64,000 bases of DNA from Candidatus Poseidoniales archaeon. Its GTDB lineage: Archaea; Thermoplasmatota; Poseidoniia; Poseidoniales; Thalassarchaeaceae. Shown here in pieces: positions 1-64,000 of the stretch; the stretch's first letter is position 1, and each line of letters starts with the position of its first letter. The stretch covers positions 21,821-85,820 of the forward strand of contig JAPOFX010000006.1 in assembly GCA_028283505.1 (NCBI GenBank), in the 5' to 3' direction. Position numbers and translations under genes: made by a program. The notes under the pieces are model-generated. The model did not search any database. It had not been told where the DNA came from and saw only the letters and a list, made by a program, of their open reading frames with translations.

Positions 1-1298
1 CTCTTCCTCTATCTGAAAATCTACATCAATTGGAAAAAATGGGCCTAAACCTTAGTATCGAAGGAACAACTCCTGAATCCGTGGATGAAGCTAGCGATAG
101 AAAGAGATTCGAGGATTTTGCCAAGAGATGTAATCTAAGGATGCCCAGAGGCACGACTGCAATTGATTCAGAGGGAGTCAGGGAGGCAGTTTCCGTAATA
201 GGGTACCCTGTTCTGATAAGGCCGTCATATGTTCTGGGTGGCAGAGGGATGGAGATACTGTCTAATGATGACCAGTTGGAAGCATACATGAGAGAGGCTT
301 ACTTGTCTCCGGAAAGGCCCCTGCTAATTGATGAGTACCTCGGTAATGCCATCGAGCTCGATGTAGATGCAGTCTGTGACGGTAAAGAAGTATTAATCGG
401 TGCGATAATGGAACATCTGGAAGAAGCCGGAATACACTCAGGTGACTCAACCTGTTTCATCCCTCCTCAGAACATCCCGGAGAAAATCCTCGATTTGGTT
501 GAACAATGGACTACAGTAATCGGTTTGGAACTAGGTATAATGGGTTGTTACAACATACAATTCGCTATACGGGGGGAGGAATTGTATGTCTTAGAAGTCA
601 ATCCCAGAGGATCTAGGACATTCCCGTTTGTTGCCAAGGCTACTGGTGTGCCATTAGCTAGAATCGCAGCAAGAGTTGCTCTGGGAGAGAAACTTTCCTC
701 ATTGGATATTCCGAAGCCTCAGAGTGAAGCTGTTTCGGTAAAGGCCCCTGTCTTCCCCTTCATCAAACTGAGGGGCCTCGATCCAGCCCCGGGGCCAGAG
801 ATGAAGTCAACTGGAGAGGTCATGGGGTCCCATGCCAGGCCAGCGGCGGCATATCTTAAGGCAAGAATGGCTACTGAACTCCCTGTTCCAACAACTGGAG
901 GGGTGTACCTAACTGTGAAGGATGAGGATAAGCATGACACAATTCCTTTGGCCAAGAGGCTTCAGGAAATGGGGTTCAAAATTTTCGCAACACCGGGAAC
1001 AGCATCGGAACTCAGAAAAGGATCAATAGATGTAGAAACCTGCTACAGGATTGCGGAAAGAAAGTCCCCAGATGCCCTAGACCTAATGAGGCGGGGCATG
1101 ATACAACTAGTAATCAATACTCCAACCGCATCCGGCGGTGCAGTATTGGATGGTAATATGATGAGAAGACTGGCAGTGGAGCTGAACATTCCATTTGTGA
1201 CTACAATGGCAGGAGCCAGAATGGAAGTTGAAGCCATAGCAGAAATGCAGTTAGGCACTCCAGAACCAAGGCTACTTGAAATTTCAACGCTAGAATAG
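1..1298 (+). CDS. carB: Carbamoyl-phosphate synthase large subunit, C-terminal part (5' truncated by window edge)
   Basis: Frame is open to the window edge (..PLSENLHQLEKMGLNLSIEGTTPESVDEASDRKRF); ATP-grasp motifs (IRPSYVLGGRGMEI, LEVNPRGSRTFPFVAKATGVPLARIAARVALG) and a C-terminal MGS-like domain. Confidence 0.95.
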   Translation, partial: LPLSENLHQLEKMGLNLSIEGTTPESVDEASDRKRFEDFAKRCNLRMPRGTTAIDSEGVREAVSVIGYPVLIRPSYVLGGRGMEILSNDDQLEAYMREAYLSPERPLLIDEYLGNAIELDVDAVCDGKEVLIGAIMEHLEEAGIHSGDSTCFIPPQNIPEKILDLVEQWTTVIGLELGIMGCYNIQFAIRGEELYVLEVNPRGSRTFPFVAKATGVPLARIAARVALGEKLSSLDIPKPQSEAVSVKAPVFPFIKLRGLDPAPGPEMKSTGEVMGSHARPAAAYLKARMATELPVPTTGGVYLTVKDEDKHDTIPLAKRLQEMGFKIFATPGTASELRKGSIDVETCYRIAERKSPDALDLMRRGMIQLVINTPTASGGAVLDGNMMRRLAVELNIPFVTTMAGARMEVEAIAEMQLGTPEPRLLEISTLE

Positions 1299-1302
1299 GG
1301 TT

Positions 1303-2058
1303 CTAAATACTGCCAATTATATCCTCCCTGGTTACTTCTATGTATTGACCGGGATCCAGTGAAAATTCATCAAGCTCCAATTTTCCTATTGATGACCTGT
1401 GCAGATCCAAAACCCGATTTCCGAGTTTTTCCATCATTCTCCTTATCTGCCTCTTTTTCCCCTCGAATATTGTAATCTCAATGCTGTAGTCACTGATTCT
1501 GAGCACCTTTGCAGGAGCGGTAGTATACCCAATACGTTCACCGTCATCTGAATAGGAAATCTCGATCCCAGCTCTAAGAGATGAGATGTCTTTCGAAGTG
1601 ATCTTACTTGAGGCCCTCAAAATGTACGTCTTGTCTACACTGTTTTTTGGATTCGCAATCTCATCTACCAAGATTCCATCATTAGTCACGATCAGTAGGC
1701 CAGTCGTCCCTTCATCCAATCTTCCGACACTAACCAGGGAGTCAGCTGTTTTCGAATCAAGACTGCCAGAAAATATGTCGAATACAGACTTCTTACCCAG
1801 AAAACTCTCTTGTTTGTTTATTCTAGAGCATATGACTCCTTCCGGTTTATTCAAGATAAAGTAACTATAATTCTCAGGAATCGTTAGAGTTGAGCCATCG
1901 ATTTTTACCTCCCTTTTGGATGGGTTGAATTCGTAAGATATGTCTTTGACAGTCTTCCCACCAACAGTAATCTTGCCGTCCCATACTGCCCGCTTAGCTT
2001 TACCCTTGCTATTGAAATGCCCAGTTCGAGATAGAAATTGATGAAGTCTAATTTTCAT
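1303..2058 (-). CDS. RsuA/RluB-type pseudouridine synthase with S4 domain
   Basis: N-terminal S4-like region (IRLHQFLSRTGHFNSKGKAKRAVWDGKITVGGK); catalytic GRLDEGTTGLLIVTNDG; KKRQIRRMMEKLGNRVLDLHR. Confidence 0.88.
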   Translation of the reverse strand: MKIRLHQFLSRTGHFNSKGKAKRAVWDGKITVGGKTVKDISYEFNPSKREVKIDGSTLTIPENYSYFILNKPEGVICSRINKQESFLGKKSVFDIFSGSLDSKTADSLVSVGRLDEGTTGLLIVTNDGILVDEIANPKNSVDKTYILRASSKITSKDISSLRAGIEISYSDDGERIGYTTAPAKVLRISDYSIEITIFEGKKRQIRRMMEKLGNRVLDLHRSSIGKLELDEFSLDPGQYIEVTREDIIGSI

Positions 2059-2066
2059 CCTATCAC

Positions 2067-2480
2067 CTAGTCCGTTCTAAACGTACAAACTTCAGGTCTT
2101 TCAAAAATCATGTGACGGTACTTTGCAACTATTCTGTATCCAAAATCCCTCAAAGGAAGTGGAATAATCCAAACGATAGGATAAATAATTCTCCATTGAA
2201 GCCTCATATACTTCAAACACCTTATTGCCGCAGAAGATCTGACGTAGGCCTTGCCATTCCTAATTAGATATACAGTATCAGCTTCCCGCAAGGATTCCGG
2301 TAGTTTGGAGATTACCAACCGTGCGTCCTCAGAATCGCTAGCCCTTAATGCAAGCATCCCCTTGTCCACAATCCTTCGGTCTACGAAGTTGGCGAGACGA
2401 TGGCATAGTCCACAATCACCGTCTAGAATCAGTATGTCTCGACCATCCTCAATTTCTATTAGACCACCTCCGCTGACCAT
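2067..2480 (-). CDS. DCC-family thiol-disulfide oxidoreductase-like protein (DUF393)
   Basis: LILDGDCGLCHRLANFVDRR motif; C-terminal RDFGYRIVAKYRHMIF typical of the family. Confidence 0.85.
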   Translation of the reverse strand: MVSGGGLIEIEDGRDILILDGDCGLCHRLANFVDRRIVDKGMLALRASDSEDARLVISKLPESLREADTVYLIRNGKAYVRSSAAIRCLKYMRLQWRIIYPIVWIIPLPLRDFGYRIVAKYRHMIFERPEVCTFRTD

Positions 2481-3181
2481 GTCTTTACATATACTCCTTC
2501 AGATACATGCACCATATCTGGGGTTAGTAGCTCATCTATCCCAAGATCGAACTCCTTAGTCAGAGAGTTAGACTCAATTTTCACTGTTCCAGTTCCAAAT
2601 TTCCATGGTTCATGATGAGTATGTGCCACACATAACTTTCCCTTGTGAGTCGTGTAAAGGCAGTATCTCTCAAAGAGAAACTCCTCCAGTGTCCCTCGAC
2701 TGGCATAATCTCCTTGATTATCCCATTTACACTCCCCCACAAATTCATGCCCCCCGTCCCTCCGTCTCGTCTCCCACTTATACGATCCTTCAGAAGCACT
2801 TACCGTTGCTATCGAATATCTGTACGGCAAACCATATGCTCTCGGGGCGTAGGCACATGTCACCATACTTTGAGCTTCCAGTGTTAGGAAGAGTACACCA
2901 GCCTTCCCATTACATTTCACATATGTCCTGATGTTTATCTCGGGAAATGTTGAGATTCCGGGCACTGAGAATGCGATTCTAGGTCTAACATTGCTCATCA
3001 CGAAAGGAATAACCCCAACATAGGCCCTCCCCTCATAAAGGTCAATTTCCAAACCGTCTGGGATATATTTCGCTAACTTCTCTTGATCAACTTCCCAGTG
3101 CATGAATGTCAAGAACTTCCATTCCTGGTCCAATGAATACGCCCTATCTGGCATTGCAAATGGTAAGTGATCAGTCCTCAT
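2459..3181 (-). CDS. DUF2071 (YqjF-like) family protein
   Basis: FLTFMHWEVDQEKLAKYIPDGLEIDLYEGRAYVGVIPF.. and FPEINIRTYVKCNGKAGVLFLTLEA are typical of DUF2071. Confidence 0.8.
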   Translation of the reverse strand: MRTDHLPFAMPDRAYSLDQEWKFLTFMHWEVDQEKLAKYIPDGLEIDLYEGRAYVGVIPFVMSNVRPRIAFSVPGISTFPEINIRTYVKCNGKAGVLFLTLEAQSMVTCAYAPRAYGLPYRYSIATVSASEGSYKWETRRRDGGHEFVGECKWDNQGDYASRGTLEEFLFERYCLYTTHKGKLCVAHTHHEPWKFGTGTVKIESNSLTKEFDLGIDELLTPDMVHVSEGVYVKTWSAEVV

Positions 3182-3192
3182 ACTAACTTCCT

Positions 3193-4761
3193 TTAGACAA
3201 CTGAAAGAATGGCTAAGACGTCTTCTCTACCTATCTCTGCGATTAATGAGGATGCCCTTGGTCCATGCTTGGCTCCAAGTATTGCTAGGTAAATTCCAGA
3301 AAATGCATCCTTGCCAGTTATATCTGAGTTTTTTATCGAATTTCTTATAGCATCCGTAATCGAGTTTTCAATCCAATCGCAACTGCTGAGATTTATTGAT
3401 AGCTCCTTGAGGAACGATACTTGATCATCTGAGATATCCCTTCTTGTATCCTCGTCTATTTCCGTTTGGACACTTATCCTAGCGGTTTCTGGAAAGTGCT
3501 CACTTTCCACCCAATTCCTCATCTTTGAGAGCCTACTAATAATCGACTTACTCGGCTCCCCAGAGATATGGTTGCTTTTCCTAAGAGACAGCCAAACCTC
3601 ATCATCAGTTGATTTAATCTGAGCCAACATGGCGAGATGTCTGAATGAGACCCCGGCGAATGTTTCCAATGGGTCCGAGCCTCTCTCTACCTGGCTCATT
3701 CTAAGAGCCCCCTCTCTTGTGTCTATTCTGGTTCGCATCCTCTTTGTGATCTCACCCTCATCAAGTCTGGTCAAGAGCCTTTCATATTCATCAGCCATCT
3801 CAAAAAGAGCCTCTCCGGTATCAAATTCGATATGACGTCCGATTTTACTCCTAGCAATTACATATCTCAGAATCTCCGGGGGGACTAGGGCAAGTGCTTC
3901 CATGGGTCCTATTGTGACTCCAGAAGAACTCGACATGGGCCCCATTCCCTTCAGTTGAATCCATTCGTAAACTATCTTATCTGGAGGGGTTCCACCTAGT
4001 AACTCACAGATAGGAATGCCCGTATCATAGCTTCCGCCCGCAGCCCCATGGTCTTTCCCAGCGGGCTCGCATGTCACTCCATGTATTATCCATCTAGCAG
4101 CCCAGTCCAGCCTCCATGGCATCTTACCATCCGCCCTCCTAATATCCGATTCTCCAGAAATGCCATTCTCATCGATCCAGTGGACACGAGGATATTCGTA
4201 CGATGTAACAGTGATTCCATCCATACTGCCATTGGGGCCGCGAGGGCTGTAGGGAAACCAATCCTTTGGCAGCTCTCTTCCGGAAACCCTCATTATAATC
4301 TCCCTAATTTCCTCCCGCTTTCTAATTGCCAGATCTATTTTTTCCGAGAATTGGCCATTTTCATAAGTTTCATGATTCATCACAATCTCAGGGAAGACCC
4401 CTATTTCCTTCAATGCCTCCAGAAATGGGTTTAGGAAGTGCTCTGCATAGCTTGTCTTCCCATTACTTGGAGTTCCATCCACATTTGGTGCGGGAATGTA
4501 CGCCAAAGGTACCCCAATGAACTTCTCATACTCCTCAGACAGAAAATCGTAAACTCTTCTAAGCGGGTCCATGGAGTCCACTATGAACACATATCTTGAT
4601 TCTAGGCCCGCGTCAAGGCATGCTCTATGGATCATCTCTGCAGTTAGAATTTCTCTCAAGTGTCCGATGTGGAACTCTCCAGAGGGAGTAATCCCAGAGA
4701 CTATCACCTGGGGGGTGCCCCTGTCCCGAAGTCTCTGAGCCCTAAAGTCCGCCCAGTGCAT
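3193..4761 (-). CDS. lysS: Lysyl-tRNA synthetase, class I
   Basis: HIGH-like HIGHLREILTAE, KMSKS-like MGPMSSSSGVTIGP, archaeal LysRS1 architecture. Confidence 0.9.
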   Translation of the reverse strand: MHWADFRAQRLRDRGTPQVIVSGITPSGEFHIGHLREILTAEMIHRACLDAGLESRYVFIVDSMDPLRRVYDFLSEEYEKFIGVPLAYIPAPNVDGTPSNGKTSYAEHFLNPFLEALKEIGVFPEIVMNHETYENGQFSEKIDLAIRKREEIREIIMRVSGRELPKDWFPYSPRGPNGSMDGITVTSYEYPRVHWIDENGISGESDIRRADGKMPWRLDWAARWIIHGVTCEPAGKDHGAAGGSYDTGIPICELLGGTPPDKIVYEWIQLKGMGPMSSSSGVTIGPMEALALVPPEILRYVIARSKIGRHIEFDTGEALFEMADEYERLLTRLDEGEITKRMRTRIDTREGALRMSQVERGSDPLETFAGVSFRHLAMLAQIKSTDDEVWLSLRKSNHISGEPSKSIISRLSKMRNWVESEHFPETARISVQTEIDEDTRRDISDDQVSFLKELSINLSSCDWIENSITDAIRNSIKNSDITGKDAFSGIYLAILGAKHGPRASSLIAEIGREDVLAILSVV

Positions 4762-4770
4762 CTTTCTTCC

Positions 4771-5355
4771 TCAAACAGTCACTACTCTGACGAGCCCCCT
4801 CAATGGGACTCCTTCGATTTCATTCCTATGGGATTTATTGGCCAAAACCATGCAAAGCTTGACATCTGCCCCAGCTGCTCTAAGGTTACTGACAGTTTTG
4901 CTCATGGTAGTTCCTCCTGATAGAACGTCGTCAACAACTACGCACTTCTTTCCTTCCACATCGGCAAAAACCTCTGAAATATGTCCTCCTCCGTCATCAC
5001 TGATGCTTCTACTAATGGCAATATCCAAATCCATCTGGCCCCCAATGGCCTGAGCAAATGCGATTCCATTGATACTTATCCCAACAATAGTGTCCACCTC
5101 GTCTCCTATTTCCTCTTCCATTATATCACAGAAAACATACGAAATAGCCTCTATCCTGCCAGATTTAACTGCAATTGACCTCCACCCTACTCTAATATCC
5201 TCAGGCCTATCATCGGAGCCTACCCCTCCCGAGGAAAGCCACTTAATTGTGGTCTGTGAAAGTGACATTTCATCAGCAATCTGCTGTGTGTTCAATCCTT
5301 TTGAACGGTATTCCTCAACGGTGGTCCGTAAATCATCCACGCTACTCGCCATCAT
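4771..5355 (-). CDS. Orotate phosphoribosyltransferase-like regulator (GfcR-type), N-terminal HTH plus PRT domain
   Basis: N-terminal HTH (KGLNTQQIADEMSLSQTTIKWLSSG) and PRPP-binding loop KCVVVDDVLSGGTTMSKTV. Confidence 0.85.
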   Translation of the reverse strand: MMASSVDDLRTTVEEYRSKGLNTQQIADEMSLSQTTIKWLSSGGVGSDDRPEDIRVGWRSIAVKSGRIEAISYVFCDIMEEEIGDEVDTIVGISINGIAFAQAIGGQMDLDIAISRSISDDGGGHISEVFADVEGKKCVVVDDVLSGGTTMSKTVSNLRAAGADVKLCMVLANKSHRNEIEGVPLRGLVRVVTV

Positions 5356-5424
5356 ACGTTGCCACTATCCGCTTCCTATGAACCTATTGAGAATAGATTA
5401 CACAATCCCTCTATTTCATGACAA

Positions 5425-5874
5425 CTAGAATCGTCCGGTACTGCCAAATCCACCTGCCCCTCTCTTTGTATCTCCTAGATCTTCCACGGAAACCTCATCG
5501 AAACGAACTTCTGGGATTGGAGAAATCAGCAGTTGGGCAATCCTCTCCCCTGCCCTGACGGTGTATGAGTCACCTTCTCCTATCCAAGTCATTAGAACGA
5601 ATAACTCACCCCTGTAGTCTGAATCTATGGTGCCAATGCTGTGTGGAAGAATTAAGCCCTTTGATCCGAGAGAAGACCTCGCTCTGACCTGCCCCTCATA
5701 ACCATCGGGGATGGCGACAATTATTCCTGTGCGAAGTTTTACGCTTTTTCTGAACGGAACAACCGTGTCTTCCAGCGCGTATAGGTCCCATCCGGCTGCA
5801 TACTCACTCCCTCTGGTTGGTAATCTGGCATTATCCTCAGTTCTCGCCACAAGTACCTGCAGTATTCCTTTCAT
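5425..5874 (-). CDS. dut: dUTP diphosphatase (trimeric dUTPase); start set at internal ATG 5874 rather than 5961
   Basis: AGWDLYAL, RARSSLGSKGLILPHSIGTIDSDYRGEL, RIAQLLI, RGAGGFGSTG motifs. Confidence 0.92.
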   Translation of the reverse strand: MKGILQVLVARTEDNARLPTRGSEYAAGWDLYALEDTVVPFRKSVKLRTGIIVAIPDGYEGQVRARSSLGSKGLILPHSIGTIDSDYRGELFVLMTWIGEGDSYTVRAGERIAQLLISPIPEVRFDEVSVEDLGDTKRGAGGFGSTGRF

Positions 5875-5961
5875 GACCTGCCCTGCACTATATCGGATTT
5901 TACCTTCACCGATAGACGCTCCCCCGGTGGGGTGAAAAGGGAGACTACATTCGCAATCCAC

Positions 5962-6372
5962 ATGAGCGGTTTTGATTACGAGGATTTACTCGACAGGGCC
6001 CGCGAAAGAATCCCGCTTGGAATCAGTCAAAGATCTAGGTGGACAATGCCAGAACCAGAAATCCTAATCGAGGGTAGTCAGACTATTTTACGGAATTTCT
6101 CGGACGTAGTAGATGCCATGGACAGGGACGCTAATCATGTCTATCAGTATCTCCTCAACGAGCTCGGAACATCAGGGACAAGAGAGCAGACGAGGATTAT
6201 GCTGAAGGGAAGAGTCCCTCCAAAGAGGATAAAGGAAAAATTAGTCAGCTACGTCAAGACTTTCATCCTCTGTAATCAATGCAGAGCCCCCGATACTAGA
6301 TTTATCAAAGAGGATCGCACTACCCTCCTAAAGTGTCAGGCATGTGGTGCCACCAGGCCAGTGAGGCTCTGA
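5962..6372 (+). CDS. Translation initiation factor aIF2 subunit beta
   Basis: MSGFDYEDLLDRARERIP.. and C-terminal zinc ribbon CNQCRAPDTRFIKEDRTTLLKCQACGA; start at the second Met. Confidence 0.92.
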   Translation: MSGFDYEDLLDRARERIPLGISQRSRWTMPEPEILIEGSQTILRNFSDVVDAMDRDANHVYQYLLNELGTSGTREQTRIMLKGRVPPKRIKEKLVSYVKTFILCNQCRAPDTRFIKEDRTTLLKCQACGATRPVRL

Positions 6373-6388
6373 GTATTGACGCGTTATT

Positions 6389-7408
6389 CTATGGAGAGAA
6401 GTCAAGGAGGATCTTTCCACGGTTTTTTCGGTCATGCATGTACATCTGGGCTTCAGCAACATCTTCGAATCTCCAGACCCCATCGATTATTGGGTCAATT
6501 TCCCCTCTTTCAAGCATGGTGGAAATTGCATTCAAGTGGCCTTTGAATATCGAAGGATCATCCAATAATCCCATGTGCACGCCAAACAATGCCTTATTTG
6601 ATGACATCATCTTAATTGGATCAAATTTAGGGGTGTTAAGCCACATCTTTAACGCGGTTATTGTAGATCTCCTATCTCCCTTCACTGCAGATGAAGCTCC
6701 GAAAAAGTACAATTTACCCCCCTTTCTAGTCGCTTTGTAGGACCTCAAAAGATTACTCCCGCCAACTGGATCAATTGAATGATGTACTCCCTTTCCACCT
6801 GTCAGATCTCTGCAAATTTTCACGAAGTCTTCCTTTTCCCTATCGACAAATTTGACCCCTAGAGATTCTACAAACTGCCTTTTCGAGGTAGAGGCAGTGC
6901 CAATTACCAACGATGCCCCCGCCACTCTACTTAATTGCGCCACGGCAGTTCCTACTCCACCCGCGGCATGATGTACTAGAACAGTATCCCCTGGGCAAAT
7001 TCTTCCAAGATGAAAAAGCATGTGATATGCAGTACCGTAGGTGACGGGTATGGCGGCAGCCTGATCAAACGTGACGGAGTCAGGTAACTTGAACACCCTG
7101 GAAGAGTCAATGGATACTTTCTCAGAATAACCCCCGAATCCGGTCATAGCTAATACGCGGTCCCCCTCTTTCAAACCATTAACTCCCTTACCAATTTCAG
7201 AAACTACTCCTGATGCTTCGTACCCGGGTGTGAAAGGATAATCCGGGTTGGAACCATAAAGTCCCTGTCTCATCATCAAGTCTGCAAAATTTATGCCAGC
7301 CCTGTGGATTCTAACTACAACTTCCCCTTCAGAGGCAACTGGGTCCTCCTCATCGATTATTTCTATTGAGTCAACACCCCCTGCCCTTGGGTAGATTACC
7401 TTCTTCAT
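6389..7408 (-). CDS. Zinc-binding dehydrogenase / quinone oxidoreductase-like MDR family protein
   Basis: GYEASGVVSEIGKGVNGLKEGDRVLAM, VLVHHAAGGVGTAVAQLSRVAGA Rossmann motif. Confidence 0.88.
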   Translation of the reverse strand: MKKVIYPRAGGVDSIEIIDEEDPVASEGEVVVRIHRAGINFADLMMRQGLYGSNPDYPFTPGYEASGVVSEIGKGVNGLKEGDRVLAMTGFGGYSEKVSIDSSRVFKLPDSVTFDQAAAIPVTYGTAYHMLFHLGRICPGDTVLVHHAAGGVGTAVAQLSRVAGASLVIGTASTSKRQFVESLGVKFVDREKEDFVKICRDLTGGKGVHHSIDPVGGSNLLRSYKATRKGGKLYFFGASSAVKGDRRSTITALKMWLNTPKFDPIKMMSSNKALFGVHMGLLDDPSIFKGHLNAISTMLERGEIDPIIDGVWRFEDVAEAQMYMHDRKNRGKILLDFSP

Positions 7409-7417
7409 ATGATAGCC

Positions 7418-7990
7418 TCATGGAAGATAATTCGCAATCTCACGGGCGTCACCTTTTTTCTTTTCGGGAATGGACTCCGGATATCCAACCTTGACAAATC
7501 CAATAATTCTTTCTTGAGTTTCAGAAATTCCAAGATTTTTGTAAGTAGATTGGTGCCTTGTTATTCCACCAGTACTCCATTGTGAGCCAATCCCCCTGCT
7601 CCAGAGGCACAAAACAAGATTATGCAAGGAGCACACCGTAGCAGCGTAATCCTCCTCCTCTCTGAATTCATCCCCTGGAGTGAGTTTTGTCGTCACTGCA
7701 ATTATCACAGGTACATCCATGATTTTGGAAATCGCCCTGGATTCGGAATTCTTGCTTGCGAGATTTCCCTTACTTCCCTCCTTTTTTCGGCATAGGGAGA
7801 TTACAGTCGGTAACAACATTTCTCTTGTCTTCCTTCCCACCACGTAGTACTTCCAAGGGTAGGTTTTCTTATGACATGGGGCGTTGTCTGCCGCTTGAAA
7901 AGCAAGCTCTAATTCGGAGCAATCAATCTGTTTTTCGCTGAATTTGTAGATAGTTCTTCTACTGTTAAGAACTTCTTGGGCCTCATTCAT
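7418..7990 (-). CDS. Nitroreductase family protein
   Basis: EVLNSRRTIYKFSEKQIDCSELELAFQAADNAPCHKKTYPWKYYVV.. and GSQWSTGG..GFVKVGYPES. Confidence 0.82.
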   Translation of the reverse strand: MNEAQEVLNSRRTIYKFSEKQIDCSELELAFQAADNAPCHKKTYPWKYYVVGRKTREMLLPTVISLCRKKEGSKGNLASKNSESRAISKIMDVPVIIAVTTKLTPGDEFREEEDYAATVCSLHNLVLCLWSRGIGSQWSTGGITRHQSTYKNLGISETQERIIGFVKVGYPESIPEKKKGDAREIANYLP

Positions 7991-7998
7991 GAAAATTC

Positions 7999-8331
7999 CT
8001 ATCCCAATGAGTCTAGTTTCGCCGCCAGGATAAAATCCGATTCAGTCAAGCCATCTATCTTGTGGGTCCAAATTAATGCCTTTGCACGTCCCCATCCGAT
8101 TTCAAAATCGGCGTGATGATTTTCTTCTTCACATATCGCTCCGGCCATATTTACGAAATTAAGAGCTTTTTGAAAATCACTAAATTTCCAAATTCTTTCA
8201 ATATGATGATTGTCAATTAGTTGCCAGCCATCATTTATTTTATCCAACAAATTGTTACTTTCTTTTTCACTCAGAGGAGGTACTCCTCCCTCGCAAGGTA
8301 TGCATTTTTTTCCTTCTAGTCCGCCTGTCAT
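7999..8331 (-). CDS. 4a-hydroxytetrahydrobiopterin dehydratase (PCD/DCoH family)
   Basis: W..I....I.R.WKFSDFQKALNFVNMAGAICEEENHHADFEIGWGRAKALIWTHKIDGLTESDFILAAKLD. Confidence 0.88.
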   Translation of the reverse strand: MTGGLEGKKCIPCEGGVPPLSEKESNNLLDKINDGWQLIDNHHIERIWKFSDFQKALNFVNMAGAICEEENHHADFEIGWGRAKALIWTHKIDGLTESDFILAAKLDSLG

Positions 8332-8335
8332 TATC

Positions 8336-8794
8336 TCAACCCCATAGGTGGCTGTCTATCCCACCATCGGCTAACTGTTCAGCCTTTTCCAACATACTCG
8401 ATCTGCGACGCATGTCCTCTTTCTCAAATGTCATCATTTCCCGGTCCTCAATATACGGTACCCTCATGTGAGCAATTAATCTAACTTCCACGATCACATC
8501 CCTTGCTATTGATCTAAACCTGCCTTTTTCATCAACAATCTCTACTGCGTTTCTTGTGGTTCCGATTAGCATCCCCTTGGCTATTGTCTCACTATCTGAG
8601 GACAGTGCCCTTGAGTCAATCAATATCTCAACTAGGTCATCCTTTCTCAGTCCAGTACTACGTCCTGACAGAGGACCATGGAAAACATCCTGAATATCAT
8701 CCAATTCAGGGGATCCATGAGCCTCGTAAATCCTTATTGCCCAATCTGGAAGTGTGCCCTTGATGTCTGCCATTAGTCGTCGTACGGGGGGCAT
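8336..8794 (-). CDS. Conserved hypothetical protein, start estimated at MPPVRRLMADIKG
   Basis: Open frame; the track ORF start at 9052 would overlap the NOG1-like gene, so the internal ATG at 8794 is preferred. Confidence 0.6.
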   Translation of the reverse strand: MPPVRRLMADIKGTLPDWAIRIYEAHGSPELDDIQDVFHGPLSGRSTGLRKDDLVEILIDSRALSSDSETIAKGMLIGTTRNAVEIVDEKGRFRSIARDVIVEVRLIAHMRVPYIEDREMMTFEKEDMRRRSSMLEKAEQLADGGIDSHLWG

Positions 8795-8882
8795 GTAGAA
8801 AAAGGCCTTGATTTGAAAAACAACCCAACTTCCGTCTATTGACTTCAATAGGAATGAACTGGCCGTGAAGTCAGAGAGACAC

Positions 8883-9917
8883 ATGGCATCAGTAGAGTGG
8901 AGGAAAATACCGACTGTCTTGAAGACAGACGAGATTCTAGATAAAGCCTTCAGGAAAGCCAGTAAACAGTCAGATCTTGTTGAAGACCCGGACAAATACC
9001 ACAGAGTGCGTAAGCAGATGAATAAAATGGTCCAATCAGCGGCTTCAATCATAGACTCGACCCTAGTTGCCTATGTCGAAAGATGGCCCAGCCTCAACGC
9101 CCTCTCTGATTTTGATCAAGCCTTGGTTGACGCAGCTGTGGGAAGTGATAATTATCGCAAATGCCTTGGTACGATTCAATGGGGAGCGGAAAGAGTCAGG
9201 TCTATTGCAGGCGAGACCCAGAGGAAGATTCTCAGACTTAGGGACATAGATGGTTTTCATCAGGCCAGGAGAGCCGCTTACGGTAGATTTTCATCAATCA
9301 TCGATCAGATATCGCCGGAGATTGATTGGCTTGGAGAGGCCAGGGATACACTTAGAAAACTACCATCAATAGACTCTTCAGAACCATGCATAGTTGTTGC
9401 AGGTTCTCCGAATGTCGGCAAGTCCGCATTAATTTCCTCTCTTTCCAGTGGTGAGCCAGAGATTGCTGCTTACCCATTTACAACAAAACAACTACATCTG
9501 GGACATTTTATTCACAGAAGGAGGAAATATCAGATGGTAGACACCCCGGGTCTGCTTGATCGCCCCATGTCCAAGAGGAATAATATCGAGATGCAAGCAA
9601 TCGCAGCTCTGGAGAATATTGGAGATGTACTTGTATTTCTGATTGATTCAACTGCCAATGCAACAACATCTCTGGAAGAGCAAATGAATCTTCTCGAAGA
9701 AGTCACCGGCTTAATTTCAGAGAGACCGAAAATAATAGTTCACAGCAAGTCTGACTTACATGAAAAGGAGGGCCTGGAAAATAAATTCGGAGTCAGCTCG
9801 ATAACAGGAGAAGGCATAGAGGAATTGAGGCGAACTCTGGTTGAAATGATCGGAGCCGACCATATATCGGATCCACTGAATCTACCTGAGGATTGGCCGA
9901 GAAGTGACCTGGACTAG
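8883..9917 (+). CDS. NOG1-like GTPase
   Basis: G1 VVAGSPNVGKSALISSLS, G3 DTPGLLDRPMSKRN, G4 HSKSD; NOG1-type N-terminal helical region. Confidence 0.88.
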   Translation: MASVEWRKIPTVLKTDEILDKAFRKASKQSDLVEDPDKYHRVRKQMNKMVQSAASIIDSTLVAYVERWPSLNALSDFDQALVDAAVGSDNYRKCLGTIQWGAERVRSIAGETQRKILRLRDIDGFHQARRAAYGRFSSIIDQISPEIDWLGEARDTLRKLPSIDSSEPCIVVAGSPNVGKSALISSLSSGEPEIAAYPFTTKQLHLGHFIHRRRKYQMVDTPGLLDRPMSKRNNIEMQAIAALENIGDVLVFLIDSTANATTSLEEQMNLLEEVTGLISERPKIIVHSKSDLHEKEGLENKFGVSSITGEGIEELRRTLVEMIGADHISDPLNLPEDWPRSDLD

Positions 9918-10030
9918 TTGATGTGCCAAATATTCCCACATGTAGTGCAGTACATGTCGTAACCTCCTATGGATATTGGAAGTCCTCCGATATCCAATTT
10001 CGATCCACACCCCGGACAGCGGTCAGTCAT
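9914..10030 (-). CDS. 38-aa zinc-ribbon microprotein (not in the ORF track)
   Basis: Manual translation of the minus strand: MTDRCPGCGSKLDIGGLPISIGGYDMYCTTCGNIWHIN*; paired CxxC motifs. Confidence 0.72.
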   Translation of the reverse strand: MTDRCPGCGSKLDIGGLPISIGGYDMYCTTCGNIWHIN

Positions 10031-10074
10031 GGTGCTTGGAATGGGAACAGGTTATTCAAGCAATCTATGGCGAT

Positions 10075-10656
10075 TTATGCATCTCTGAATCTTTTCCACA
10101 ATTTTCTAATGGGAAATGCCATCTCACCAGCTCCCAATAATAGTATGAATCCTATTGCCGACAGTATAATTTCAACGAAACTAGCAAGGTGAATTTCGGG
10201 ATTAATAGTCACCAACTGTTCATCTAAAGTCGAGCCATCCTTTCCAGCAGTAACAAAGCGGTACTCTCCGGGATCTAGGATAAATTTGAAGCTACCATCT
10301 TCCGAATTCGGGCCTCCAGCTACGAAATCAAAATCATCTGACGTACACGTAGTGAGTCCATTCGAATCAGGCTCGCATTCTTCTGGGTAATCAGAAATCA
10401 CCCCAATCCAACTCCTGTCAGGCTCGTCCCATTCTAGTTCCATGCTAATTTCTAGTAAGATGAAAGCGTTGGGGACCTCGAGATCTTCCGTGGTCATGCC
10501 GACCATACATCCTACCGATTCGTCAGAGCATGGAACTATCGGCACATCTGTTCTCGAGTTATCTATGTCTAAACCAACAAGGCTACCTATTGTTATCAGG
10601 ATGCAAAGGCCACCAACCAAAAATGGGAACGATGCTAAAATTCTGACCATGTTCAT
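10075..10656 (-). CDS. Hypothetical membrane protein with N- and C-terminal TM segments
   Basis: ILASFPFLVGGLCILITIGSLVGL and VEIILSAIGFILLLGAGEMAF hydrophobic segments flank an acidic Cys-containing ectodomain. Confidence 0.65.
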   Translation of the reverse strand: MNMVRILASFPFLVGGLCILITIGSLVGLDIDNSRTDVPIVPCSDESVGCMVGMTTEDLEVPNAFILLEISMELEWDEPDRSWIGVISDYPEECEPDSNGLTTCTSDDFDFVAGGPNSEDGSFKFILDPGEYRFVTAGKDGSTLDEQLVTINPEIHLASFVEIILSAIGFILLLGAGEMAFPIRKLWKRFRDA

Positions 10657-10675
10657 TGAATCTCACCCCCTCCTA

Positions 10676-10990
10676 TTACATGCCTGTCATCAGCTGAAGA
10701 AAAATCAGTAGAATCGCTATACCCGGGAATAGGTATAGCATTATTGTCAATCTCTTCCTTGAGGACTCCCTTTTTTTATTATTTTCAATGCAAGAAATAT
10801 CACTGCAGACCGCTGGTTCACTATCCAGAGGAATTGGTTTCCAGCAAACTACACAATGCCTGTGGGATTCAACATCAAGCAATTTGTTAGCGATTCTTTT
10901 TTTCTCAGAACGCCTCCTCTTATTCGCCGCTTCACGGGCCTCTTTAGCCGTCCTCATACCGGCGGTCGCTATTCTATCCGCCCTGCTCAA
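10676..10990 (-). CDS. Small zinc-ribbon protein with C-terminal TM helix (DUF2116-like)
   Basis: HCVVCWKPIPLDSEPAVCSDISCIENNKKRE..LTIMLYLFPGIAILLIFLQLM. Confidence 0.65.
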   Translation of the reverse strand: MSRADRIATAGMRTAKEAREAANKRRRSEKKRIANKLLDVESHRHCVVCWKPIPLDSEPAVCSDISCIENNKKRESSRKRLTIMLYLFPGIAILLIFLQLMTGM

Positions 10991-11697
10991 GAACTCCTCA
11001 CCCCTATTTCTGTACCCTTGAAGTCCCCACCAATTATCGCTTCTTTGATTAATTCCGTTTTCCTTCCATCGAGAATATTCAATATCATTCCTGACTCATG
11101 GGCCTCTCTTGCCCCGACGGGGTCGACAATTTGGGAGTCGCCTGCCTTGGTATATTCCGAAGAACCAATGATCTCAAGAAGCTGGTGATGAGTCAGGAAA
11201 TCATATGACTTAGCCTCTGGATTATGTTTTGGATCCTCATCGAAAACTCTGGGGACGTTTGTCGCGATGATACATTTTTTTGCATCTGATGCAATGGCGA
11301 AGCGAATGGCAACGGCATCTGTGGTGTGACCGGGATTTGTTCCTCCCATTACCACTACTTGCCTCTCTTCAAGCAGTAGAACTGCTTCATCGATACTTTT
11401 AGGTATGGTTCCAGAAACTGGAACGCCTGAATTTGAAAGAGACTCCCTAATTATTGTGGCATTAAGCCTTGTAGCTGCAATGCCGATTTTGTCTAGGTGC
11501 GACTCTTCGCTGATTAGGGGCCTTGCGAGCTCAATCCCTTCTCTTGCGGGAGCACCACCCCCGACTACAACACCGATCCGGTCATTCATAGACACTCTTT
11601 CTCTGATTATAGATACTAAGCCTTCCAGCCAAGTGTGTCTTTCCTCAATCTCAGGACGGAGCAGACTCCCTCCGAGTGCGACAATCACCGTCGTCAT
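10987..11697 (-). CDS. pyrH: Archaeal-type UMP kinase (amino acid kinase family)
   Basis: TVIVALGGSLLRP, VVGGGAPAREGIELAR, MGGTNPGHTTDAVAIRFA, ATNVPRVFDEDPK. Confidence 0.85.
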   Translation of the reverse strand: MTTVIVALGGSLLRPEIEERHTWLEGLVSIIRERVSMNDRIGVVVGGGAPAREGIELARPLISEESHLDKIGIAATRLNATIIRESLSNSGVPVSGTIPKSIDEAVLLLEERQVVVMGGTNPGHTTDAVAIRFAIASDAKKCIIATNVPRVFDEDPKHNPEAKSYDFLTHHQLLEIIGSSEYTKAGDSQIVDPVGAREAHESGMILNILDGRKTELIKEAIIGGDFKGTEIGVRSS

Positions 11698-11795
11698 CGA
11701 CTACTGAGCTAGGACGCTCCCTTTCAATGCCTTCGTCCAACCGCAGTCTAAGGGTTGAAATGCTGCCCCTCCGGCCTTATACTGGAGGTCCTGCC

Positions 11796-13043
11796 ATGTC
11801 CGACGAGATCGAAGCCCAGCAAAGGAGGTTACGCCTGAAGAAGGCCGTCGAAGACCTGTCTTCGATGAAAGGCATGGGGACGGAGTTAGTTTCTGTTGTA
11901 GTTCCTCCCGATAGAATGATCAGTGACGTTAGGCATCAGTTATCCAATGAGGCAGGTCAAGCCGCGAACATCAAATCAAAATTAACCAGGAAACATGTGT
12001 CTGATGCCATAGAATCAGCTATAGCGACTTTGAACAGATACAAAACCCCCGGTGAGAGGGGACTAGCTCTGTTTGTAGGCCATGTAATTGTCGGAAACAA
12101 TAAGACAAGACTGATGTCAATTGTTATCGACGACCCTCCAGACTCGTTTACCTCTTTCAGATACAGATGTGGTTCAACATTTGAAATCAGTCAGCTGGAA
12201 GAAATGCTCATTGATAGAACGGCTTATGGCCTGTTTGTAATCGACAGGTCCGAAGCAGCATACGGATTAGCTAGTGGCAAGAGGCTTCATTGTCAAGAAC
12301 ATGTTACTTCCTTAGTTCCTTCAAAACATGGAAGAGGGGGGCAATCAGCTCAGAGGTTCGAGAGGCTGATCGAAGAAGCTGCAGACAAGTTTTTCAAAAA
12401 ATCATCAGAAAGAGCTTCTTCATATTGGCTTCCAATGATAGATGACTTGCAAGGGATAATCATAGGAGGACCAGGAGCTACCAAAGATTATGTTGTGAAA
12501 AATGATTATTTTCATCATGAAATCAAGAAACTGATCAGAGAACCATTCTTCGATGTCGGGTACTCCAATGAGAGTGGCCTGAGGGAACTAGTTCAGAGGG
12601 CGGGTGGCCTGATGGATCAAATTGAATTGGATACTGAGAGGAGATTAGTTGACAGATTCTTGAGTGAGGTAATGAAATCTCATCCCAAAGCTACATACGG
12701 TGAAATGATGATTAGAAATGCCTTAGATCAAGGGGCCGTGGAGAGGCTCCTTATCTCAGAAAATGTTCGAAAAAGGAGAGTGTTATGGGTTTGCAGACAA
12801 TGCGGAGGAGAATGGGAAGGTACTCAGAGCAGGAGGTCCGAAATTCCAGTGTGCCCTAACTGTTCGTCTGAGGAGGTAATTGAGGACTCTGAGAGGTCGA
12901 TGGACCTCATCGACGAACTAACCGTTCTGGCAGGTCACACTTCTGCGGCAGTGACACTTATCTCCATGGATACAGAGGAGGGGGCAACTCTATTCGATGC
13001 CTTTGGGGGGATTGCCGCTCTACTCAGGTACCCAATTTCATGA
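11796..13043 (+). CDS. Peptide chain release factor aRF1
   Basis: GGQ motif KHGRGGQSAQRF, eRF1-type domains; start at MSDEIEAQQRRLRLKKA. Confidence 0.93.
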   Translation: MSDEIEAQQRRLRLKKAVEDLSSMKGMGTELVSVVVPPDRMISDVRHQLSNEAGQAANIKSKLTRKHVSDAIESAIATLNRYKTPGERGLALFVGHVIVGNNKTRLMSIVIDDPPDSFTSFRYRCGSTFEISQLEEMLIDRTAYGLFVIDRSEAAYGLASGKRLHCQEHVTSLVPSKHGRGGQSAQRFERLIEEAADKFFKKSSERASSYWLPMIDDLQGIIIGGPGATKDYVVKNDYFHHEIKKLIREPFFDVGYSNESGLRELVQRAGGLMDQIELDTERRLVDRFLSEVMKSHPKATYGEMMIRNALDQGAVERLLISENVRKRRVLWVCRQCGGEWEGTQSRRSEIPVCPNCSSEEVIEDSERSMDLIDELTVLAGHTSAAVTLISMDTEEGATLFDAFGGIAALLRYPIS

Positions 13044-13051
13044 GGTGAAAA

Positions 13052-14794
13052 ATGAGACAACTAATCCACGAATGTGCCCCCTTAATTCTCGAGGCAGTTT
13101 CTGATATGGGCATCGGGGATGAACATATTCTGAGTTTGTTGGGGCCAGCTACAGACACAAGGATGGCAGATGTGGCAATGCCATGCCATTCCCTGTCTGC
13201 ACTTCTAAAGAAGTCCCCAGTGAATGTTTCCGAGGAAATATCCAGTCTCATCTCTCCCTCCCTAGAGGGCATCGCCTTTACATCATCAGTTAATGGATTT
13301 GTTAATCTCAAGGCTCATCCGGAATGGCTCTCATCCAAAATGATGGCAATTCTTCAAGATGAGAGGCTGGGAGTGGTCAAAGATGACCCAAGAAAAATTG
13401 TTGTTGACTACTCAGCTCCAAACGTGGCCAAAGAGATGCACGTCGGCCACTTGAGATCAACTGTCATTGGAGATTCTATAGTCAGGATGCTCGAATTCAA
13501 GGGTCACAACGTTATCCGGGAGAATCACATTGGTGACTGGGGTACTCCATTCGGAATGCTCATTGAGCATCTCATCGATATTGGAGAGGAAGATCTAGCT
13601 TTGGAGAAGGGGATATCAGATTTCGATCACTTCTACAAAGAAGCCAGATCTAAGTTCGACAGTGATGAAGTCTTTGCAGATCGGTCAAGATCTAGGGTTG
13701 TACTTCTACAGGGCGAGGATGCCGATACCTTGCGTTTGTGGGGAATATTAGTCGGTGTCTCTACGACCTATTTCAACGAGGTTTACCAGATGCTGGATGT
13801 CCTTCTAGAGGATAACGACCTAATGGGGGAGTCAGCCTACAGGCATCTTCTCCCTCAGGTAGCTGAGAGGCTTCATGAATCAGGGTTATTGGAAAATAGC
13901 GATGGAGCCAGTGTTGTTTACCTGGGAGGAAAGTGGGTAAACAGAAAGGGCGAACCACTCCCCGTAATTATCAGAAAGGGTGATGGAGGCTTCAATTACT
14001 CCACTTCCGATCTGGCTTGTATTATCGATCGTGTCGAGAGACTATCCTGTGATGACCTACTGTATGTAGTCGGCACTCCTCAAAAACAGCATTTCGAGAT
14101 GGTTTTCGAAGTGGCATCAAGAGCAGGATTTATGCAAAGTAGACATAATGCTACCCATGTTAACTTTGGATCAGTTTTAGACTCCGATGGCCAGATGTTA
14201 AAGAGTAGGGCAGGTCATACGGTTAAGCTCGTTGACTTGTTGAGGGAGGCTGTATCAAGGGCCAAAGACTTGATTTCCCTAAAGAATCCAGATTTAAAGG
14301 GGGAAGAAAAGGAGATAGTCTCAAAGATGATAGGCATCGGTGCAGTGAAATATGCAGATTTATCGACAGATAGAGCCAGGGACTATACCTTTGACTGGGA
14401 AAAAATGCTGTCCTTCGAAGGGAATACCGCCCCATATCTGCAGTACTCACATGCTAGGATATGTAGAATATTTTCACTTTCCATTATGGACAGGGATGAC
14501 GTAAAAGACGCCAATGTAATTATTGGAACCGAGGAGGAGCTGAACTTAGCCAGATGTATCATGAACTTCTCAGAGGTCGTCGATAACGCATCTTCTACAC
14601 TCCACCCTCACAAATTATGCACTCATATCCACTCAACTTCCTCTGCTTTCGCGAGTTTTTACGAGGCTTGTCCAATACTGAAGACAGAGGATGAGGCCCT
14701 AATGAAAAGTAGGCTGGCATTATGCGACTTGACAGCTAGATCTATCTCTATCGGGCTGGGATTGCTAGGAATCCAGTCCCCAGAGAAGATGTAG
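13052..14794 (+). CDS. argS: Arginyl-tRNA synthetase
   Basis: DYSAPNVAKEMHVGHLRSTVIGDSI; GDGGFNYSTSDLACI; VDNASSTLHPHKLCTHIHSTSSAFASFYEACPIL. Confidence 0.95.
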   Translation: MRQLIHECAPLILEAVSDMGIGDEHILSLLGPATDTRMADVAMPCHSLSALLKKSPVNVSEEISSLISPSLEGIAFTSSVNGFVNLKAHPEWLSSKMMAILQDERLGVVKDDPRKIVVDYSAPNVAKEMHVGHLRSTVIGDSIVRMLEFKGHNVIRENHIGDWGTPFGMLIEHLIDIGEEDLALEKGISDFDHFYKEARSKFDSDEVFADRSRSRVVLLQGEDADTLRLWGILVGVSTTYFNEVYQMLDVLLEDNDLMGESAYRHLLPQVAERLHESGLLENSDGASVVYLGGKWVNRKGEPLPVIIRKGDGGFNYSTSDLACIIDRVERLSCDDLLYVVGTPQKQHFEMVFEVASRAGFMQSRHNATHVNFGSVLDSDGQMLKSRAGHTVKLVDLLREAVSRAKDLISLKNPDLKGEEKEIVSKMIGIGAVKYADLSTDRARDYTFDWEKMLSFEGNTAPYLQYSHARICRIFSLSIMDRDDVKDANVIIGTEEELNLARCIMNFSEVVDNASSTLHPHKLCTHIHSTSSAFASFYEACPILKTEDEALMKSRLALCDLTARSISIGLGLLGIQSPEKM

Positions 14795-14821
14795 TGACAA
14801 TAAAAACAAAGGGAAAAATCA

Positions 14822-15289
14822 TTACATTGATGATGCGAATTGCAATATCTCATCATAATTAGGCTCTACCCCGGGATTTTCAGCTTCCCAACGGTATTGG
14901 ATAACTCCTTCGCTGTCCACAATGAACACGACCCTATTCGCACTTACATACCCCTCAATCCCTCCAAGTCCCACGAAAGACGCGCCATAACTTTGTACAA
15001 CCTTCCTATCAATATCTGACAGGAGTGGGAAATCAATGCTATATTTTCTAGCAAACTCAGCATTTGCCCACGGGGAGTCTACGCTAATTCCAATAACTAC
15101 AGTTCCTGACTCACTAAGTTTGCTGAAGTTGTCCTGAAAAGTGCATATTTCTTTGTCGCAAACACCTGTAAATGCCCCTGGATAGAATGCCAAAATAACA
15201 TTTTTTCCATAGTAATCACTGAGGCTAACATCGCTCTTATCTGTCGTTTTTAGTGTAAAGGCGGGGGCGGTGTCTCCAATTTTGACCAT
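14822..15289 (-). CDS. Peroxiredoxin (AhpC/TSA, Bcp-like)
   Basis: [50 protein letters not shown]. Confidence 0.92.
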
Positions 15290-15353
15290 ACCCCCACCAG
15301 TGACCGGTAGCGTATATCGGTTTCGTTTTCCGACAAACCCTCATCCAATGCGG

Positions 15354-17072
15354 CTAAGTCCTTTCTCCGTAGGACAAGTATCTGACCAATGACCCTAGAA
15401 GGATTCCAGAAACAGCTAGGCTTTCTTCATTGAATCTATCCATTCTATCAAGATACGTGTGATACTCGCTAGATCCGGAACCATAGCATACCACGGCCCT
15501 GCCGTAATCTATACCATCATCTGGCCTATTATCAATTTCGTACACAAATGGTGCATGGTCCGAATTGTAAGGCATAGAACTAGAGGGAAGCCTGTTCACG
15601 TTAACATTGTACTTCGATGACAATTCCGGATAGACTTTGGAGAATTCAGAATTTATACCTCTAAGAATTTCCACATCCTTTGCACTATTCCCATAAATTG
15701 TTAAACCACTATTTCTCTCTAAGTCGACATGGTTCATGTCCATGTTGATGTGTAATCGCAAACCCTCGGATAACATTCCTCGATACTTGTCAACCCATTC
15801 TTTTGACCCCCAGAGGCCTTCTTCTTCCCCTCCCCATGTGCAGAAGTAAATGGTGTATTCAGGGTCTCCTAGTTCGGATTGGAGAATTGAGAACTGCCTA
15901 GCCATTTCTTGCAGTGTAGCGACACCAGATGTGTCATCCACTGCACCAGCTCCATTGTATACCGTATCATGATGCGCCCCAATGACAATCACTGACTCAG
16001 ATTTGCCCTCAATAATTCCACATGGGACATGAATAGTAGATATCGCCTGATTGTCGACATCGACCCTCATCTGTAATCTTCCGTCGCCACTAATGACATT
16101 CTCAGAAATAGCATTCCCAACACTCTTAGAGACCATTATGAAACCAAAAGAATCCGGAATGAAGTCAAATCTTGAGATGTCTATACCCTTGAAATAAGGG
16201 ACACAATCATTCATTATCAATTCATCACAATTCACCTTGGTGTTAACCGTAATCATTGAATTCACGTCATTTGCCAACGCTCTTTCCAGTAAATCTGTGT
16301 TCCCGTCTGTCCCATCTTCTATCCAGATCATCGCAATCTTACTCGCCGCAGAGGCCCAATCAGAATCTTCACTTCCGTTTCCGAGATCGATAATTTCAGC
16401 ATTATCTGAGTGGAAGATATCCACCGACCCGCTATAGCCTTGAATCACATAGTCCTCTCTGTGTGTGTATTGGATAATTTCACGATTCAAATCTGCTGCT
16501 GAGCACGGCGCGGGACCGCCAAATATTGAGCCTATGTCTCCAGGAATGCATATGGAGAGATCAGGCCCCTCGCCAATTTGGAAAATATTGACGTCAAATT
16601 CATCCATAGTGGATGGTATTCCCATTGAAGTAAAATTAGTCTTGATTGAGTTCGCAGTATTTTCCTCTTCGACAGTACCTGACATCCTGCCCTCCCACTC
16701 CGGGTGTCCCAAATCCACCAAGGTTTGGGCATAGTCCCTTGTCATAGCGTAATCGAACTCCAACAAAACATAGTCTGGCTCCCCTTTGAACAAATCCATT
16801 ATTTCATCACTGTAGATAATGGCCCCTCCGGATCCCCCGACCAGCAATACAGATACAACAATCAATGTAGACAGTGGGACACTCCGAACCCTTCCCAAAA
16901 AGTCTATTTTCCCGTCCTCAGGTTTTTTTTCGATGATAACCGCATCAAAAACTGAGTTTTCGAGACGATCAATAAGCACGTCCTTTCTACCGGAAACCGG
17001 CATACTCCTTGTCCTTAAAGCCTCTTTCAGTTCAGGAACGGAATAGTCAGACCAAGGTTTCGGGTCTTCCAT
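15354..17072 (-). CDS. Membrane-anchored M28 family peptidase with N-terminal SAP domain
   Basis: SAP-like YSVPELKEALRTRSMPVSGRKDVLIDRLE, one TM (LSTLIVVSVLLVGGSGGAIIY), M28 metal-ligand motifs IGAHHDT, AVDDTSG, GGEEEGLWGS, NMDMNHVD, NSDHAPF. Confidence 0.88.
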   Translation of the reverse strand: MEDPKPWSDYSVPELKEALRTRSMPVSGRKDVLIDRLENSVFDAVIIEKKPEDGKIDFLGRVRSVPLSTLIVVSVLLVGGSGGAIIYSDEIMDLFKGEPDYVLLEFDYAMTRDYAQTLVDLGHPEWEGRMSGTVEEENTANSIKTNFTSMGIPSTMDEFDVNIFQIGEGPDLSICIPGDIGSIFGGPAPCSAADLNREIIQYTHREDYVIQGYSGSVDIFHSDNAEIIDLGNGSEDSDWASAASKIAMIWIEDGTDGNTDLLERALANDVNSMITVNTKVNCDELIMNDCVPYFKGIDISRFDFIPDSFGFIMVSKSVGNAISENVISGDGRLQMRVDVDNQAISTIHVPCGIIEGKSESVIVIGAHHDTVYNGAGAVDDTSGVATLQEMARQFSILQSELGDPEYTIYFCTWGGEEEGLWGSKEWVDKYRGMLSEGLRLHINMDMNHVDLERNSGLTIYGNSAKDVEILRGINSEFSKVYPELSSKYNVNVNRLPSSSMPYNSDHAPFVYEIDNRPDDGIDYGRAVVCYGSGSSEYHTYLDRMDRFNEESLAVSGILLGSLVRYLSYGERT

Positions 17073-17132
17073 GGGGCTGTTGGATCATACTAATTATTGA
17101 ACCCATTCGGAACTAGCTCGATTATTTGCGGA

Positions 17133-17711
17133 TTAACCTAGGGAAGCTTCGTCGCCGGTCCAACGTCTTCCAATGTTATGTTGGACTCCCATCTGGTCAA
17201 GAATTCGTGCGACCACGAAATCTACAAGATCTTCAATGCTCTCAGGCGAGTTGTAGAAACCCGGATTTGCAGGTAGAATAACTACTCCCCAGGAGGACAA
17301 TTTGGCCATTGCCTCAAGATGAGGTGTTGGAGCGGGAGTTTCTCTTGGGACCAATATCAGTTTCCTTCTCTCTTTTATAGCCACCAACGCACTTCGTGTG
17401 GACAGATTATCCGATATACCAGCACCTATTTTCCCAATCGTGGTACCGCTTGCGGGACATATAACATACGCGTCATACAAAGCTGATCCTGATGCAGGAC
17501 GAGCGGCTAGATTCGCATTTTTATGCAAGGATACCCCAGGAATTTTAGCTAAGTCCTTTGAAGAAATTTCACACTCCAATTTAAGGTTTATATCCCCAGC
17601 CTTACTTACGATTAGGTCTATCTCCCATCCAGCCTTACTCAACTCCTCTATCAGTCTAACTCCGTACCGGGCCCCTGACGCCCCCGTCACCGCCACTACC
17701 GCACTAGGCAT
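17133..17711 (-). CDS. ubiX: UbiX-type flavin prenyltransferase
   Basis: VVAVTGASGARYGVRLIEEL; CPASGTTIGKIGAGISDNLSTRSALVAIKERRKLILVPRETP. Confidence 0.92.
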   Translation of the reverse strand: MPSAVVAVTGASGARYGVRLIEELSKAGWEIDLIVSKAGDINLKLECEISSKDLAKIPGVSLHKNANLAARPASGSALYDAYVICPASGTTIGKIGAGISDNLSTRSALVAIKERRKLILVPRETPAPTPHLEAMAKLSSWGVVILPANPGFYNSPESIEDLVDFVVARILDQMGVQHNIGRRWTGDEASLG

Positions 17712-17747
17712 GATGCGACGCTGATGACCTTGCCCTTGAATAGTTGC

Positions 17748-18941
17748 CTAGAGCCCTAGGATGGAAATCAATGAATCTGAAAGGTATTCATACTCTTCTT
17801 CGCTATTGTACAACTGAGCTGAAATCCTGATATATTTACTGTTATGATTGGGCCACGAAATTACCGGAACCTGTATTCTGTAATCATCATAAAGTTGGTT
17901 ATGTATTGGATCCCCATCAATCGGGATCGATACGATATCTTCGTTCCCGGGAAATTCAATAGATGACATGGAGGAAACCATGTAATCGGGCGTGGGGGGA
18001 GTGACATCTAGGACTTCACACAACAAGTCCCTTCCGAAAATTGCCATCTTGTGGTTTCTTTCCATAACCCCTGTCCATCCTCCAGGGGCCATGGAACCCA
18101 CATGCTCAATCGCATGTGGTATGCACAGCCACGGACTTGGGTCTCGAGTGCCAGTCCAATCGAATTCCAGCCTAAATTTTTCATTGGGCGCCAATTCACT
18201 TGAGTGGCCGTGTCCGATTACAAGTGGCTTTACCCCTTCCCTTTTGTCTTCCCTGATATGAAGGAATGCAGAGCCCTTTGGAGTACAAATCCATTTGTGA
18301 CAGTTACCAGTTATATAGGAAGCATTCAGTTTATCCACATCCAAAGGAACAATTCCCGGGCCGTGTGCCGCGTCTACCAGAACATCAACTCCCGTTTCTT
18401 GGATCATTTCTACTAGCTTCTCAAATGGCATTCTAATTCCTGTGGGACTTGACACAGTATCAATCATCGCCAGAACTGTTTTTTCGCTAATAGCAGACAT
18501 AATCGGGTTGATAATATCAGAATCGTCATCTATCATGAACGGAATCTTAACGACAACCGTCTTAGCTCCTGACCTTTTTGTTACAAAATCGATCGCATTT
18601 CTGCATGCTTGGTAAGCGTGATCTGGGACGATTATCTCATCTCCTTCCGATAGGTCAAGTGACCTAAGAATTGTATTGACCCCCGTAGTAGCATTAGCGA
18701 CGAATAACATGCCCTCAGGGTCGGCATTTAGGAATCTAGACAGCTCCAAAACAGAATCCTGCCACATCTCATTGCTTAGCCTCTCTACGAAGTGAACAGG
18801 ATCACTTTCCATCACTCTTCTAATCCTGTCCTGTTCTTTCATAACCGAAACAGGGGTTGCGCCGAATGATCCATGGTTCAGAAAAACGGTCTTTCGATCC
18901 AAACTCCAATGATTGAACATCTCGCCTTTCTCGGGAATCAT
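17748..18941 (-). CDS. Class V PLP-dependent aminotransferase (isopenicillin N epimerase-like)
   Basis: FLNHGSFGATPVSV, VDAAHGPGIVPLDV, ITGNCHKWICTPKGSAFLHI (PLP Lys region). Confidence 0.87.
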   Translation of the reverse strand: MIPEKGEMFNHWSLDRKTVFLNHGSFGATPVSVMKEQDRIRRVMESDPVHFVERLSNEMWQDSVLELSRFLNADPEGMLFVANATTGVNTILRSLDLSEGDEIIVPDHAYQACRNAIDFVTKRSGAKTVVVKIPFMIDDDSDIINPIMSAISEKTVLAMIDTVSSPTGIRMPFEKLVEMIQETGVDVLVDAAHGPGIVPLDVDKLNASYITGNCHKWICTPKGSAFLHIREDKREGVKPLVIGHGHSSELAPNEKFRLEFDWTGTRDPSPWLCIPHAIEHVGSMAPGGWTGVMERNHKMAIFGRDLLCEVLDVTPPTPDYMVSSMSSIEFPGNEDIVSIPIDGDPIHNQLYDDYRIQVPVISWPNHNSKYIRISAQLYNSEEEYEYLSDSLISILGL

Positions 18942-19606
18942 GATTCCTCCTCGCCAGGGTACTCTAAAACTGGTCTTCTTTTCAGAACAATTTCACATGT
19001 GGAAATAAACGCTTTCTGCATGCGTTGGGTATCTAAAGTCAAACCATCAAAGTCTTGTTTGTATCCAAGCTTATTCAGGCTGGTATGGACACCCTCTTCC
19101 AAGCCACATCCTGAAAGACCCTCGACCCTATCACCAGGTGTATCGACGTTAATTGACATTCCATGCCTGCTTACCCACTTGAGAAAAGACAGACCTATCG
19201 AGCAAACCTTGTATCCATCGACCCAAACTCCTTGCATAGCCTCATCTTTGTAGGAACTAATTCCACAATCCGCCAGGGCGGCAACCGCCCAATCCTCCAA
19301 CGCTCCAGTTATCGCTCTAACGTTCTGCATGTCCCCTTCCCACTTGATGATCGGGTATACAACCAATTGGCCTGGCCCATGCCAAGTAACTCCTCCTCCC
19401 CGATCCGTTTCGAACGTAGGATAGTCGTCTACTGAGGTCTTTTCTCTTTTGGCCTTGGGGCCCAGAGTAACGACCTCCTCATGTTCGACAAAAATTAGTT
19501 TATCCGATATCTCTCCATCTATCCTTTTCCTTTGGAGCTCCTTCATCAAATCAAATACAGCCGAGTAATTCATAACCCCAAGATTGAGTATGTGAATTTC
19601 CTTCAA
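18938..19606 (-). CDS. lipB: Lipoyl(octanoyl) transferase
   Basis: DRGGGVTWHGPGQLVVYPII; KVCSIGLSFLKWVSRHGMSINV; 4-nt overlap with the aminotransferase gene. Confidence 0.93.
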   Translation of the reverse strand: MKEIHILNLGVMNYSAVFDLMKELQRKRIDGEISDKLIFVEHEEVVTLGPKAKREKTSVDDYPTFETDRGGGVTWHGPGQLVVYPIIKWEGDMQNVRAITGALEDWAVAALADCGISSYKDEAMQGVWVDGYKVCSIGLSFLKWVSRHGMSINVDTPGDRVEGLSGCGLEEGVHTSLNKLGYKQDFDGLTLDTQRMQKAFISTCEIVLKRRPVLEYPGEEES

Positions 19607-19615
19607 CGATACACC

Positions 19616-21058
19616 TCAAACAGAATGAATAGCGTGTCCAAGTGTTTTCAGAACACTCTCGTGGAATGCTTCTGTCATTGTCGGGTGGGCATGGACTGTT
19701 CCCGATATGTCCTCTAGCAGGGCGCCCATTTCTAACGCCAGTACAAATTCTCCATGCAACTCAGCAACATGGCTCCCTACAGCTTGAATTCCCAGTATGA
19801 CATTATCACTTCCTCTAGCAACGACTCTGATGAAGCCCCCAGTTTTCTCGGCCTCCAACGTAAGCGCCCTTCCATTGGCGGCAAGGGGGAATTTTCCTAC
19901 TATTATCTCCTCCCCCCTCTCCCTTGCTTCATCGGGGCTCAGGCCGACAGACACGATCTCAGGCTCCGTGAAAACTATGGCCGGTATTGCAACTTTATCA
20001 AACTCCCTCGCCATGCCAGAGATTATCTCTGCGACCATCTCTCCTTGTGCACTTGCTTTGTGAGCGAGCATTGGCTCACCAGCTACATCTCCGATAGCGT
20101 AAACTCCTGGGACATTTGTTCTACATTGCCTGTCAGTCCTGATGAATCTTCCAGATTGATCCATTCTAACTCCCATTGTCTCTAGCCCCCAGTCTTTGGT
20201 ATTTGGCCTCCTGCCAACCGTTACGAGAATCTTGTCGACCTTTAGTGTCTGAAGCTCACCTTCCTTCTCATAGGATAGCTCAACTTTCTTAGAGGCTCCT
20301 TTGCCCTTTATCTGTGCGCCTCTGGCCAAAGCTCCAGTATGTACAGCTACTCCATGCTTTTTCAGCCATAGCTCAAGTGGTCTTCTAAGCTCCTTATCAA
20401 AAATTTCCAATATACTATCCATTCCTTCGACTACGGTTACTTCCGATCCTAGTTTAGAAAGTGCGCAACCAAGCTCCAATCCTATGTACCCCCCTCCGAC
20501 TATGGCAACTTTGGAAGGAAGGGAATCTAGATCAAGAGCACCGGTTGATGATAGAATAAACTCCTCATCACATGGCATGAAAGGGAGGTCAATGTGAGAG
20601 GATCCAGTGGCTATAATGACATTTTCAGCTTCTATCTCAACATCTCCATCGTTGGAAGTAACAATGCATCTCTTGGGTCCAGTAAAATTTGCCCATCCTT
20701 TTACTAGTTCGACTCCTGAAGCTTTCAGTAAAGACTCCACACCCTTGTTAAGACGGTCAACGATGGAATCCTTCCAAGAAACTAGTGATGCCATATTCAG
20801 CTGAGGCGAAGAGTCAATGGAGATTCCCATGTGTCCATCCTCTGAACTGTGCATGGAGATTGACTCAAACCTCTCTGCGGCATGTATCATCGCCTTACTG
20901 GGAATGCACCCTCTAATCAGACAGGTACCTCCAGCCTTGTCTCCTTCTACAACAATGGTGTCCAATCCCAATTGTCCAGACCTAATCCCAGCAACATACC
21001 CGCCGGGACCAGCCCCTACTACCAATACCTGACATTTCCTAACTTCAGCCATATTCAA
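19616..21058 (-). CDS. lpdA: Dihydrolipoamide dehydrogenase (E3)
   Basis: VVGAGPGGYVAGIRSGQLG, GGTCLIRGCIPSKAMIHAAE redox disulfide, HAHPTMTEAFHESV. Confidence 0.95.
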   Translation of the reverse strand: MNMAEVRKCQVLVVGAGPGGYVAGIRSGQLGLDTIVVEGDKAGGTCLIRGCIPSKAMIHAAERFESISMHSSEDGHMGISIDSSPQLNMASLVSWKDSIVDRLNKGVESLLKASGVELVKGWANFTGPKRCIVTSNDGDVEIEAENVIIATGSSHIDLPFMPCDEEFILSSTGALDLDSLPSKVAIVGGGYIGLELGCALSKLGSEVTVVEGMDSILEIFDKELRRPLELWLKKHGVAVHTGALARGAQIKGKGASKKVELSYEKEGELQTLKVDKILVTVGRRPNTKDWGLETMGVRMDQSGRFIRTDRQCRTNVPGVYAIGDVAGEPMLAHKASAQGEMVAEIISGMAREFDKVAIPAIVFTEPEIVSVGLSPDEARERGEEIIVGKFPLAANGRALTLEAEKTGGFIRVVARGSDNVILGIQAVGSHVAELHGEFVLALEMGALLEDISGTVHAHPTMTEAFHESVLKTLGHAIHSV

Positions 21059-21060
21059 CC

Positions 21061-22350
21061 CTACATGAAAATCATTGCAGGATGCTCTAACATCCTTTTG
21101 AGGTGCTGTATCAACCTTGCCCCATCGGCACCATCAATTACTCGGTGGTCGAATGAGCTGGATAGATTCATGATTCTCCTTACCACAATCTGACCATTCT
21201 GGACAACGGGCTTTTCTCTGGCTTTGTGTACTCCCAGAATCGCCATTTCAGGATGGTTAATGATTGGCGTTGCACCAAGTCCGCCATCCTTGCCTAAGCT
21301 GGTTATTGTGAAGGTAGAACCTGTCAGGTCATCCAAACTTGAGGTACCTGCTCTGGCATCTCCTGAGACTCTAATTAAATCACTAGCGGCCTGCCAGACA
21401 TCCATAGCCTCAACATTCTTGACAACCGGGACGTAAAGTCCCCTATCAGTCTGCGTCGCTATGCCAATGTGTACGGCCTCATGCCGATGAACGACTCCAT
21501 CCCCATCATAAAAATGCCCATTACATTCTGGGTGCTCGGGCATTATCTTAGCCAGTGCCATCATTATGAACGGAAGGTAGGTTAGTTTGGGTTGATCTTC
21601 GGACCTACTAGAGTTAAGCACACGTCTCAGTGACTCTAGCTCAGTAACATCCACCTCTTCGAAATACGAGAAATGTGGTATCGAGAAGGCACTCTTGACC
21701 ATCTGTTCGGAAATTTTTCTCCTCAAACCCACAATCTTGACCTCGTTAACCCCGCTCCTTTTGATTGAATAAGCGGACGGAGGGGCTCCCATGACAGCTC
21801 CTCCGCCCGCCACGAACGCGTCAATGTCGGCATGTCTTATTCTACCAGCAGGACCACTTCCGCTGAGAGTACCGAGATTTATTCCCGCCTCTCTTGCCCT
21901 CTTTCTCACTGCAGGACTAGCCAAAATGGGCCCCCCAGTACCCTTGGGAATAACCGGGGCAATTTGAGGAGCAGGAGTTATTGTTTTTCTGGAGGGCTTC
22001 TCTAACTCTGGCTTTCTTTCTTCTTCCCTAGGAGGTGCTGTCTCCACTGGCGTGTCTTCCATTTCTACGGGCACGTCCTCAACTGTATTACCGGGAACGG
22101 TGCCCCCTTCTATTGTCTCAAACTCAATTAATACTGAGCCAACTGCAATCATGTCTCCAACTTCCCCGTTCAGGGACACTACCGTTCCATCTGTTGGGGA
22201 CGGTATGGTAACCGTGGCCTTGTCTGTCATGACGTCCACTACAGCGTCGTCCTCCGAGACAGTGTCTCCGACCGAAACATGCCATGTGACTACCTCTCCC
22301 TCGACTACGCCTTCTCCAATATCGGGTAACTTGAATTCATAAATTGCCAT
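21061..22350 (-). CDS. 2-oxo acid dehydrogenase E2 (dihydrolipoamide acyltransferase)
   Basis: Lipoyl domain VMTDKATVTIPSP, peripheral-subunit-binding domain ASPAVRKRAREAGINLGTLSGSGPAGRIRHADI, catalytic SSSFDHRVIDGADGARLI. Confidence 0.94.
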   Translation of the reverse strand: MAIYEFKLPDIGEGVVEGEVVTWHVSVGDTVSEDDAVVDVMTDKATVTIPSPTDGTVVSLNGEVGDMIAVGSVLIEFETIEGGTVPGNTVEDVPVEMEDTPVETAPPREEERKPELEKPSRKTITPAPQIAPVIPKGTGGPILASPAVRKRAREAGINLGTLSGSGPAGRIRHADIDAFVAGGGAVMGAPPSAYSIKRSGVNEVKIVGLRRKISEQMVKSAFSIPHFSYFEEVDVTELESLRRVLNSSRSEDQPKLTYLPFIMMALAKIMPEHPECNGHFYDGDGVVHRHEAVHIGIATQTDRGLYVPVVKNVEAMDVWQAASDLIRVSGDARAGTSSLDDLTGSTFTITSLGKDGGLGATPIINHPEMAILGVHKAREKPVVQNGQIVVRRIMNLSSSFDHRVIDGADGARLIQHLKRMLEHPAMIFM

Positions 22351-22351
22351 G

Positions 22352-23377
22352 TCAATTCTCCTGTGTCCTCACTATCGCTTCGATGACTCTGTCAGGTCCG
22401 GGCATATAATCCCATTCAGTTGTATGTGGGAACGGGGTATCCCAACCTGTAACCCTCTCAATAGGGGATTCCAGATTCCAGAAACACCTTTCTTGAATAG
22501 AAGCCGCCATTTCAGCCCCAAAACCACTTGTTTTAGGGGCTTCATGAACTATCACACACCTTCCCGTTTTGGTTACAGATTTTACAACTGTTTCCACATC
22601 CCAGGGAACTAATGTTTGTAGATCGATTAAGTCACAAGAAACACCACTATCTTTTATTGCCTGTTCACAAACATGGACCATTGCCCCCCATGATATGACT
22701 GTGCAACCATCGCCCTCAATAGCTAACCTTGCATCGCCAAGGGGGATCTTGTAGTGCGATTCTGGAACCTCGGCTTCTGGGTGGTCAGACCAGGTTGGTA
22801 CATTGTGTGGGTCCCCGTAGAAAGGGCCTCTGTAGCATCTCTTAGGCTCGAAGAAGATTACAGGGTCGTTGTCCTCAATTGCGCTAATAAGTAGACCTTT
22901 GGCATTGTATGGTGTTGAGCAATAAACTACTTTCAGTCCTGGCGTATGAGTAAACTGTGACTCCGGAGATTGAGAATGGTGATGGCCACCTCTAATTCCT
23001 CCTCCCGCTGGGGTCCTGATGGTGACCGGGCACCAGAATTCTCCACCTGATCTATGTCTTATTTTCGCCATTTCATTCACAATTTGATCATATGCAGGGA
23101 AAATATAATCCGCAAACTGAATCTCTATTACAGGCCTAAGCCCGTTGATGCCCATCCCAAAAGCTGTCGCGGCAATCCCTCCTTCCGATAGTGGGGAATC
23201 GAAAACCCTGTGTTTTCCGTGCCTTTCTTGGAGTCCATCAGACGTTCTGAAAACGCCACCAAAGTATCCGACGTCTTCACCAAACATTATGACGTCCTTA
23301 TCTCTAGAAAGCATGGTATCGATAGCACTATTCACGGCTTCCACCATATTCATGTTAGGCATTACGAATCCCTCCAT
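22352..23377 (-). CDS. 2-oxo acid dehydrogenase E1 beta subunit
   Basis: MVEAVNSAIDTMLSRDKDVIMFGEDVGYFGGVFR; FDSPLSEGGIAATAFGMGINGLRPVIEIQFADYIFPAYDQIVNE. Confidence 0.94.
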   Translation of the reverse strand: MEGFVMPNMNMVEAVNSAIDTMLSRDKDVIMFGEDVGYFGGVFRTSDGLQERHGKHRVFDSPLSEGGIAATAFGMGINGLRPVIEIQFADYIFPAYDQIVNEMAKIRHRSGGEFWCPVTIRTPAGGGIRGGHHHSQSPESQFTHTPGLKVVYCSTPYNAKGLLISAIEDNDPVIFFEPKRCYRGPFYGDPHNVPTWSDHPEAEVPESHYKIPLGDARLAIEGDGCTVISWGAMVHVCEQAIKDSGVSCDLIDLQTLVPWDVETVVKSVTKTGRCVIVHEAPKTSGFGAEMAASIQERCFWNLESPIERVTGWDTPFPHTTEWDYMPGPDRVIEAIVRTQEN

Positions 23378-24645
23378 CTCTTCATTTCATCCCACTGTTC
23401 CATTAGGTGCCAAGGAGGCTCTTCGTACACTTCGGTAAATATTGCATCTGAAGAGGGGTAAGGTCCGTTAGCGAGGTCCCCAAACTTGACAGCCTCCTTG
23501 TATGCAGTCATGACCTCCGAATCTATCCTTTCAGAAAGTTCCTCATGCTGTTTGTCAGACCACTTTCCTATTTCTTTGAGATGTTCGGATAAACGCGATA
23601 TCGGATCGCCACCAGGCCAGTGATTGTGAATATCAGAGGGCCTGTACCTGGAGGGGTCGTCACTACTGCTGTGAGCCCCTGCTCGGTATGTGAGAACTTC
23701 AATATGAGTCGGGCCAAATCCCTTGGATGCTCGATCTCTGGCCCAAGAGGTAACTGAGTATAGAGCCAGGAAATCATTTCCGTCAACTCTGATACTGGGT
23801 ATTCCGTATGGAATTCCTCTAACTGCAAAATTTCCATTTTTACTCGCAAAATTCTTGTGTGTCGAAATTGCCCATTGATTATTGACAACATTGAGAATAA
23901 CTGGGGCTTGGAATATACTTGCGAAATTCAATGCATAGTGGTAGTCTCCTTCAGCACTGGCACCATCCCCTATCCAAGTAATTGTGACTTCATCCAACCC
24001 CTTGTAGTTCGACGCAAGGGCAACGCCAACTGCCTGACTGAACTGGGTTCCAACGGGACTGGAGACAGAGATGAAACGCCCCTCCTTGTACGTGTAGTGA
24101 ACTGGCATCTGCCTGCCCTTGACATTGTCCATCTCGTTTCCTATGCAATGACAAATCATGCTGACCATGTCCCTGTTCCTGACAAATTGTGCGCCGGGCT
24201 GCCTGTAGGTCGGAAACAGCCAGTCCCGTTCTTCAAGGGCCATTGTTTGAGCGATAGCAACCGCTTCCTCTCCAAATGAACGCATATAGAAAGAGAGCTT
24301 TCCAGTCCTCTGCATCTTCATCATTCTATCATCAAATATCCGAAGCCTCATCATATGCTCCAAGCCTTGAATTAGAACTTCAGGGTCTAGTTTCGGGTCC
24401 CAGTCGCCGGATGATTTGTTATCATCACCTAGTACTCGGACCAAACCCTCCGCCAAATCTACTGTCTCGGATGCTTCACAGTCGATTTCAGGCCTTCCAA
24501 CATCGCCCGGAGACCAAGGCCATTCAACGAAATCAGCCTCATCTCCCGGCCTGTGCGGGGCATCAGGTACGTACAGTGGATCCGCTCCCTGCTCTCCGCT
24601 CATGATGCACACACCCTCCACTTGCTCATATTGTTTGGCCTCCAT
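23362..24645 (-). CDS. 2-oxo acid dehydrogenase E1 alpha subunit (start possibly internal)
   Basis: ThDP motif GDGASAEGDYHYALNFASIFQAPVILNVVNNQWAIS; HSSSDDPSRYR. Confidence 0.93.
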   Translation of the reverse strand: MEAKQYEQVEGVCIMSGEQGADPLYVPDAPHRPGDEADFVEWPWSPGDVGRPEIDCEASETVDLAEGLVRVLGDDNKSSGDWDPKLDPEVLIQGLEHMMRLRIFDDRMMKMQRTGKLSFYMRSFGEEAVAIAQTMALEERDWLFPTYRQPGAQFVRNRDMVSMICHCIGNEMDNVKGRQMPVHYTYKEGRFISVSSPVGTQFSQAVGVALASNYKGLDEVTITWIGDGASAEGDYHYALNFASIFQAPVILNVVNNQWAISTHKNFASKNGNFAVRGIPYGIPSIRVDGNDFLALYSVTSWARDRASKGFGPTHIEVLTYRAGAHSSSDDPSRYRPSDIHNHWPGGDPISRLSEHLKEIGKWSDKQHEELSERIDSEVMTAYKEAVKFGDLANGPYPSSDAIFTEVYEEPPWHLMEQWDEMKRWRDS

Positions 24646-25723
24646 GACTGCGGGGGAAAGTCAGGTGACTGACCGCCGAACCAGTTGACTCTCTAGTCAC
24701 TACTGGATCTGAACCAGTCGACTCCTCCCAAAGTAGTCCAGCCCTGTAGCTAGACCTAACCAGCGGGCCACTTGCTACAGCAGAGAACCCCATTTCTCTG
24801 GCCTCTCTATCCCAATCAGCAAATTTAGAGGGCTCTGGAAACCTTTCCACGGGTATGTGTCTTCCTCCCGGTTGTAGATATTGACCTAGAGTAATCATGT
24901 CAACGCCACAGGATCTGATTTCTCTCATGGCGTCAACTACTTCTGAATCAGTCTCTCCCAAGCCAACCATAATGCTGGTCTTAGTTTTGAGGTCAGGGCG
25001 GATTTTTTTGGCTTCAGCCAAAATTCCAAGTGATTGTGAAAATGAAGCCCTCCTATCCCTTACATGACCGTCCAGGCGAGGAACACATTCAACATTGTGC
25101 GCGAACACACGGATCGGCAACCCCTCCAGAAGAGTTCGGAGGGAGTCCAGATTCCCATCCAAATCCGAACAAAGAATCTCAATTCCAACCTCGGGACATC
25201 TATCATGCACTGCCATAATGCATTCTCTGTAGTGTGAAGCTCCTCCGTCATCAAGATCGTCTCTGTTTACCACGGTTATCACAGCATGCTCAATCCCCAT
25301 TTTTTCGATAGCAGATGCCAAATCATCCGGTTCGTCAGGATTCAAGGGAGGTGGATTCTTGGCCGTATCAACCGCGCAGAACCTGCATCCACGGGTACAG
25401 ACATCACCAGCTATCATGAAAGTGGCAGTCCCCCTACCCCAACAATCATGGATGTTTGGACATCGGGCTTCTTCGCAAACAGTATGGAGCCCATTCTCCT
25501 TCACACTGTTCATGGTTGAGTTGTATCTATTCTGCGACTTTCCCACTGGGAGACTGGTCTTGAACCATCCTGGGAGCCTTTTTCTTCCTCCGCTGGTTTT
25601 TTTCAGTCGTTCAGATGATTGACTAGTTGAGCATGAACTGGGCCCGTTAACCTCCTCTCCGACGGTGGGTAAACGAGTCGCCATCAAAGCTCCGGGTAGA
25701 GTATCGAAGTTAATCGTTCTCAT
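24626..25723 (-). CDS. lipA: Lipoyl synthase (start estimated at MRTINFDTL; track ORF begins 25771)
   Basis: CEEARCPNIHDCWGRGTATFMIAGDVCTRGCRFCAVDT FeS/SAM motifs. Confidence 0.93.
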   Translation of the reverse strand: MRTINFDTLPGALMATRLPTVGEEVNGPSSCSTSQSSERLKKTSGGRKRLPGWFKTSLPVGKSQNRYNSTMNSVKENGLHTVCEEARCPNIHDCWGRGTATFMIAGDVCTRGCRFCAVDTAKNPPPLNPDEPDDLASAIEKMGIEHAVITVVNRDDLDDGGASHYRECIMAVHDRCPEVGIEILCSDLDGNLDSLRTLLEGLPIRVFAHNVECVPRLDGHVRDRRASFSQSLGILAEAKKIRPDLKTKTSIMVGLGETDSEVVDAMREIRSCGVDMITLGQYLQPGGRHIPVERFPEPSKFADWDREAREMGFSAVASGPLVRSSYRAGLLWEESTGSDPVVTRESTGSAVSHLTFPRSHGGQTI

Positions 25724-25782
25724 CGGCCCCTTTGGGGCCGTAAAATACAACCCGTAATAGGCAAGAAACACCTCCGAAGGGC

Positions 25783-26544
25783 ATGGATGGGGGAGTGATC
25801 CTAGTTACAGGGGGCGCTGTAAGGATTGGAAGAGAGATTTGCTTGAATCTAGCCAAAGATGGATTTAGCGTGGCAGTTCACTATAACTCCTCGTCAAATG
25901 AAGCAAACTCATTGGTCGAAAAAATTACCTCAAACGGTGGCAATGCCCAATCATTTTCAGGAGATCTTTCGGATGTATCCATGGTAAGGGACCTATTCTC
26001 AGAAATCAGAGACTCCATGGGGGATGTAACTGGCATCGTTAACAACGCATCGCTATTTTCGTTCGATGACATAGATAGTTTGTCCAAGCAATCCTGGGAT
26101 AGCCACATGCATGTCAATGCCCTAGTCCCTCTGTTGATGATTTCGGAATTGCATCGAAACATGCCGTCTGGTTGTGTCGGATCGGTAGTCAACATATTAG
26201 ACCAGAAAATCTCTCAGCCGAATCCAGACTACCTCTCTTACACGGCTTCTAGGTATGCCATGGCAGGCATGACAGAGACACTGGCAAGAAGCCTCTGTCC
26301 AAGTGTCAGGGTTAACGCAGTGGCCCCCGGGCACACCCTCCCAAGCCCGGAACAGACTCCCGAGGGCTTCAAGAAAGCGCAATCCCAATCCCCTTTGCAA
26401 TCTGGTCCTTCTCCGGGGGATATAGCAGATGCTGTGAATTATCTCATGACAGCAAATTCGGTCACCGGACAAATTATCTATGTTGATTCAGGGGAGAGAT
26501 TCTTGGCTCGTTCTAGGGATGTAGTGTTCGAGACGGAGGACTAA
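25783..26544 (+). CDS. SDR family oxidoreductase, FolM/pteridine-reductase-like
   Basis: VILVTGGAVRIGREICLNLAKDGFSVAVHYNSS; catalytic YxxxA-type YTASRYAMAG; adjacent to a FolB-like gene. Confidence 0.82.
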   Translation: MDGGVILVTGGAVRIGREICLNLAKDGFSVAVHYNSSSNEANSLVEKITSNGGNAQSFSGDLSDVSMVRDLFSEIRDSMGDVTGIVNNASLFSFDDIDSLSKQSWDSHMHVNALVPLLMISELHRNMPSGCVGSVVNILDQKISQPNPDYLSYTASRYAMAGMTETLARSLCPSVRVNAVAPGHTLPSPEQTPEGFKKAQSQSPLQSGPSPGDIADAVNYLMTANSVTGQIIYVDSGERFLARSRDVVFETED

Positions 26545-26545
26545 G

Positions 26546-26950
26546 ATGAGTGCGCCCAGTAGTGGCTCCCAAGAAACGGGGACAACTTACAGCTCGGGAA
26601 AAACTACGATTTTCCTCAGGGATCTAATGAGGGATGTAGACATAGGAATACACGATTATGAGATAGGTCGCCCACAAAGTCTACGTTTCGATTTGGAAGT
26701 ATCCATACCCGGTGCAGAAGCCCCATTTATCGATGAAATAAGTCATGTTTTGGATTATGAGTACCTACTAGAGTCTCTTGAATCCTCAATCAGCGATGGC
26801 AGATACTCATTGTTGGAATCACTATGCTCAAAGATTCTTGAAAAGCTGATGATTCCCTCCCAAGTATCTAGTGCGACAGTCAAGATCTCAAAGGTTGATA
26901 TCCTTGATGAAAATGGTGTCTTTGGCTGCCAAATGACAAGGGAAAGATGA
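26546..26950 (+). CDS. Dihydroneopterin aldolase family protein (FolB-like)
   Basis: IFLRDLMRDVDIGIHDYEIGRPQSLRFDLEVSIP..LDYEYLLESLESSISDGRYSLLESLCSKI. Confidence 0.82.
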   Translation: MSAPSSGSQETGTTYSSGKTTIFLRDLMRDVDIGIHDYEIGRPQSLRFDLEVSIPGAEAPFIDEISHVLDYEYLLESLESSISDGRYSLLESLCSKILEKLMIPSQVSSATVKISKVDILDENGVFGCQMTRER

Positions 26951-27037
26951 TGGTGCAGAGGGCAGGATTTGAACCTGCGAAGCACTTTGCACCGGAGCTT
27001 AAGTCCGGCCCCTTTGACCAGCTCGGGTACCTCTGCA
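26951..27037 (-). tRNA. tRNA-Leu (anticodon UAA), encoded CCA
   Basis: Minus strand TGCAGAG..CTCTGCA acceptor, anticodon arm CCGGA-CTTAAGC-TCCGG, long variable arm, T arm GCAGGTTCAAATCCTGC, CCA end. Confidence 0.93.
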
Positions 27038-27159
27038 GGTTGCTAGGAGGGGGCCATACTCCTTGAATAGAGCGCAAGAAAGCCTCAGATTGAGCCACAT
27101 TGACGAACTGCACAATTGACGTATATGCTGCCCAGCGCGCACGAACGCTTTAACGCCAC

Positions 27160-30120
27160 TTGTGTCGGCGGTTAATCGTGCAAGAGAGGAGTACAGCGAA
27201 CTCTGTCCATGGGCGATTCGCGTCAGCATTGGTGCTCAGCCTCCTTTTCATGACCTCTTCCTGGGTCACTGCTGTCTCGGATCTGGAGTTGGTAGATGGT
27301 ACCAAATTCAACTCATCAAGTGATGTACAAATGAATTTGTATACCATGTACATAGCTTCTCAAAACTCCTCTGCAGGAGGCGATGGGTTCATCACTACTC
27401 AGGTTCCAGAGTCAGGAGGTCAAGAGTCAATGAGCGCCTTGAGCAATAGTGTGGAATTCAGGACGAGTCCAATGCTCTCCAGTTTAGAGGTGGCTGGAAG
27501 GCCAAACCACGGTTCTGGGTCTGGTTCATATTATCTCCCGATTGGTATTTTCTTGAGATCAACCGGCCCGGATACAGCGACTGTTGACTGGACAATTACT
27601 CTGAAAGCATCCGGCTCACAAGTTGGTTCTGCATCATGGTCCTCCGAGGCCTGCAATCCCGGGTTGACTCAAAGTTGTAGCTTTGATCATGAGACCTTTG
27701 AGATAGACATCGGAAGCGGCGAGACTTTCACTATCGACAAAGACGAGAGATTGGAATTAATTATTGATGCAGACATGTCTGGTTGCGAAGGAGGAGGAGG
27801 AAGTCCTTGGGGCGGCGGAACCAGTTGTGAGGCAGAGGTCGCGTGGAATGAAATCGATGGTGACGAAAGATTTAGCACTATAGAGATAGAGGCAAATGCG
27901 ATAGCAAACAGCCTTGTTCTCCTCCAGAGAGAGGGTGCTGAGCTAGCCGAGGGGCCTGAACTAGACTGGTATCCAAATGACATTCTTTCAGAGAGGGTGA
28001 TGCAGTTCTCATTTGATGTAAAGAGCAGTTTCGGAAGGTATGATGTTGATTCAGTGAGGCTCTTGATGAGGGACCCCAATGGTGCTTACAGAATAGATCA
28101 CGTTATTGATGAGGATGACGAAGACATCGAAGATACTAGTCAGGGTATTTTTGGAGAATACCTTTGGTCTTACCCAAGTGGTATTCCATCCGGCGAGTAT
28201 ACAGTCGAACTAGAGGTGTCCGATATACAGGGAAATAGTGTTATTGTGGAGCATGAGCCTGTTATAATGGAACAGTGGGGAGTCGCGCTCAAACACCGAA
28301 ATGATAGATCGACAGAGTACATAGCTCCTGAACAAACAACCGCTGTTCCTCTACAAATGGTGCACAGAGGAGATTCGACCAAGTCAATGGATGTGGATCT
28401 TGAAGTATTGACAAATTTCCCAAGCTCATGGCTCATTGAATTCGACTCTCCCGGAGGTTACACACTCAATTCGGGAGGAGACATATTAAACCCAATTTTG
28501 ACACTCACTGCTCCAGAGGACCTAACCGGTGCCCCCAGCTCAATCGACATCAGGGCTGTAGCCGAGGCAGAAGTCGATGGAGTGCTGCAAGTAGTCCACC
28601 AGGATACATTGCAGATAGACCTAGAGAAGATGGATGTTTTCCAGCCACCCCAAGTGTCAATATGGTCCGAAGACCATGAAATCGCCGTTGCGAACTCTTC
28701 TAGACCGGATGACTTTGATGCTTCAGCAAACAGCTATGTCGATTACAATCAATTTACGCCGTTTCTTATGGAGATCTTCAATACAGGTTTTGATGCGGAT
28801 GAGTTCAAAATCGACGTTTTACAAAGAGCGAAGGCGATAATCCAAGTTTACGACAATGACACCGGGGAAAGAATTCTCGAGGACGACGGGGATGGGACCT
28901 ACCACACTGCACTTCTGGACAGGCATCAGACACAAACTCTGAGGATTTTAGTCAAACCGTCTTCTGACAGGCTAGACCCCGATATTGGAACGATAGAGTT
29001 AGAGGTCGTCAGCACAGGGCAGAGCAACCTCTCTTCTACAATAGATTTCACCATCCAGAGGACATTCGGTATCAGGGCTGAAGTTTCATACGATTGCGAC
29101 GGATCGCCCCTAGGCCACATAGAAGTTTCTCTCTGCTCTCCAGGAACAGGTAAATCAGAAGTCACACTCAGAGCCAAAATTACCAATACAATGTCATCAG
29201 GAGAATCAGCGACATGGTGGAGGATACAAAATCCCGCCTCACTGGAAGAGAATACAGAAAGAAATGCCGCATATGGACAATGGCAATTCAGAATTGAAGA
29301 CGATTCAGGCAACGCTGTACCCAGAGTCTCCTTGGCACCGGGGGATCAAATTGAGGTATTCGTTACGGTGACTCTCACTAGTCAGGTAGAATTCGGCAAT
29401 CATACGGTTTATTTAAGAATCGTCGAGGATATCCCGGACGCGGACCCGAGATATTTCGATCTGCCAATGATATTCGAAATCGACTCAGACGATCCAAAAT
29501 TGGAAATCGTCCAAGTTTCTCCAAATAGGCTGCTTTCTCCCGGAGATACTGTCGAGATTCAAATGAAAGTGAAGAATCTGGGCAACAGTCCCCTAACTAT
29601 TCTCTTGGAGGCCGAATCTGAGTCATCAGGATGGAGTGTGGAAATAGATGGACCTTCCAACTCAGTACTCATTATTTTAGATCCATTTGACGAAGTTACT
29701 TTCGTTCTTGAGGTGTCAGTGCCAGCTTCCTCAAATAATGGTGATACATCAAGAATAGAGGTATCTGCCACGCCCTTCGATACTGATCAAAGCTGGCCAG
29801 ATGAATTGACAGCAAAAACATCAGTGGTCATGACTGTGGGCATAGACTCTCTGGTAGAGCGCCTAGTGAACGAATTCACCTACCCACGGATTTCCACGTA
29901 TGTAGTCGGAATAATAGCATTCATGTTATTGATAGCAGGAACGCAATCGGCTCTAAATCGGAGAAGGTGGAAGTCACACATGGCCTACTTGGAGGCCATA
30001 TCAGACGACTCCGAGGAGGACATTGAGGACCAAGACGACATTCCCGCGCCAGTTCTTACTGTAGAAGAGCCCGAGGTAGAGGATATAGCCTACGACGACG
30101 ATGACATCGAACTAGTCTAA
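27160..30120 (+). CDS. Large secreted/membrane-anchored surface protein with NEW3/CARDB-like domains and acidic cytosolic tail (start uncertain: TTG 27160 or GTG 27178)
   Basis: N-terminal hydrophobic signal (FASALVLSLLFMTSSWVTA), LSPGDTVEIQMKVKNLGNSPL, C-terminal TM ISTYVVGIIAFMLLIAGTQ and Asp/Glu-rich tail. Confidence 0.85.
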   Translation: MCRRLIVQERSTANSVHGRFASALVLSLLFMTSSWVTAVSDLELVDGTKFNSSSDVQMNLYTMYIASQNSSAGGDGFITTQVPESGGQESMSALSNSVEFRTSPMLSSLEVAGRPNHGSGSGSYYLPIGIFLRSTGPDTATVDWTITLKASGSQVGSASWSSEACNPGLTQSCSFDHETFEIDIGSGETFTIDKDERLELIIDADMSGCEGGGGSPWGGGTSCEAEVAWNEIDGDERFSTIEIEANAIANSLVLLQREGAELAEGPELDWYPNDILSERVMQFSFDVKSSFGRYDVDSVRLLMRDPNGAYRIDHVIDEDDEDIEDTSQGIFGEYLWSYPSGIPSGEYTVELEVSDIQGNSVIVEHEPVIMEQWGVALKHRNDRSTEYIAPEQTTAVPLQMVHRGDSTKSMDVDLEVLTNFPSSWLIEFDSPGGYTLNSGGDILNPILTLTAPEDLTGAPSSIDIRAVAEAEVDGVLQVVHQDTLQIDLEKMDVFQPPQVSIWSEDHEIAVANSSRPDDFDASANSYVDYNQFTPFLMEIFNTGFDADEFKIDVLQRAKAIIQVYDNDTGERILEDDGDGTYHTALLDRHQTQTLRILVKPSSDRLDPDIGTIELEVVSTGQSNLSSTIDFTIQRTFGIRAEVSYDCDGSPLGHIEVSLCSPGTGKSEVTLRAKITNTMSSGESATWWRIQNPASLEENTERNAAYGQWQFRIEDDSGNAVPRVSLAPGDQIEVFVTVTLTSQVEFGNHTVYLRIVEDIPDADPRYFDLPMIFEIDSDDPKLEIVQVSPNRLLSPGDTVEIQMKVKNLGNSPLTILLEAESESSGWSVEIDGPSNSVLIILDPFDEVTFVLEVSVPASSNNGDTSRIEVSATPFDTDQSWPDELTAKTSVVMTVGIDSLVERLVNEFTYPRISTYVVGIIAFMLLIAGTQSALNRRRWKSHMAYLEAISDDSEEDIEDQDDIPAPVLTVEEPEVEDIAYDDDDIELV

Positions 30121-30162
30121 GCTTGTTGAGGCAATGTCCGAACGGCGCTCCATTCCTCTTAA

Positions 30163-33100
30163 GTGCCCTACTTTCTGCCAATCAGTTTGGTGAGTAGCGT
30201 GCGCAATGCAGGAGGACGGTCCCAAGACAACTCTGTAATCACCAAAAGGCGCTCAGCAATCCTATTCTCCGCCTTAATGCTTCTCTCATCATATTCCGCT
30301 TTGGAATTCAGTGCGTGGGAGGCTCTGGCGTCCTCTGACCAGGATGGCGATGGACTTTCATACGGGTTAGAATTTTACATTAATACACAACCTCAGGACT
30401 GGGATTCCGATAATGACGGCCTTCCTGACGGGTGGGAATGGCAATATGGGCTGAACCCACTGTCTCCCAATGGAGACAACGGCTCAACGGGCGATCCAGA
30501 TGGTGACGCTTTTAGTAACCTCAATGAGTATCAATACTCCATTCCCACCGGTTGGGATCTTTCATCAACCCCAAACGTTCTGGATAACGGAGTTTGGTGG
30601 AACGGTACAGTACCAGTGAGAGATTGGGACGAGGAGAGCGCAATGCAACTAATCCAGGGACTCAACTCAGATGGTGCAGATGAGGACCCCAGGGGGAATG
30701 TATGCTTCAACACGTTTGATGATGACAAAGACGGAATGGTCGACAACTTCGACGGTGATGGTGACGGAGACTCGGATTGTTCGAGTGACGATGACGATGG
30801 CGATGGTCTAATCGACGAGGATCCGGATGGATGGGATACCGATGGAGATGGTATGCCGGATGGCTGGGAGGCGGCAAACGGCTTGGACCCCACGTCAAAC
30901 AGCAACCAGGACGGAACCTTCGGAGATCCAGACGGCGATGGACTAATCAACATCAAGGAGTATGTAAACCCCGCATGGGGTACTAGGAACGGCACAACTA
31001 CGCCTCCTACACAATATTTCCGACCGGGCCCTCTTGCAATGACTGCCACTGAAACCCCATGCAATCCCGTATTGTCCTTGGGGCCAGGTGGTTGTGAATT
31101 CCTTACTGCTGAGGTCGATGGAATAACCTCAACAGACCCCCAGTCAAATGACACAGACGGGGATGGTCTCAACGACTCCTACGAGGCACTTATCCTCCTC
31201 ACTGACCCGACATCAGTTGATACTGACTCCGACGGAATAGAGGATGGCATAGAGGTTCTGGGCCAGTATGGGGACCCTCCACAGGCCAGTGACCCTAGAA
31301 ATAATAACACAGATGGGGACCAATTCGATGACGGGGAAGAGGATCTCAACGGTAATGGGATCGTTGACATGAATGAGACTGACCCCACTAGGATAGAAGA
31401 TTCAGGCGACTTCGACGGAGATGGTATCCAAAATTGGGAAGAGAATATGACGTGCACCCTATGGAACGTTTTCGATACTGATGGGGGAGGAGTTTCAGAC
31501 GGAGACGAGCTCCTACCTTTCCACAACTCAAACCCGTGCCTTTCAGAACAGACCTTGACACTTCAGATACTCGCCTGGGACGCCGTAACGTCAGCACTAA
31601 CACTCAACTCCACTGCGGATTTAGATCAATCCCCGATAGATTGGAGGCAAAATGATGCCCCCATGGCATACTACGTTCAATCAAACGGTACTCTGGTTGA
31701 CTTCAGGTACGAATCAGTGGACATCGGAGTTCTGAGGAATGTCGATACCGACCTTCCAGCTAACACCTCTACAGTCCTCTTTACAAACTTCTCATGGTGT
31801 TGGGACGCATCAGTGGGTGCGGTGAACGATCCTATTTGTGACGACGACTACTCTGATTCAGATGGAGATGGACTGGCGGATTGGGAGGAATACCTGGCCA
31901 CATGGGGTTTCCCAACCAATCCGAATTTGGTCGATACGGACTCCGATGGCGTAGATGATTTAGACGAGATTTTGAATGGAACGGACCCATTGGAACCATG
32001 TGAAAATTTACTTGACACCGATGGTGACGGTTTGAACAACTACTTCGAGAACACTACGGGGTGCGTGGTTATCTTCCCGGGGATGGGAGGTAACTTCACG
32101 AATGACACGTACTTCACTCTATGGAATGAATCTGATACAGACAATGGGGGCGTTACAGACTTCCAAGAGTATCTGGACGGAACGAACCCACAGGATAATC
32201 CCAATGACGATAGAAATCCAGTGGATACCGATGGAGATGGCATACCTGACACTATTGAAAACTCAACAGGAACCGACTGGAGAGACCCCGATACCGACGG
32301 AGGGGGAATTCCCGATGGCCAGGAGTGCACTTCCGAGTTCTGGGACGGACAGTGCGAAGGCTCAGCAGGGGACCCATGGGACCCATCCGATGACATTTCA
32401 CAAAACTCCATGTACCTCTTAGCCACTACCCAATCCTCTATTCTGGACTCAACAAACAAGATATATTGGAGGTGGCATACCTATGACCATTATACAAGAA
32501 TTTCCTGGGGTGTTAATACTACTCTGGTTGGAAATACCCAAATGTCAACAGATTTCTCGACCACACAAGGGGTGGCTGACCAGCAATTCTGGGATAATTC
32601 GACACTCATGGGATGGGAGATTCAATACGAGGGTCCCGGTGTGGCTGATACGGGCGAGGAACTGATCCTCCCTCACAATACGGTCAATTTCACAGGATGG
32701 ATTGACCCAACAGCAGGACTGAATTTCTCAAACTTCACGAGAGACGTCTTGGTTGATGGATCCTCCGTTGATACGGTTTTCATAACCACTCCTCAAGTGA
32801 CAATCACTCAGGCGATACGAGAGAACACCACAGCATTCACCGGCACCGACTATGCCACAGACCTGCCACGAGAGTTTACTGATAGGGGAGGTGCTCAGGA
32901 ACTCGTAACTGGTATCACTCAATCCGTCATAAATGATTCAGGCGCACTCTCAGCATGGGACAAAGTTTCGGCCATCGCGAACTTCTTGACTAACGGAAAT
33001 GATACATTCACATTCCTAAGGAATAACAATGGTACTGAAGTCCCTGATATGGTTGAGGATGAAGGAGATTTAGCCTATTGGATGCTTAATAATTCATTTG

Positions 33101-36100
33101 AGGGAAGCTGTGATCAATTCTCTTCCTTGTTTGCAGTCATGCTCAGAACCGTCGACATACCATCCAGAAAGGTCACAGGGTTCTCAGGCGGCTACTGGAA
33201 TGGAGAAGCATTCGAAGTATACGGGAAGGATTTCACATCATGGGTGGAAGTACACCTGCAGACCAATCAGAACCTAGGTGATGCGGATCTTGGCTGGATA
33301 CCTTTCGAGGCTTGCCCACCCATGTCCATAGTTGAGGTATCGGACGAGACCTGGGGGCCATTATCGGTCGACAGGGACTTGGCAGGGGACTCAATATGGA
33401 TGAATGGTACTCTGAGATTCTCAGATAACCAGACAGCTGTTGACGGGGTAACCGTGGAAATGTATCTGGTCAAATCAAATATGACTTCGTTAATTCCGGG
33501 AATCGCAGCATCTTCTGAGCACTTTATTGGCTCTACCGTAACCGACGCAAATGGCTCATTTAACATCACAGGACTACCGTCAGAAGCTGTAGATCCAGGC
33601 AATGCTTCCCTAGTGGTACTAACAAAAGCGTTGGGTTATGTAGGATTTCAAGGAATCTACTCCAACTGGGATTTGAATATCTCGGATGATATCTCAATCA
33701 ACATCACTGAGCCACAACCAATCGTAGAACCCAAGTTAGGTATCGGTGTAAACACCACAATATCGGGCTTAATGACCCTGGAGAATGCTCCGTATAATGA
33801 TGTTTCGCTAATAGATTCTATGCAGGTCATAATGAACTACACGACAGTTCAGGATGGCCCAGTGAGTCTTATCTCAAGTGTGGGGCCAGGTGGTTACTTC
33901 GAGTTCTCCGTCTCAATTAACGAGAGTGAGCAAGAGGGCCTTGTAGCCGCAACGATTGATTACGTCGGATGGCACCAATATGACCTGAACAACGCTACAA
34001 GCCCAATTTACCATATTAGACCAACTTCTAAGTCATTTAATCTAAACCTAACCCAGGCCCCGAATTTAACGATCACACTAGAAGGAGAAGGACTGAATAA
34101 TACTATTCTGGAAATTAACAGGCCTATCTACCTCAATGGGACGGCTCTAAGCAAATCTGAGACGCCTGAGGCCCTCAATGGGACTCTGGAATTTCAGATG
34201 AGAAGATCAGGTACCAATGCACCATTTATCACCCTTGCTAGCTGGTATCTCAATGATTCTGATTGGCTCTCCTCACCAGGCCAGTTTTCTTTGAATTGGT
34301 CATTCTTAGACTCCGATGTCCCCATTCCTGCTGGCCTAGTTGAAGTAAGGTATCAGTATCTGGCCGATCAGTTGTTTGCCAGAGATGAATCTACTGTAGT
34401 GGATGAGCATGGAATAAAGAGCTACATACAATTCAACTACACGATGAGCCCATCTCCTAAAGGCAGTGTATCAGAAGTCCTTGTCAGACTGTCGGACCAC
34501 ACCGGATCTGAGATTACCTCATACCCAGGGGCATTCTCACTCCTAGTGGATGGAACAGAGGTATGGAACGAATCCGCCCCTGATGTCCCAAAGGTAATGA
34601 CATCCTGGACGCCCTCACTTTTGGTCGATGCAGGGGACTATCCATGGGTTTTGAGCTACAACGGCTCCACATGGGTCGGCCCTAACTCCACTAGCGATAC
34701 AGTTAGGATTCAAGGAAGGGCTTCTCCCAGTTATTCGTTAGGCACCGAATGGGTCCCAATGGGCAATACAACATGGGTCACAGGAACAATTGTTGATTTT
34801 GACCTAAACACCACAGTCACTGGAAATAACACATCCGTATCTCTGTTCTTGGATGTCCCCTCTTCTCTACCTGCAGGGCCAGATGGCAACCCGTTGCCTC
34901 CTGACAGGTATCCATTAGGTTCGGATTGGCTAAATTTAAACAATGGTGAATTCAACATCACATTCTCTATGCCGGGCGGAATCGGTTCTGGCGTTTATGA
35001 TGCAGTAATCATACTTGACTTCGAGAAGAACTCGCCAGATGGGGTCCCCTACTATTTTGATCCATCCCCAGAAAATAAATTTGATATTGGCATCCAGACA
35101 ATGTTCGATGTTGAATCTAATGTCACTAGTGCCATAGTTGTCGCAGGAGAGAACCTGACAGTCTCTGCCACTGTCGTAGATATCGAAAACAATGAACGGT
35201 TGAATAATGCAACTGCGGAGATTTACTTTGATTGGGGGGGCCCTCTGCAACAACTTTTGAACACCTCCATCACCGGCACGGATGGGGTAGTTGAATTCCA
35301 AACTTTAGTTCCGAGCGATTCCCCACCCGGTTACTATGATGTTCTTGTATTAGCCCCCGATGACTTAACCGACTCACTAGATACCCCCAACGCCGGAAGG
35401 TGGCTATCGGGTGAAACTCTCCTGAACCTAACTGTGCAAGTTCAGAGCAACGTCAGAATTGATAATGCTCCACTTCCAGAGGTAACTGCAGGTCAATCCT
35501 TTTTGATTGACGGACAAGTTTTGGATTCTTTCGATCAAAATAGATCGGTCGATGGCCCAGTGTCTCTAGAGGTATTTTTCTTGAACGATCCGAGTGAAAA
35601 GCTTATCACGGGCTTTGCAACTACCTCAAATGGCTCATTCAGTCTCACAGTTCCAACTGATCCATTCGGAGACGGAGTCACCAGTGGACTGAAAACTCTC
35701 GTGATTAGTGTAGAAAACGGAAGTAGCCCATTTTACCTCACTGGGTCCGGTTCAGAATCTATTCTGGTGAGGGGTGTTGTTCAATTCAATGACAGGGTCC
35801 CCTTGATCAATACAATTGTAGACAGAGGGTCATCCATCTCATTCGGGGCCAAAATTGTTGAGTCGTCAGACAACGATAGGGAACTCCAAGGAATGAATGT
35901 ATCCGCTAGATTCCACGATACTTGGATTTCCACAGAGGCTACATCTGACTCAGGGGGAATCGTCAATTTCTCATTTGATGTCCCTCACTCGCACCCCCTT
36001 GGGACAATAACAGTCATGCTGATGTTCAATGGTTCAAATGGAACAGAGACCCTACACTCTTCATTCACATTTATCAACACGATAATAATTAGGTCTCCCA

Positions 36101-39100
36101 CCTCGATAACTTTTAGCCCGATTACCTCCAATCCCTCTGCAGGAGACTTCCTTGATCTATCTGGAAACCTTACTTCCAGCAACGGCAGTGGCATCGTAGA
36201 CAGGTCAGGAAATCCATTATCGCCAAGTCTGACCTTCCTTATTGATGGGTCATCAAATGGATTTTCTGTCACTGGAGGTTCGGTCAGCCCCAACGGAAGT
36301 TGGAATGCTAGGATATTTTTGGATATGTCATTCCCTAGGGGGACCCACAACATTACCGCTACATATACTCCTACTGTAAATTATTACAGCTCCAGCTCTG
36401 GCGACACTACTTTCGATAGTCGTGGTTTTTCAATGGTTTCGATCATTTACCCAACTGACCTCGATCCCGATGCAAGAACAATCAGGGGAGACTCGTTCGA
36501 TCTCAACATTTCTGTTATCGATAATTCAGGAGCGAACGTTAACGATGTTGAGGTAAAGGTCCTGATTGATGGCTTAGAACATTCAACAGGACTTACTGAC
36601 TCTCAGGGCCTGGTGAATACCAGTATTTCTACCGAATCTAATAGGGATCCTGGGCCAATGACAGTAACAGTCGTGTTCGAAGGTATCAACGGAACTACCG
36701 GTTTACTTGGAGATCAAACCTGGACAAGAGTTGTCATTCTTGCCCCAACTGTAATTGATGTGACTGCCATTTCAGGTACTTCTGTGGCAGGGGAGCAAGT
36801 AATTTTCTCAGGAACACTTCTTGATGAACATGGAATGCCTCTGATTGAGGATGGTGCCCCGAAAGGAGGAGTCTTGCACCTGTCGGTCGATGGGATAGAC
36901 GTGGGACCAATCTACATTGACGTTTCTAATTCCACCACAGGTACATGGCAAATAACATACGACATCCCTCTAGACACGGACTACGGTCAGCACACTTTCA
37001 CGATAGAATTCCTCGGCGGTTTCACGTGGGTGGACCCAATGGGACAGGGGGATTCCTTGAATCCAGAATATTATCTCGCTTCGGAAATCACCCTTCCATT
37101 CAACGTGACACAGACTTCACAGGTTGTCCTTACTACTCCCCAAGGTGAGATTGATAGAAATGAGCTCCTACTGATTGAAGGTATTCTCACCGATGGGGCC
37201 GGAAGGCCGTTGGATAACAGAACTCTTGAAGCCTACATGAATGGCCAATTACTGACTTCGCTTAACGTGGATTCAAACGGTTCATTCAGTCTGTTCTTTC
37301 CGGTTCCGTCTAATATGCCATTGGGTCCAAGAGAAGTGACCTTGGAATTCCAGGGGGAGGAATTTATTATTGGCTCAAATTCTACAACTATCTTTACAGT
37401 TTTTTCCCCGACCACGTTATCTTTGACTAGTCCAGAGCCACTTGCGGTGGGCGATGTGCTAAATCTAAGAGGCGACATTAGAGATAACCTTCCAGATGGG
37501 TGGCTCGCAAATCACTCTCTTCAGATATTTATCGATGGGATTCTAATTGGAACTACAATTTCTGAAGAAGACGGGTCTTGGCATCTTTCATGGATAGTAT
37601 CGGAGTTCCTAGACGTTGGAGTGCACAAGATAACAGTCATTTCTCCCGATCAGGGTTACTACAGGCAATCCACAGCTGAGGCTAATCTCTCCATAGCCTA
37701 CCACACAACCATTAATCTGAACGTTGAAAATAGCGTGGCTACTAGAGGCGGGAAGTGGGATTTCTCCGGTAGGCTTTATGATTCCGACAGTGATGGTACT
37801 CCCGGATTGGAAGGAAGAAACATTACATTTTTCCTGGATGGTGACGAAATTACCACGATTTCTACAGGTACAGATGGAACATTTTCACTGACATACGATC
37901 TCGGATACTCCATATCTAGAGGCGGCCATGAGATCAAAGTGGTATACTCAGGAGAGGAACTTTACCTTTCCTCTACAATAAGCACCACTGTTTTCTCAAA
38001 GGCCGACATCGAGATTGAATTACTAACTATCTCAGACGAGGTCGTCAGGGGAGACGAGACTAGGCCAATTAAGATCAGGGGCAGGATATTGGAGATTGGT
38101 GGAGATGCCAATACCATGGAGGAGATGGAACTCTCGCTGAGTTGGGAGGAATCACTCGAGCCTAATGCCGTGATTTCATGGGACCCTGCAACCGGACAGT
38201 TCCTAATTACTTCCAATGCGAAGACATACATGCCACCCGGCCCTTCAAACTTCACGATAGACGTAAGTCCTGATGCAGAGAGATTTTTGAATGGGGCTTC
38301 CATAGATTTGGATATCCAAATTTTAGTCAGCGTAAACTTCGAGTTCATCCCCGACTCCCTGTTCATTAAGAGAGATCAAAATAAGATTTCTGGTAAAATA
38401 AATGTCACGGCATCTGATGATAATCGTAGACCTCCCATTGAGGGGGTTTCCATTACCGCCAGACTAGTGAATGAGACCGCAACCCACTTCACAGTTGTCG
38501 GGATGACCGACGAGAATGGAATTTTCGATTATCAATTCGAGTCATTCCATGAAGACCACCCATTCTGGGATAGGTCATTCTGGGGTGTTTTAAGCATCGA
38601 GTTTAGTTCTGATTCGGAAATTATTGATCCGGTTAATTCAACTCAGTTATCCCTGTTTAGCGAAGTGAGTATCAGCTACCAAGCCGAGGAGTCTGAGTCC
38701 CTACTACAGCCAGCAATTCTTTCTATTATACTAGTCATTGTCATAGGAGTAGTTTCAATGCTTGTTGTATCATTGAGGAGAAAGAGGCAAGCTGCAATAG
38801 ATGAGTTAGCTGGGGTATTCAGTTACACGGCAGAACTCTTGGCTGCAGGAGATGAGGTAAGGGAAGCAATCTTCAATTGCTACGAGGGACTTTGTTCCAT
38901 CTTGATGGGCCGAGGTTTCCTCAGGAGAGATTTTGAGACTGTCAGAGAATTCGAGATGGCAATTAGAAGCGCTTTGCCGATTAGCGAGCAGTCCCTTCTC
39001 TCATTGGATAGAATTTTCGAGGAGGCCAGATACTCCAGTCATATTCTAGGGGAGCCTCATAGGGAGAGCGCACAATTGGCTCTAAACTCTGTCCTACAAG

Positions 39101-39159
39101 AAATAGACCAACTGGAAGATGTACCAGCAAGGCCACAGGGAAAACTGATCGAGGATTAG
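30163..39159 (+). CDS. Giant 2998-aa surface protein: TSP3-like Ca-binding repeats, transglutaminase-like domain, tandem Ig-like repeats, C-terminal TM and DUF4129-like cytosolic region (GTG start uncertain)
   Basis: Repeated DxDGDGxxD/E motifs; SCDQFSSLFAVMLRTVDIPSRKVTGFSGGYW..SWVEVHL..LGWIPFEACPP; repeated NGSFxLxxxVPxxxxxGxxxVxxxF; TM AILSIILVIVIGVVSMLVVSLRRKRQ. Confidence 0.87.
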   Translation: MPYFLPISLVSSVRNAGGRSQDNSVITKRRSAILFSALMLLSSYSALEFSAWEALASSDQDGDGLSYGLEFYINTQPQDWDSDNDGLPDGWEWQYGLNPLSPNGDNGSTGDPDGDAFSNLNEYQYSIPTGWDLSSTPNVLDNGVWWNGTVPVRDWDEESAMQLIQGLNSDGADEDPRGNVCFNTFDDDKDGMVDNFDGDGDGDSDCSSDDDDGDGLIDEDPDGWDTDGDGMPDGWEAANGLDPTSNSNQDGTFGDPDGDGLINIKEYVNPAWGTRNGTTTPPTQYFRPGPLAMTATETPCNPVLSLGPGGCEFLTAEVDGITSTDPQSNDTDGDGLNDSYEALILLTDPTSVDTDSDGIEDGIEVLGQYGDPPQASDPRNNNTDGDQFDDGEEDLNGNGIVDMNETDPTRIEDSGDFDGDGIQNWEENMTCTLWNVFDTDGGGVSDGDELLPFHNSNPCLSEQTLTLQILAWDAVTSALTLNSTADLDQSPIDWRQNDAPMAYYVQSNGTLVDFRYESVDIGVLRNVDTDLPANTSTVLFTNFSWCWDASVGAVNDPICDDDYSDSDGDGLADWEEYLATWGFPTNPNLVDTDSDGVDDLDEILNGTDPLEPCENLLDTDGDGLNNYFENTTGCVVIFPGMGGNFTNDTYFTLWNESDTDNGGVTDFQEYLDGTNPQDNPNDDRNPVDTDGDGIPDTIENSTGTDWRDPDTDGGGIPDGQECTSEFWDGQCEGSAGDPWDPSDDISQNSMYLLATTQSSILDSTNKIYWRWHTYDHYTRISWGVNTTLVGNTQMSTDFSTTQGVADQQFWDNSTLMGWEIQYEGPGVADTGEELILPHNTVNFTGWIDPTAGLNFSNFTRDVLVDGSSVDTVFITTPQVTITQAIRENTTAFTGTDYATDLPREFTDRGGAQELVTGITQSVINDSGALSAWDKVSAIANFLTNGNDTFTFLRNNNGTEVPDMVEDEGDLAYWMLNNSFEGSCDQFSSLFAVMLRTVDIPSRKVTGFSGGYWNGEAFEVYGKDFTSWVEVHLQTNQNLGDADLGWIPFEACPPMSIVEVSDETWGPLSVDRDLAGDSIWMNGTLRFSDNQTAVDGVTVEMYLVKSNMTSLIPGIAASSEHFIGSTVTDANGSFNITGLPSEAVDPGNASLVVLTKALGYVGFQGIYSNWDLNISDDISINITEPQPIVEPKLGIGVNTTISGLMTLENAPYNDVSLIDSMQVIMNYTTVQDGPVSLISSVGPGGYFEFSVSINESEQEGLVAATIDYVGWHQYDLNNATSPIYHIRPTSKSFNLNLTQAPNLTITLEGEGLNNTILEINRPIYLNGTALSKSETPEALNGTLEFQMRRSGTNAPFITLASWYLNDSDWLSSPGQFSLNWSFLDSDVPIPAGLVEVRYQYLADQLFARDESTVVDEHGIKSYIQFNYTMSPSPKGSVSEVLVRLSDHTGSEITSYPGAFSLLVDGTEVWNESAPDVPKVMTSWTPSLLVDAGDYPWVLSYNGSTWVGPNSTSDTVRIQGRASPSYSLGTEWVPMGNTTWVTGTIVDFDLNTTVTGNNTSVSLFLDVPSSLPAGPDGNPLPPDRYPLGSDWLNLNNGEFNITFSMPGGIGSGVYDAVIILDFEKNSPDGVPYYFDPSPENKFDIGIQTMFDVESNVTSAIVVAGENLTVSATVVDIENNERLNNATAEIYFDWGGPLQQLLNTSITGTDGVVEFQTLVPSDSPPGYYDVLVLAPDDLTDSLDTPNAGRWLSGETLLNLTVQVQSNVRIDNAPLPEVTAGQSFLIDGQVLDSFDQNRSVDGPVSLEVFFLNDPSEKLITGFATTSNGSFSLTVPTDPFGDGVTSGLKTLVISVENGSSPFYLTGSGSESILVRGVVQFNDRVPLINTIVDRGSSISFGAKIVESSDNDRELQGMNVSARFHDTWISTEATSDSGGIVNFSFDVPHSHPLGTITVMLMFNGSNGTETLHSSFTFINTIIIRSPTSITFSPITSNPSAGDFLDLSGNLTSSNGSGIVDRSGNPLSPSLTFLIDGSSNGFSVTGGSVSPNGSWNARIFLDMSFPRGTHNITATYTPTVNYYSSSSGDTTFDSRGFSMVSIIYPTDLDPDARTIRGDSFDLNISVIDNSGANVNDVEVKVLIDGLEHSTGLTDSQGLVNTSISTESNRDPGPMTVTVVFEGINGTTGLLGDQTWTRVVILAPTVIDVTAISGTSVAGEQVIFSGTLLDEHGMPLIEDGAPKGGVLHLSVDGIDVGPIYIDVSNSTTGTWQITYDIPLDTDYGQHTFTIEFLGGFTWVDPMGQGDSLNPEYYLASEITLPFNVTQTSQVVLTTPQGEIDRNELLLIEGILTDGAGRPLDNRTLEAYMNGQLLTSLNVDSNGSFSLFFPVPSNMPLGPREVTLEFQGEEFIIGSNSTTIFTVFSPTTLSLTSPEPLAVGDVLNLRGDIRDNLPDGWLANHSLQIFIDGILIGTTISEEDGSWHLSWIVSEFLDVGVHKITVISPDQGYYRQSTAEANLSIAYHTTINLNVENSVATRGGKWDFSGRLYDSDSDGTPGLEGRNITFFLDGDEITTISTGTDGTFSLTYDLGYSISRGGHEIKVVYSGEELYLSSTISTTVFSKADIEIELLTISDEVVRGDETRPIKIRGRILEIGGDANTMEEMELSLSWEESLEPNAVISWDPATGQFLITSNAKTYMPPGPSNFTIDVSPDAERFLNGASIDLDIQILVSVNFEFIPDSLFIKRDQNKISGKINVTASDDNRRPPIEGVSITARLVNETATHFTVVGMTDENGIFDYQFESFHEDHPFWDRSFWGVLSIEFSSDSEIIDPVNSTQLSLFSEVSISYQAEESESLLQPAILSIILVIVIGVVSMLVVSLRRKRQAAIDELAGVFSYTAELLAAGDEVREAIFNCYEGLCSILMGRGFLRRDFETVREFEMAIRSALPISEQSLLSLDRIFEEARYSSHILGEPHRESAQLALNSVLQEIDQLEDVPARPQGKLIED
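30338..32340 (+). repeat. Thrombospondin type 3-like calcium-binding repeat region within the giant CDS
   Basis: Many Asp-rich motifs such as DQDGDGLSYGLEFY, DSDNDGLPDGWEW, DTDGDGMPDGWEAANGLDPTS, DTDSDGVDDLDEILNGTDP. Confidence 0.88.
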
Positions 39160-39626
39160 AATTTGTAGTCAATTTTCAATGATCTTCCATTCCAAATTGC
39201 GCCGGCTAACTTAGAGCCAATTGGCAGACTAAACGTCTCCGAGATTCCACCAAATTGTTCAGTGGCAATAAGTCTGACAACTTGCCCCTCGGCAATTGTA
39301 GCTACCTCTAGAATTACATCTTCTGTGAGGTTTGAATTAATCGGTATCTCTAATCCTGATTCCGAAGGAATAGCACCCAAGTTAGTAATAGCATCATCGA
39401 AGGATGAAATGGCCAAATTATGTTTATTGGCACTACTGAACAATATTCCTTTTCCAATTGTCCTTCCGTGCATCTGAATCACATCTTCAAAATGCGGAAC
39501 ATCATTTATGAATCTCTGATGCGACGCTTGAGCGTCTGTATCTAGGCCTGCTGGAGAAGTCAAGGAATCGTTGAAATTATTGTCACTACCATTGTCCCAC
39601 GATATCTCTACTCTGGACCATTCCAT
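39156..39626 (-). CDS. Hypothetical protein (156 aa), tail overlap with giant CDS
   Basis: Open frame MEWSRVEISWDNGSDNNFNDSL..; no recognised motif; upstream neighbour is the helicase on the same strand. Confidence 0.6.
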   Translation of the reverse strand: MEWSRVEISWDNGSDNNFNDSLTSPAGLDTDAQASHQRFINDVPHFEDVIQMHGRTIGKGILFSSANKHNLAISSFDDAITNLGAIPSESGLEIPINSNLTEDVILEVATIAEGQVVRLIATEQFGGISETFSLPIGSKLAGAIWNGRSLKIDYKF

Positions 39627-39664
39627 GGTGTTCGGAGGGGACGCTATGGCATGAACCCATTGTT

Positions 39665-41650
39665 TCAGATCTCAAAGAAGGTTCTGACTCTTTCGGCAGT
39701 TCTGGAGGGTTTCGAGGTTTGAATCTTCATCATTTTGGGCATGCAGTCACTAACTCTTCTTTCGAGCATTCTTTTTTCAAGCAATACTATTATTGCCCTA
39801 TCTTCCTTTTTTCTAATCGGCCTACCCAATGCCTGTAATACACTATTTACGGCAGGCTGAAGGCTAACATACTTCCAAGCACGATTCCTGTCGAACTTAT
39901 GTGTGAAGTAATCCATCAGTGCGTCCTGTTTCGCACTGGGCGGGGGCATTGGTAGCCCAATGCAAACCAAAGCATCAAGGATATTGTCCGAGTAATCAAC
40001 GCCTTCCGAGAGCTTCCCATTAAGTACCCCGAAAATAGCAACTCCTCCCATCTCCTTTTGTTCGTAAAGGGTCGAGATCATCTCTTCTACTCTTTTCTTG
40101 CTCATTCTTTGTTCTTCCTTGATTATCCTCTTGCCGCTGGACCATCCAAGATTTTCAAAATCTGAGTGTACCCTTTCTAACATGGAGTAACTAGGTGCGA
40201 AAATAGCCACGTTTCCCTTGGTATTTTCTATTACTGCACGTACGTGTTCGCCAATCAAGGACATGCTAGTTTCTCGTTCACTAAACTTGCTTGTAACATC
40301 ATTGGCGATAAGTACCGGCCTGTTTGCAATTGGGAAATCTGAGGAATAAATTCTGCAAGACGAGTTTTCACTTGGAACCCCAAGTACTTCTGAGTACATC
40401 TCTGGAGGAAAAAGGGTACCAGACATCAGTATTGCGCCCCTGCACCTTTCAAATATTTCTTTACCAACAAGGCTGGGGTCTAGAAGATGACTGGTTATTC
40501 TGGGCTGTTCCAAGCTATGGTCGAATACCAATGCAAATGCCGGGCTATCGCGGTATCGAATGCAGATTTCTAGAATTTCCGCGATTCTAGTACAATCATT
40601 CTGCTCCTCACCTTCGGAATCCTCCTCCTCATCTATTACAACGCAAAATAGCCTATCCATCATATCACTGACTCGACTAATTTCAGTGCTTTCACCTTCG
40701 TCTAGGACTCCCTGGGTAGATTTAGAAATCACATCAAGGAAATCACTAGAGGAGATTCTAAGATCGTCTCCTCTGGAATTATTATTCTCCGACTTCAACA
40801 TCTCGAACCATTCAGTCATGGGCCCCTGCAAAGCAATAATCTGTTTTTCAAGATCCCTTGCACGAAGCAGCTCATTAGATTCTCCTGTATCCAAAGACTC
40901 GTCCCTTCTTTCCAGATTCCCTTTGTATTCTGCGATATTATCGAGAGCTCTTTTGAATACCTGATCTGTTATTCTCCTCTCCAATCCACTTCTGATCCTA
41001 TCTGGAAGGTTATGTGCCTCATCGACTATCAAGATAGAATTTTCAAGGTCGATTCCCATTGCGGGAAGGGAGGACTCACGAACATTCTCCACGAAAACGT
41101 GATTGTAATCGCAGACTACAATATCTGCATGTCCCGCGGCCAACCTGGCCGAGGCCCAAGGACAAATCTTTCTGGCTCTCCCATATTTGATTGTCCAATC
41201 AACATGTTGCGGTTGTTCAAGCAATCGCTTTCTCAGGTCAGCACGACGTGATTTCCTTGAATCTTCGACAATTCCGTCCTCACAGTCGCACTTTCCCGTC
41301 ATTCTATCTACGTGATCACACATGCCTTCTCGTCCAATAATGTCAACAAGTGAAATTTTTGGGACTCCATCTGGAATTCTACTGTTGATTTTTCTAACGG
41401 TGTCAACCACAATCTTGTGTTGTGATTGCCTCCCAGTCATGAATATGATATTGGCTCTCTCAGAAGAAATATGATTGTCGAATGATGAATGCAGAGCCGA
41501 GGCAAGGGCGGCTGCAGTCTTACCTATTCCAGTGGGGGCTGCGGCTAGAAGAAATCCTCCGTCAGTCAATGCCCTAACCCCATCAGAAATCATCTCTCTT
41601 TGGGAAGATCTGGAATTTTCGTGCGCGAAAAATAACCCTACGCCAGTCAC
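39665..41650 (-). CDS. XPD/DinG-like superfamily 2 DNA helicase with probable FeS cluster
   Basis: Walker A AAPTGIGKTAAALASAL, DEAH box VDEAHNLPDRIRSG, Cys set MCDHVDRMTGKCDCE..ICPWASARL, motif VI QALGRPIRKKEDRA. Confidence 0.88.
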   Translation of the reverse strand: MTGVGLFFAHENSRSSQREMISDGVRALTDGGFLLAAAPTGIGKTAAALASALHSSFDNHISSERANIIFMTGRQSQHKIVVDTVRKINSRIPDGVPKISLVDIIGREGMCDHVDRMTGKCDCEDGIVEDSRKSRRADLRKRLLEQPQHVDWTIKYGRARKICPWASARLAAGHADIVVCDYNHVFVENVRESSLPAMGIDLENSILIVDEAHNLPDRIRSGLERRITDQVFKRALDNIAEYKGNLERRDESLDTGESNELLRARDLEKQIIALQGPMTEWFEMLKSENNNSRGDDLRISSSDFLDVISKSTQGVLDEGESTEISRVSDMMDRLFCVVIDEEEDSEGEEQNDCTRIAEILEICIRYRDSPAFALVFDHSLEQPRITSHLLDPSLVGKEIFERCRGAILMSGTLFPPEMYSEVLGVPSENSSCRIYSSDFPIANRPVLIANDVTSKFSERETSMSLIGEHVRAVIENTKGNVAIFAPSYSMLERVHSDFENLGWSSGKRIIKEEQRMSKKRVEEMISTLYEQKEMGGVAIFGVLNGKLSEGVDYSDNILDALVCIGLPMPPPSAKQDALMDYFTHKFDRNRAWKYVSLQPAVNSVLQALGRPIRKKEDRAIIVLLEKRMLERRVSDCMPKMMKIQTSKPSRTAERVRTFFEI

Positions 41651-41786
41651 ACTAACGCCTCCATAGTGCTACCGGGAATAGGCCGACCAAGAAGATTGGG
41701 TATCGCTCCAAAGTCTTAAGATAGCTGAGTCATGATTTTTCGAGCTCTTTTCCTTAGGCCTTCGAACCCATATGAGTTGTGTGCGA

Positions 41787-41804
41787 GAGGGCCTAACGGC
41801 CCTC
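41787..41804. other. Intergenic inverted repeat GAGGGCC-TAAC-GGCCCTC
   Basis: 7-bp perfect arms with 4-nt loop; nested in CGAGAG...CTCTCG (41784-41789 / 41813-41818). Confidence 0.6.
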
Positions 41805-41848
41805 CCGCGTTGCTCTCGTGCATCCCATCCTCACACATTTCCCTCGCC

Positions 41849-42238
41849 TCACATAGCGTTTGATTCGTCATCGCCTCTTCTTCGAAGCTCATCCATTCTA
41901 GCCTCAATCAGGTTACTGACCTGATCACCCTCGAACATTACCCTCTTGATGTGGCCCCTAGCCGCATTCCTGAGGACCGCGTCAGGCTTCTCTCCTTGTA
42001 ATTTGCAGAAATCTTGAATCCTTGCACTCAAATCTGGACCAAGTTTGACTTGCACTGTGTCCCCGGAAACTTGGTGATTATCTGTCAAGAAATCTCTTAT
42101 TGCCAGTCTGATAACATCGGATCGGTTCCTCATCCCATCCAGCCCCACCAGTCTGTCTAACTCAAGAAGATGATCTTCGGGAATACGAAGTGAAATCATC
42201 GGGCTGTGGCCTGTCATCTTCATCCCCTGTTGACCCAT
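41849..42238 (-). CDS. Ribbon-helix-helix (CopG/NikR-like N-terminus) transcriptional regulator
   Basis: MISLRIPEDHLLELDRLVGLDGMRNRSDVIRLAIRDFL typical RHH. Confidence 0.85.
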   Translation of the reverse strand: MGQQGMKMTGHSPMISLRIPEDHLLELDRLVGLDGMRNRSDVIRLAIRDFLTDNHQVSGDTVQVKLGPDLSARIQDFCKLQGEKPDAVLRNAARGHIKRVMFEGDQVSNLIEARMDELRRRGDDESNAM

Positions 42239-42260
42239 CGAAGGGGGGGAGGGGTATTAA

Positions 42261-42293
42261 TTGTATCTCAAATGAAATACATTTGAATTACAA
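42261..42293. promoter_or_regulatory. 33-bp dyad symmetric element between divergent RHH regulator and HD phosphohydrolase genes
   Basis: TTGTA-TC-TCAAATG-AAATA-CATTTGA-AT-TACAA: 12 of 14 arm positions symmetric about position 42277. Confidence 0.7.
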
Positions 42294-42323
42294 ATATGTG
42301 AGTTGCCAGATAGTTCTTGGTCA

Positions 42324-43691
42324 ATGGCAGTTTCCTTCAAGGGGAGAGACACACTCGCAAGCTCGTGGTGTGCTGTGAAGACTATCAATGATGCAATACA
42401 CGGACAGTTTAGGATTGATGGGGTTAGAGAGGACCTTCTCTCAACTCCAGAAATGAATAAACTAAGTCACATCAAACAGTTAGGTTTGGCTCATTTAGTC
42501 TTCCCAGGAGCGCACCACACGCGCTTTGAACATTCTCTCGGTGTTTCTCATGTATCTGGAATGATGGCTGACTCTTTGGGATTAGATGGATTGGAGAAGG
42601 ATACAGTTGGTGTAGCGGCTCTTCTTCATGATGTTGGCCACGGACCTTATTCACACACCCTTGAGCATATTTTGCACGAGAGAGGGGGTTTGGATCACAT
42701 GTCAATCACTGAGGGCATTATTTTGGGCGATTATGATGTATTGAGGGAAGGAGAGGGACCATCAGTCCCAGATCGAAAATCTGTACCTGATATTCTAGAG
42801 CATCATGATATAGACCCAAAGGAAGTTGCCGGTTTAATCAGAGGGCCCGATGCTAGGGGCTCTGAACGAAACCTTCTTTCTTGGACTGAAGGTAGAACAA
42901 ACTTCGTCGAGAATGACAAAACGATGGCCCATCTCATTCATGGCCCTGTGGATTGTGACCAGATTGACTACTTACTCAGAGACTCGCATTTTACCGGTGT
43001 CAAACACGGGGTAATCGACCATAGAAGACTGATTATGTGTTTGGAAAGACACGGGGGTGACATTTCTGTGGAAGAGGGCGGTATACCTGCATTGGAGGGA
43101 ATGCTAGTAGCCAGAGGTCTGATGTACAGCGCGGTATATTTCCACAGAGTCACAAGGGTGACTGAGGTGATGCTCTCAAGAGCAGTAGAGAGGAGTGAAG
43201 GATATATTCCCGATTCTTTTGATCTACAGAGAAGAGTAGACGCCGAGATATGGCAGGTCCTCCATGAAGCCAGTGATTTTTCTAGAGACATGATTCGAAG
43301 GTTGAAGTACAGACAACTGCTCAAAGTTTGCCTCTCAAGAAGGAAGCAAGATCTAAGCGAGGATGACATAACACTCCTCACTGAACTTGCTTCTAACTCA
43401 AAGAAGAGGATAGATCTGGAGGACGAAATTGCAAGAAGGGCCGGATTAGAACCCGGCTACGTCGCTATAGACGTTCCCAACATCAAACTCCTACTATCAG
43501 AACCCAGAATGTCTCAGGTCGATATCAGGATAATCGGTGACGATGGGAGGACTAGATGGTTTAGGGAACACACGCCCCTTGCAGAGGCTCTCAGAAAAAG
43601 GCAAGTCAGCCAGGCGGTGTTCTATGTAATGACCATTCCTGGGTCCGAGGGTAAAGTTTCCCAGATTTCCGAGGACATTCTGTTCACTTAG
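42324..43691 (+). CDS. HD domain phosphohydrolase (SAMHD1/dGTPase-like)
   Basis: HTRFEHSLGVSHVSG, LLHDVGHGPYSHTLEHI, DQIDYLLRDSHFTGV. Confidence 0.9.
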   Translation: MAVSFKGRDTLASSWCAVKTINDAIHGQFRIDGVREDLLSTPEMNKLSHIKQLGLAHLVFPGAHHTRFEHSLGVSHVSGMMADSLGLDGLEKDTVGVAALLHDVGHGPYSHTLEHILHERGGLDHMSITEGIILGDYDVLREGEGPSVPDRKSVPDILEHHDIDPKEVAGLIRGPDARGSERNLLSWTEGRTNFVENDKTMAHLIHGPVDCDQIDYLLRDSHFTGVKHGVIDHRRLIMCLERHGGDISVEEGGIPALEGMLVARGLMYSAVYFHRVTRVTEVMLSRAVERSEGYIPDSFDLQRRVDAEIWQVLHEASDFSRDMIRRLKYRQLLKVCLSRRKQDLSEDDITLLTELASNSKKRIDLEDEIARRAGLEPGYVAIDVPNIKLLLSEPRMSQVDIRIIGDDGRTRWFREHTPLAEALRKRQVSQAVFYVMTIPGSEGKVSQISEDILFT

Positions 43692-43767
43692 TTTGAATAT
43701 GCAGCGACATTCAAACGGGATATCATTCAAAAGGGCGAGGCTATTCGCGCAAGTGGCTGGTACCTAA

Positions 43768-45890
<2,123 letters not shown>

Positions 45891-48029
45891 CTAACTTCCT
45901 CCGGATATTCCTAAACCTGGTATCCTTGTTTTATTTTCAAGGTAACGTAGTATCAAAGCCAAAGTCCATGTTACTATGAAATAGGAAATCAGAACCATTC
46001 CATATGACCAGAAAACTTGGAAAGTTACGGCATTGATTAGCTTAGCCTTTCTTGTTAATTCGGAGTAACCGATCACCATTGCCAAGGAAGAGTTTAGTAC
46101 CAAATTGACCATTTCATTCCCCATTGGAGGTATACAGATCCTGATTGCTTGTGGCATTATTATCAACCTCATTGTTTGCATGTAGTTCAGCCCGATACTC
46201 CTGCCTGCTTCCATTTGCCCAGATGGTATCGCGGAGATTGCACCTCTAATGGTCTCACATTGGTAAGCTCCGGAATTTAGTCCGAGAGCGAAAATTGCAC
46301 TCACGCACGCCCTGTTGGATAGAATGTCGTCCCTTAGGAAAGTCGCGATCAAACCTGTCGTCCCCTCCAGTAATTCAGCGGCTGGGTCGCCAACAAGGGC
46401 CCCTATCTGAACGCCGAAGTGAATGAAGAGGAACTGGACAATCAATGGAGTATTTCTAAAAATATCGGTATAGATCGTAGCAATGAAGTTCAGAGGTCTA
46501 ATTCCCCATGGATTCCATGATACAGTTCTGCCGAAAAGTTCCCGCTCCGATTTTTTGTACTCACCATTGGCTGAAATGAATAATGATCCCAGTAAAATTA
46601 GGCTTACTCCAAAAATTAGATATGCGATGTTTACGAATTGTAATTCCCCAGTGACTCCTTCTGGGTTGATAATTCCAATGGGGGCATAGATGTATTCCCA
46701 TCCATCTAGTCCAAGTCCTTGAATTATGGGAACGAGGTAATTCAAGAATTTCAAACCAACAATGAAGGCCAAAGCTCCAAATAGCCTGACGAAATTAAGG
46801 CCTCTTTTTTGAGCAATTTCCTTTAGTGTGGTCGGGGAGGTCTTCATCATAGATAGTGTGATTCCTAGGAAGAATCCGAGGAAAATCCCGAATAAAACAA
46901 TATTTATTGTGGCGAATAAGCCATCAATCAACATCCCCTTGGAGTAATCAACGAAGCTTCCAAACTCACTGAAGTCTCTCACTTCAAATCCAACTTGTTC
47001 ATTCTCACCGGCTCTTTCGGTAATCAGAATGGTCCCTCCACTGCCCACAGTTACCCCGTTGAACCCATTTATCATCACAATGTCATTGAAGGATGTCAAA
47101 TTATCCACAGGAATCAATTGCCTTGTAACGATATTTCCACCGTCCTTGCTCATAGAGAGATACCCTCCAGAGCCAGAAAGTAGGAATTTATTCGTGCTGG
47201 CGACCTCAATCGAGGTCAAATTAGCATCGAGATTACTGGAACCACCTTCTGATTCAAAATACTGCATATTCCAAAGGAATCCAACTTGGGTGGAAATCTC
47301 CCTTGAGGACTTTAGAACCTCTCCATTATCGGTTATGGCGTATGCCCTAATATCACTGTAGAACTCGATATCTATGATCCTGGATGATGATGCCTCTGAT
47401 GGCGAATCCCTGTAATCCCAGGTAACTCCCCCATCATCGGAGAAAAGTATGGCCCCGTCCTCACCTACGGCAATCCCTCTTTCGGAATCCAAGAAAGAAA
47501 CATCAAGCAGGTCCACTCCACTTACTGAGTAATCATTCCATGTTTGCGATTCATACTTCCATATGCTCCCATTGCTTCCTACTGCAACAGCAGAATCATT
47601 TCGAATGAGAGAAACTCCTGTGATACTCTCTTCACCGATTTCAAATGAGATATCGGCCCACTGATGCGCGGATTCATATTTGATTATGACCGTACCATCT
47701 GAACTGGCGGCTAAAATTGATCCAAATCCGGAGTCAGACATCGACAATTCAGATGAGGTTATCACGTTGGCAAAACTCCATGACAGACCGCCATCCAGAC
47801 TTCCTAAAACGACTCCTCCCTCACCGAAGGCCCATATTTCATCCTCTGTTGCCTCAACTGAAAGCAAGTCATTATTAGTGCCACTTTCGACTTTATCCCA
47901 CCCACTTCTATATTCCTGGGCACCTACAGGCATGGAAACCAGTAAAATTGACAATAAAACAATTACAAAATATCTGTAAATGTAGCTATTAGACTGAGCA
48001 TCTCCTTGAGAAACTCTAGTTTCACTCAT
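45891..48029 (-). CDS. Fusion: N-terminal Ycf48/BNR-like beta-propeller ectodomain plus polar amino acid ABC transporter permease
   Basis: LGSLDGGLSWSF, FSDDGGVTWDYRDSP, MSKDGG repeats, then HisM/GlnP-like DIFRNTPLIVQFLFIHFG and SIGLNYMQTMRLIIMPQAIRICIPPMGNEMVNLVLNSSLAMVIG. Confidence 0.88.
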   Translation of the reverse strand: MSETRVSQGDAQSNSYIYRYFVIVLLSILLVSMPVGAQEYRSGWDKVESGTNNDLLSVEATEDEIWAFGEGGVVLGSLDGGLSWSFANVITSSELSMSDSGFGSILAASSDGTVIIKYESAHQWADISFEIGEESITGVSLIRNDSAVAVGSNGSIWKYESQTWNDYSVSGVDLLDVSFLDSERGIAVGEDGAILFSDDGGVTWDYRDSPSEASSSRIIDIEFYSDIRAYAITDNGEVLKSSREISTQVGFLWNMQYFESEGGSSNLDANLTSIEVASTNKFLLSGSGGYLSMSKDGGNIVTRQLIPVDNLTSFNDIVMINGFNGVTVGSGGTILITERAGENEQVGFEVRDFSEFGSFVDYSKGMLIDGLFATINIVLFGIFLGFFLGITLSMMKTSPTTLKEIAQKRGLNFVRLFGALAFIVGLKFLNYLVPIIQGLGLDGWEYIYAPIGIINPEGVTGELQFVNIAYLIFGVSLILLGSLFISANGEYKKSERELFGRTVSWNPWGIRPLNFIATIYTDIFRNTPLIVQFLFIHFGVQIGALVGDPAAELLEGTTGLIATFLRDDILSNRACVSAIFALGLNSGAYQCETIRGAISAIPSGQMEAGRSIGLNYMQTMRLIIMPQAIRICIPPMGNEMVNLVLNSSLAMVIGYSELTRKAKLINAVTFQVFWSYGMVLISYFIVTWTLALILRYLENKTRIPGLGISGGS

Positions 48030-48134
48030 CCGCTCCCCTTAGCTTGGTACAGTTCTTCGGATATAGTATCGGCGGTGAGCGCAGGCTGACTGCCTTTCAG
48101 TAATGTTCATCTTCGTCTTTCCCTCGCTTGGGTC

Positions 48135-49046
48135 ATGGCAAGCATGTTGTACAAGGGCAAAGTAAAGGAAGTATGGAGTACAGAAGACCCAGACATTATA
48201 GAATTTAGATACACCGATCAGATTAGTGTTTTTGATCAGATTATCCCAAGCCTCGTTCCAAGAAAGGGTGAGAGCCTCAACCGAACCTCTTGCCATTGGT
48301 TCAAACTTGTTGAGGAAGCCAACATTTGTGAAACCCATATCATTGAGATGAATGCCCCAGACAGAGTTCTGGCAAGAAGATTTGACGTCATAAGGGAGCC
48401 AGGGCAGATTCCAAGAGATATGGAGAATGTGTTCGTCCCCCTTGAGGTGATTTGCAGACACTATCTAGCTGGTGGAGGATGGAGAAGATACGAAAGGGGG
48501 GACGTAGGTCCGGAAGAATTCGGTTTTGAACCCGGAACAGTTCTCCATCAGGGAATTAAGCTACCAAAACCATACCTTGAGGTTTCAACCAAATTTGAGA
48601 AATTTGACAGACTGTTAGATAGGGATGAGGCATTGGAGATTTCAAATCTTAGAGAGGAGGAATTCGATGCCATTTTGGAAATTGTAGTTAAGATCGACGA
48701 GATTATTGATAGAGAGGCCTCGAAAAGAGGCCTAATTCACGTAGATGGAAAGAAGGAATTTGCTTTGGGCCAAGGCAGGGTGCCTGTCCTTGTCGATTCT
48801 TTTGGAACTCTGGATGAGGACAGGTGGTGGGCCTTAGATGATTACAGAAACGGAAAAATTGTATCATTATCAAAGGAATTTGTCAGGGAGCATTATCTAG
48901 GAACTGGTCACTATGAAAAGCTGTATGAAGCTAGAGAGAAGGGGAACGAAGAGCCACCAATTCCAGCGTTGCCGGACGAGATAATCAACCAAACCGCGGA
49001 TCTATACGCAAGTATGTATGAGCGATTAACTGGCCAGCAATTCTAG
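48135..49046 (+). CDS. purC: Phosphoribosylaminoimidazole-succinocarboxamide synthase
   Basis: MLYKGKVKEVWSTEDPDIIEFRYTDQISVFDQIIPSLVPRKGESLNRTSCHWF; EVICRHYLAGGGWRRYERG. Confidence 0.92.
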   Translation: MASMLYKGKVKEVWSTEDPDIIEFRYTDQISVFDQIIPSLVPRKGESLNRTSCHWFKLVEEANICETHIIEMNAPDRVLARRFDVIREPGQIPRDMENVFVPLEVICRHYLAGGGWRRYERGDVGPEEFGFEPGTVLHQGIKLPKPYLEVSTKFEKFDRLLDRDEALEISNLREEEFDAILEIVVKIDEIIDREASKRGLIHVDGKKEFALGQGRVPVLVDSFGTLDEDRWWALDDYRNGKIVSLSKEFVREHYLGTGHYEKLYEAREKGNEEPPIPALPDEIINQTADLYASMYERLTGQQF

Positions 49047-49673
49047 CTACGAATGCCTTCTCATTAATACTCCGCATTTTCTCCTTTGCGCAGCCCTTAA
49101 CATCGCTAAGAGTAGTCTAAACGCGTAGTCAACCCCCCCATCCAAGGGTTCATCGGATAGTACCTCCCATCTGCCAGATCGGATAGACCTCTGCAATTCA
49201 GAAACCTCCTTTCTATCGAGCCAGCCCAAGAGAGTAAGTCCACCGAATCCATTTCTGAAGCCAGCCTCACCGAGATTATCTTCTGAGAGCCCATCAGATA
49301 GCTTATACAACAATTCATGCAATGTTGTCATATCTCCCTTCTGCTTGGTGTAGGATAGTAGGTAGGTCACAATATTTCCATCAGCGTAGGGGAATCGTCC
49401 CAACCTCTCCTTCCCTGAGCCCGCATCTATCCCCTCGCTACGCCCGCCATATTCATCCAAGTCAATGATTGTTAGGTAAAGCAATGTAGCTGGATCAATA
49501 CCTGGCTCTTCGCCCATCCTAAGGTTTTGAATGTCGGATAAGTTGGGTCTAACCCTCTTTAGCTCCTCATGATCTCCGCCTAAGGAAGATTGTATATGGG
49601 GTATCACTTCAATTGGGTCATGTGTTATTGGGTCGAATGTATGGAAGCTTGGAAGGTTTGATTGTTCGGACAC
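49047..49673 (-). CDS. Hypothetical protein (208 aa)
   Basis: Open frame with acidic/helical composition; no recognised motif. Confidence 0.6.
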   Translation of the reverse strand: MSEQSNLPSFHTFDPITHDPIEVIPHIQSSLGGDHEELKRVRPNLSDIQNLRMGEEPGIDPATLLYLTIIDLDEYGGRSEGIDAGSGKERLGRFPYADGNIVTYLLSYTKQKGDMTTLHELLYKLSDGLSEDNLGEAGFRNGFGGLTLLGWLDRKEVSELQRSIRSGRWEVLSDEPLDGGVDYAFRLLLAMLRAAQRRKCGVLMRRHS

Positions 49674-49683
49674 TCTTTCACCA

Positions 49684-52600
49684 CTATTTTCTAGCCCTCA
49701 ATCGATTTAGACGATGCTCGAAAGAATCGAAATCCTCGGATCCACCATCAATGTTTGATGGTGCTCCCTCGTCCTCTAATTTTTCATCAACACTCTCTTC
49801 TAATGCCTCACTTTCTTGTTCTCTGTGGCTCTTCTCCTCCTGGGCCAATCTGGATTTCCTTTCCAATGCCTTCTTCTCTACTGCTAACCTGGTCTTTTCC
49901 ATCATCTCTCTTCCTTCCCTGAAGTTTTTGGCCATCCAGGCAAAGGCAATTGAGGCCCCAATAACCAAGATTGCAGAAGCAATAGCGGTGCTTGAATCGC
50001 TGAACCCACCTTCTGAATCTTCTGAACCAGATAGGATTATTCTGGCCTCATTATCGGTTTGATCGGAGTCCTCATCCCATGGGAACTCGCAGCTTATGGT
50101 CGCCACGAGCTCAACACCATCGCTTACATCGGGCCTTTCTACCCTAGGTCTAGGGGCCAGTGCACTAGACTCAGACATATCTACAGAGTACTCTCTTGAA
50201 TATGAGCCGGCTTCCACCGTTATACTGCAAATCGACTCATCTAAAATTTCCTGATTACTTCTTTTGGTTAGGATAGATATTTCTTGTCCCTCGCCCGTCC
50301 CCACAATTTCCAATCCCACGAGGCCAACGTTCCAATCAGTCCTCCTGACATCAAACAGCTTGCTGGTTGAAGAAACCTCCACTCCTCTCGAATCTATTAC
50401 CCTAATCGTTAACTCGCTAATACCAGGTTCAGGACTCCAATCATCCGCACTTAGATTGATTATCCCCGAGGCCAATCCAGAGTCAACTTCACTTGAAACG
50501 GAATCAATCATTTCCCCCTTATCACTAGATAGGATTATTGTAAATTCAAATTTTCCTGTGCCATTCATGATCATACAATTGGCCTGTATTGAGGACACTT
50601 CTCCACTGATGGAGCAACTGGCTATTCTGGAAGGTATTTCTGAAACCCAGGATTTGTATTCCAGGTCAATTGATGAATCAATTAGAAAGCTCCCATTTTT
50701 CCCTATTTCTGAATTCCAGAGCCAACCAATTGGATCTGTCCATGGAAGTATCCCAGACTCGGAGTCGATTACAGTGCTACTCGGGTTGGTCCCGTGAATT
50801 TTCATCGCATACTTATCCCCAGAAGTTGAAATAATCACGGGGCTACTCCCCCATGAGTAATTTTCCTTTCTAGTATCCAAAGAAATCTCCCTCTGATTTC
50901 CTTGGGTGTCAGAAGCTAGGATTCTTATGGTTTTTACATCTCCCCCCCACGATTCGTCGGGAATTACTTCTAGTGGCACTCCTGCAATCTCCCCAGATCC
51001 CAGAATAACACTCTCATCTCCAGATACCTCCCATCCAAATGGGAGGCTAAGTACCATGAAAGAGATCGTACTCGGTGAGTTACCAGTATTCTCTATCATA
51101 GCCAAGGGGTACCCCCCATCTCGGCTCACAACCCACTCTCCAAAACCTGTCAGGGAAAAATCATGGGTTGCAGACACTCTTATTGGGAAAACAATCTCAG
51201 AAAGGCCCGTGGAGTCGCCCTCTCTTATCCTGAGGTTCAGTTCGACCGCCCTGCCATGAATGGCATTGTCAGGAGGGGTAATATTGAGTAGCAAGGGAGC
51301 ACTTTCGCCCGGATCGATGACAGGAAGATCCGCTATATCCCCAATCTGCCAACCGCTCTCTCCGGATACGAACATGGATATGTATGGGCGCGAGGGGGAA
51401 TTTCCAGTCTGTATTACCGAGAGTAAGATCTCTGACCCGCCCGGATCAACTTCCAGGCTAGCCTGATTAACGACAGCATTCCATGAGGGTACGTGACCCG
51501 ATCTGACTGAGAATGAGAATGTCGAAACCTCTTGTCCCCGCGAAATTGCAATTACTGTTACTTCAACCTCAGAACCACTCCAAGCATCATCAGGGATGCC
51601 CGCACCAATTTTCATAATCACACTGTCATTGACTCCGACGCCGAAAACTGTATCTCCATATGAACTCCAATCAGTAGAGACATCCCCCTCCTCTAAAGTG
51701 ATAGAAATAGAAGTAATCAGTTCCAAATCATCATCTAGATTGCCAACATTGGTGGCTATAACGCTCATCTCAAAGTCCTCGCCAGGATTAGCCATTACCG
51801 ACGCTCCTTCACCTTCATTTTCTTCCCCTTCAGTTACGAAATATGGATAGATGTCCCATTGGTGGTCCTGCCTGGCCTCAAATACAATTTCAACTTCAGA
51901 GCTAACGCTGCCATCCCCCAGCGATTGCATGACAAATAATATCCTGACTGGCACTCTGGCAGGGGTTTCTTCAGGAAGAATGACAGTAATAGGGACAGTT
52001 GTCAGACTTCCGGCCGATAATGAGACCAAGTCTCTTGAAAAGGATACAATGACTCCGGGATCTTCAGAGATGTTTTGGTCTAATAACACTGAATGACTTA
52101 AATCGTACGAGTCTACTCCGTTACCTGGGTTCTCAAGCCTCAATACAACGAGTGCTTCTTCATCGACATCAACCAATATTGGCACTTCAGAGGGCGATGA
52201 TTTAACCATGGATGACCTGTATATTTGTAGGATTTCGAGGGATAATCTGAGCGAATGATCAGATGACTCGTTACTTGAGTCTTCGAAGTAATGAAAAGCT
52301 GGCGCGGCAGTGCTGGGGAGATCCAAAATCAATGATCCCTCCCCACTTCCACCAGTCACGTCCAAAGTAACAAGGTCCCCATTAATCGATAAATCCCCAG
52401 ATGATGACCATATCCAGCCAGTTTTCGCCATTCCAGAAGAAGAAAGAGACCATGTCAAGGTATCGGTCCCAGAAGGTTTGTCGCCCTCTATATCCCAGAC
52501 AAGGTTTGTTGTTGGGACACTTCGAATGTGGCTCCGGCTGACCACTCCAGATGCAATGAATGTCAACTCAACAGTCTGGCAAGACTCATCACCATCAACA

Positions 52601-55344
52601 CACATCGTCAGTGATGTCTCAACATAATCACCAATTGAGACAGATTGCTGATTTTGATTGGTTAACGGGACCTCCAGATATGCTTCCAAGACTAGTTTCT
52701 CCCCCGGCCCAAGAACCAATGCAAATCTCTCATTGCCATCCTCGTCGTATAGTCTTAGATCGCTTCCCCACAGTGTGTTATCCCAATCCATGGAAATCTG
52801 ATTCTCTGCCGCATTGCCTATATTTTCAACTACCATCCATGCTCTGGCAAAATCTCCAATCAACCCATGCCCGGTGCTGAATGAAGCACCCTCTGGACCC
52901 CTTATCGAAAGACCCCTGGTTCTGTTTGCCTCAACAGGAACTATTGAGGAAATAGTAACATTTTCATCACTGTCCAAAGTCATACTCAGTGTAAGAAAAC
53001 CAGAGTCGGAACCAAGCGCGTTTCCAGGAGCACTCACTTCAATTGAAGGAGACCACGTTTCCCCTACAGGAATTTCAATATTCTCAATCCCTCCTGCTGA
53101 AACATCTGACCATGACCAACCTGGAGGCAGTCCTGAGTCATCAACACTGAGGGACCATGTGCCGGATAGACGTCCAGTTGATCTTATTGATGGCTGTATA
53201 ATTTCATTCTCTCCCGGCGTGATCCTTACAGGTTCTGACGAGGTTTCGAAAGTTACATTGTAAGTTGGAATTATCGATAGTACTTTGGCGAACAAGTCGT
53301 TATCGGTCCTTGTTTGAGATATATTACCGAACGGATCGATCTCTAGGGTGAATTCATGGTCACCCAGTGGTCCAGACCATTCAATGGAAAATGACTCAAA
53401 AGACCCAGTTCCGGTCGGAGCTACTGGTTGCAATGAGCTAAATCGGTGCCTACCTATCTCTGCCCCATCTACATAGAGTACAGCATCCACATCGGAATCC
53501 GGATTGGATGTACCGCAATTTTCCACAAAAGCGGTAATTTGTACATCTTGGCCAGGATTTGGTGAAGTCGGATCGAATTCTATTCCTCTGCCATCTAGTA
53601 AAGGCCTGATATCTGCTCTTTCCAGAGAAATTACAGTTCCTCCGATGATAACATCTAGGGTTCCATCGCCATCAATATCCGCCAATGATGGAGATGACCA
53701 TGTTCTCTGATTCAGCTCCAAATCACTGGACCATTCTGTACTAATCCCCGAGCCAGTCCCCTCCGATCCGTCGAATGCCCACAAAGATCGTCCAAAGCCA
53801 ACCACTAACTCTGGTTCACCTGTCCCCTCGATATCCATCCAAACCGGTTGTGAGACTGCTATCTCATCATTCGGAGTCCCACTGCTCTGCTCCAGATCTC
53901 GATGCCAAGCCTCATCCGGACTTGAAGTGTCAATGTCATCTACACATCCAGCTATTCCGTGTCTTGCCGTAGTAGTCTGCCACCACGTTACCCAACACAT
54001 TCTATCGTGGTCTCCATCTCCGTCTGTATCTATTGGCAATGGGGGGGCATCTGCATAACCATTAGGAGCTGAATAAGACCACTTTTCCGAGCCATTTGAG
54101 ACCTCAATTCCCCTATACTCAGCCCCATCCAATGTGCCAGATGAGTCACTATCAGTGGGAATTGTGACTATAATCTCTGGATTATCGTCACTGTCCAAAT
54201 TTGCGACTATTGGACCCGGGAGTCGTATGTGGGGGACATTTGAGTCACCATCCAAATTTCCCAGCGATTTCCCATCCCAACTAGGATCTCCGCTGGATGA
54301 ATCTAGCTTCCAGAGCCACATAGCACCGTTTGTTGATTCAGTTGTTGTTAGCATCACATAGGCGGTGTTCTCATCGGTCTGTACGAATACTGGGTCAGAT
54401 CCATGGCTTCCATACCCCAACCTTTTGTTCCATAAAATCGAAGGAGACCCCGAGGAAGGCAAAGAGATCGCAATAACTTGGGGAGTGTTGTCAGACTCTC
54501 TGATGGCTGAGATAACCAGCTCTGCATCGCCATCAAGATCCAAGTCAGCCAGAAGTGGTTGAGAGGTTGGTTTGTGATTTCCCCATATACTTCCAGTGTA
54601 AGGCCCCTCTTCGCTACTAATCATCAAGTCAGTGTCTTCCCATGACCAAATCTGTTGACTGTCTTTGTTTCCGCCGTAAGACCACCCTGTTACGCTGCAG
54701 GAGAGGATAGGGGACCATGCTTCTACCTTCATTTTGGCATCACTGCCAACAATTACATCATAAACGACAATTATCTCAGGGCCCCCCATCCCATTAATAT
54801 CAACAATCAACGGAGAGGCCTTCACCTTCTCACTTTGGCCTAGATTAACTTCCCATGCCAGATCTGAATCCTCACCTTCGACTATTCGAAGGTAGCTATC
54901 GCCAGAAGACGAATCAGTTTGAATCAGGACGGTGAATAGAGAGCTCCCTCCGCACCTCTCGGATGAATCAGAATCTACAATTAGCGACTCGCTAAAGTCC
55001 CCGATTGGTGTCCCCAGAGAATCCGTCCCGAGATCATAGCTACCATATTCCCAGTTAATCGTGGGGTCTATAATCGATAATAGGGAATCAGCGCCACCAA
55101 CTGGGTCATGTGCCGGGCTTCCGGAGCCCCTGTCTGGGGTTCTTCCTGGTTGGGGCCAAGGCTGGTCACCATCCGACCATGGATCATTAGAACTAGTCCC
55201 AGAGACCTTTTCGTAATTCGAATTTGATAACTCCTCATTGGAAATCAAGAAAATCGGATAGATGACAACAAACAGCATTATTGCAGAAATAATTAGGGCT
55301 TTTCCTCGCCCGGTCGGGGCATCTCGCTCACTAAGGGTTGCCAT
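49684..55344 (-). CDS. Giant surface protein (~1886 aa): FG-GAP/VCBS-like repeats, CARDB/NEW3-like domains, N- and C-terminal TM, charged coiled-coil tail
   Basis: DLDLDGDAELVISA, NLDSDDNPEIIVTI, DIDGDGTLDVIIGG; CARDB-like NPGQDVQITAFVENCGTSNPDSDVDAVLYVDG; TM IASAILVIGASIAFAWMAKNF followed by E/K-rich tail. Start set at MATLSERD (55344). Confidence 0.86.
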   Translation of the reverse strand: MATLSERDAPTGRGKALIISAIMLFVVIYPIFLISNEELSNSNYEKVSGTSSNDPWSDGDQPWPQPGRTPDRGSGSPAHDPVGGADSLLSIIDPTINWEYGSYDLGTDSLGTPIGDFSESLIVDSDSSERCGGSSLFTVLIQTDSSSGDSYLRIVEGEDSDLAWEVNLGQSEKVKASPLIVDINGMGGPEIIVVYDVIVGSDAKMKVEAWSPILSCSVTGWSYGGNKDSQQIWSWEDTDLMISSEEGPYTGSIWGNHKPTSQPLLADLDLDGDAELVISAIRESDNTPQVIAISLPSSGSPSILWNKRLGYGSHGSDPVFVQTDENTAYVMLTTTESTNGAMWLWKLDSSSGDPSWDGKSLGNLDGDSNVPHIRLPGPIVANLDSDDNPEIIVTIPTDSDSSGTLDGAEYRGIEVSNGSEKWSYSAPNGYADAPPLPIDTDGDGDHDRMCWVTWWQTTTARHGIAGCVDDIDTSSPDEAWHRDLEQSSGTPNDEIAVSQPVWMDIEGTGEPELVVGFGRSLWAFDGSEGTGSGISTEWSSDLELNQRTWSSPSLADIDGDGTLDVIIGGTVISLERADIRPLLDGRGIEFDPTSPNPGQDVQITAFVENCGTSNPDSDVDAVLYVDGAEIGRHRFSSLQPVAPTGTGSFESFSIEWSGPLGDHEFTLEIDPFGNISQTRTDNDLFAKVLSIIPTYNVTFETSSEPVRITPGENEIIQPSIRSTGRLSGTWSLSVDDSGLPPGWSWSDVSAGGIENIEIPVGETWSPSIEVSAPGNALGSDSGFLTLSMTLDSDENVTISSIVPVEANRTRGLSIRGPEGASFSTGHGLIGDFARAWMVVENIGNAAENQISMDWDNTLWGSDLRLYDEDGNERFALVLGPGEKLVLEAYLEVPLTNQNQQSVSIGDYVETSLTMCVDGDESCQTVELTFIASGVVSRSHIRSVPTTNLVWDIEGDKPSGTDTLTWSLSSSGMAKTGWIWSSSGDLSINGDLVTLDVTGGSGEGSLILDLPSTAAPAFHYFEDSSNESSDHSLRLSLEILQIYRSSMVKSSPSEVPILVDVDEEALVVLRLENPGNGVDSYDLSHSVLLDQNISEDPGVIVSFSRDLVSLSAGSLTTVPITVILPEETPARVPVRILFVMQSLGDGSVSSEVEIVFEARQDHQWDIYPYFVTEGEENEGEGASVMANPGEDFEMSVIATNVGNLDDDLELITSISITLEEGDVSTDWSSYGDTVFGVGVNDSVIMKIGAGIPDDAWSGSEVEVTVIAISRGQEVSTFSFSVRSGHVPSWNAVVNQASLEVDPGGSEILLSVIQTGNSPSRPYISMFVSGESGWQIGDIADLPVIDPGESAPLLLNITPPDNAIHGRAVELNLRIREGDSTGLSEIVFPIRVSATHDFSLTGFGEWVVSRDGGYPLAMIENTGNSPSTISFMVLSLPFGWEVSGDESVILGSGEIAGVPLEVIPDESWGGDVKTIRILASDTQGNQREISLDTRKENYSWGSSPVIISTSGDKYAMKIHGTNPSSTVIDSESGILPWTDPIGWLWNSEIGKNGSFLIDSSIDLEYKSWVSEIPSRIASCSISGEVSSIQANCMIMNGTGKFEFTIILSSDKGEMIDSVSSEVDSGLASGIINLSADDWSPEPGISELTIRVIDSRGVEVSSTSKLFDVRRTDWNVGLVGLEIVGTGEGQEISILTKRSNQEILDESICSITVEAGSYSREYSVDMSESSALAPRPRVERPDVSDGVELVATISCEFPWDEDSDQTDNEARIILSGSEDSEGGFSDSSTAIASAILVIGASIAFAWMAKNFREGREMMEKTRLAVEKKALERKSRLAQEEKSHREQESEALEESVDEKLEDEGAPSNIDGGSEDFDSFEHRLNRLRARK

Positions 55345-55398
55345 CAGAATAGCAAATGGTATTTGGAACACACTTGAACGTTCGCACCATATTCTCTC

Positions 55399-55415
55399 TC
55401 AGACCGTAGGTCTGA
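55399..55415. promoter_or_regulatory. Perfect inverted repeat TCAGACC-GTA-GGTCTGA in the divergent region upstream of rpo7 and the giant surface protein
   Basis: 7-bp perfect arms, 3-nt spacer, 55 bp upstream of the 55344 start on the minus strand. Confidence 0.5.
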
Positions 55416-55465
55416 ATGTTTATCCAAGGTAGCCAAGAACCAGAATCATCCGTTGCGCTTATACA

Positions 55466-55577
55466 GGAGAGGCAGGTCGCCGGGACCCACGGACTTCTCC
55501 TCCAGAGGCACAGCCGATGATGGACGGGAGGGAAACCCCCGTCCTGGCGAACCTCGGAGAGGACCGTTAACCGGAGG
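55466..55577 (+). ncRNA. Candidate structured ncRNA or structured 5' leader upstream of rpo7
   Basis: About 65% GC (hand count over 55461-55577); stems GGAGA/TCTCC with inner GGTC/GACC, and GAGG-GCC-GGACGGG .. CCCGTCC-GGC-CCTC; no ORF. Confidence 0.5.
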
Positions 55578-55585
55578 AAAAAACG

Positions 55586-56134
55586 ATGTACAGTATAGTA
55601 GAGAGAGAGGACACTATCCGCATTCCCGCTGAATACATTAGAGAGGGCCAGAGCCTAGTAGATCATATCGACAGTCTGGCCAATGACGCGTTCGAGGGAA
55701 GGTTTGACGTGGATGAGAACTATACGGTCTTGACATTCGATCATAAGCCAGTCGGGAGAGGTAGAATTATTCATGGGGATGGAGCAATCTATCAAGCCGT
55801 CAGTTTCAAAGCCTTACTGTTCAACATGGAGAATAATGAAGTTGTAGATGGATACGTCTCAGATGTCTCAGAGTATGGTGCTTTCGTTAGGATAGGACCA
55901 GTTGAAGCGCTACTTCACAAGTCTCAAATTCTGGATGAGCCAATCCAAGTCAATATGGGCATACGAAGAATTGAAGGATCACAGTCAGGTAAGCATATCG
56001 AAGAGGGATCACATGTAAGATCCAGGGTTGTCTCCAAGGCAATTAATCAGAACGATCCAAGGGCCAGCAAGATAGGCCTGAACTGCAAGATGGACGGCCT
56101 CGGCGCAGCAAATTGGTTGAAGGAGACTGATTAG
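55586..56134 (+). CDS. rpo7: DNA-directed RNA polymerase subunit Rpo7 (E')
   Basis: MYSIVEREDTIRIPAEYI..; S1-like GYVSDVSEYGAFVRIGPVEALLHKSQI. Confidence 0.94.
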   Translation: MYSIVEREDTIRIPAEYIREGQSLVDHIDSLANDAFEGRFDVDENYTVLTFDHKPVGRGRIIHGDGAIYQAVSFKALLFNMENNEVVDGYVSDVSEYGAFVRIGPVEALLHKSQILDEPIQVNMGIRRIEGSQSGKHIEEGSHVRSRVVSKAINQNDPRASKIGLNCKMDGLGAANWLKETD

Positions 56135-56135
56135 G

Positions 56136-56354
56136 ATGGCCAAGCAACAGTTTGCATGCGGAGAATGCAACCAGATTCTTCCCGATCCCGAGAAGAGGAG
56201 CGACCCACCCCAATGCCCCCATTGCCCGAATGCACCCGTCACCACAGACTGGCAAGGATTCGTTGTCATACTAAGCCCGAGTAGGTCAGAAGTAGCTAAG
56301 AGATTGAATATCTCAAGACCAGGGAATTACGCACTGAAGGTGAACATTAGGTAG
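56136..56354 (+). CDS. spt4: Transcription elongation factor Spt4 (Rpo E'')
   Basis: ACGECNQILP..CPHCPNAPVTTDWQGFVVILSPSRSEVAKRLNISRPGNYALKV (track residues start MAKQQFACGECNQ). Confidence 0.93.
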   Translation: MAKQQFACGECNQILPDPEKRSDPPQCPHCPNAPVTTDWQGFVVILSPSRSEVAKRLNISRPGNYALKVNIR

Positions 56355-56362
56355 GTGATTTT

Positions 56363-56677
56363 ATGCAGGTAATTGAGAGAAAAGATAACCCGTTGCTCAA
56401 CAGAGTAGAGATAAAATTCGTTTGGGACCACCCCAATTCTCCCACTCCCGACCTTTCACAAATGGTCTCCGCTGCCGCTAAATCTGAGCCTGGGGCAAGA
56501 GAAGAATTGGTTTTCATCAAAGACGTCTCTACAAGATTTGGAATGCCAAGAACTTCAGGACTAGCTCTAATATATTCGTCGGAAGAGGCTTCTAAGATCG
56601 AACCAGATTTCATTGTAGAGAGGCACAAGAGAATTCGAGGTGACCAGTCAGATGATTCAGAAGGAGGCGATGAGTGA
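56363..56677 (+). CDS. rps24e: 30S ribosomal protein S24e
   Basis: [40 protein letters not shown].. [35 protein letters not shown]. Confidence 0.88.
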
Positions 56678-56853
56678 TGTCAGACAGTCCGGATGCTAAT
56701 GCAAAGTGGTCAAAGTACAAGATTGATGACGAGGGAAAACTCGTCAGAGGAGAGACGTGCCCGCAACCAGGGTGCGGACCTGGTGTATTTCTAGCGGTCC
56801 ACAAAGATCGAAAATCCTGCGGCAAGTGTGGGTACACTATTCCCTTGCCTTAG
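56677..56853 (+). CDS. rps27ae: 30S ribosomal protein S27ae (58 aa, not in the ORF track)
   Basis: Manual translation [58 protein letters not shown]; starts at the last base of the rps24e TGA. Confidence 0.92.
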
Positions 56854-57853
56854 ATTTAATTGATGGCGCAAGATCAGCCCATGTTCCACTGTTCGTCAGG
56901 ACCTTCTCTCCCAACAGCGACACGCCTATCTCGTCTCTCGCACAAATCTCTCCATCAGTAATTTCTCCGGAAGATAATTCTCTCCTCATGATTCCATCAT
57001 GCCTCCAGCCAGTCCACAACCATCCACCCGATACAGGGATTGCATCGAGAATGGGACCAGGAACGCGCATTAGTTCCGGTTTAGCAAATAAATCAGACAA
57101 GAAGGCCACATTCCTCCCATGGAGCATAATTATCCATCCAGAGCCTTCATCGTACATTACCTTGTGAACCTTTCCGGGAAGGTTTGGAAGAATGCCGTTA
57201 CTCTTCTCTATTCCCCTTGAATCTGAAATTATGGAAAATCCACCCGAGGAAGTAAAACAGTATAATTCATCTCCAATGTGAATCATAGAAACGATTGAAT
57301 CAATGTGGGCAACATCTTCTAGCTCTCTCCATACTGGGTAGGGGGAACGCCATATCTCTCTTGCCTCTGAGTCTATCATGTAAATTCCTGTTCTCAGACA
57401 TGAAAAGACCAAATTTTCCCCGACATTACACATAACAATAGGTTCAGATTGAAGCTCTCTTGTCCATACTGCTGTATTGCTGATGTAAGGAGATTCGCCG
57501 TCTTCTTTATTTCCGGTTTGGCCATCTACATCAGCCCAGTTTTCATCCAATGGAAACGAGCCCATGAATGCCTTTCGGATCTCTACATTTGCCCAGGACC
57601 CTATCCATCTATCTGAGATTATAGCCCCACAGGACGATGGGCCCGGGAATGGAAAAGAGATTTCATGGCCTCCCAAATCATCCGAGGTTACCTTCAATGT
57701 CTCTCCATCAGAGCCTATTACCAACGAGTAGCTACTACCTTTGTCAATCCTAATCGGACTGAACCCAATTGCGGCCACCATGCTGTTTACGAGAAGCTCT
57801 AATCCTTGAAGGTGTGGCTGTGGTATTGAATACATGTGCCCTATCCCAGTCAT
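56837..57853 (-). CDS. Hypothetical protein, possible beta-propeller (start at 57853 or 57835)
   Basis: Repeated hydrophobic-W/Y-G strands ([61 protein letters not shown]). Confidence 0.6.
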
Positions 57854-58796
57854 GGTAACATTGGTCCTGTGCTCCCTGGCAGATGATGCCTCAGTCAATC
57901 TCAGGAACGCCCTACAAGAGCACTCTCCGTGGACCAAGCCAGAAATTTTTAGCCATGGCAAAGTCTCTAGATCAATCAATTCTGACGTTCATTTGCTTAG
58001 TATCGGCCAAATCCATGTTGAAGCCGATTCAATAGACAAAGCTCATGAAAAAGAATTGAATTGTACAGTGGATGAGGTACTAGTTCTCTCGAGGCACGTC
58101 TCAACCACAAATACTCCCGCAATAACGCTACATGCGGTCGGACTTCCGGGCGTTATCCCTATGGGAGAGCGAGGCAAAGCTGGAGGAATTAATGGCGTCT
58201 TAGTCCCTCCCTCTCCAAGATTTGCTACTATCTTCAGAGAGATGTTGGTAGAAGCGAGGAAAAGGAAATTAGACGATCATTTCGATCTAACTCTCGAAGC
58301 CACTCACCACGGTCCAGTACTTGAAACTCCAACCCTTTACGTAGAGATTGGCTCCACGGAGGCGGATTGGTCTAGAGATGATGCACTTAATCTGTGGGCG
58401 TACCTTATCTCCAAGATATTGGGACTGAAAGATGGAATTCAAATGGGATTATGGGAAGGAGATGGAGAGGTTATGATTGGCCTAGGAGGTGGGCACTATT
58501 CCCCCAGGCACAGAGCAGTGCTAGAGAAAGGTGATATGTGGCTTGGACACATTATTGCGAGTTACTCTCTGGATTTCTCTGAATCAGAATCACTTGAAGA
58601 TGATGAAACCAATCATCCTTGGCAAGAAGCTATACTATCCGCTGTCAATTCTACCAAGAAATCCTTTCCCGGCGGGCAGATTTTTGTGCACATGGATAGG
58701 AAATCATTCAAGGGATGGCAAAGAAAGATGATAGAGAGCTTTCTTTCCAAGAGGGGAATACCATTGAGAAGAGGAAAGGACATTACTGGAGGGTAA
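57852..58796 (+). CDS. dtdA: D-aminoacyl-tRNA deacylase, archaeal DtdA type
   Basis: [65 protein letters not shown]. Confidence 0.9.
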   Translation: MVTLVLCSLADDASVNLRNALQEHSPWTKPEIFSHGKVSRSINSDVHLLSIGQIHVEADSIDKAHEKELNCTVDEVLVLSRHVSTTNTPAITLHAVGLPGVIPMGERGKAGGINGVLVPPSPRFATIFREMLVEARKRKLDDHFDLTLEATHHGPVLETPTLYVEIGSTEADWSRDDALNLWAYLISKILGLKDGIQMGLWEGDGEVMIGLGGGHYSPRHRAVLEKGDMWLGHIIASYSLDFSESESLEDDETNHPWQEAILSAVNSTKKSFPGGQIFVHMDRKSFKGWQRKMIESFLSKRGIPLRRGKDITGG

Positions 58797-58826
58797 TTCT
58801 GAAGTCTCCCCTGCCCTTCCCACGTA

Positions 58827-59786
58827 ATGATGACATTGCTCGGGAAGCTAATTGTCGCGACGATGCCCCTGGCTCCTAAGTTCATAATCAGAATGGTAGC
58901 TGGTAGATATGTAGCCGGCTCGAAACTTGAAGATGCTATCTCAACGATGGAAAAGCTCTCCTCCGAGGGGGCATGTTTTACAGTCGACGTGTTGGGAGAG
59001 GACATAACTTCCCTTGAGGAGGCAGATTTCTTTTTACAGGAATACTCCTCACTTATTGACTCAATAGTCAAAACCAAAATTGACGCCCATATTTCAATAA
59101 AGCCAACAGCATTTGGACTGTTGATAGACCAAGAATCTGCATACGAAAAAATACTACATATCACCAGGAAAGCCTCAGAAAATGATATTTTCGTGAGACT
59201 GGACATGGAGGATAGCCGTGTTACAGACTCAACAATAGACATTATGACTAGGATTAGATTACACGGTTTGTCAAATATCGGTGTTGTACTTCAGGGCAGG
59301 CTGTTTCGTACAATCTCAGATATAGAGAGAATCTGTGATAGACTAGGTGATGATGCCGACTTCCGGGTTTGCAAGGGGATATATCTTGAACCAGAAGAAA
59401 TAGCATACACCGAGTACAATGATATTGTAAATGCCACAAACAGTGCCATCGAAGCGATGTTGGACAGAGGGGCATACACTGCAATAGCATCCCATGACTA
59501 CCCAGTAATAGATAAATCCCTCAAGCTATTGGAAAAATACGGCCTTACCCCAGCTGACCAAAAGATGACCTCACCGGGAAAGGGCCCGGGATATGAATTT
59601 CAGTTCCTCCTTGGTGTAAGAGGGGACCTCAGAAGAAAGCTATCAGGAGATGGTCATCTTACTCGGATTTACGTTCCGTACGGGAAGCAGTGGTATGAAT
59701 ATGGGATCAGGAGATTAAATGAAAACCCCGAAGTTGCAACTCATGTAGTAAAGGCTCTTCTGATGCCATGGACCAACAGAAGATAG
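58827..59786 (+). CDS. Proline dehydrogenase (monofunctional PRODH-like)
   Basis: VDVLGEDITSLEEADFFLQEY, ISIKPTAFGL, RLDMEDSRVTDSTI, VCKGIYLEPEEIAY, YVPYGKQWYEYGIRRLNENP. Confidence 0.9.
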   Translation: MMTLLGKLIVATMPLAPKFIIRMVAGRYVAGSKLEDAISTMEKLSSEGACFTVDVLGEDITSLEEADFFLQEYSSLIDSIVKTKIDAHISIKPTAFGLLIDQESAYEKILHITRKASENDIFVRLDMEDSRVTDSTIDIMTRIRLHGLSNIGVVLQGRLFRTISDIERICDRLGDDADFRVCKGIYLEPEEIAYTEYNDIVNATNSAIEAMLDRGAYTAIASHDYPVIDKSLKLLEKYGLTPADQKMTSPGKGPGYEFQFLLGVRGDLRRKLSGDGHLTRIYVPYGKQWYEYGIRRLNENPEVATHVVKALLMPWTNRR

Positions 59787-60392
59787 CTAGCTCTTTACCA
59801 CGGGGTGGAGGTACATTCTGCGTATGTCGGCGGCGACTCTCTTCCCACGCAGAGTTCTCCCCTCTCCAGTGTGTATGGCCCTAATCCTCCATCTCCTGCC
59901 ATCAATCCTCATCACTGTCCCACAAGAGAATTCTTTCTCCGGGTCACAATCTATGGTCGAAGATACACTATTTTCTTCATCAGTCAAGGTAATCTTGACG
60001 ACACAGGTGTCTTTATTCACAGACCACATTGATACAATCTCCTTTGCCGGGCAGGAATCGACAGACATTTTGTCTCCAACCTCTATCCTTGTAACAGACC
60101 AATGAGACTCCTCAAATTGGAATAAATCACCTATTGAGATGATTTCATCGGAGTCCGACTCTAATAATACAGACTTGCTATCCGATCCATGGGATAGGGT
60201 GACCCTTACCTTTACCAAAGTTGAGGGCCTCAAATTTAGAAGATGCACCTCAGAACACTCCTGACATCTAACAAGCAAGTCTTCGCCTTTGCCCTTCGCA
60301 GTCTTCTTTAGAATTATGTGCTCGGTCATAATCGAACACTTAGGACACACCGCAACGTCAACGACCTCATCGTCGTCCGTCTGCTCGTCCAT
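59787..60392 (-). CDS. HVO_0476-like archaeal zinc-finger protein
   Basis: CPKCSIMTEHIILKK..LVRCQECSEVH zinc ribbon; C-terminal GTVMRIDGRRWRIRAIHTGEGRTLRGKRVAADIRRMY. Confidence 0.78.
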   Translation of the reverse strand: MDEQTDDDEVVDVAVCPKCSIMTEHIILKKTAKGKGEDLLVRCQECSEVHLLNLRPSTLVKVRVTLSHGSDSKSVLLESDSDEIISIGDLFQFEESHWSVTRIEVGDKMSVDSCPAKEIVSMWSVNKDTCVVKITLTDEENSVSSTIDCDPEKEFSCGTVMRIDGRRWRIRAIHTGEGRTLRGKRVAADIRRMYLHPVVKS

Positions 60393-60451
60393 GAACCTCC
60401 GGCTCCAACAACTCTCTTGAAGGCATCCTCATAGACTAATCTTGAATAATA

Positions 60452-61264
60452 GTGATACTATCGCTAAACATGGTCGCCGATGCTGGTGGGTTTGGTCTTC
60501 CTCAAATGTCCGATGCAGAGATGCTCGAAAGGATGCTGTCTGGGGACTCAGATAGATCGGATAAGGAGCCTGAGATAGCATCCTCAATTGGGGAGCAGAT
60601 GTTACTAATGGGACTCAGAACCATGCCTAGATCATTGAGAGCAAGGATCAGGGATATCACATCAAGAGTACCTCTCGGTAACGCGATTTTGGTCGGAGGA
60701 GGAATTGGTCACCTATCGGCATGGCTTTTCGATCTCTGGTGTGGAGAACCGACCGATGAAAAACAGAATATCGACTTGAAGCCAGATTCATTCATCATAG
60801 TTGAAGAGGGTGCCAGATTCGGAGTCATAATTGATAGATTAATCAGAAGATACAACGCTGAATCATGGTCCAGAGTAATAGCCAAACCTTGGTCGGAAAT
60901 AACTGCGGAGGTCACGAGCTGGTCTGCAGCAGCGGCCTCACTCCCATCATCAGCTAGGCCGAGCGATATCCCATTGCCAGTTTCTCTGATTATAGTGGAT
61001 CTTCCGGACTCAGAAAGGCCCGAGGCGGCCTCTTCAGCATTTGATATTCTATCTCCTGACGGCCTACTGATAGTGCCTGAACCAGAGGTTCCAACCGGGG
61101 ATGTTGGGTTTCCTGAAGAGGGCAAGGAGCCAACCGAGGCGCAGATGAAGGTTATTGCTTTCAATAAATGGATTTCATTCATCAAAAGGGTTAGTGAGAA
61201 TCACTCGGTATCTTTCGTCGAGCTCAGTGGGGGCACACTTGCAGTAATCCGCCGTATGGCTTGA
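60452..61264 (+). CDS. SAM-methyltransferase-like / hypothetical protein (ATG at 60470 also possible)
   Basis: Glycine-rich GNAILVGGGIGHLSAWLFDLW followed by a Rossmann-like alternating pattern (LIIVDLPDSERPEAASSAFDILSPDGLLIVPEP). Confidence 0.6.
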   Translation: MILSLNMVADAGGFGLPQMSDAEMLERMLSGDSDRSDKEPEIASSIGEQMLLMGLRTMPRSLRARIRDITSRVPLGNAILVGGGIGHLSAWLFDLWCGEPTDEKQNIDLKPDSFIIVEEGARFGVIIDRLIRRYNAESWSRVIAKPWSEITAEVTSWSAAAASLPSSARPSDIPLPVSLIIVDLPDSERPEAASSAFDILSPDGLLIVPEPEVPTGDVGFPEEGKEPTEAQMKVIAFNKWISFIKRVSENHSVSFVELSGGTLAVIRRMA

Positions 61265-62562
61265 GAACTATTCGAACCATGTTCTCGATTGAAACTTATT
61301 GCCTCTTGCTCCTTTGGAGTCTTCTTTAATTCTGTGCTAGAGTTGTCTGTGCCATTTACCAGGAGATCTATTCTGAGCAATCCATATCCGTATATGTCAT
61401 CGTGATTTTCCTGCCCCTCTTTCATCTCAGAATTTTCCGATATCATTGTCTTCAGTTCCGACACTGCGGAACTTCCGCCGTCTGTCCCCCCCCTCTTCAT
61501 CTCTGGATTTGCCTCGAGGAATATTGCAATACTTCCTGCAACCCATGCGGTAGCAGCCGAGGTCCCGCTGGACCACCCCCACCACGTCCCGCTTCCTGTA
61601 CTGCTTGCCATGAGTATTGGAACTTCATGGCCGGGTGCAACAATCTCTGGTTTCTTGTCAGGGTCCTGTCGAGGCAGTATCGGATTAGGCCATAGTCTAC
61701 CATTATTGTCCCCTTCAGAACTTCCGCTCCATGCATTACCAGTCCTGGTAACTGCACCCACGCAGATCACATCCTCAACCGATCCCGGAGACTCGACGTC
61801 ACCATCATCGTCCTCTCCATCATTTCCTGCGGCAGCTATCACAAATACTCCTGAATCTATTGCCTCAATAACAGCTTCTTCAAGCTGATCTGTCGTGAAA
61901 AATCCCGAACCAAAACCCTGACTTCCTCCAAGGCTGAGGGAGATTATATCAGCTCCCTCTCCTACACACCAATCAACTGCATCAGCTATGATATCATCAG
62001 TTCCGGAACCATCATCAGAAATTGCCTTTGCAATTAGCAGATCAACTCCCGGAGATACTCCATTTAAACCGCCTTTGGAGACAATTATTCCAGCCATAGC
62101 AGTACCGTGTCCTTCGTCGTCATACGGCGAATCTGATCCAGAAATTAGATCTATCCAGGAAACAATATTTGCGTGTTCTAAGTCTGGGTGATTGGCATCA
62201 ATACCGGTATCGACAATGCATACTCCTGTCCCACTCCCATCTAATCCATTTAGATCATCTAATCCTGTCATTTCTCTGTATTGTTTCTCCCACAATGTCA
62301 GAGATTGGGGCGGGCCACCAAAGGTCAGATTTGCTGACTGGTATGTTGCCCATAGCAATATCACAGAAATACTTAGGAAGAATACTAATCCCGAAATCAC
62401 TTTGATTAAAATATCAATAGTTTTGCTGTTATCAAATTCATCATCAGTCAATCCTGACTCCGAATTACTGTAGTGAAGATTTTCTTCTTCATGTTTGATA
62501 TCAATGAAATTACGACCAAATTCTTCATCATTAGACAACACAGTCCCCTCCGAAGTAATCAC
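61201..62562 (-). CDS. Subtilisin-like serine protease (S8), N-terminal TM anchored
   Basis: Catalytic VDTGIDANHPD, DEGHGTAMAGII, WSSGTSAATAWVAG; TM ILIKVISGLVFFLSISVILLWATY. Confidence 0.92.
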   Translation of the reverse strand: MITSEGTVLSNDEEFGRNFIDIKHEEENLHYSNSESGLTDDEFDNSKTIDILIKVISGLVFFLSISVILLWATYQSANLTFGGPPQSLTLWEKQYREMTGLDDLNGLDGSGTGVCIVDTGIDANHPDLEHANIVSWIDLISGSDSPYDDEGHGTAMAGIIVSKGGLNGVSPGVDLLIAKAISDDGSGTDDIIADAVDWCVGEGADIISLSLGGSQGFGSGFFTTDQLEEAVIEAIDSGVFVIAAAGNDGEDDDGDVESPGSVEDVICVGAVTRTGNAWSGSSEGDNNGRLWPNPILPRQDPDKKPEIVAPGHEVPILMASSTGSGTWWGWSSGTSAATAWVAGSIAIFLEANPEMKRGGTDGGSSAVSELKTMISENSEMKEGQENHDDIYGYGLLRIDLLVNGTDNSSTELKKTPKEQEAISFNREHGSNSSQAIRRITASVPPLSSTKDTE

Positions 62563-63735
62563 TCACCAAGCATCGGACTTAACGAAATGACTAGTTGCAG
62601 AGGCGCTAGTACCACATTTTCTGCATTCCAGTCTCATTGGTAATGTCTTCCCGCACGAAGAGCAAGATTCCCCTGGTTCCCCCCAGCCCGAACACTCCTG
62701 ATCGAAGCAGTGGACTTCCAAGGAACCTGATGGCTTCTTCAAAACCGGAGTCTCCGCACCACAAACAGGACACAGTCCTTGTAGGGTTTCCTCTCTGGTG
62801 CTTGTCACAATTCCTGCAACCTCCCTCGCCCGTGATGATTGGATTGTATGATCTCCCCCTCCTAGCATGAAATGAGGGTACCATACAACGTGCATCAGTA
62901 AGAAGAAGGAAAACACGCCAGAGAATACGTACAACACTGACAGCCCGAAGATACCACCCTCAATGGGGGGCCTCTGAGAGATTGCATGCGCGCCAGACCA
63001 AGACATTATGTTGACCATCAGAGCCCAAAGAGCTAAGCTCCAGCTCCATACATCTAGTCGATGATCGCCCCACGCCTTTTCGACAAGCCTTGGGTCTGGA
63101 TGCGCGTGCTTCTCCTCGACGTGTATGTCCCTAGTTTCCGTGACGGCTCTATGGACAACAAAAACAGAAAGAAAAATCATTATCATGTTTCCCATTGCAA
63201 TTCCCCCCCAGTCAGAAATCCCTGAATCATACGGAAAGTAGGGGGCTTTAGAGTGAGAGTGTATATGGCCAAGCTGGACGGAGATGAGCGCCACAATGAG
63301 GAATACCAGGTTCTCTCTCATTATTGGGTATCTGGTCCACATGAGAATTACAGCGGCGAACCAAGACATAATCGATAATAGGCTCAGCATTATTGACCAC
63401 TCTTCAAGATGAAGAAATCCACTTTCCTCCCCGAATATTCCCCCTCTACTCCAGTCTCCGCCAGAGGACAGCTCTCCGATGCCATAGTCCCAAGCGCCCA
63501 TCACAACAGATGCTGAAACAAGGGCCAGTGAGACGGCCTCGTATTTCCCCCAAAATTTTCTCGATGCGTAAACATGGAATCTGAATTGAAGTATCAGTAC
63601 GTCAATAAAAGCAAGGTACTTGGAAACCGTGTAGAGGTTTGTAGACCCCTCAAAGTCCGATAATCTGGTGAACTGGCTATCCAGTGCGGTGGACCCTCCG
63701 TCAGTCACGGTAGCATCCTCCATGATGCCTACCAA
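62563..63735 (-). CDS. Polytopic membrane protein with His-rich loops and C-terminal double zinc ribbon
   Basis: Multiple TM stretches; VQLGHIHSHSKAPYF and HVEEKHAHPDPRLVEKAWGDHR; CPVCGAE..CFDQECSGWGEPGESCSSCGK..CRKCG. Confidence 0.72.
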   Translation of the reverse strand: MVGIMEDATVTDGGSTALDSQFTRLSDFEGSTNLYTVSKYLAFIDVLILQFRFHVYASRKFWGKYEAVSLALVSASVVMGAWDYGIGELSSGGDWSRGGIFGEESGFLHLEEWSIMLSLLSIMSWFAAVILMWTRYPIMRENLVFLIVALISVQLGHIHSHSKAPYFPYDSGISDWGGIAMGNMIMIFLSVFVVHRAVTETRDIHVEEKHAHPDPRLVEKAWGDHRLDVWSWSLALWALMVNIMSWSGAHAISQRPPIEGGIFGLSVLYVFSGVFSFFLLMHVVWYPHFMLGGGDHTIQSSRAREVAGIVTSTREETLQGLCPVCGAETPVLKKPSGSLEVHCFDQECSGWGEPGESCSSCGKTLPMRLECRKCGTSASATSHFVKSDAW

Positions 63736-63789
63736 GAGACAGATGACATAAGGGGCTCGCTGATTAGGGTGAAAAATTGTTCAATTTAG

Positions 63790-63875
63790 TGGCGCCGAGA
63801 CGGAGATTTGAACTCCGGAGGGATGAACCCACATGATTTCCAGTCATGCGCAATACCAGGCTATGCGATCTCGGC
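63790..63875 (-). tRNA. tRNA-Ser (anticodon GGA), encoded CCA
   Basis: Minus strand GCCGAGA..TCTCGGC acceptor, anticodon arm CATGA-CTGGAAA-TCATG, variable arm GGG..CCC, T arm CGGAGTTCAAATCTCCG. Confidence 0.93.
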
Positions 63876-63967
63876 CGTGACACTCCGAATCGTGCGGATG
63901 TCTTGAGTTCATCGGAGAGCTTACTCATCGTAACACCCAAAGGCGGCAGACCATTCCCACAAGCTGC

Positions 63968-64000
63968 GCCACTGTGGCTTAGGGGTATAGCATCCCATTG
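63968..64000 (+). tRNA. tRNA gene 5' fragment, truncated by window end (identity undetermined)
   Basis: GCCACTG-TG-GCTTAGGGGTATAGC-A-TCCCA-TTG: acceptor strand, U8, D arm and start of anticodon arm; position 34 would be G. Confidence 0.75.

Follow-up and report, generated by a model that had tools for sequence, protein, structure and literature searches.

The closest described relative of the protein considered here is TgpA of Pseudomonas aeruginosa (PDB 6g49/6g4h), which likewise has a membrane-anchored, extracytoplasmic transglutaminase domain. TgpA carries an intact Cys-His-Asp triad and has measured activity (PMC3507681). The transglutaminase fold also exists in inactive form, in Band 4.2/EPB42, Rad4/XPC, FBXO21 and CC2D2A (PMC10318531; PMC13073648), eukaryotic and for the most part intracellular proteins where the fold has been retained and catalysis lost in favour of a scaffold or binding role, and in budding yeast Cyk3 a transglutaminase-like domain without the full triad acts as a binding and activating domain (PMC4758748). 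Atypical triads can nevertheless be functional, as in Bacillus Tgl, GP42 and Streptomyces mTG (PMC10318531), so that a missing His is in itself no proof of inactivity. A further landmark of the active site is Thr360 of human TG2, a conserved residue that together with Trp241 and Trp332 forms the active-site tunnel (PMC13073648).

The window analysed here is a 64,000-nucleotide stretch of the genome of a Candidatus Poseidoniales archaeon, and it encodes a 2998-aa surface protein (Table 1). We favour, with a probability of roughly 0.7, the reading that this is a near-universal, single-copy TgpA-like surface protein containing a catalytically dead transglutaminase fold, the former nucleophile of which most likely takes part in a structural disulfide. 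The predicted architecture is best read as TgpA-like, comprising TSP3 repeats, the transglutaminase fold, Ig-like repeats, a transmembrane helix and a cytosolic DUF4129 domain. The DUF4129 match at the C-terminus, following the transmembrane helix, falls below the Pfam cut-off of 24.8 bits (20.1 bits, E = 6.7e-4), and the tail resembles those of four relatives, L091, L097, L098 and L105. Proteins of the TgpA family carry a DUF4129 tail, of which the 2998-aa protein has a putative counterpart. What distinguishes this protein from TgpA is the missing His, the addition of a second Cys, and an ectodomain that spans about 2800 aa, contains TSP3 and Ig-like repeats and is followed by a single C-terminal transmembrane helix. 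The initial annotation had placed the domain within a calcium-binding, adhesin-like stalk; this holds for part of the protein but overlooked the C-terminal DUF4129, and TgpA-like is the better description of the whole. The TSP3 region is consistent with the published suggestion that thrombospondin-type proteins serve in adhesion in Marine Group II archaea (PMC6461757). A phmmer search of the PDB with the entire 2998-aa protein gave no match, and no relatives of it were found among viral contigs.

Table 1. Features of the 2998-aa protein gene and its upstream neighbour; positions are those of the window.
Feature	Position	Strand	Evidence
Upstream partner gene, 986 aa, secreted/anchored, NPCBM_assoc	27160..30120	+	ORF list, Pfam; locus comparison
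2998-aa surface protein	30163..39159	+	GTG start; ORF list, Pfam, orthologs across order
N-terminal hydrophobic segment (signal or anchor), residues 29-55	30247..30327	+	judged from sequence by eye
Acidic TSP3-repeat region, residues 57-731, six invariant or near-invariant Cys pairs	30331..32355	+	Pfam TSP3_bac (5 stretches), Cys columns
Transglutaminase-like core, residues 933-1052	32959..33318	+	PF01841 E = 2.3e-11; TgpA 6g49 E = 2.2e-8; hhalign 99.5 vs intact relatives
Cys983, former nucleophile	33109..33111	+	97/97 invariant
Thr1025, catalytic-His position	33235..33237	+	His in 0/97 sequences
Glu1049, catalytic-Asp position	33307..33309	+	unconserved: E/D/Q/N/S/R/H/Y
Cys1051, Asp position +2, proposed disulfide partner of Cys983	33313..33315	+	97/97; Cys pairing pattern
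Ig-like / CarboxypepD_reg-like repeats, Cys-free in window protein	33340..38652	+	Pfam; Cys list
Predicted transmembrane helix, residues 2848-2871	38704..38775	+	judged from sequence by eye
Cytosolic tail with DUF4129-like match, residues 2906-2973	38776..39159	+	Pfam, sub-cut-off

The transglutaminase-like domain had first been recognised by eye at positions 33091-33330 of the window, within the 2998-aa frame (translation NSFEGSCDQFSSLFAVMLRTVDIPSRKVTGFSGGYWNGEAFEVYGKDFTSWVEVHLQTNQNLGDADLGWIPFEACPPMSI), with a Thr where the catalytic His is expected. Both assignments are borne out. Pfam Transglut_core (PF01841), for which the cut-off is 23 bits, scores 44.4 bits over residues 933-1050 (E = 2.3e-11), and a profile built from 38 orthologous domains finds the TgpA structure 6g49 as its best match in the PDB (E = 2.2e-8). 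In the HMM alignment to 6g49 the Thr of FTSW ('lts-WvE') is placed on the catalytic His of the TgpA DAHAW motif ('AHA-WVE'), and a profile-profile alignment between the order and six Thermoplasmatota domains that are intact (probability 99.5, E = 2.2e-22) pairs the key columns, order first, as C/C, T/H, E/E and C/T. AlphaFold models of residues 775-1096 and 893-1060, computed with 15 homologs, were poor (pLDDT 37 and 47) and their distances unusable; their secondary structure agrees with the fold, with a helix starting from the Cys segment and strands at FTSWVEV and GWIPFEA. Foldseek returned the transglutaminase-like structure 3kd4 as a weak top match in the PDB (probability 0.47). A second, weak Transglut_core match from this genome (L002, E = 0.025) was set aside, its sequence resembling initiation factor 6.

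Loss of the catalytic His extends across the whole order. A single-copy ortholog of the roughly 3000-aa protein occurs in 136 of the 148 genomes of the window's family and, across the order (Marine Group II / Poseidoniales), in 244 of 263 genomes representing 21 of 22 genera. Residue conservation was counted over 97 distinct orthologous domain sequences from the order. The nucleophile Cys983 is invariant (97/97) and lies at a helix N-terminus, as in active enzymes, and W1027 and E1029 are likewise invariant. The catalytic-His position, which precedes the W of WxE by two residues, is occupied by Thr (49), Ser (21), Ala (15), Gly (4), Asn (4), Arg (2), Lys (1) or Asp (1) and by His in none of the 97, an agreement that rules out a variant or sequencing error confined to one genome. 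At the catalytic-Asp position, in the GWxxx[DE] strand, the window protein has Glu; Asp or Glu is found in 78/97 (Glu 43, Asp 35), the others having Gln (8), Asn (6), Ser (2), Arg, His or Tyr. No His anywhere in the domain is invariant among the orthologs, and the possibility that the catalytic His is supplied from elsewhere in the domain, which the initial annotation had raised, thus finds no conserved candidate. The His of VEVH was considered as a displaced catalytic residue and rejected, being present in only 64/97 sequences and replaced by Arg, Lys or Asn in the others. The spread of residues at the Thr and Glu positions means that neither resembles a new catalytic residue. The earlier designation 'Cys-Thr-Glu pseudo-transglutaminase' is accordingly retained as far as a pseudo-transglutaminase with Thr for His is concerned and dropped as a label, which is too specific for two positions that drift.

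These data bear directly on whether the domain could still be enzymatically active through altered chemistry, with Cys983 as a nucleophile that is activated without the canonical His, for instance by Glu1029, by Glu1049 or by a residue of a neighbouring domain or partner. The invariance of Cys983 and Glu1029 would fit such an enzyme, as would the existence of atypical papain-like catalytic sites (PMC10318531), but we regard it as unlikely. The domain has no conserved His and its His and Asp positions drift freely; Glu1029 is the Glu of WxE, found also in active relatives and hence not new; and the residue following Cys983 varies, which rules out a CH motif of the GP42 type. If Cys983 were a free nucleophile in an oxidising environment, moreover, one would not expect an invariant second Cys at the position of the tunnel Thr. 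The pattern of conservation instead suggests that the domain probably has no enzyme activity and that its role may be structural or one of binding.

Phylogenetic analysis of the domain groups the order in a single clade (100/100) that sits on a long stem. The TgpA-like relatives of Thermoplasmatota (L091, L095, L097, L099, L104) are likewise large open reading frames with a transglutaminase core, most with a DUF4129-like C-terminus as in the 2998-aa protein, but differ from the order in that none has the second Cys. L091, which is MGIII-like and of the same class, is a 2709-aa open frame with Cys-His-Glu, a Thr at the position of Cys1051 and no second Cys. Together with the FEPT and FETT sequences of relatives with intact Cys and His, which also carry Glu at the Asp position, it indicates that Glu at this position is older than the loss of His and that Glu alone is no sign of inactivity. 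The residue aligned by eye with the catalytic Asp is correctly placed at Glu1049, yet it is not degenerate in itself and was discarded as proof of degeneracy. Cys and His are both retained in L091, L097 and L098, and in L093, L095 and L099-L105 Cys has been replaced by Ser with His retained; in Thermoplasmatota, domains of this kind thus seem to have lost activity on more than one occasion, on a tree whose deep branches are weak. Cyk3 is the reverse of the 2998-aa protein, having lost Cys and kept His and Asp, whereas here Cys has been kept and His lost.

A second residue, Cys1051, is as strictly conserved as the nucleophile (97/97). In the profile-profile alignment its column is Thr in the intact relatives, and by human TG2 numbering it corresponds to Asp358+2, that is, to the tunnel residue Thr360. 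Cys1051 had been overlooked in the initial annotation; the conserved pair of the domain is Cys983 and Cys1051. The ectodomain of the window protein has exactly 14 Cys, which fall into seven consecutive pairs (181/206, 300/311, 431/459, 546/559, 613/634, 722/731 and 983/1051), and across 63 full-length orthologs ectodomain cysteines are gained and lost as pairs. Twelve of the 14 are invariant among these orthologs and the remaining two, 722/731, are jointly absent from the same 5/63; variable cysteines form sets with identical rows (164/172, 276/285, 2666/2666, 1903/1903, 2770/2813, 2659/2669 and others), leaving two lone variable sites. Of the 63 orthologs, 56 have an even number of cysteines in the ectodomain and seven an odd number, one of these seven containing runs of X. 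Between residues 731 and 2906 the sole cysteines are 983 and 1051, and if the remaining cysteines are paired locally these two would have to pair with each other. The pattern argues for two co-conserved cysteines at the former active site that are paired in the ectodomain and probably form a structural disulfide, on the understanding that the invariance of both leaves no room for covariation between them.

That the two cysteines are instead unpaired and conserved separately, in a metal site or in intermolecular disulfides with the product of the upstream gene, is highly improbable. The Cys983-Cys1051 bond is deduced rather than seen, which leaves room for such an arrangement, but the six non-terminal cysteines of the 986-aa partner form local pairs (165/173, 209/223, 646/659) with none to spare, the domain offers no further conserved His or Cys ligands, and a location beside the nucleophile favours an internal bond. 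A redox-active pair, in which a reversible Cys983/Cys1051 disulfide would act as a cell-surface redox switch or thiol oxidoreductase, is suggested by the presence of two invariant cysteines at a former active site and by the regulation of human TG2 through a Cys370-Cys371 disulfide (PMC13073648). We consider this quite unlikely as well, because there is no CxxC motif, the 983/1051 pair behaves no differently from the remaining structural pairs of the protein, and a search of the organism's own genome for a reductant of the DsbD_TM type detected none. In favour of the structural disulfide, a VKOR thiol oxidase homolog is present in 21/21 relatives, including the genome of the window, where DsbD_TM was not detected; against it, a DsbA-like Thioredoxin_4 protein was sought and not found. 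A more elaborate proposal, which we rate as a long shot, is that the disulfide is a reversible lock sensing surface redox state or mechanical tension, whose opening would uncover either a ligand site or the nucleophile, the latter working with a base other than His, and would signal through the transmembrane helix and DUF4129 to a MoxR/DUF58 complex.

Under the favoured reading of a dead domain with a structural disulfide, the catalytic His would have been lost at the base of the order, with relaxation of the constraint on Asp/Glu, and a Cys would have replaced the tunnel Thr two residues past the Asp position. By stapling the helix of Cys983 to the β-strand that follows the Asp position, the Cys983-Cys1051 disulfide would then shut the active-site tunnel and make the extracellular fold more stable. 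Placed between the calcium-binding TSP3 region and the Ig-like stalk, which the transmembrane helix and DUF4129 tail would link to the cytosol, the domain could in this way act as a rigid module with a structural or ligand-binding role. Pseudo-transglutaminases are already known; disabling through loss of His combined with a disulfide to the nucleophile, in which the nucleophile is kept and a Cys newly acquired in place of the tunnel Thr becomes its partner, was not found in the literature searched, which covered few subscription papers.

An enzyme fold thus appears to have been fixed in a dead form throughout an order of dominant surface-ocean archaea, its nucleophile apparently reused as one half of a disulfide. 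Annotation pipelines would call such a protein a transglutaminase or protease and lead to the inference of cross-linking or peptide degradation, which are probably absent. The Thermoplasmatota lineages that lost Cys rather than His would provide a natural series on the transition from enzyme to structural domain. As a single-copy surface protein of about 3000 aa with constant length and synteny, the protein is also a strong candidate for a core component of the cell envelope of the uncultured Marine Group II.

The synteny comprises the gene order lipA - SDR - small ORF - 986-aa partner - 2998-aa gene - XPD-like helicase - HD protein, which recurs across the order where loci reach, the small ORF being matched mainly within the window's own family. 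The partner gene lies upstream in the same orientation in every locus that extends far enough, and in the window 42 bases separate its stop from the start of the 2998-aa frame. TgpA-type proteins are usually accompanied by MoxR-DUF58-DUF4350 genes; MoxR and DUF58 are not adjacent to the 2998-aa gene, and the MoxR-DUF58-DUF4350 genes are found on a different contig of this genome. A separate protein of about 530 aa with intact Cys and His is encoded in many genomes of the second family and in some of the first, and in the window's genus, represented by four genomes in the search, the transglutaminase-like domain of the 2998-aa protein is the only one present.

Among the large transglutaminase-containing proteins of other Thermoplasmatota, the catalytic Cys is replaced by Ser in L093, L095 and L099-L105 (as GSS, GTS, GNS or GPS), with the His being retained. 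Judged from these motifs, this would represent a second, complementary path to a pseudo-transglutaminase. Stand-alone proteins of roughly 520-670 aa with an intact-looking Cys...HAW transglutaminase motif are also encoded in the order (L145, L148-L153 and L155), being widespread among genomes of the order's second family and present in a few of the first; no such separate protein was found in a search of four genomes from the window's genus.

The 986-aa partner lies directly 5' of the gene for the 2998-aa surface protein in all members of the order where the locus reaches far enough, and its cysteines occur as pairs. The even number of ectodomain cysteines usual among full-length orthologs of the 2998-aa protein is broken in one genus (L064-L067 and L127), because a single extra Cys, at the equivalent of residue 77, stands alone; this cysteine may be bonded to another protein. 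On the cytosolic side, it is possible that the DUF4129 tail of the 2998-aa protein is partnered by the products of a MoxR - DUF58 - DUF4350 gene set on another contig of the window's own genome (L162, C11), or of a further DUF58/DUF4350 pair in that genome (L161, C17).

Proteins of the window discussed here
Protein	Window position	Strand	Features
986-aa partner	27160-30120	+	membrane-anchored; NPCBM_assoc domain
712 aa	45891-48029		PSII_BNR/YCF48-like beta-propeller match and ABC-transporter permease domain, an unusual fusion
1895 aa	49684-55371	-	matches to FG-GAP, CARDB and NPCBM_assoc; predicted further giant surface protein

The Marine Group II gene for this surface protein, with the synteny of L046, is also present on a contig deposited under the name 'Chloroflexi bacterium isolate SP4360' (L045); this MAG has most likely been binned or named wrongly.
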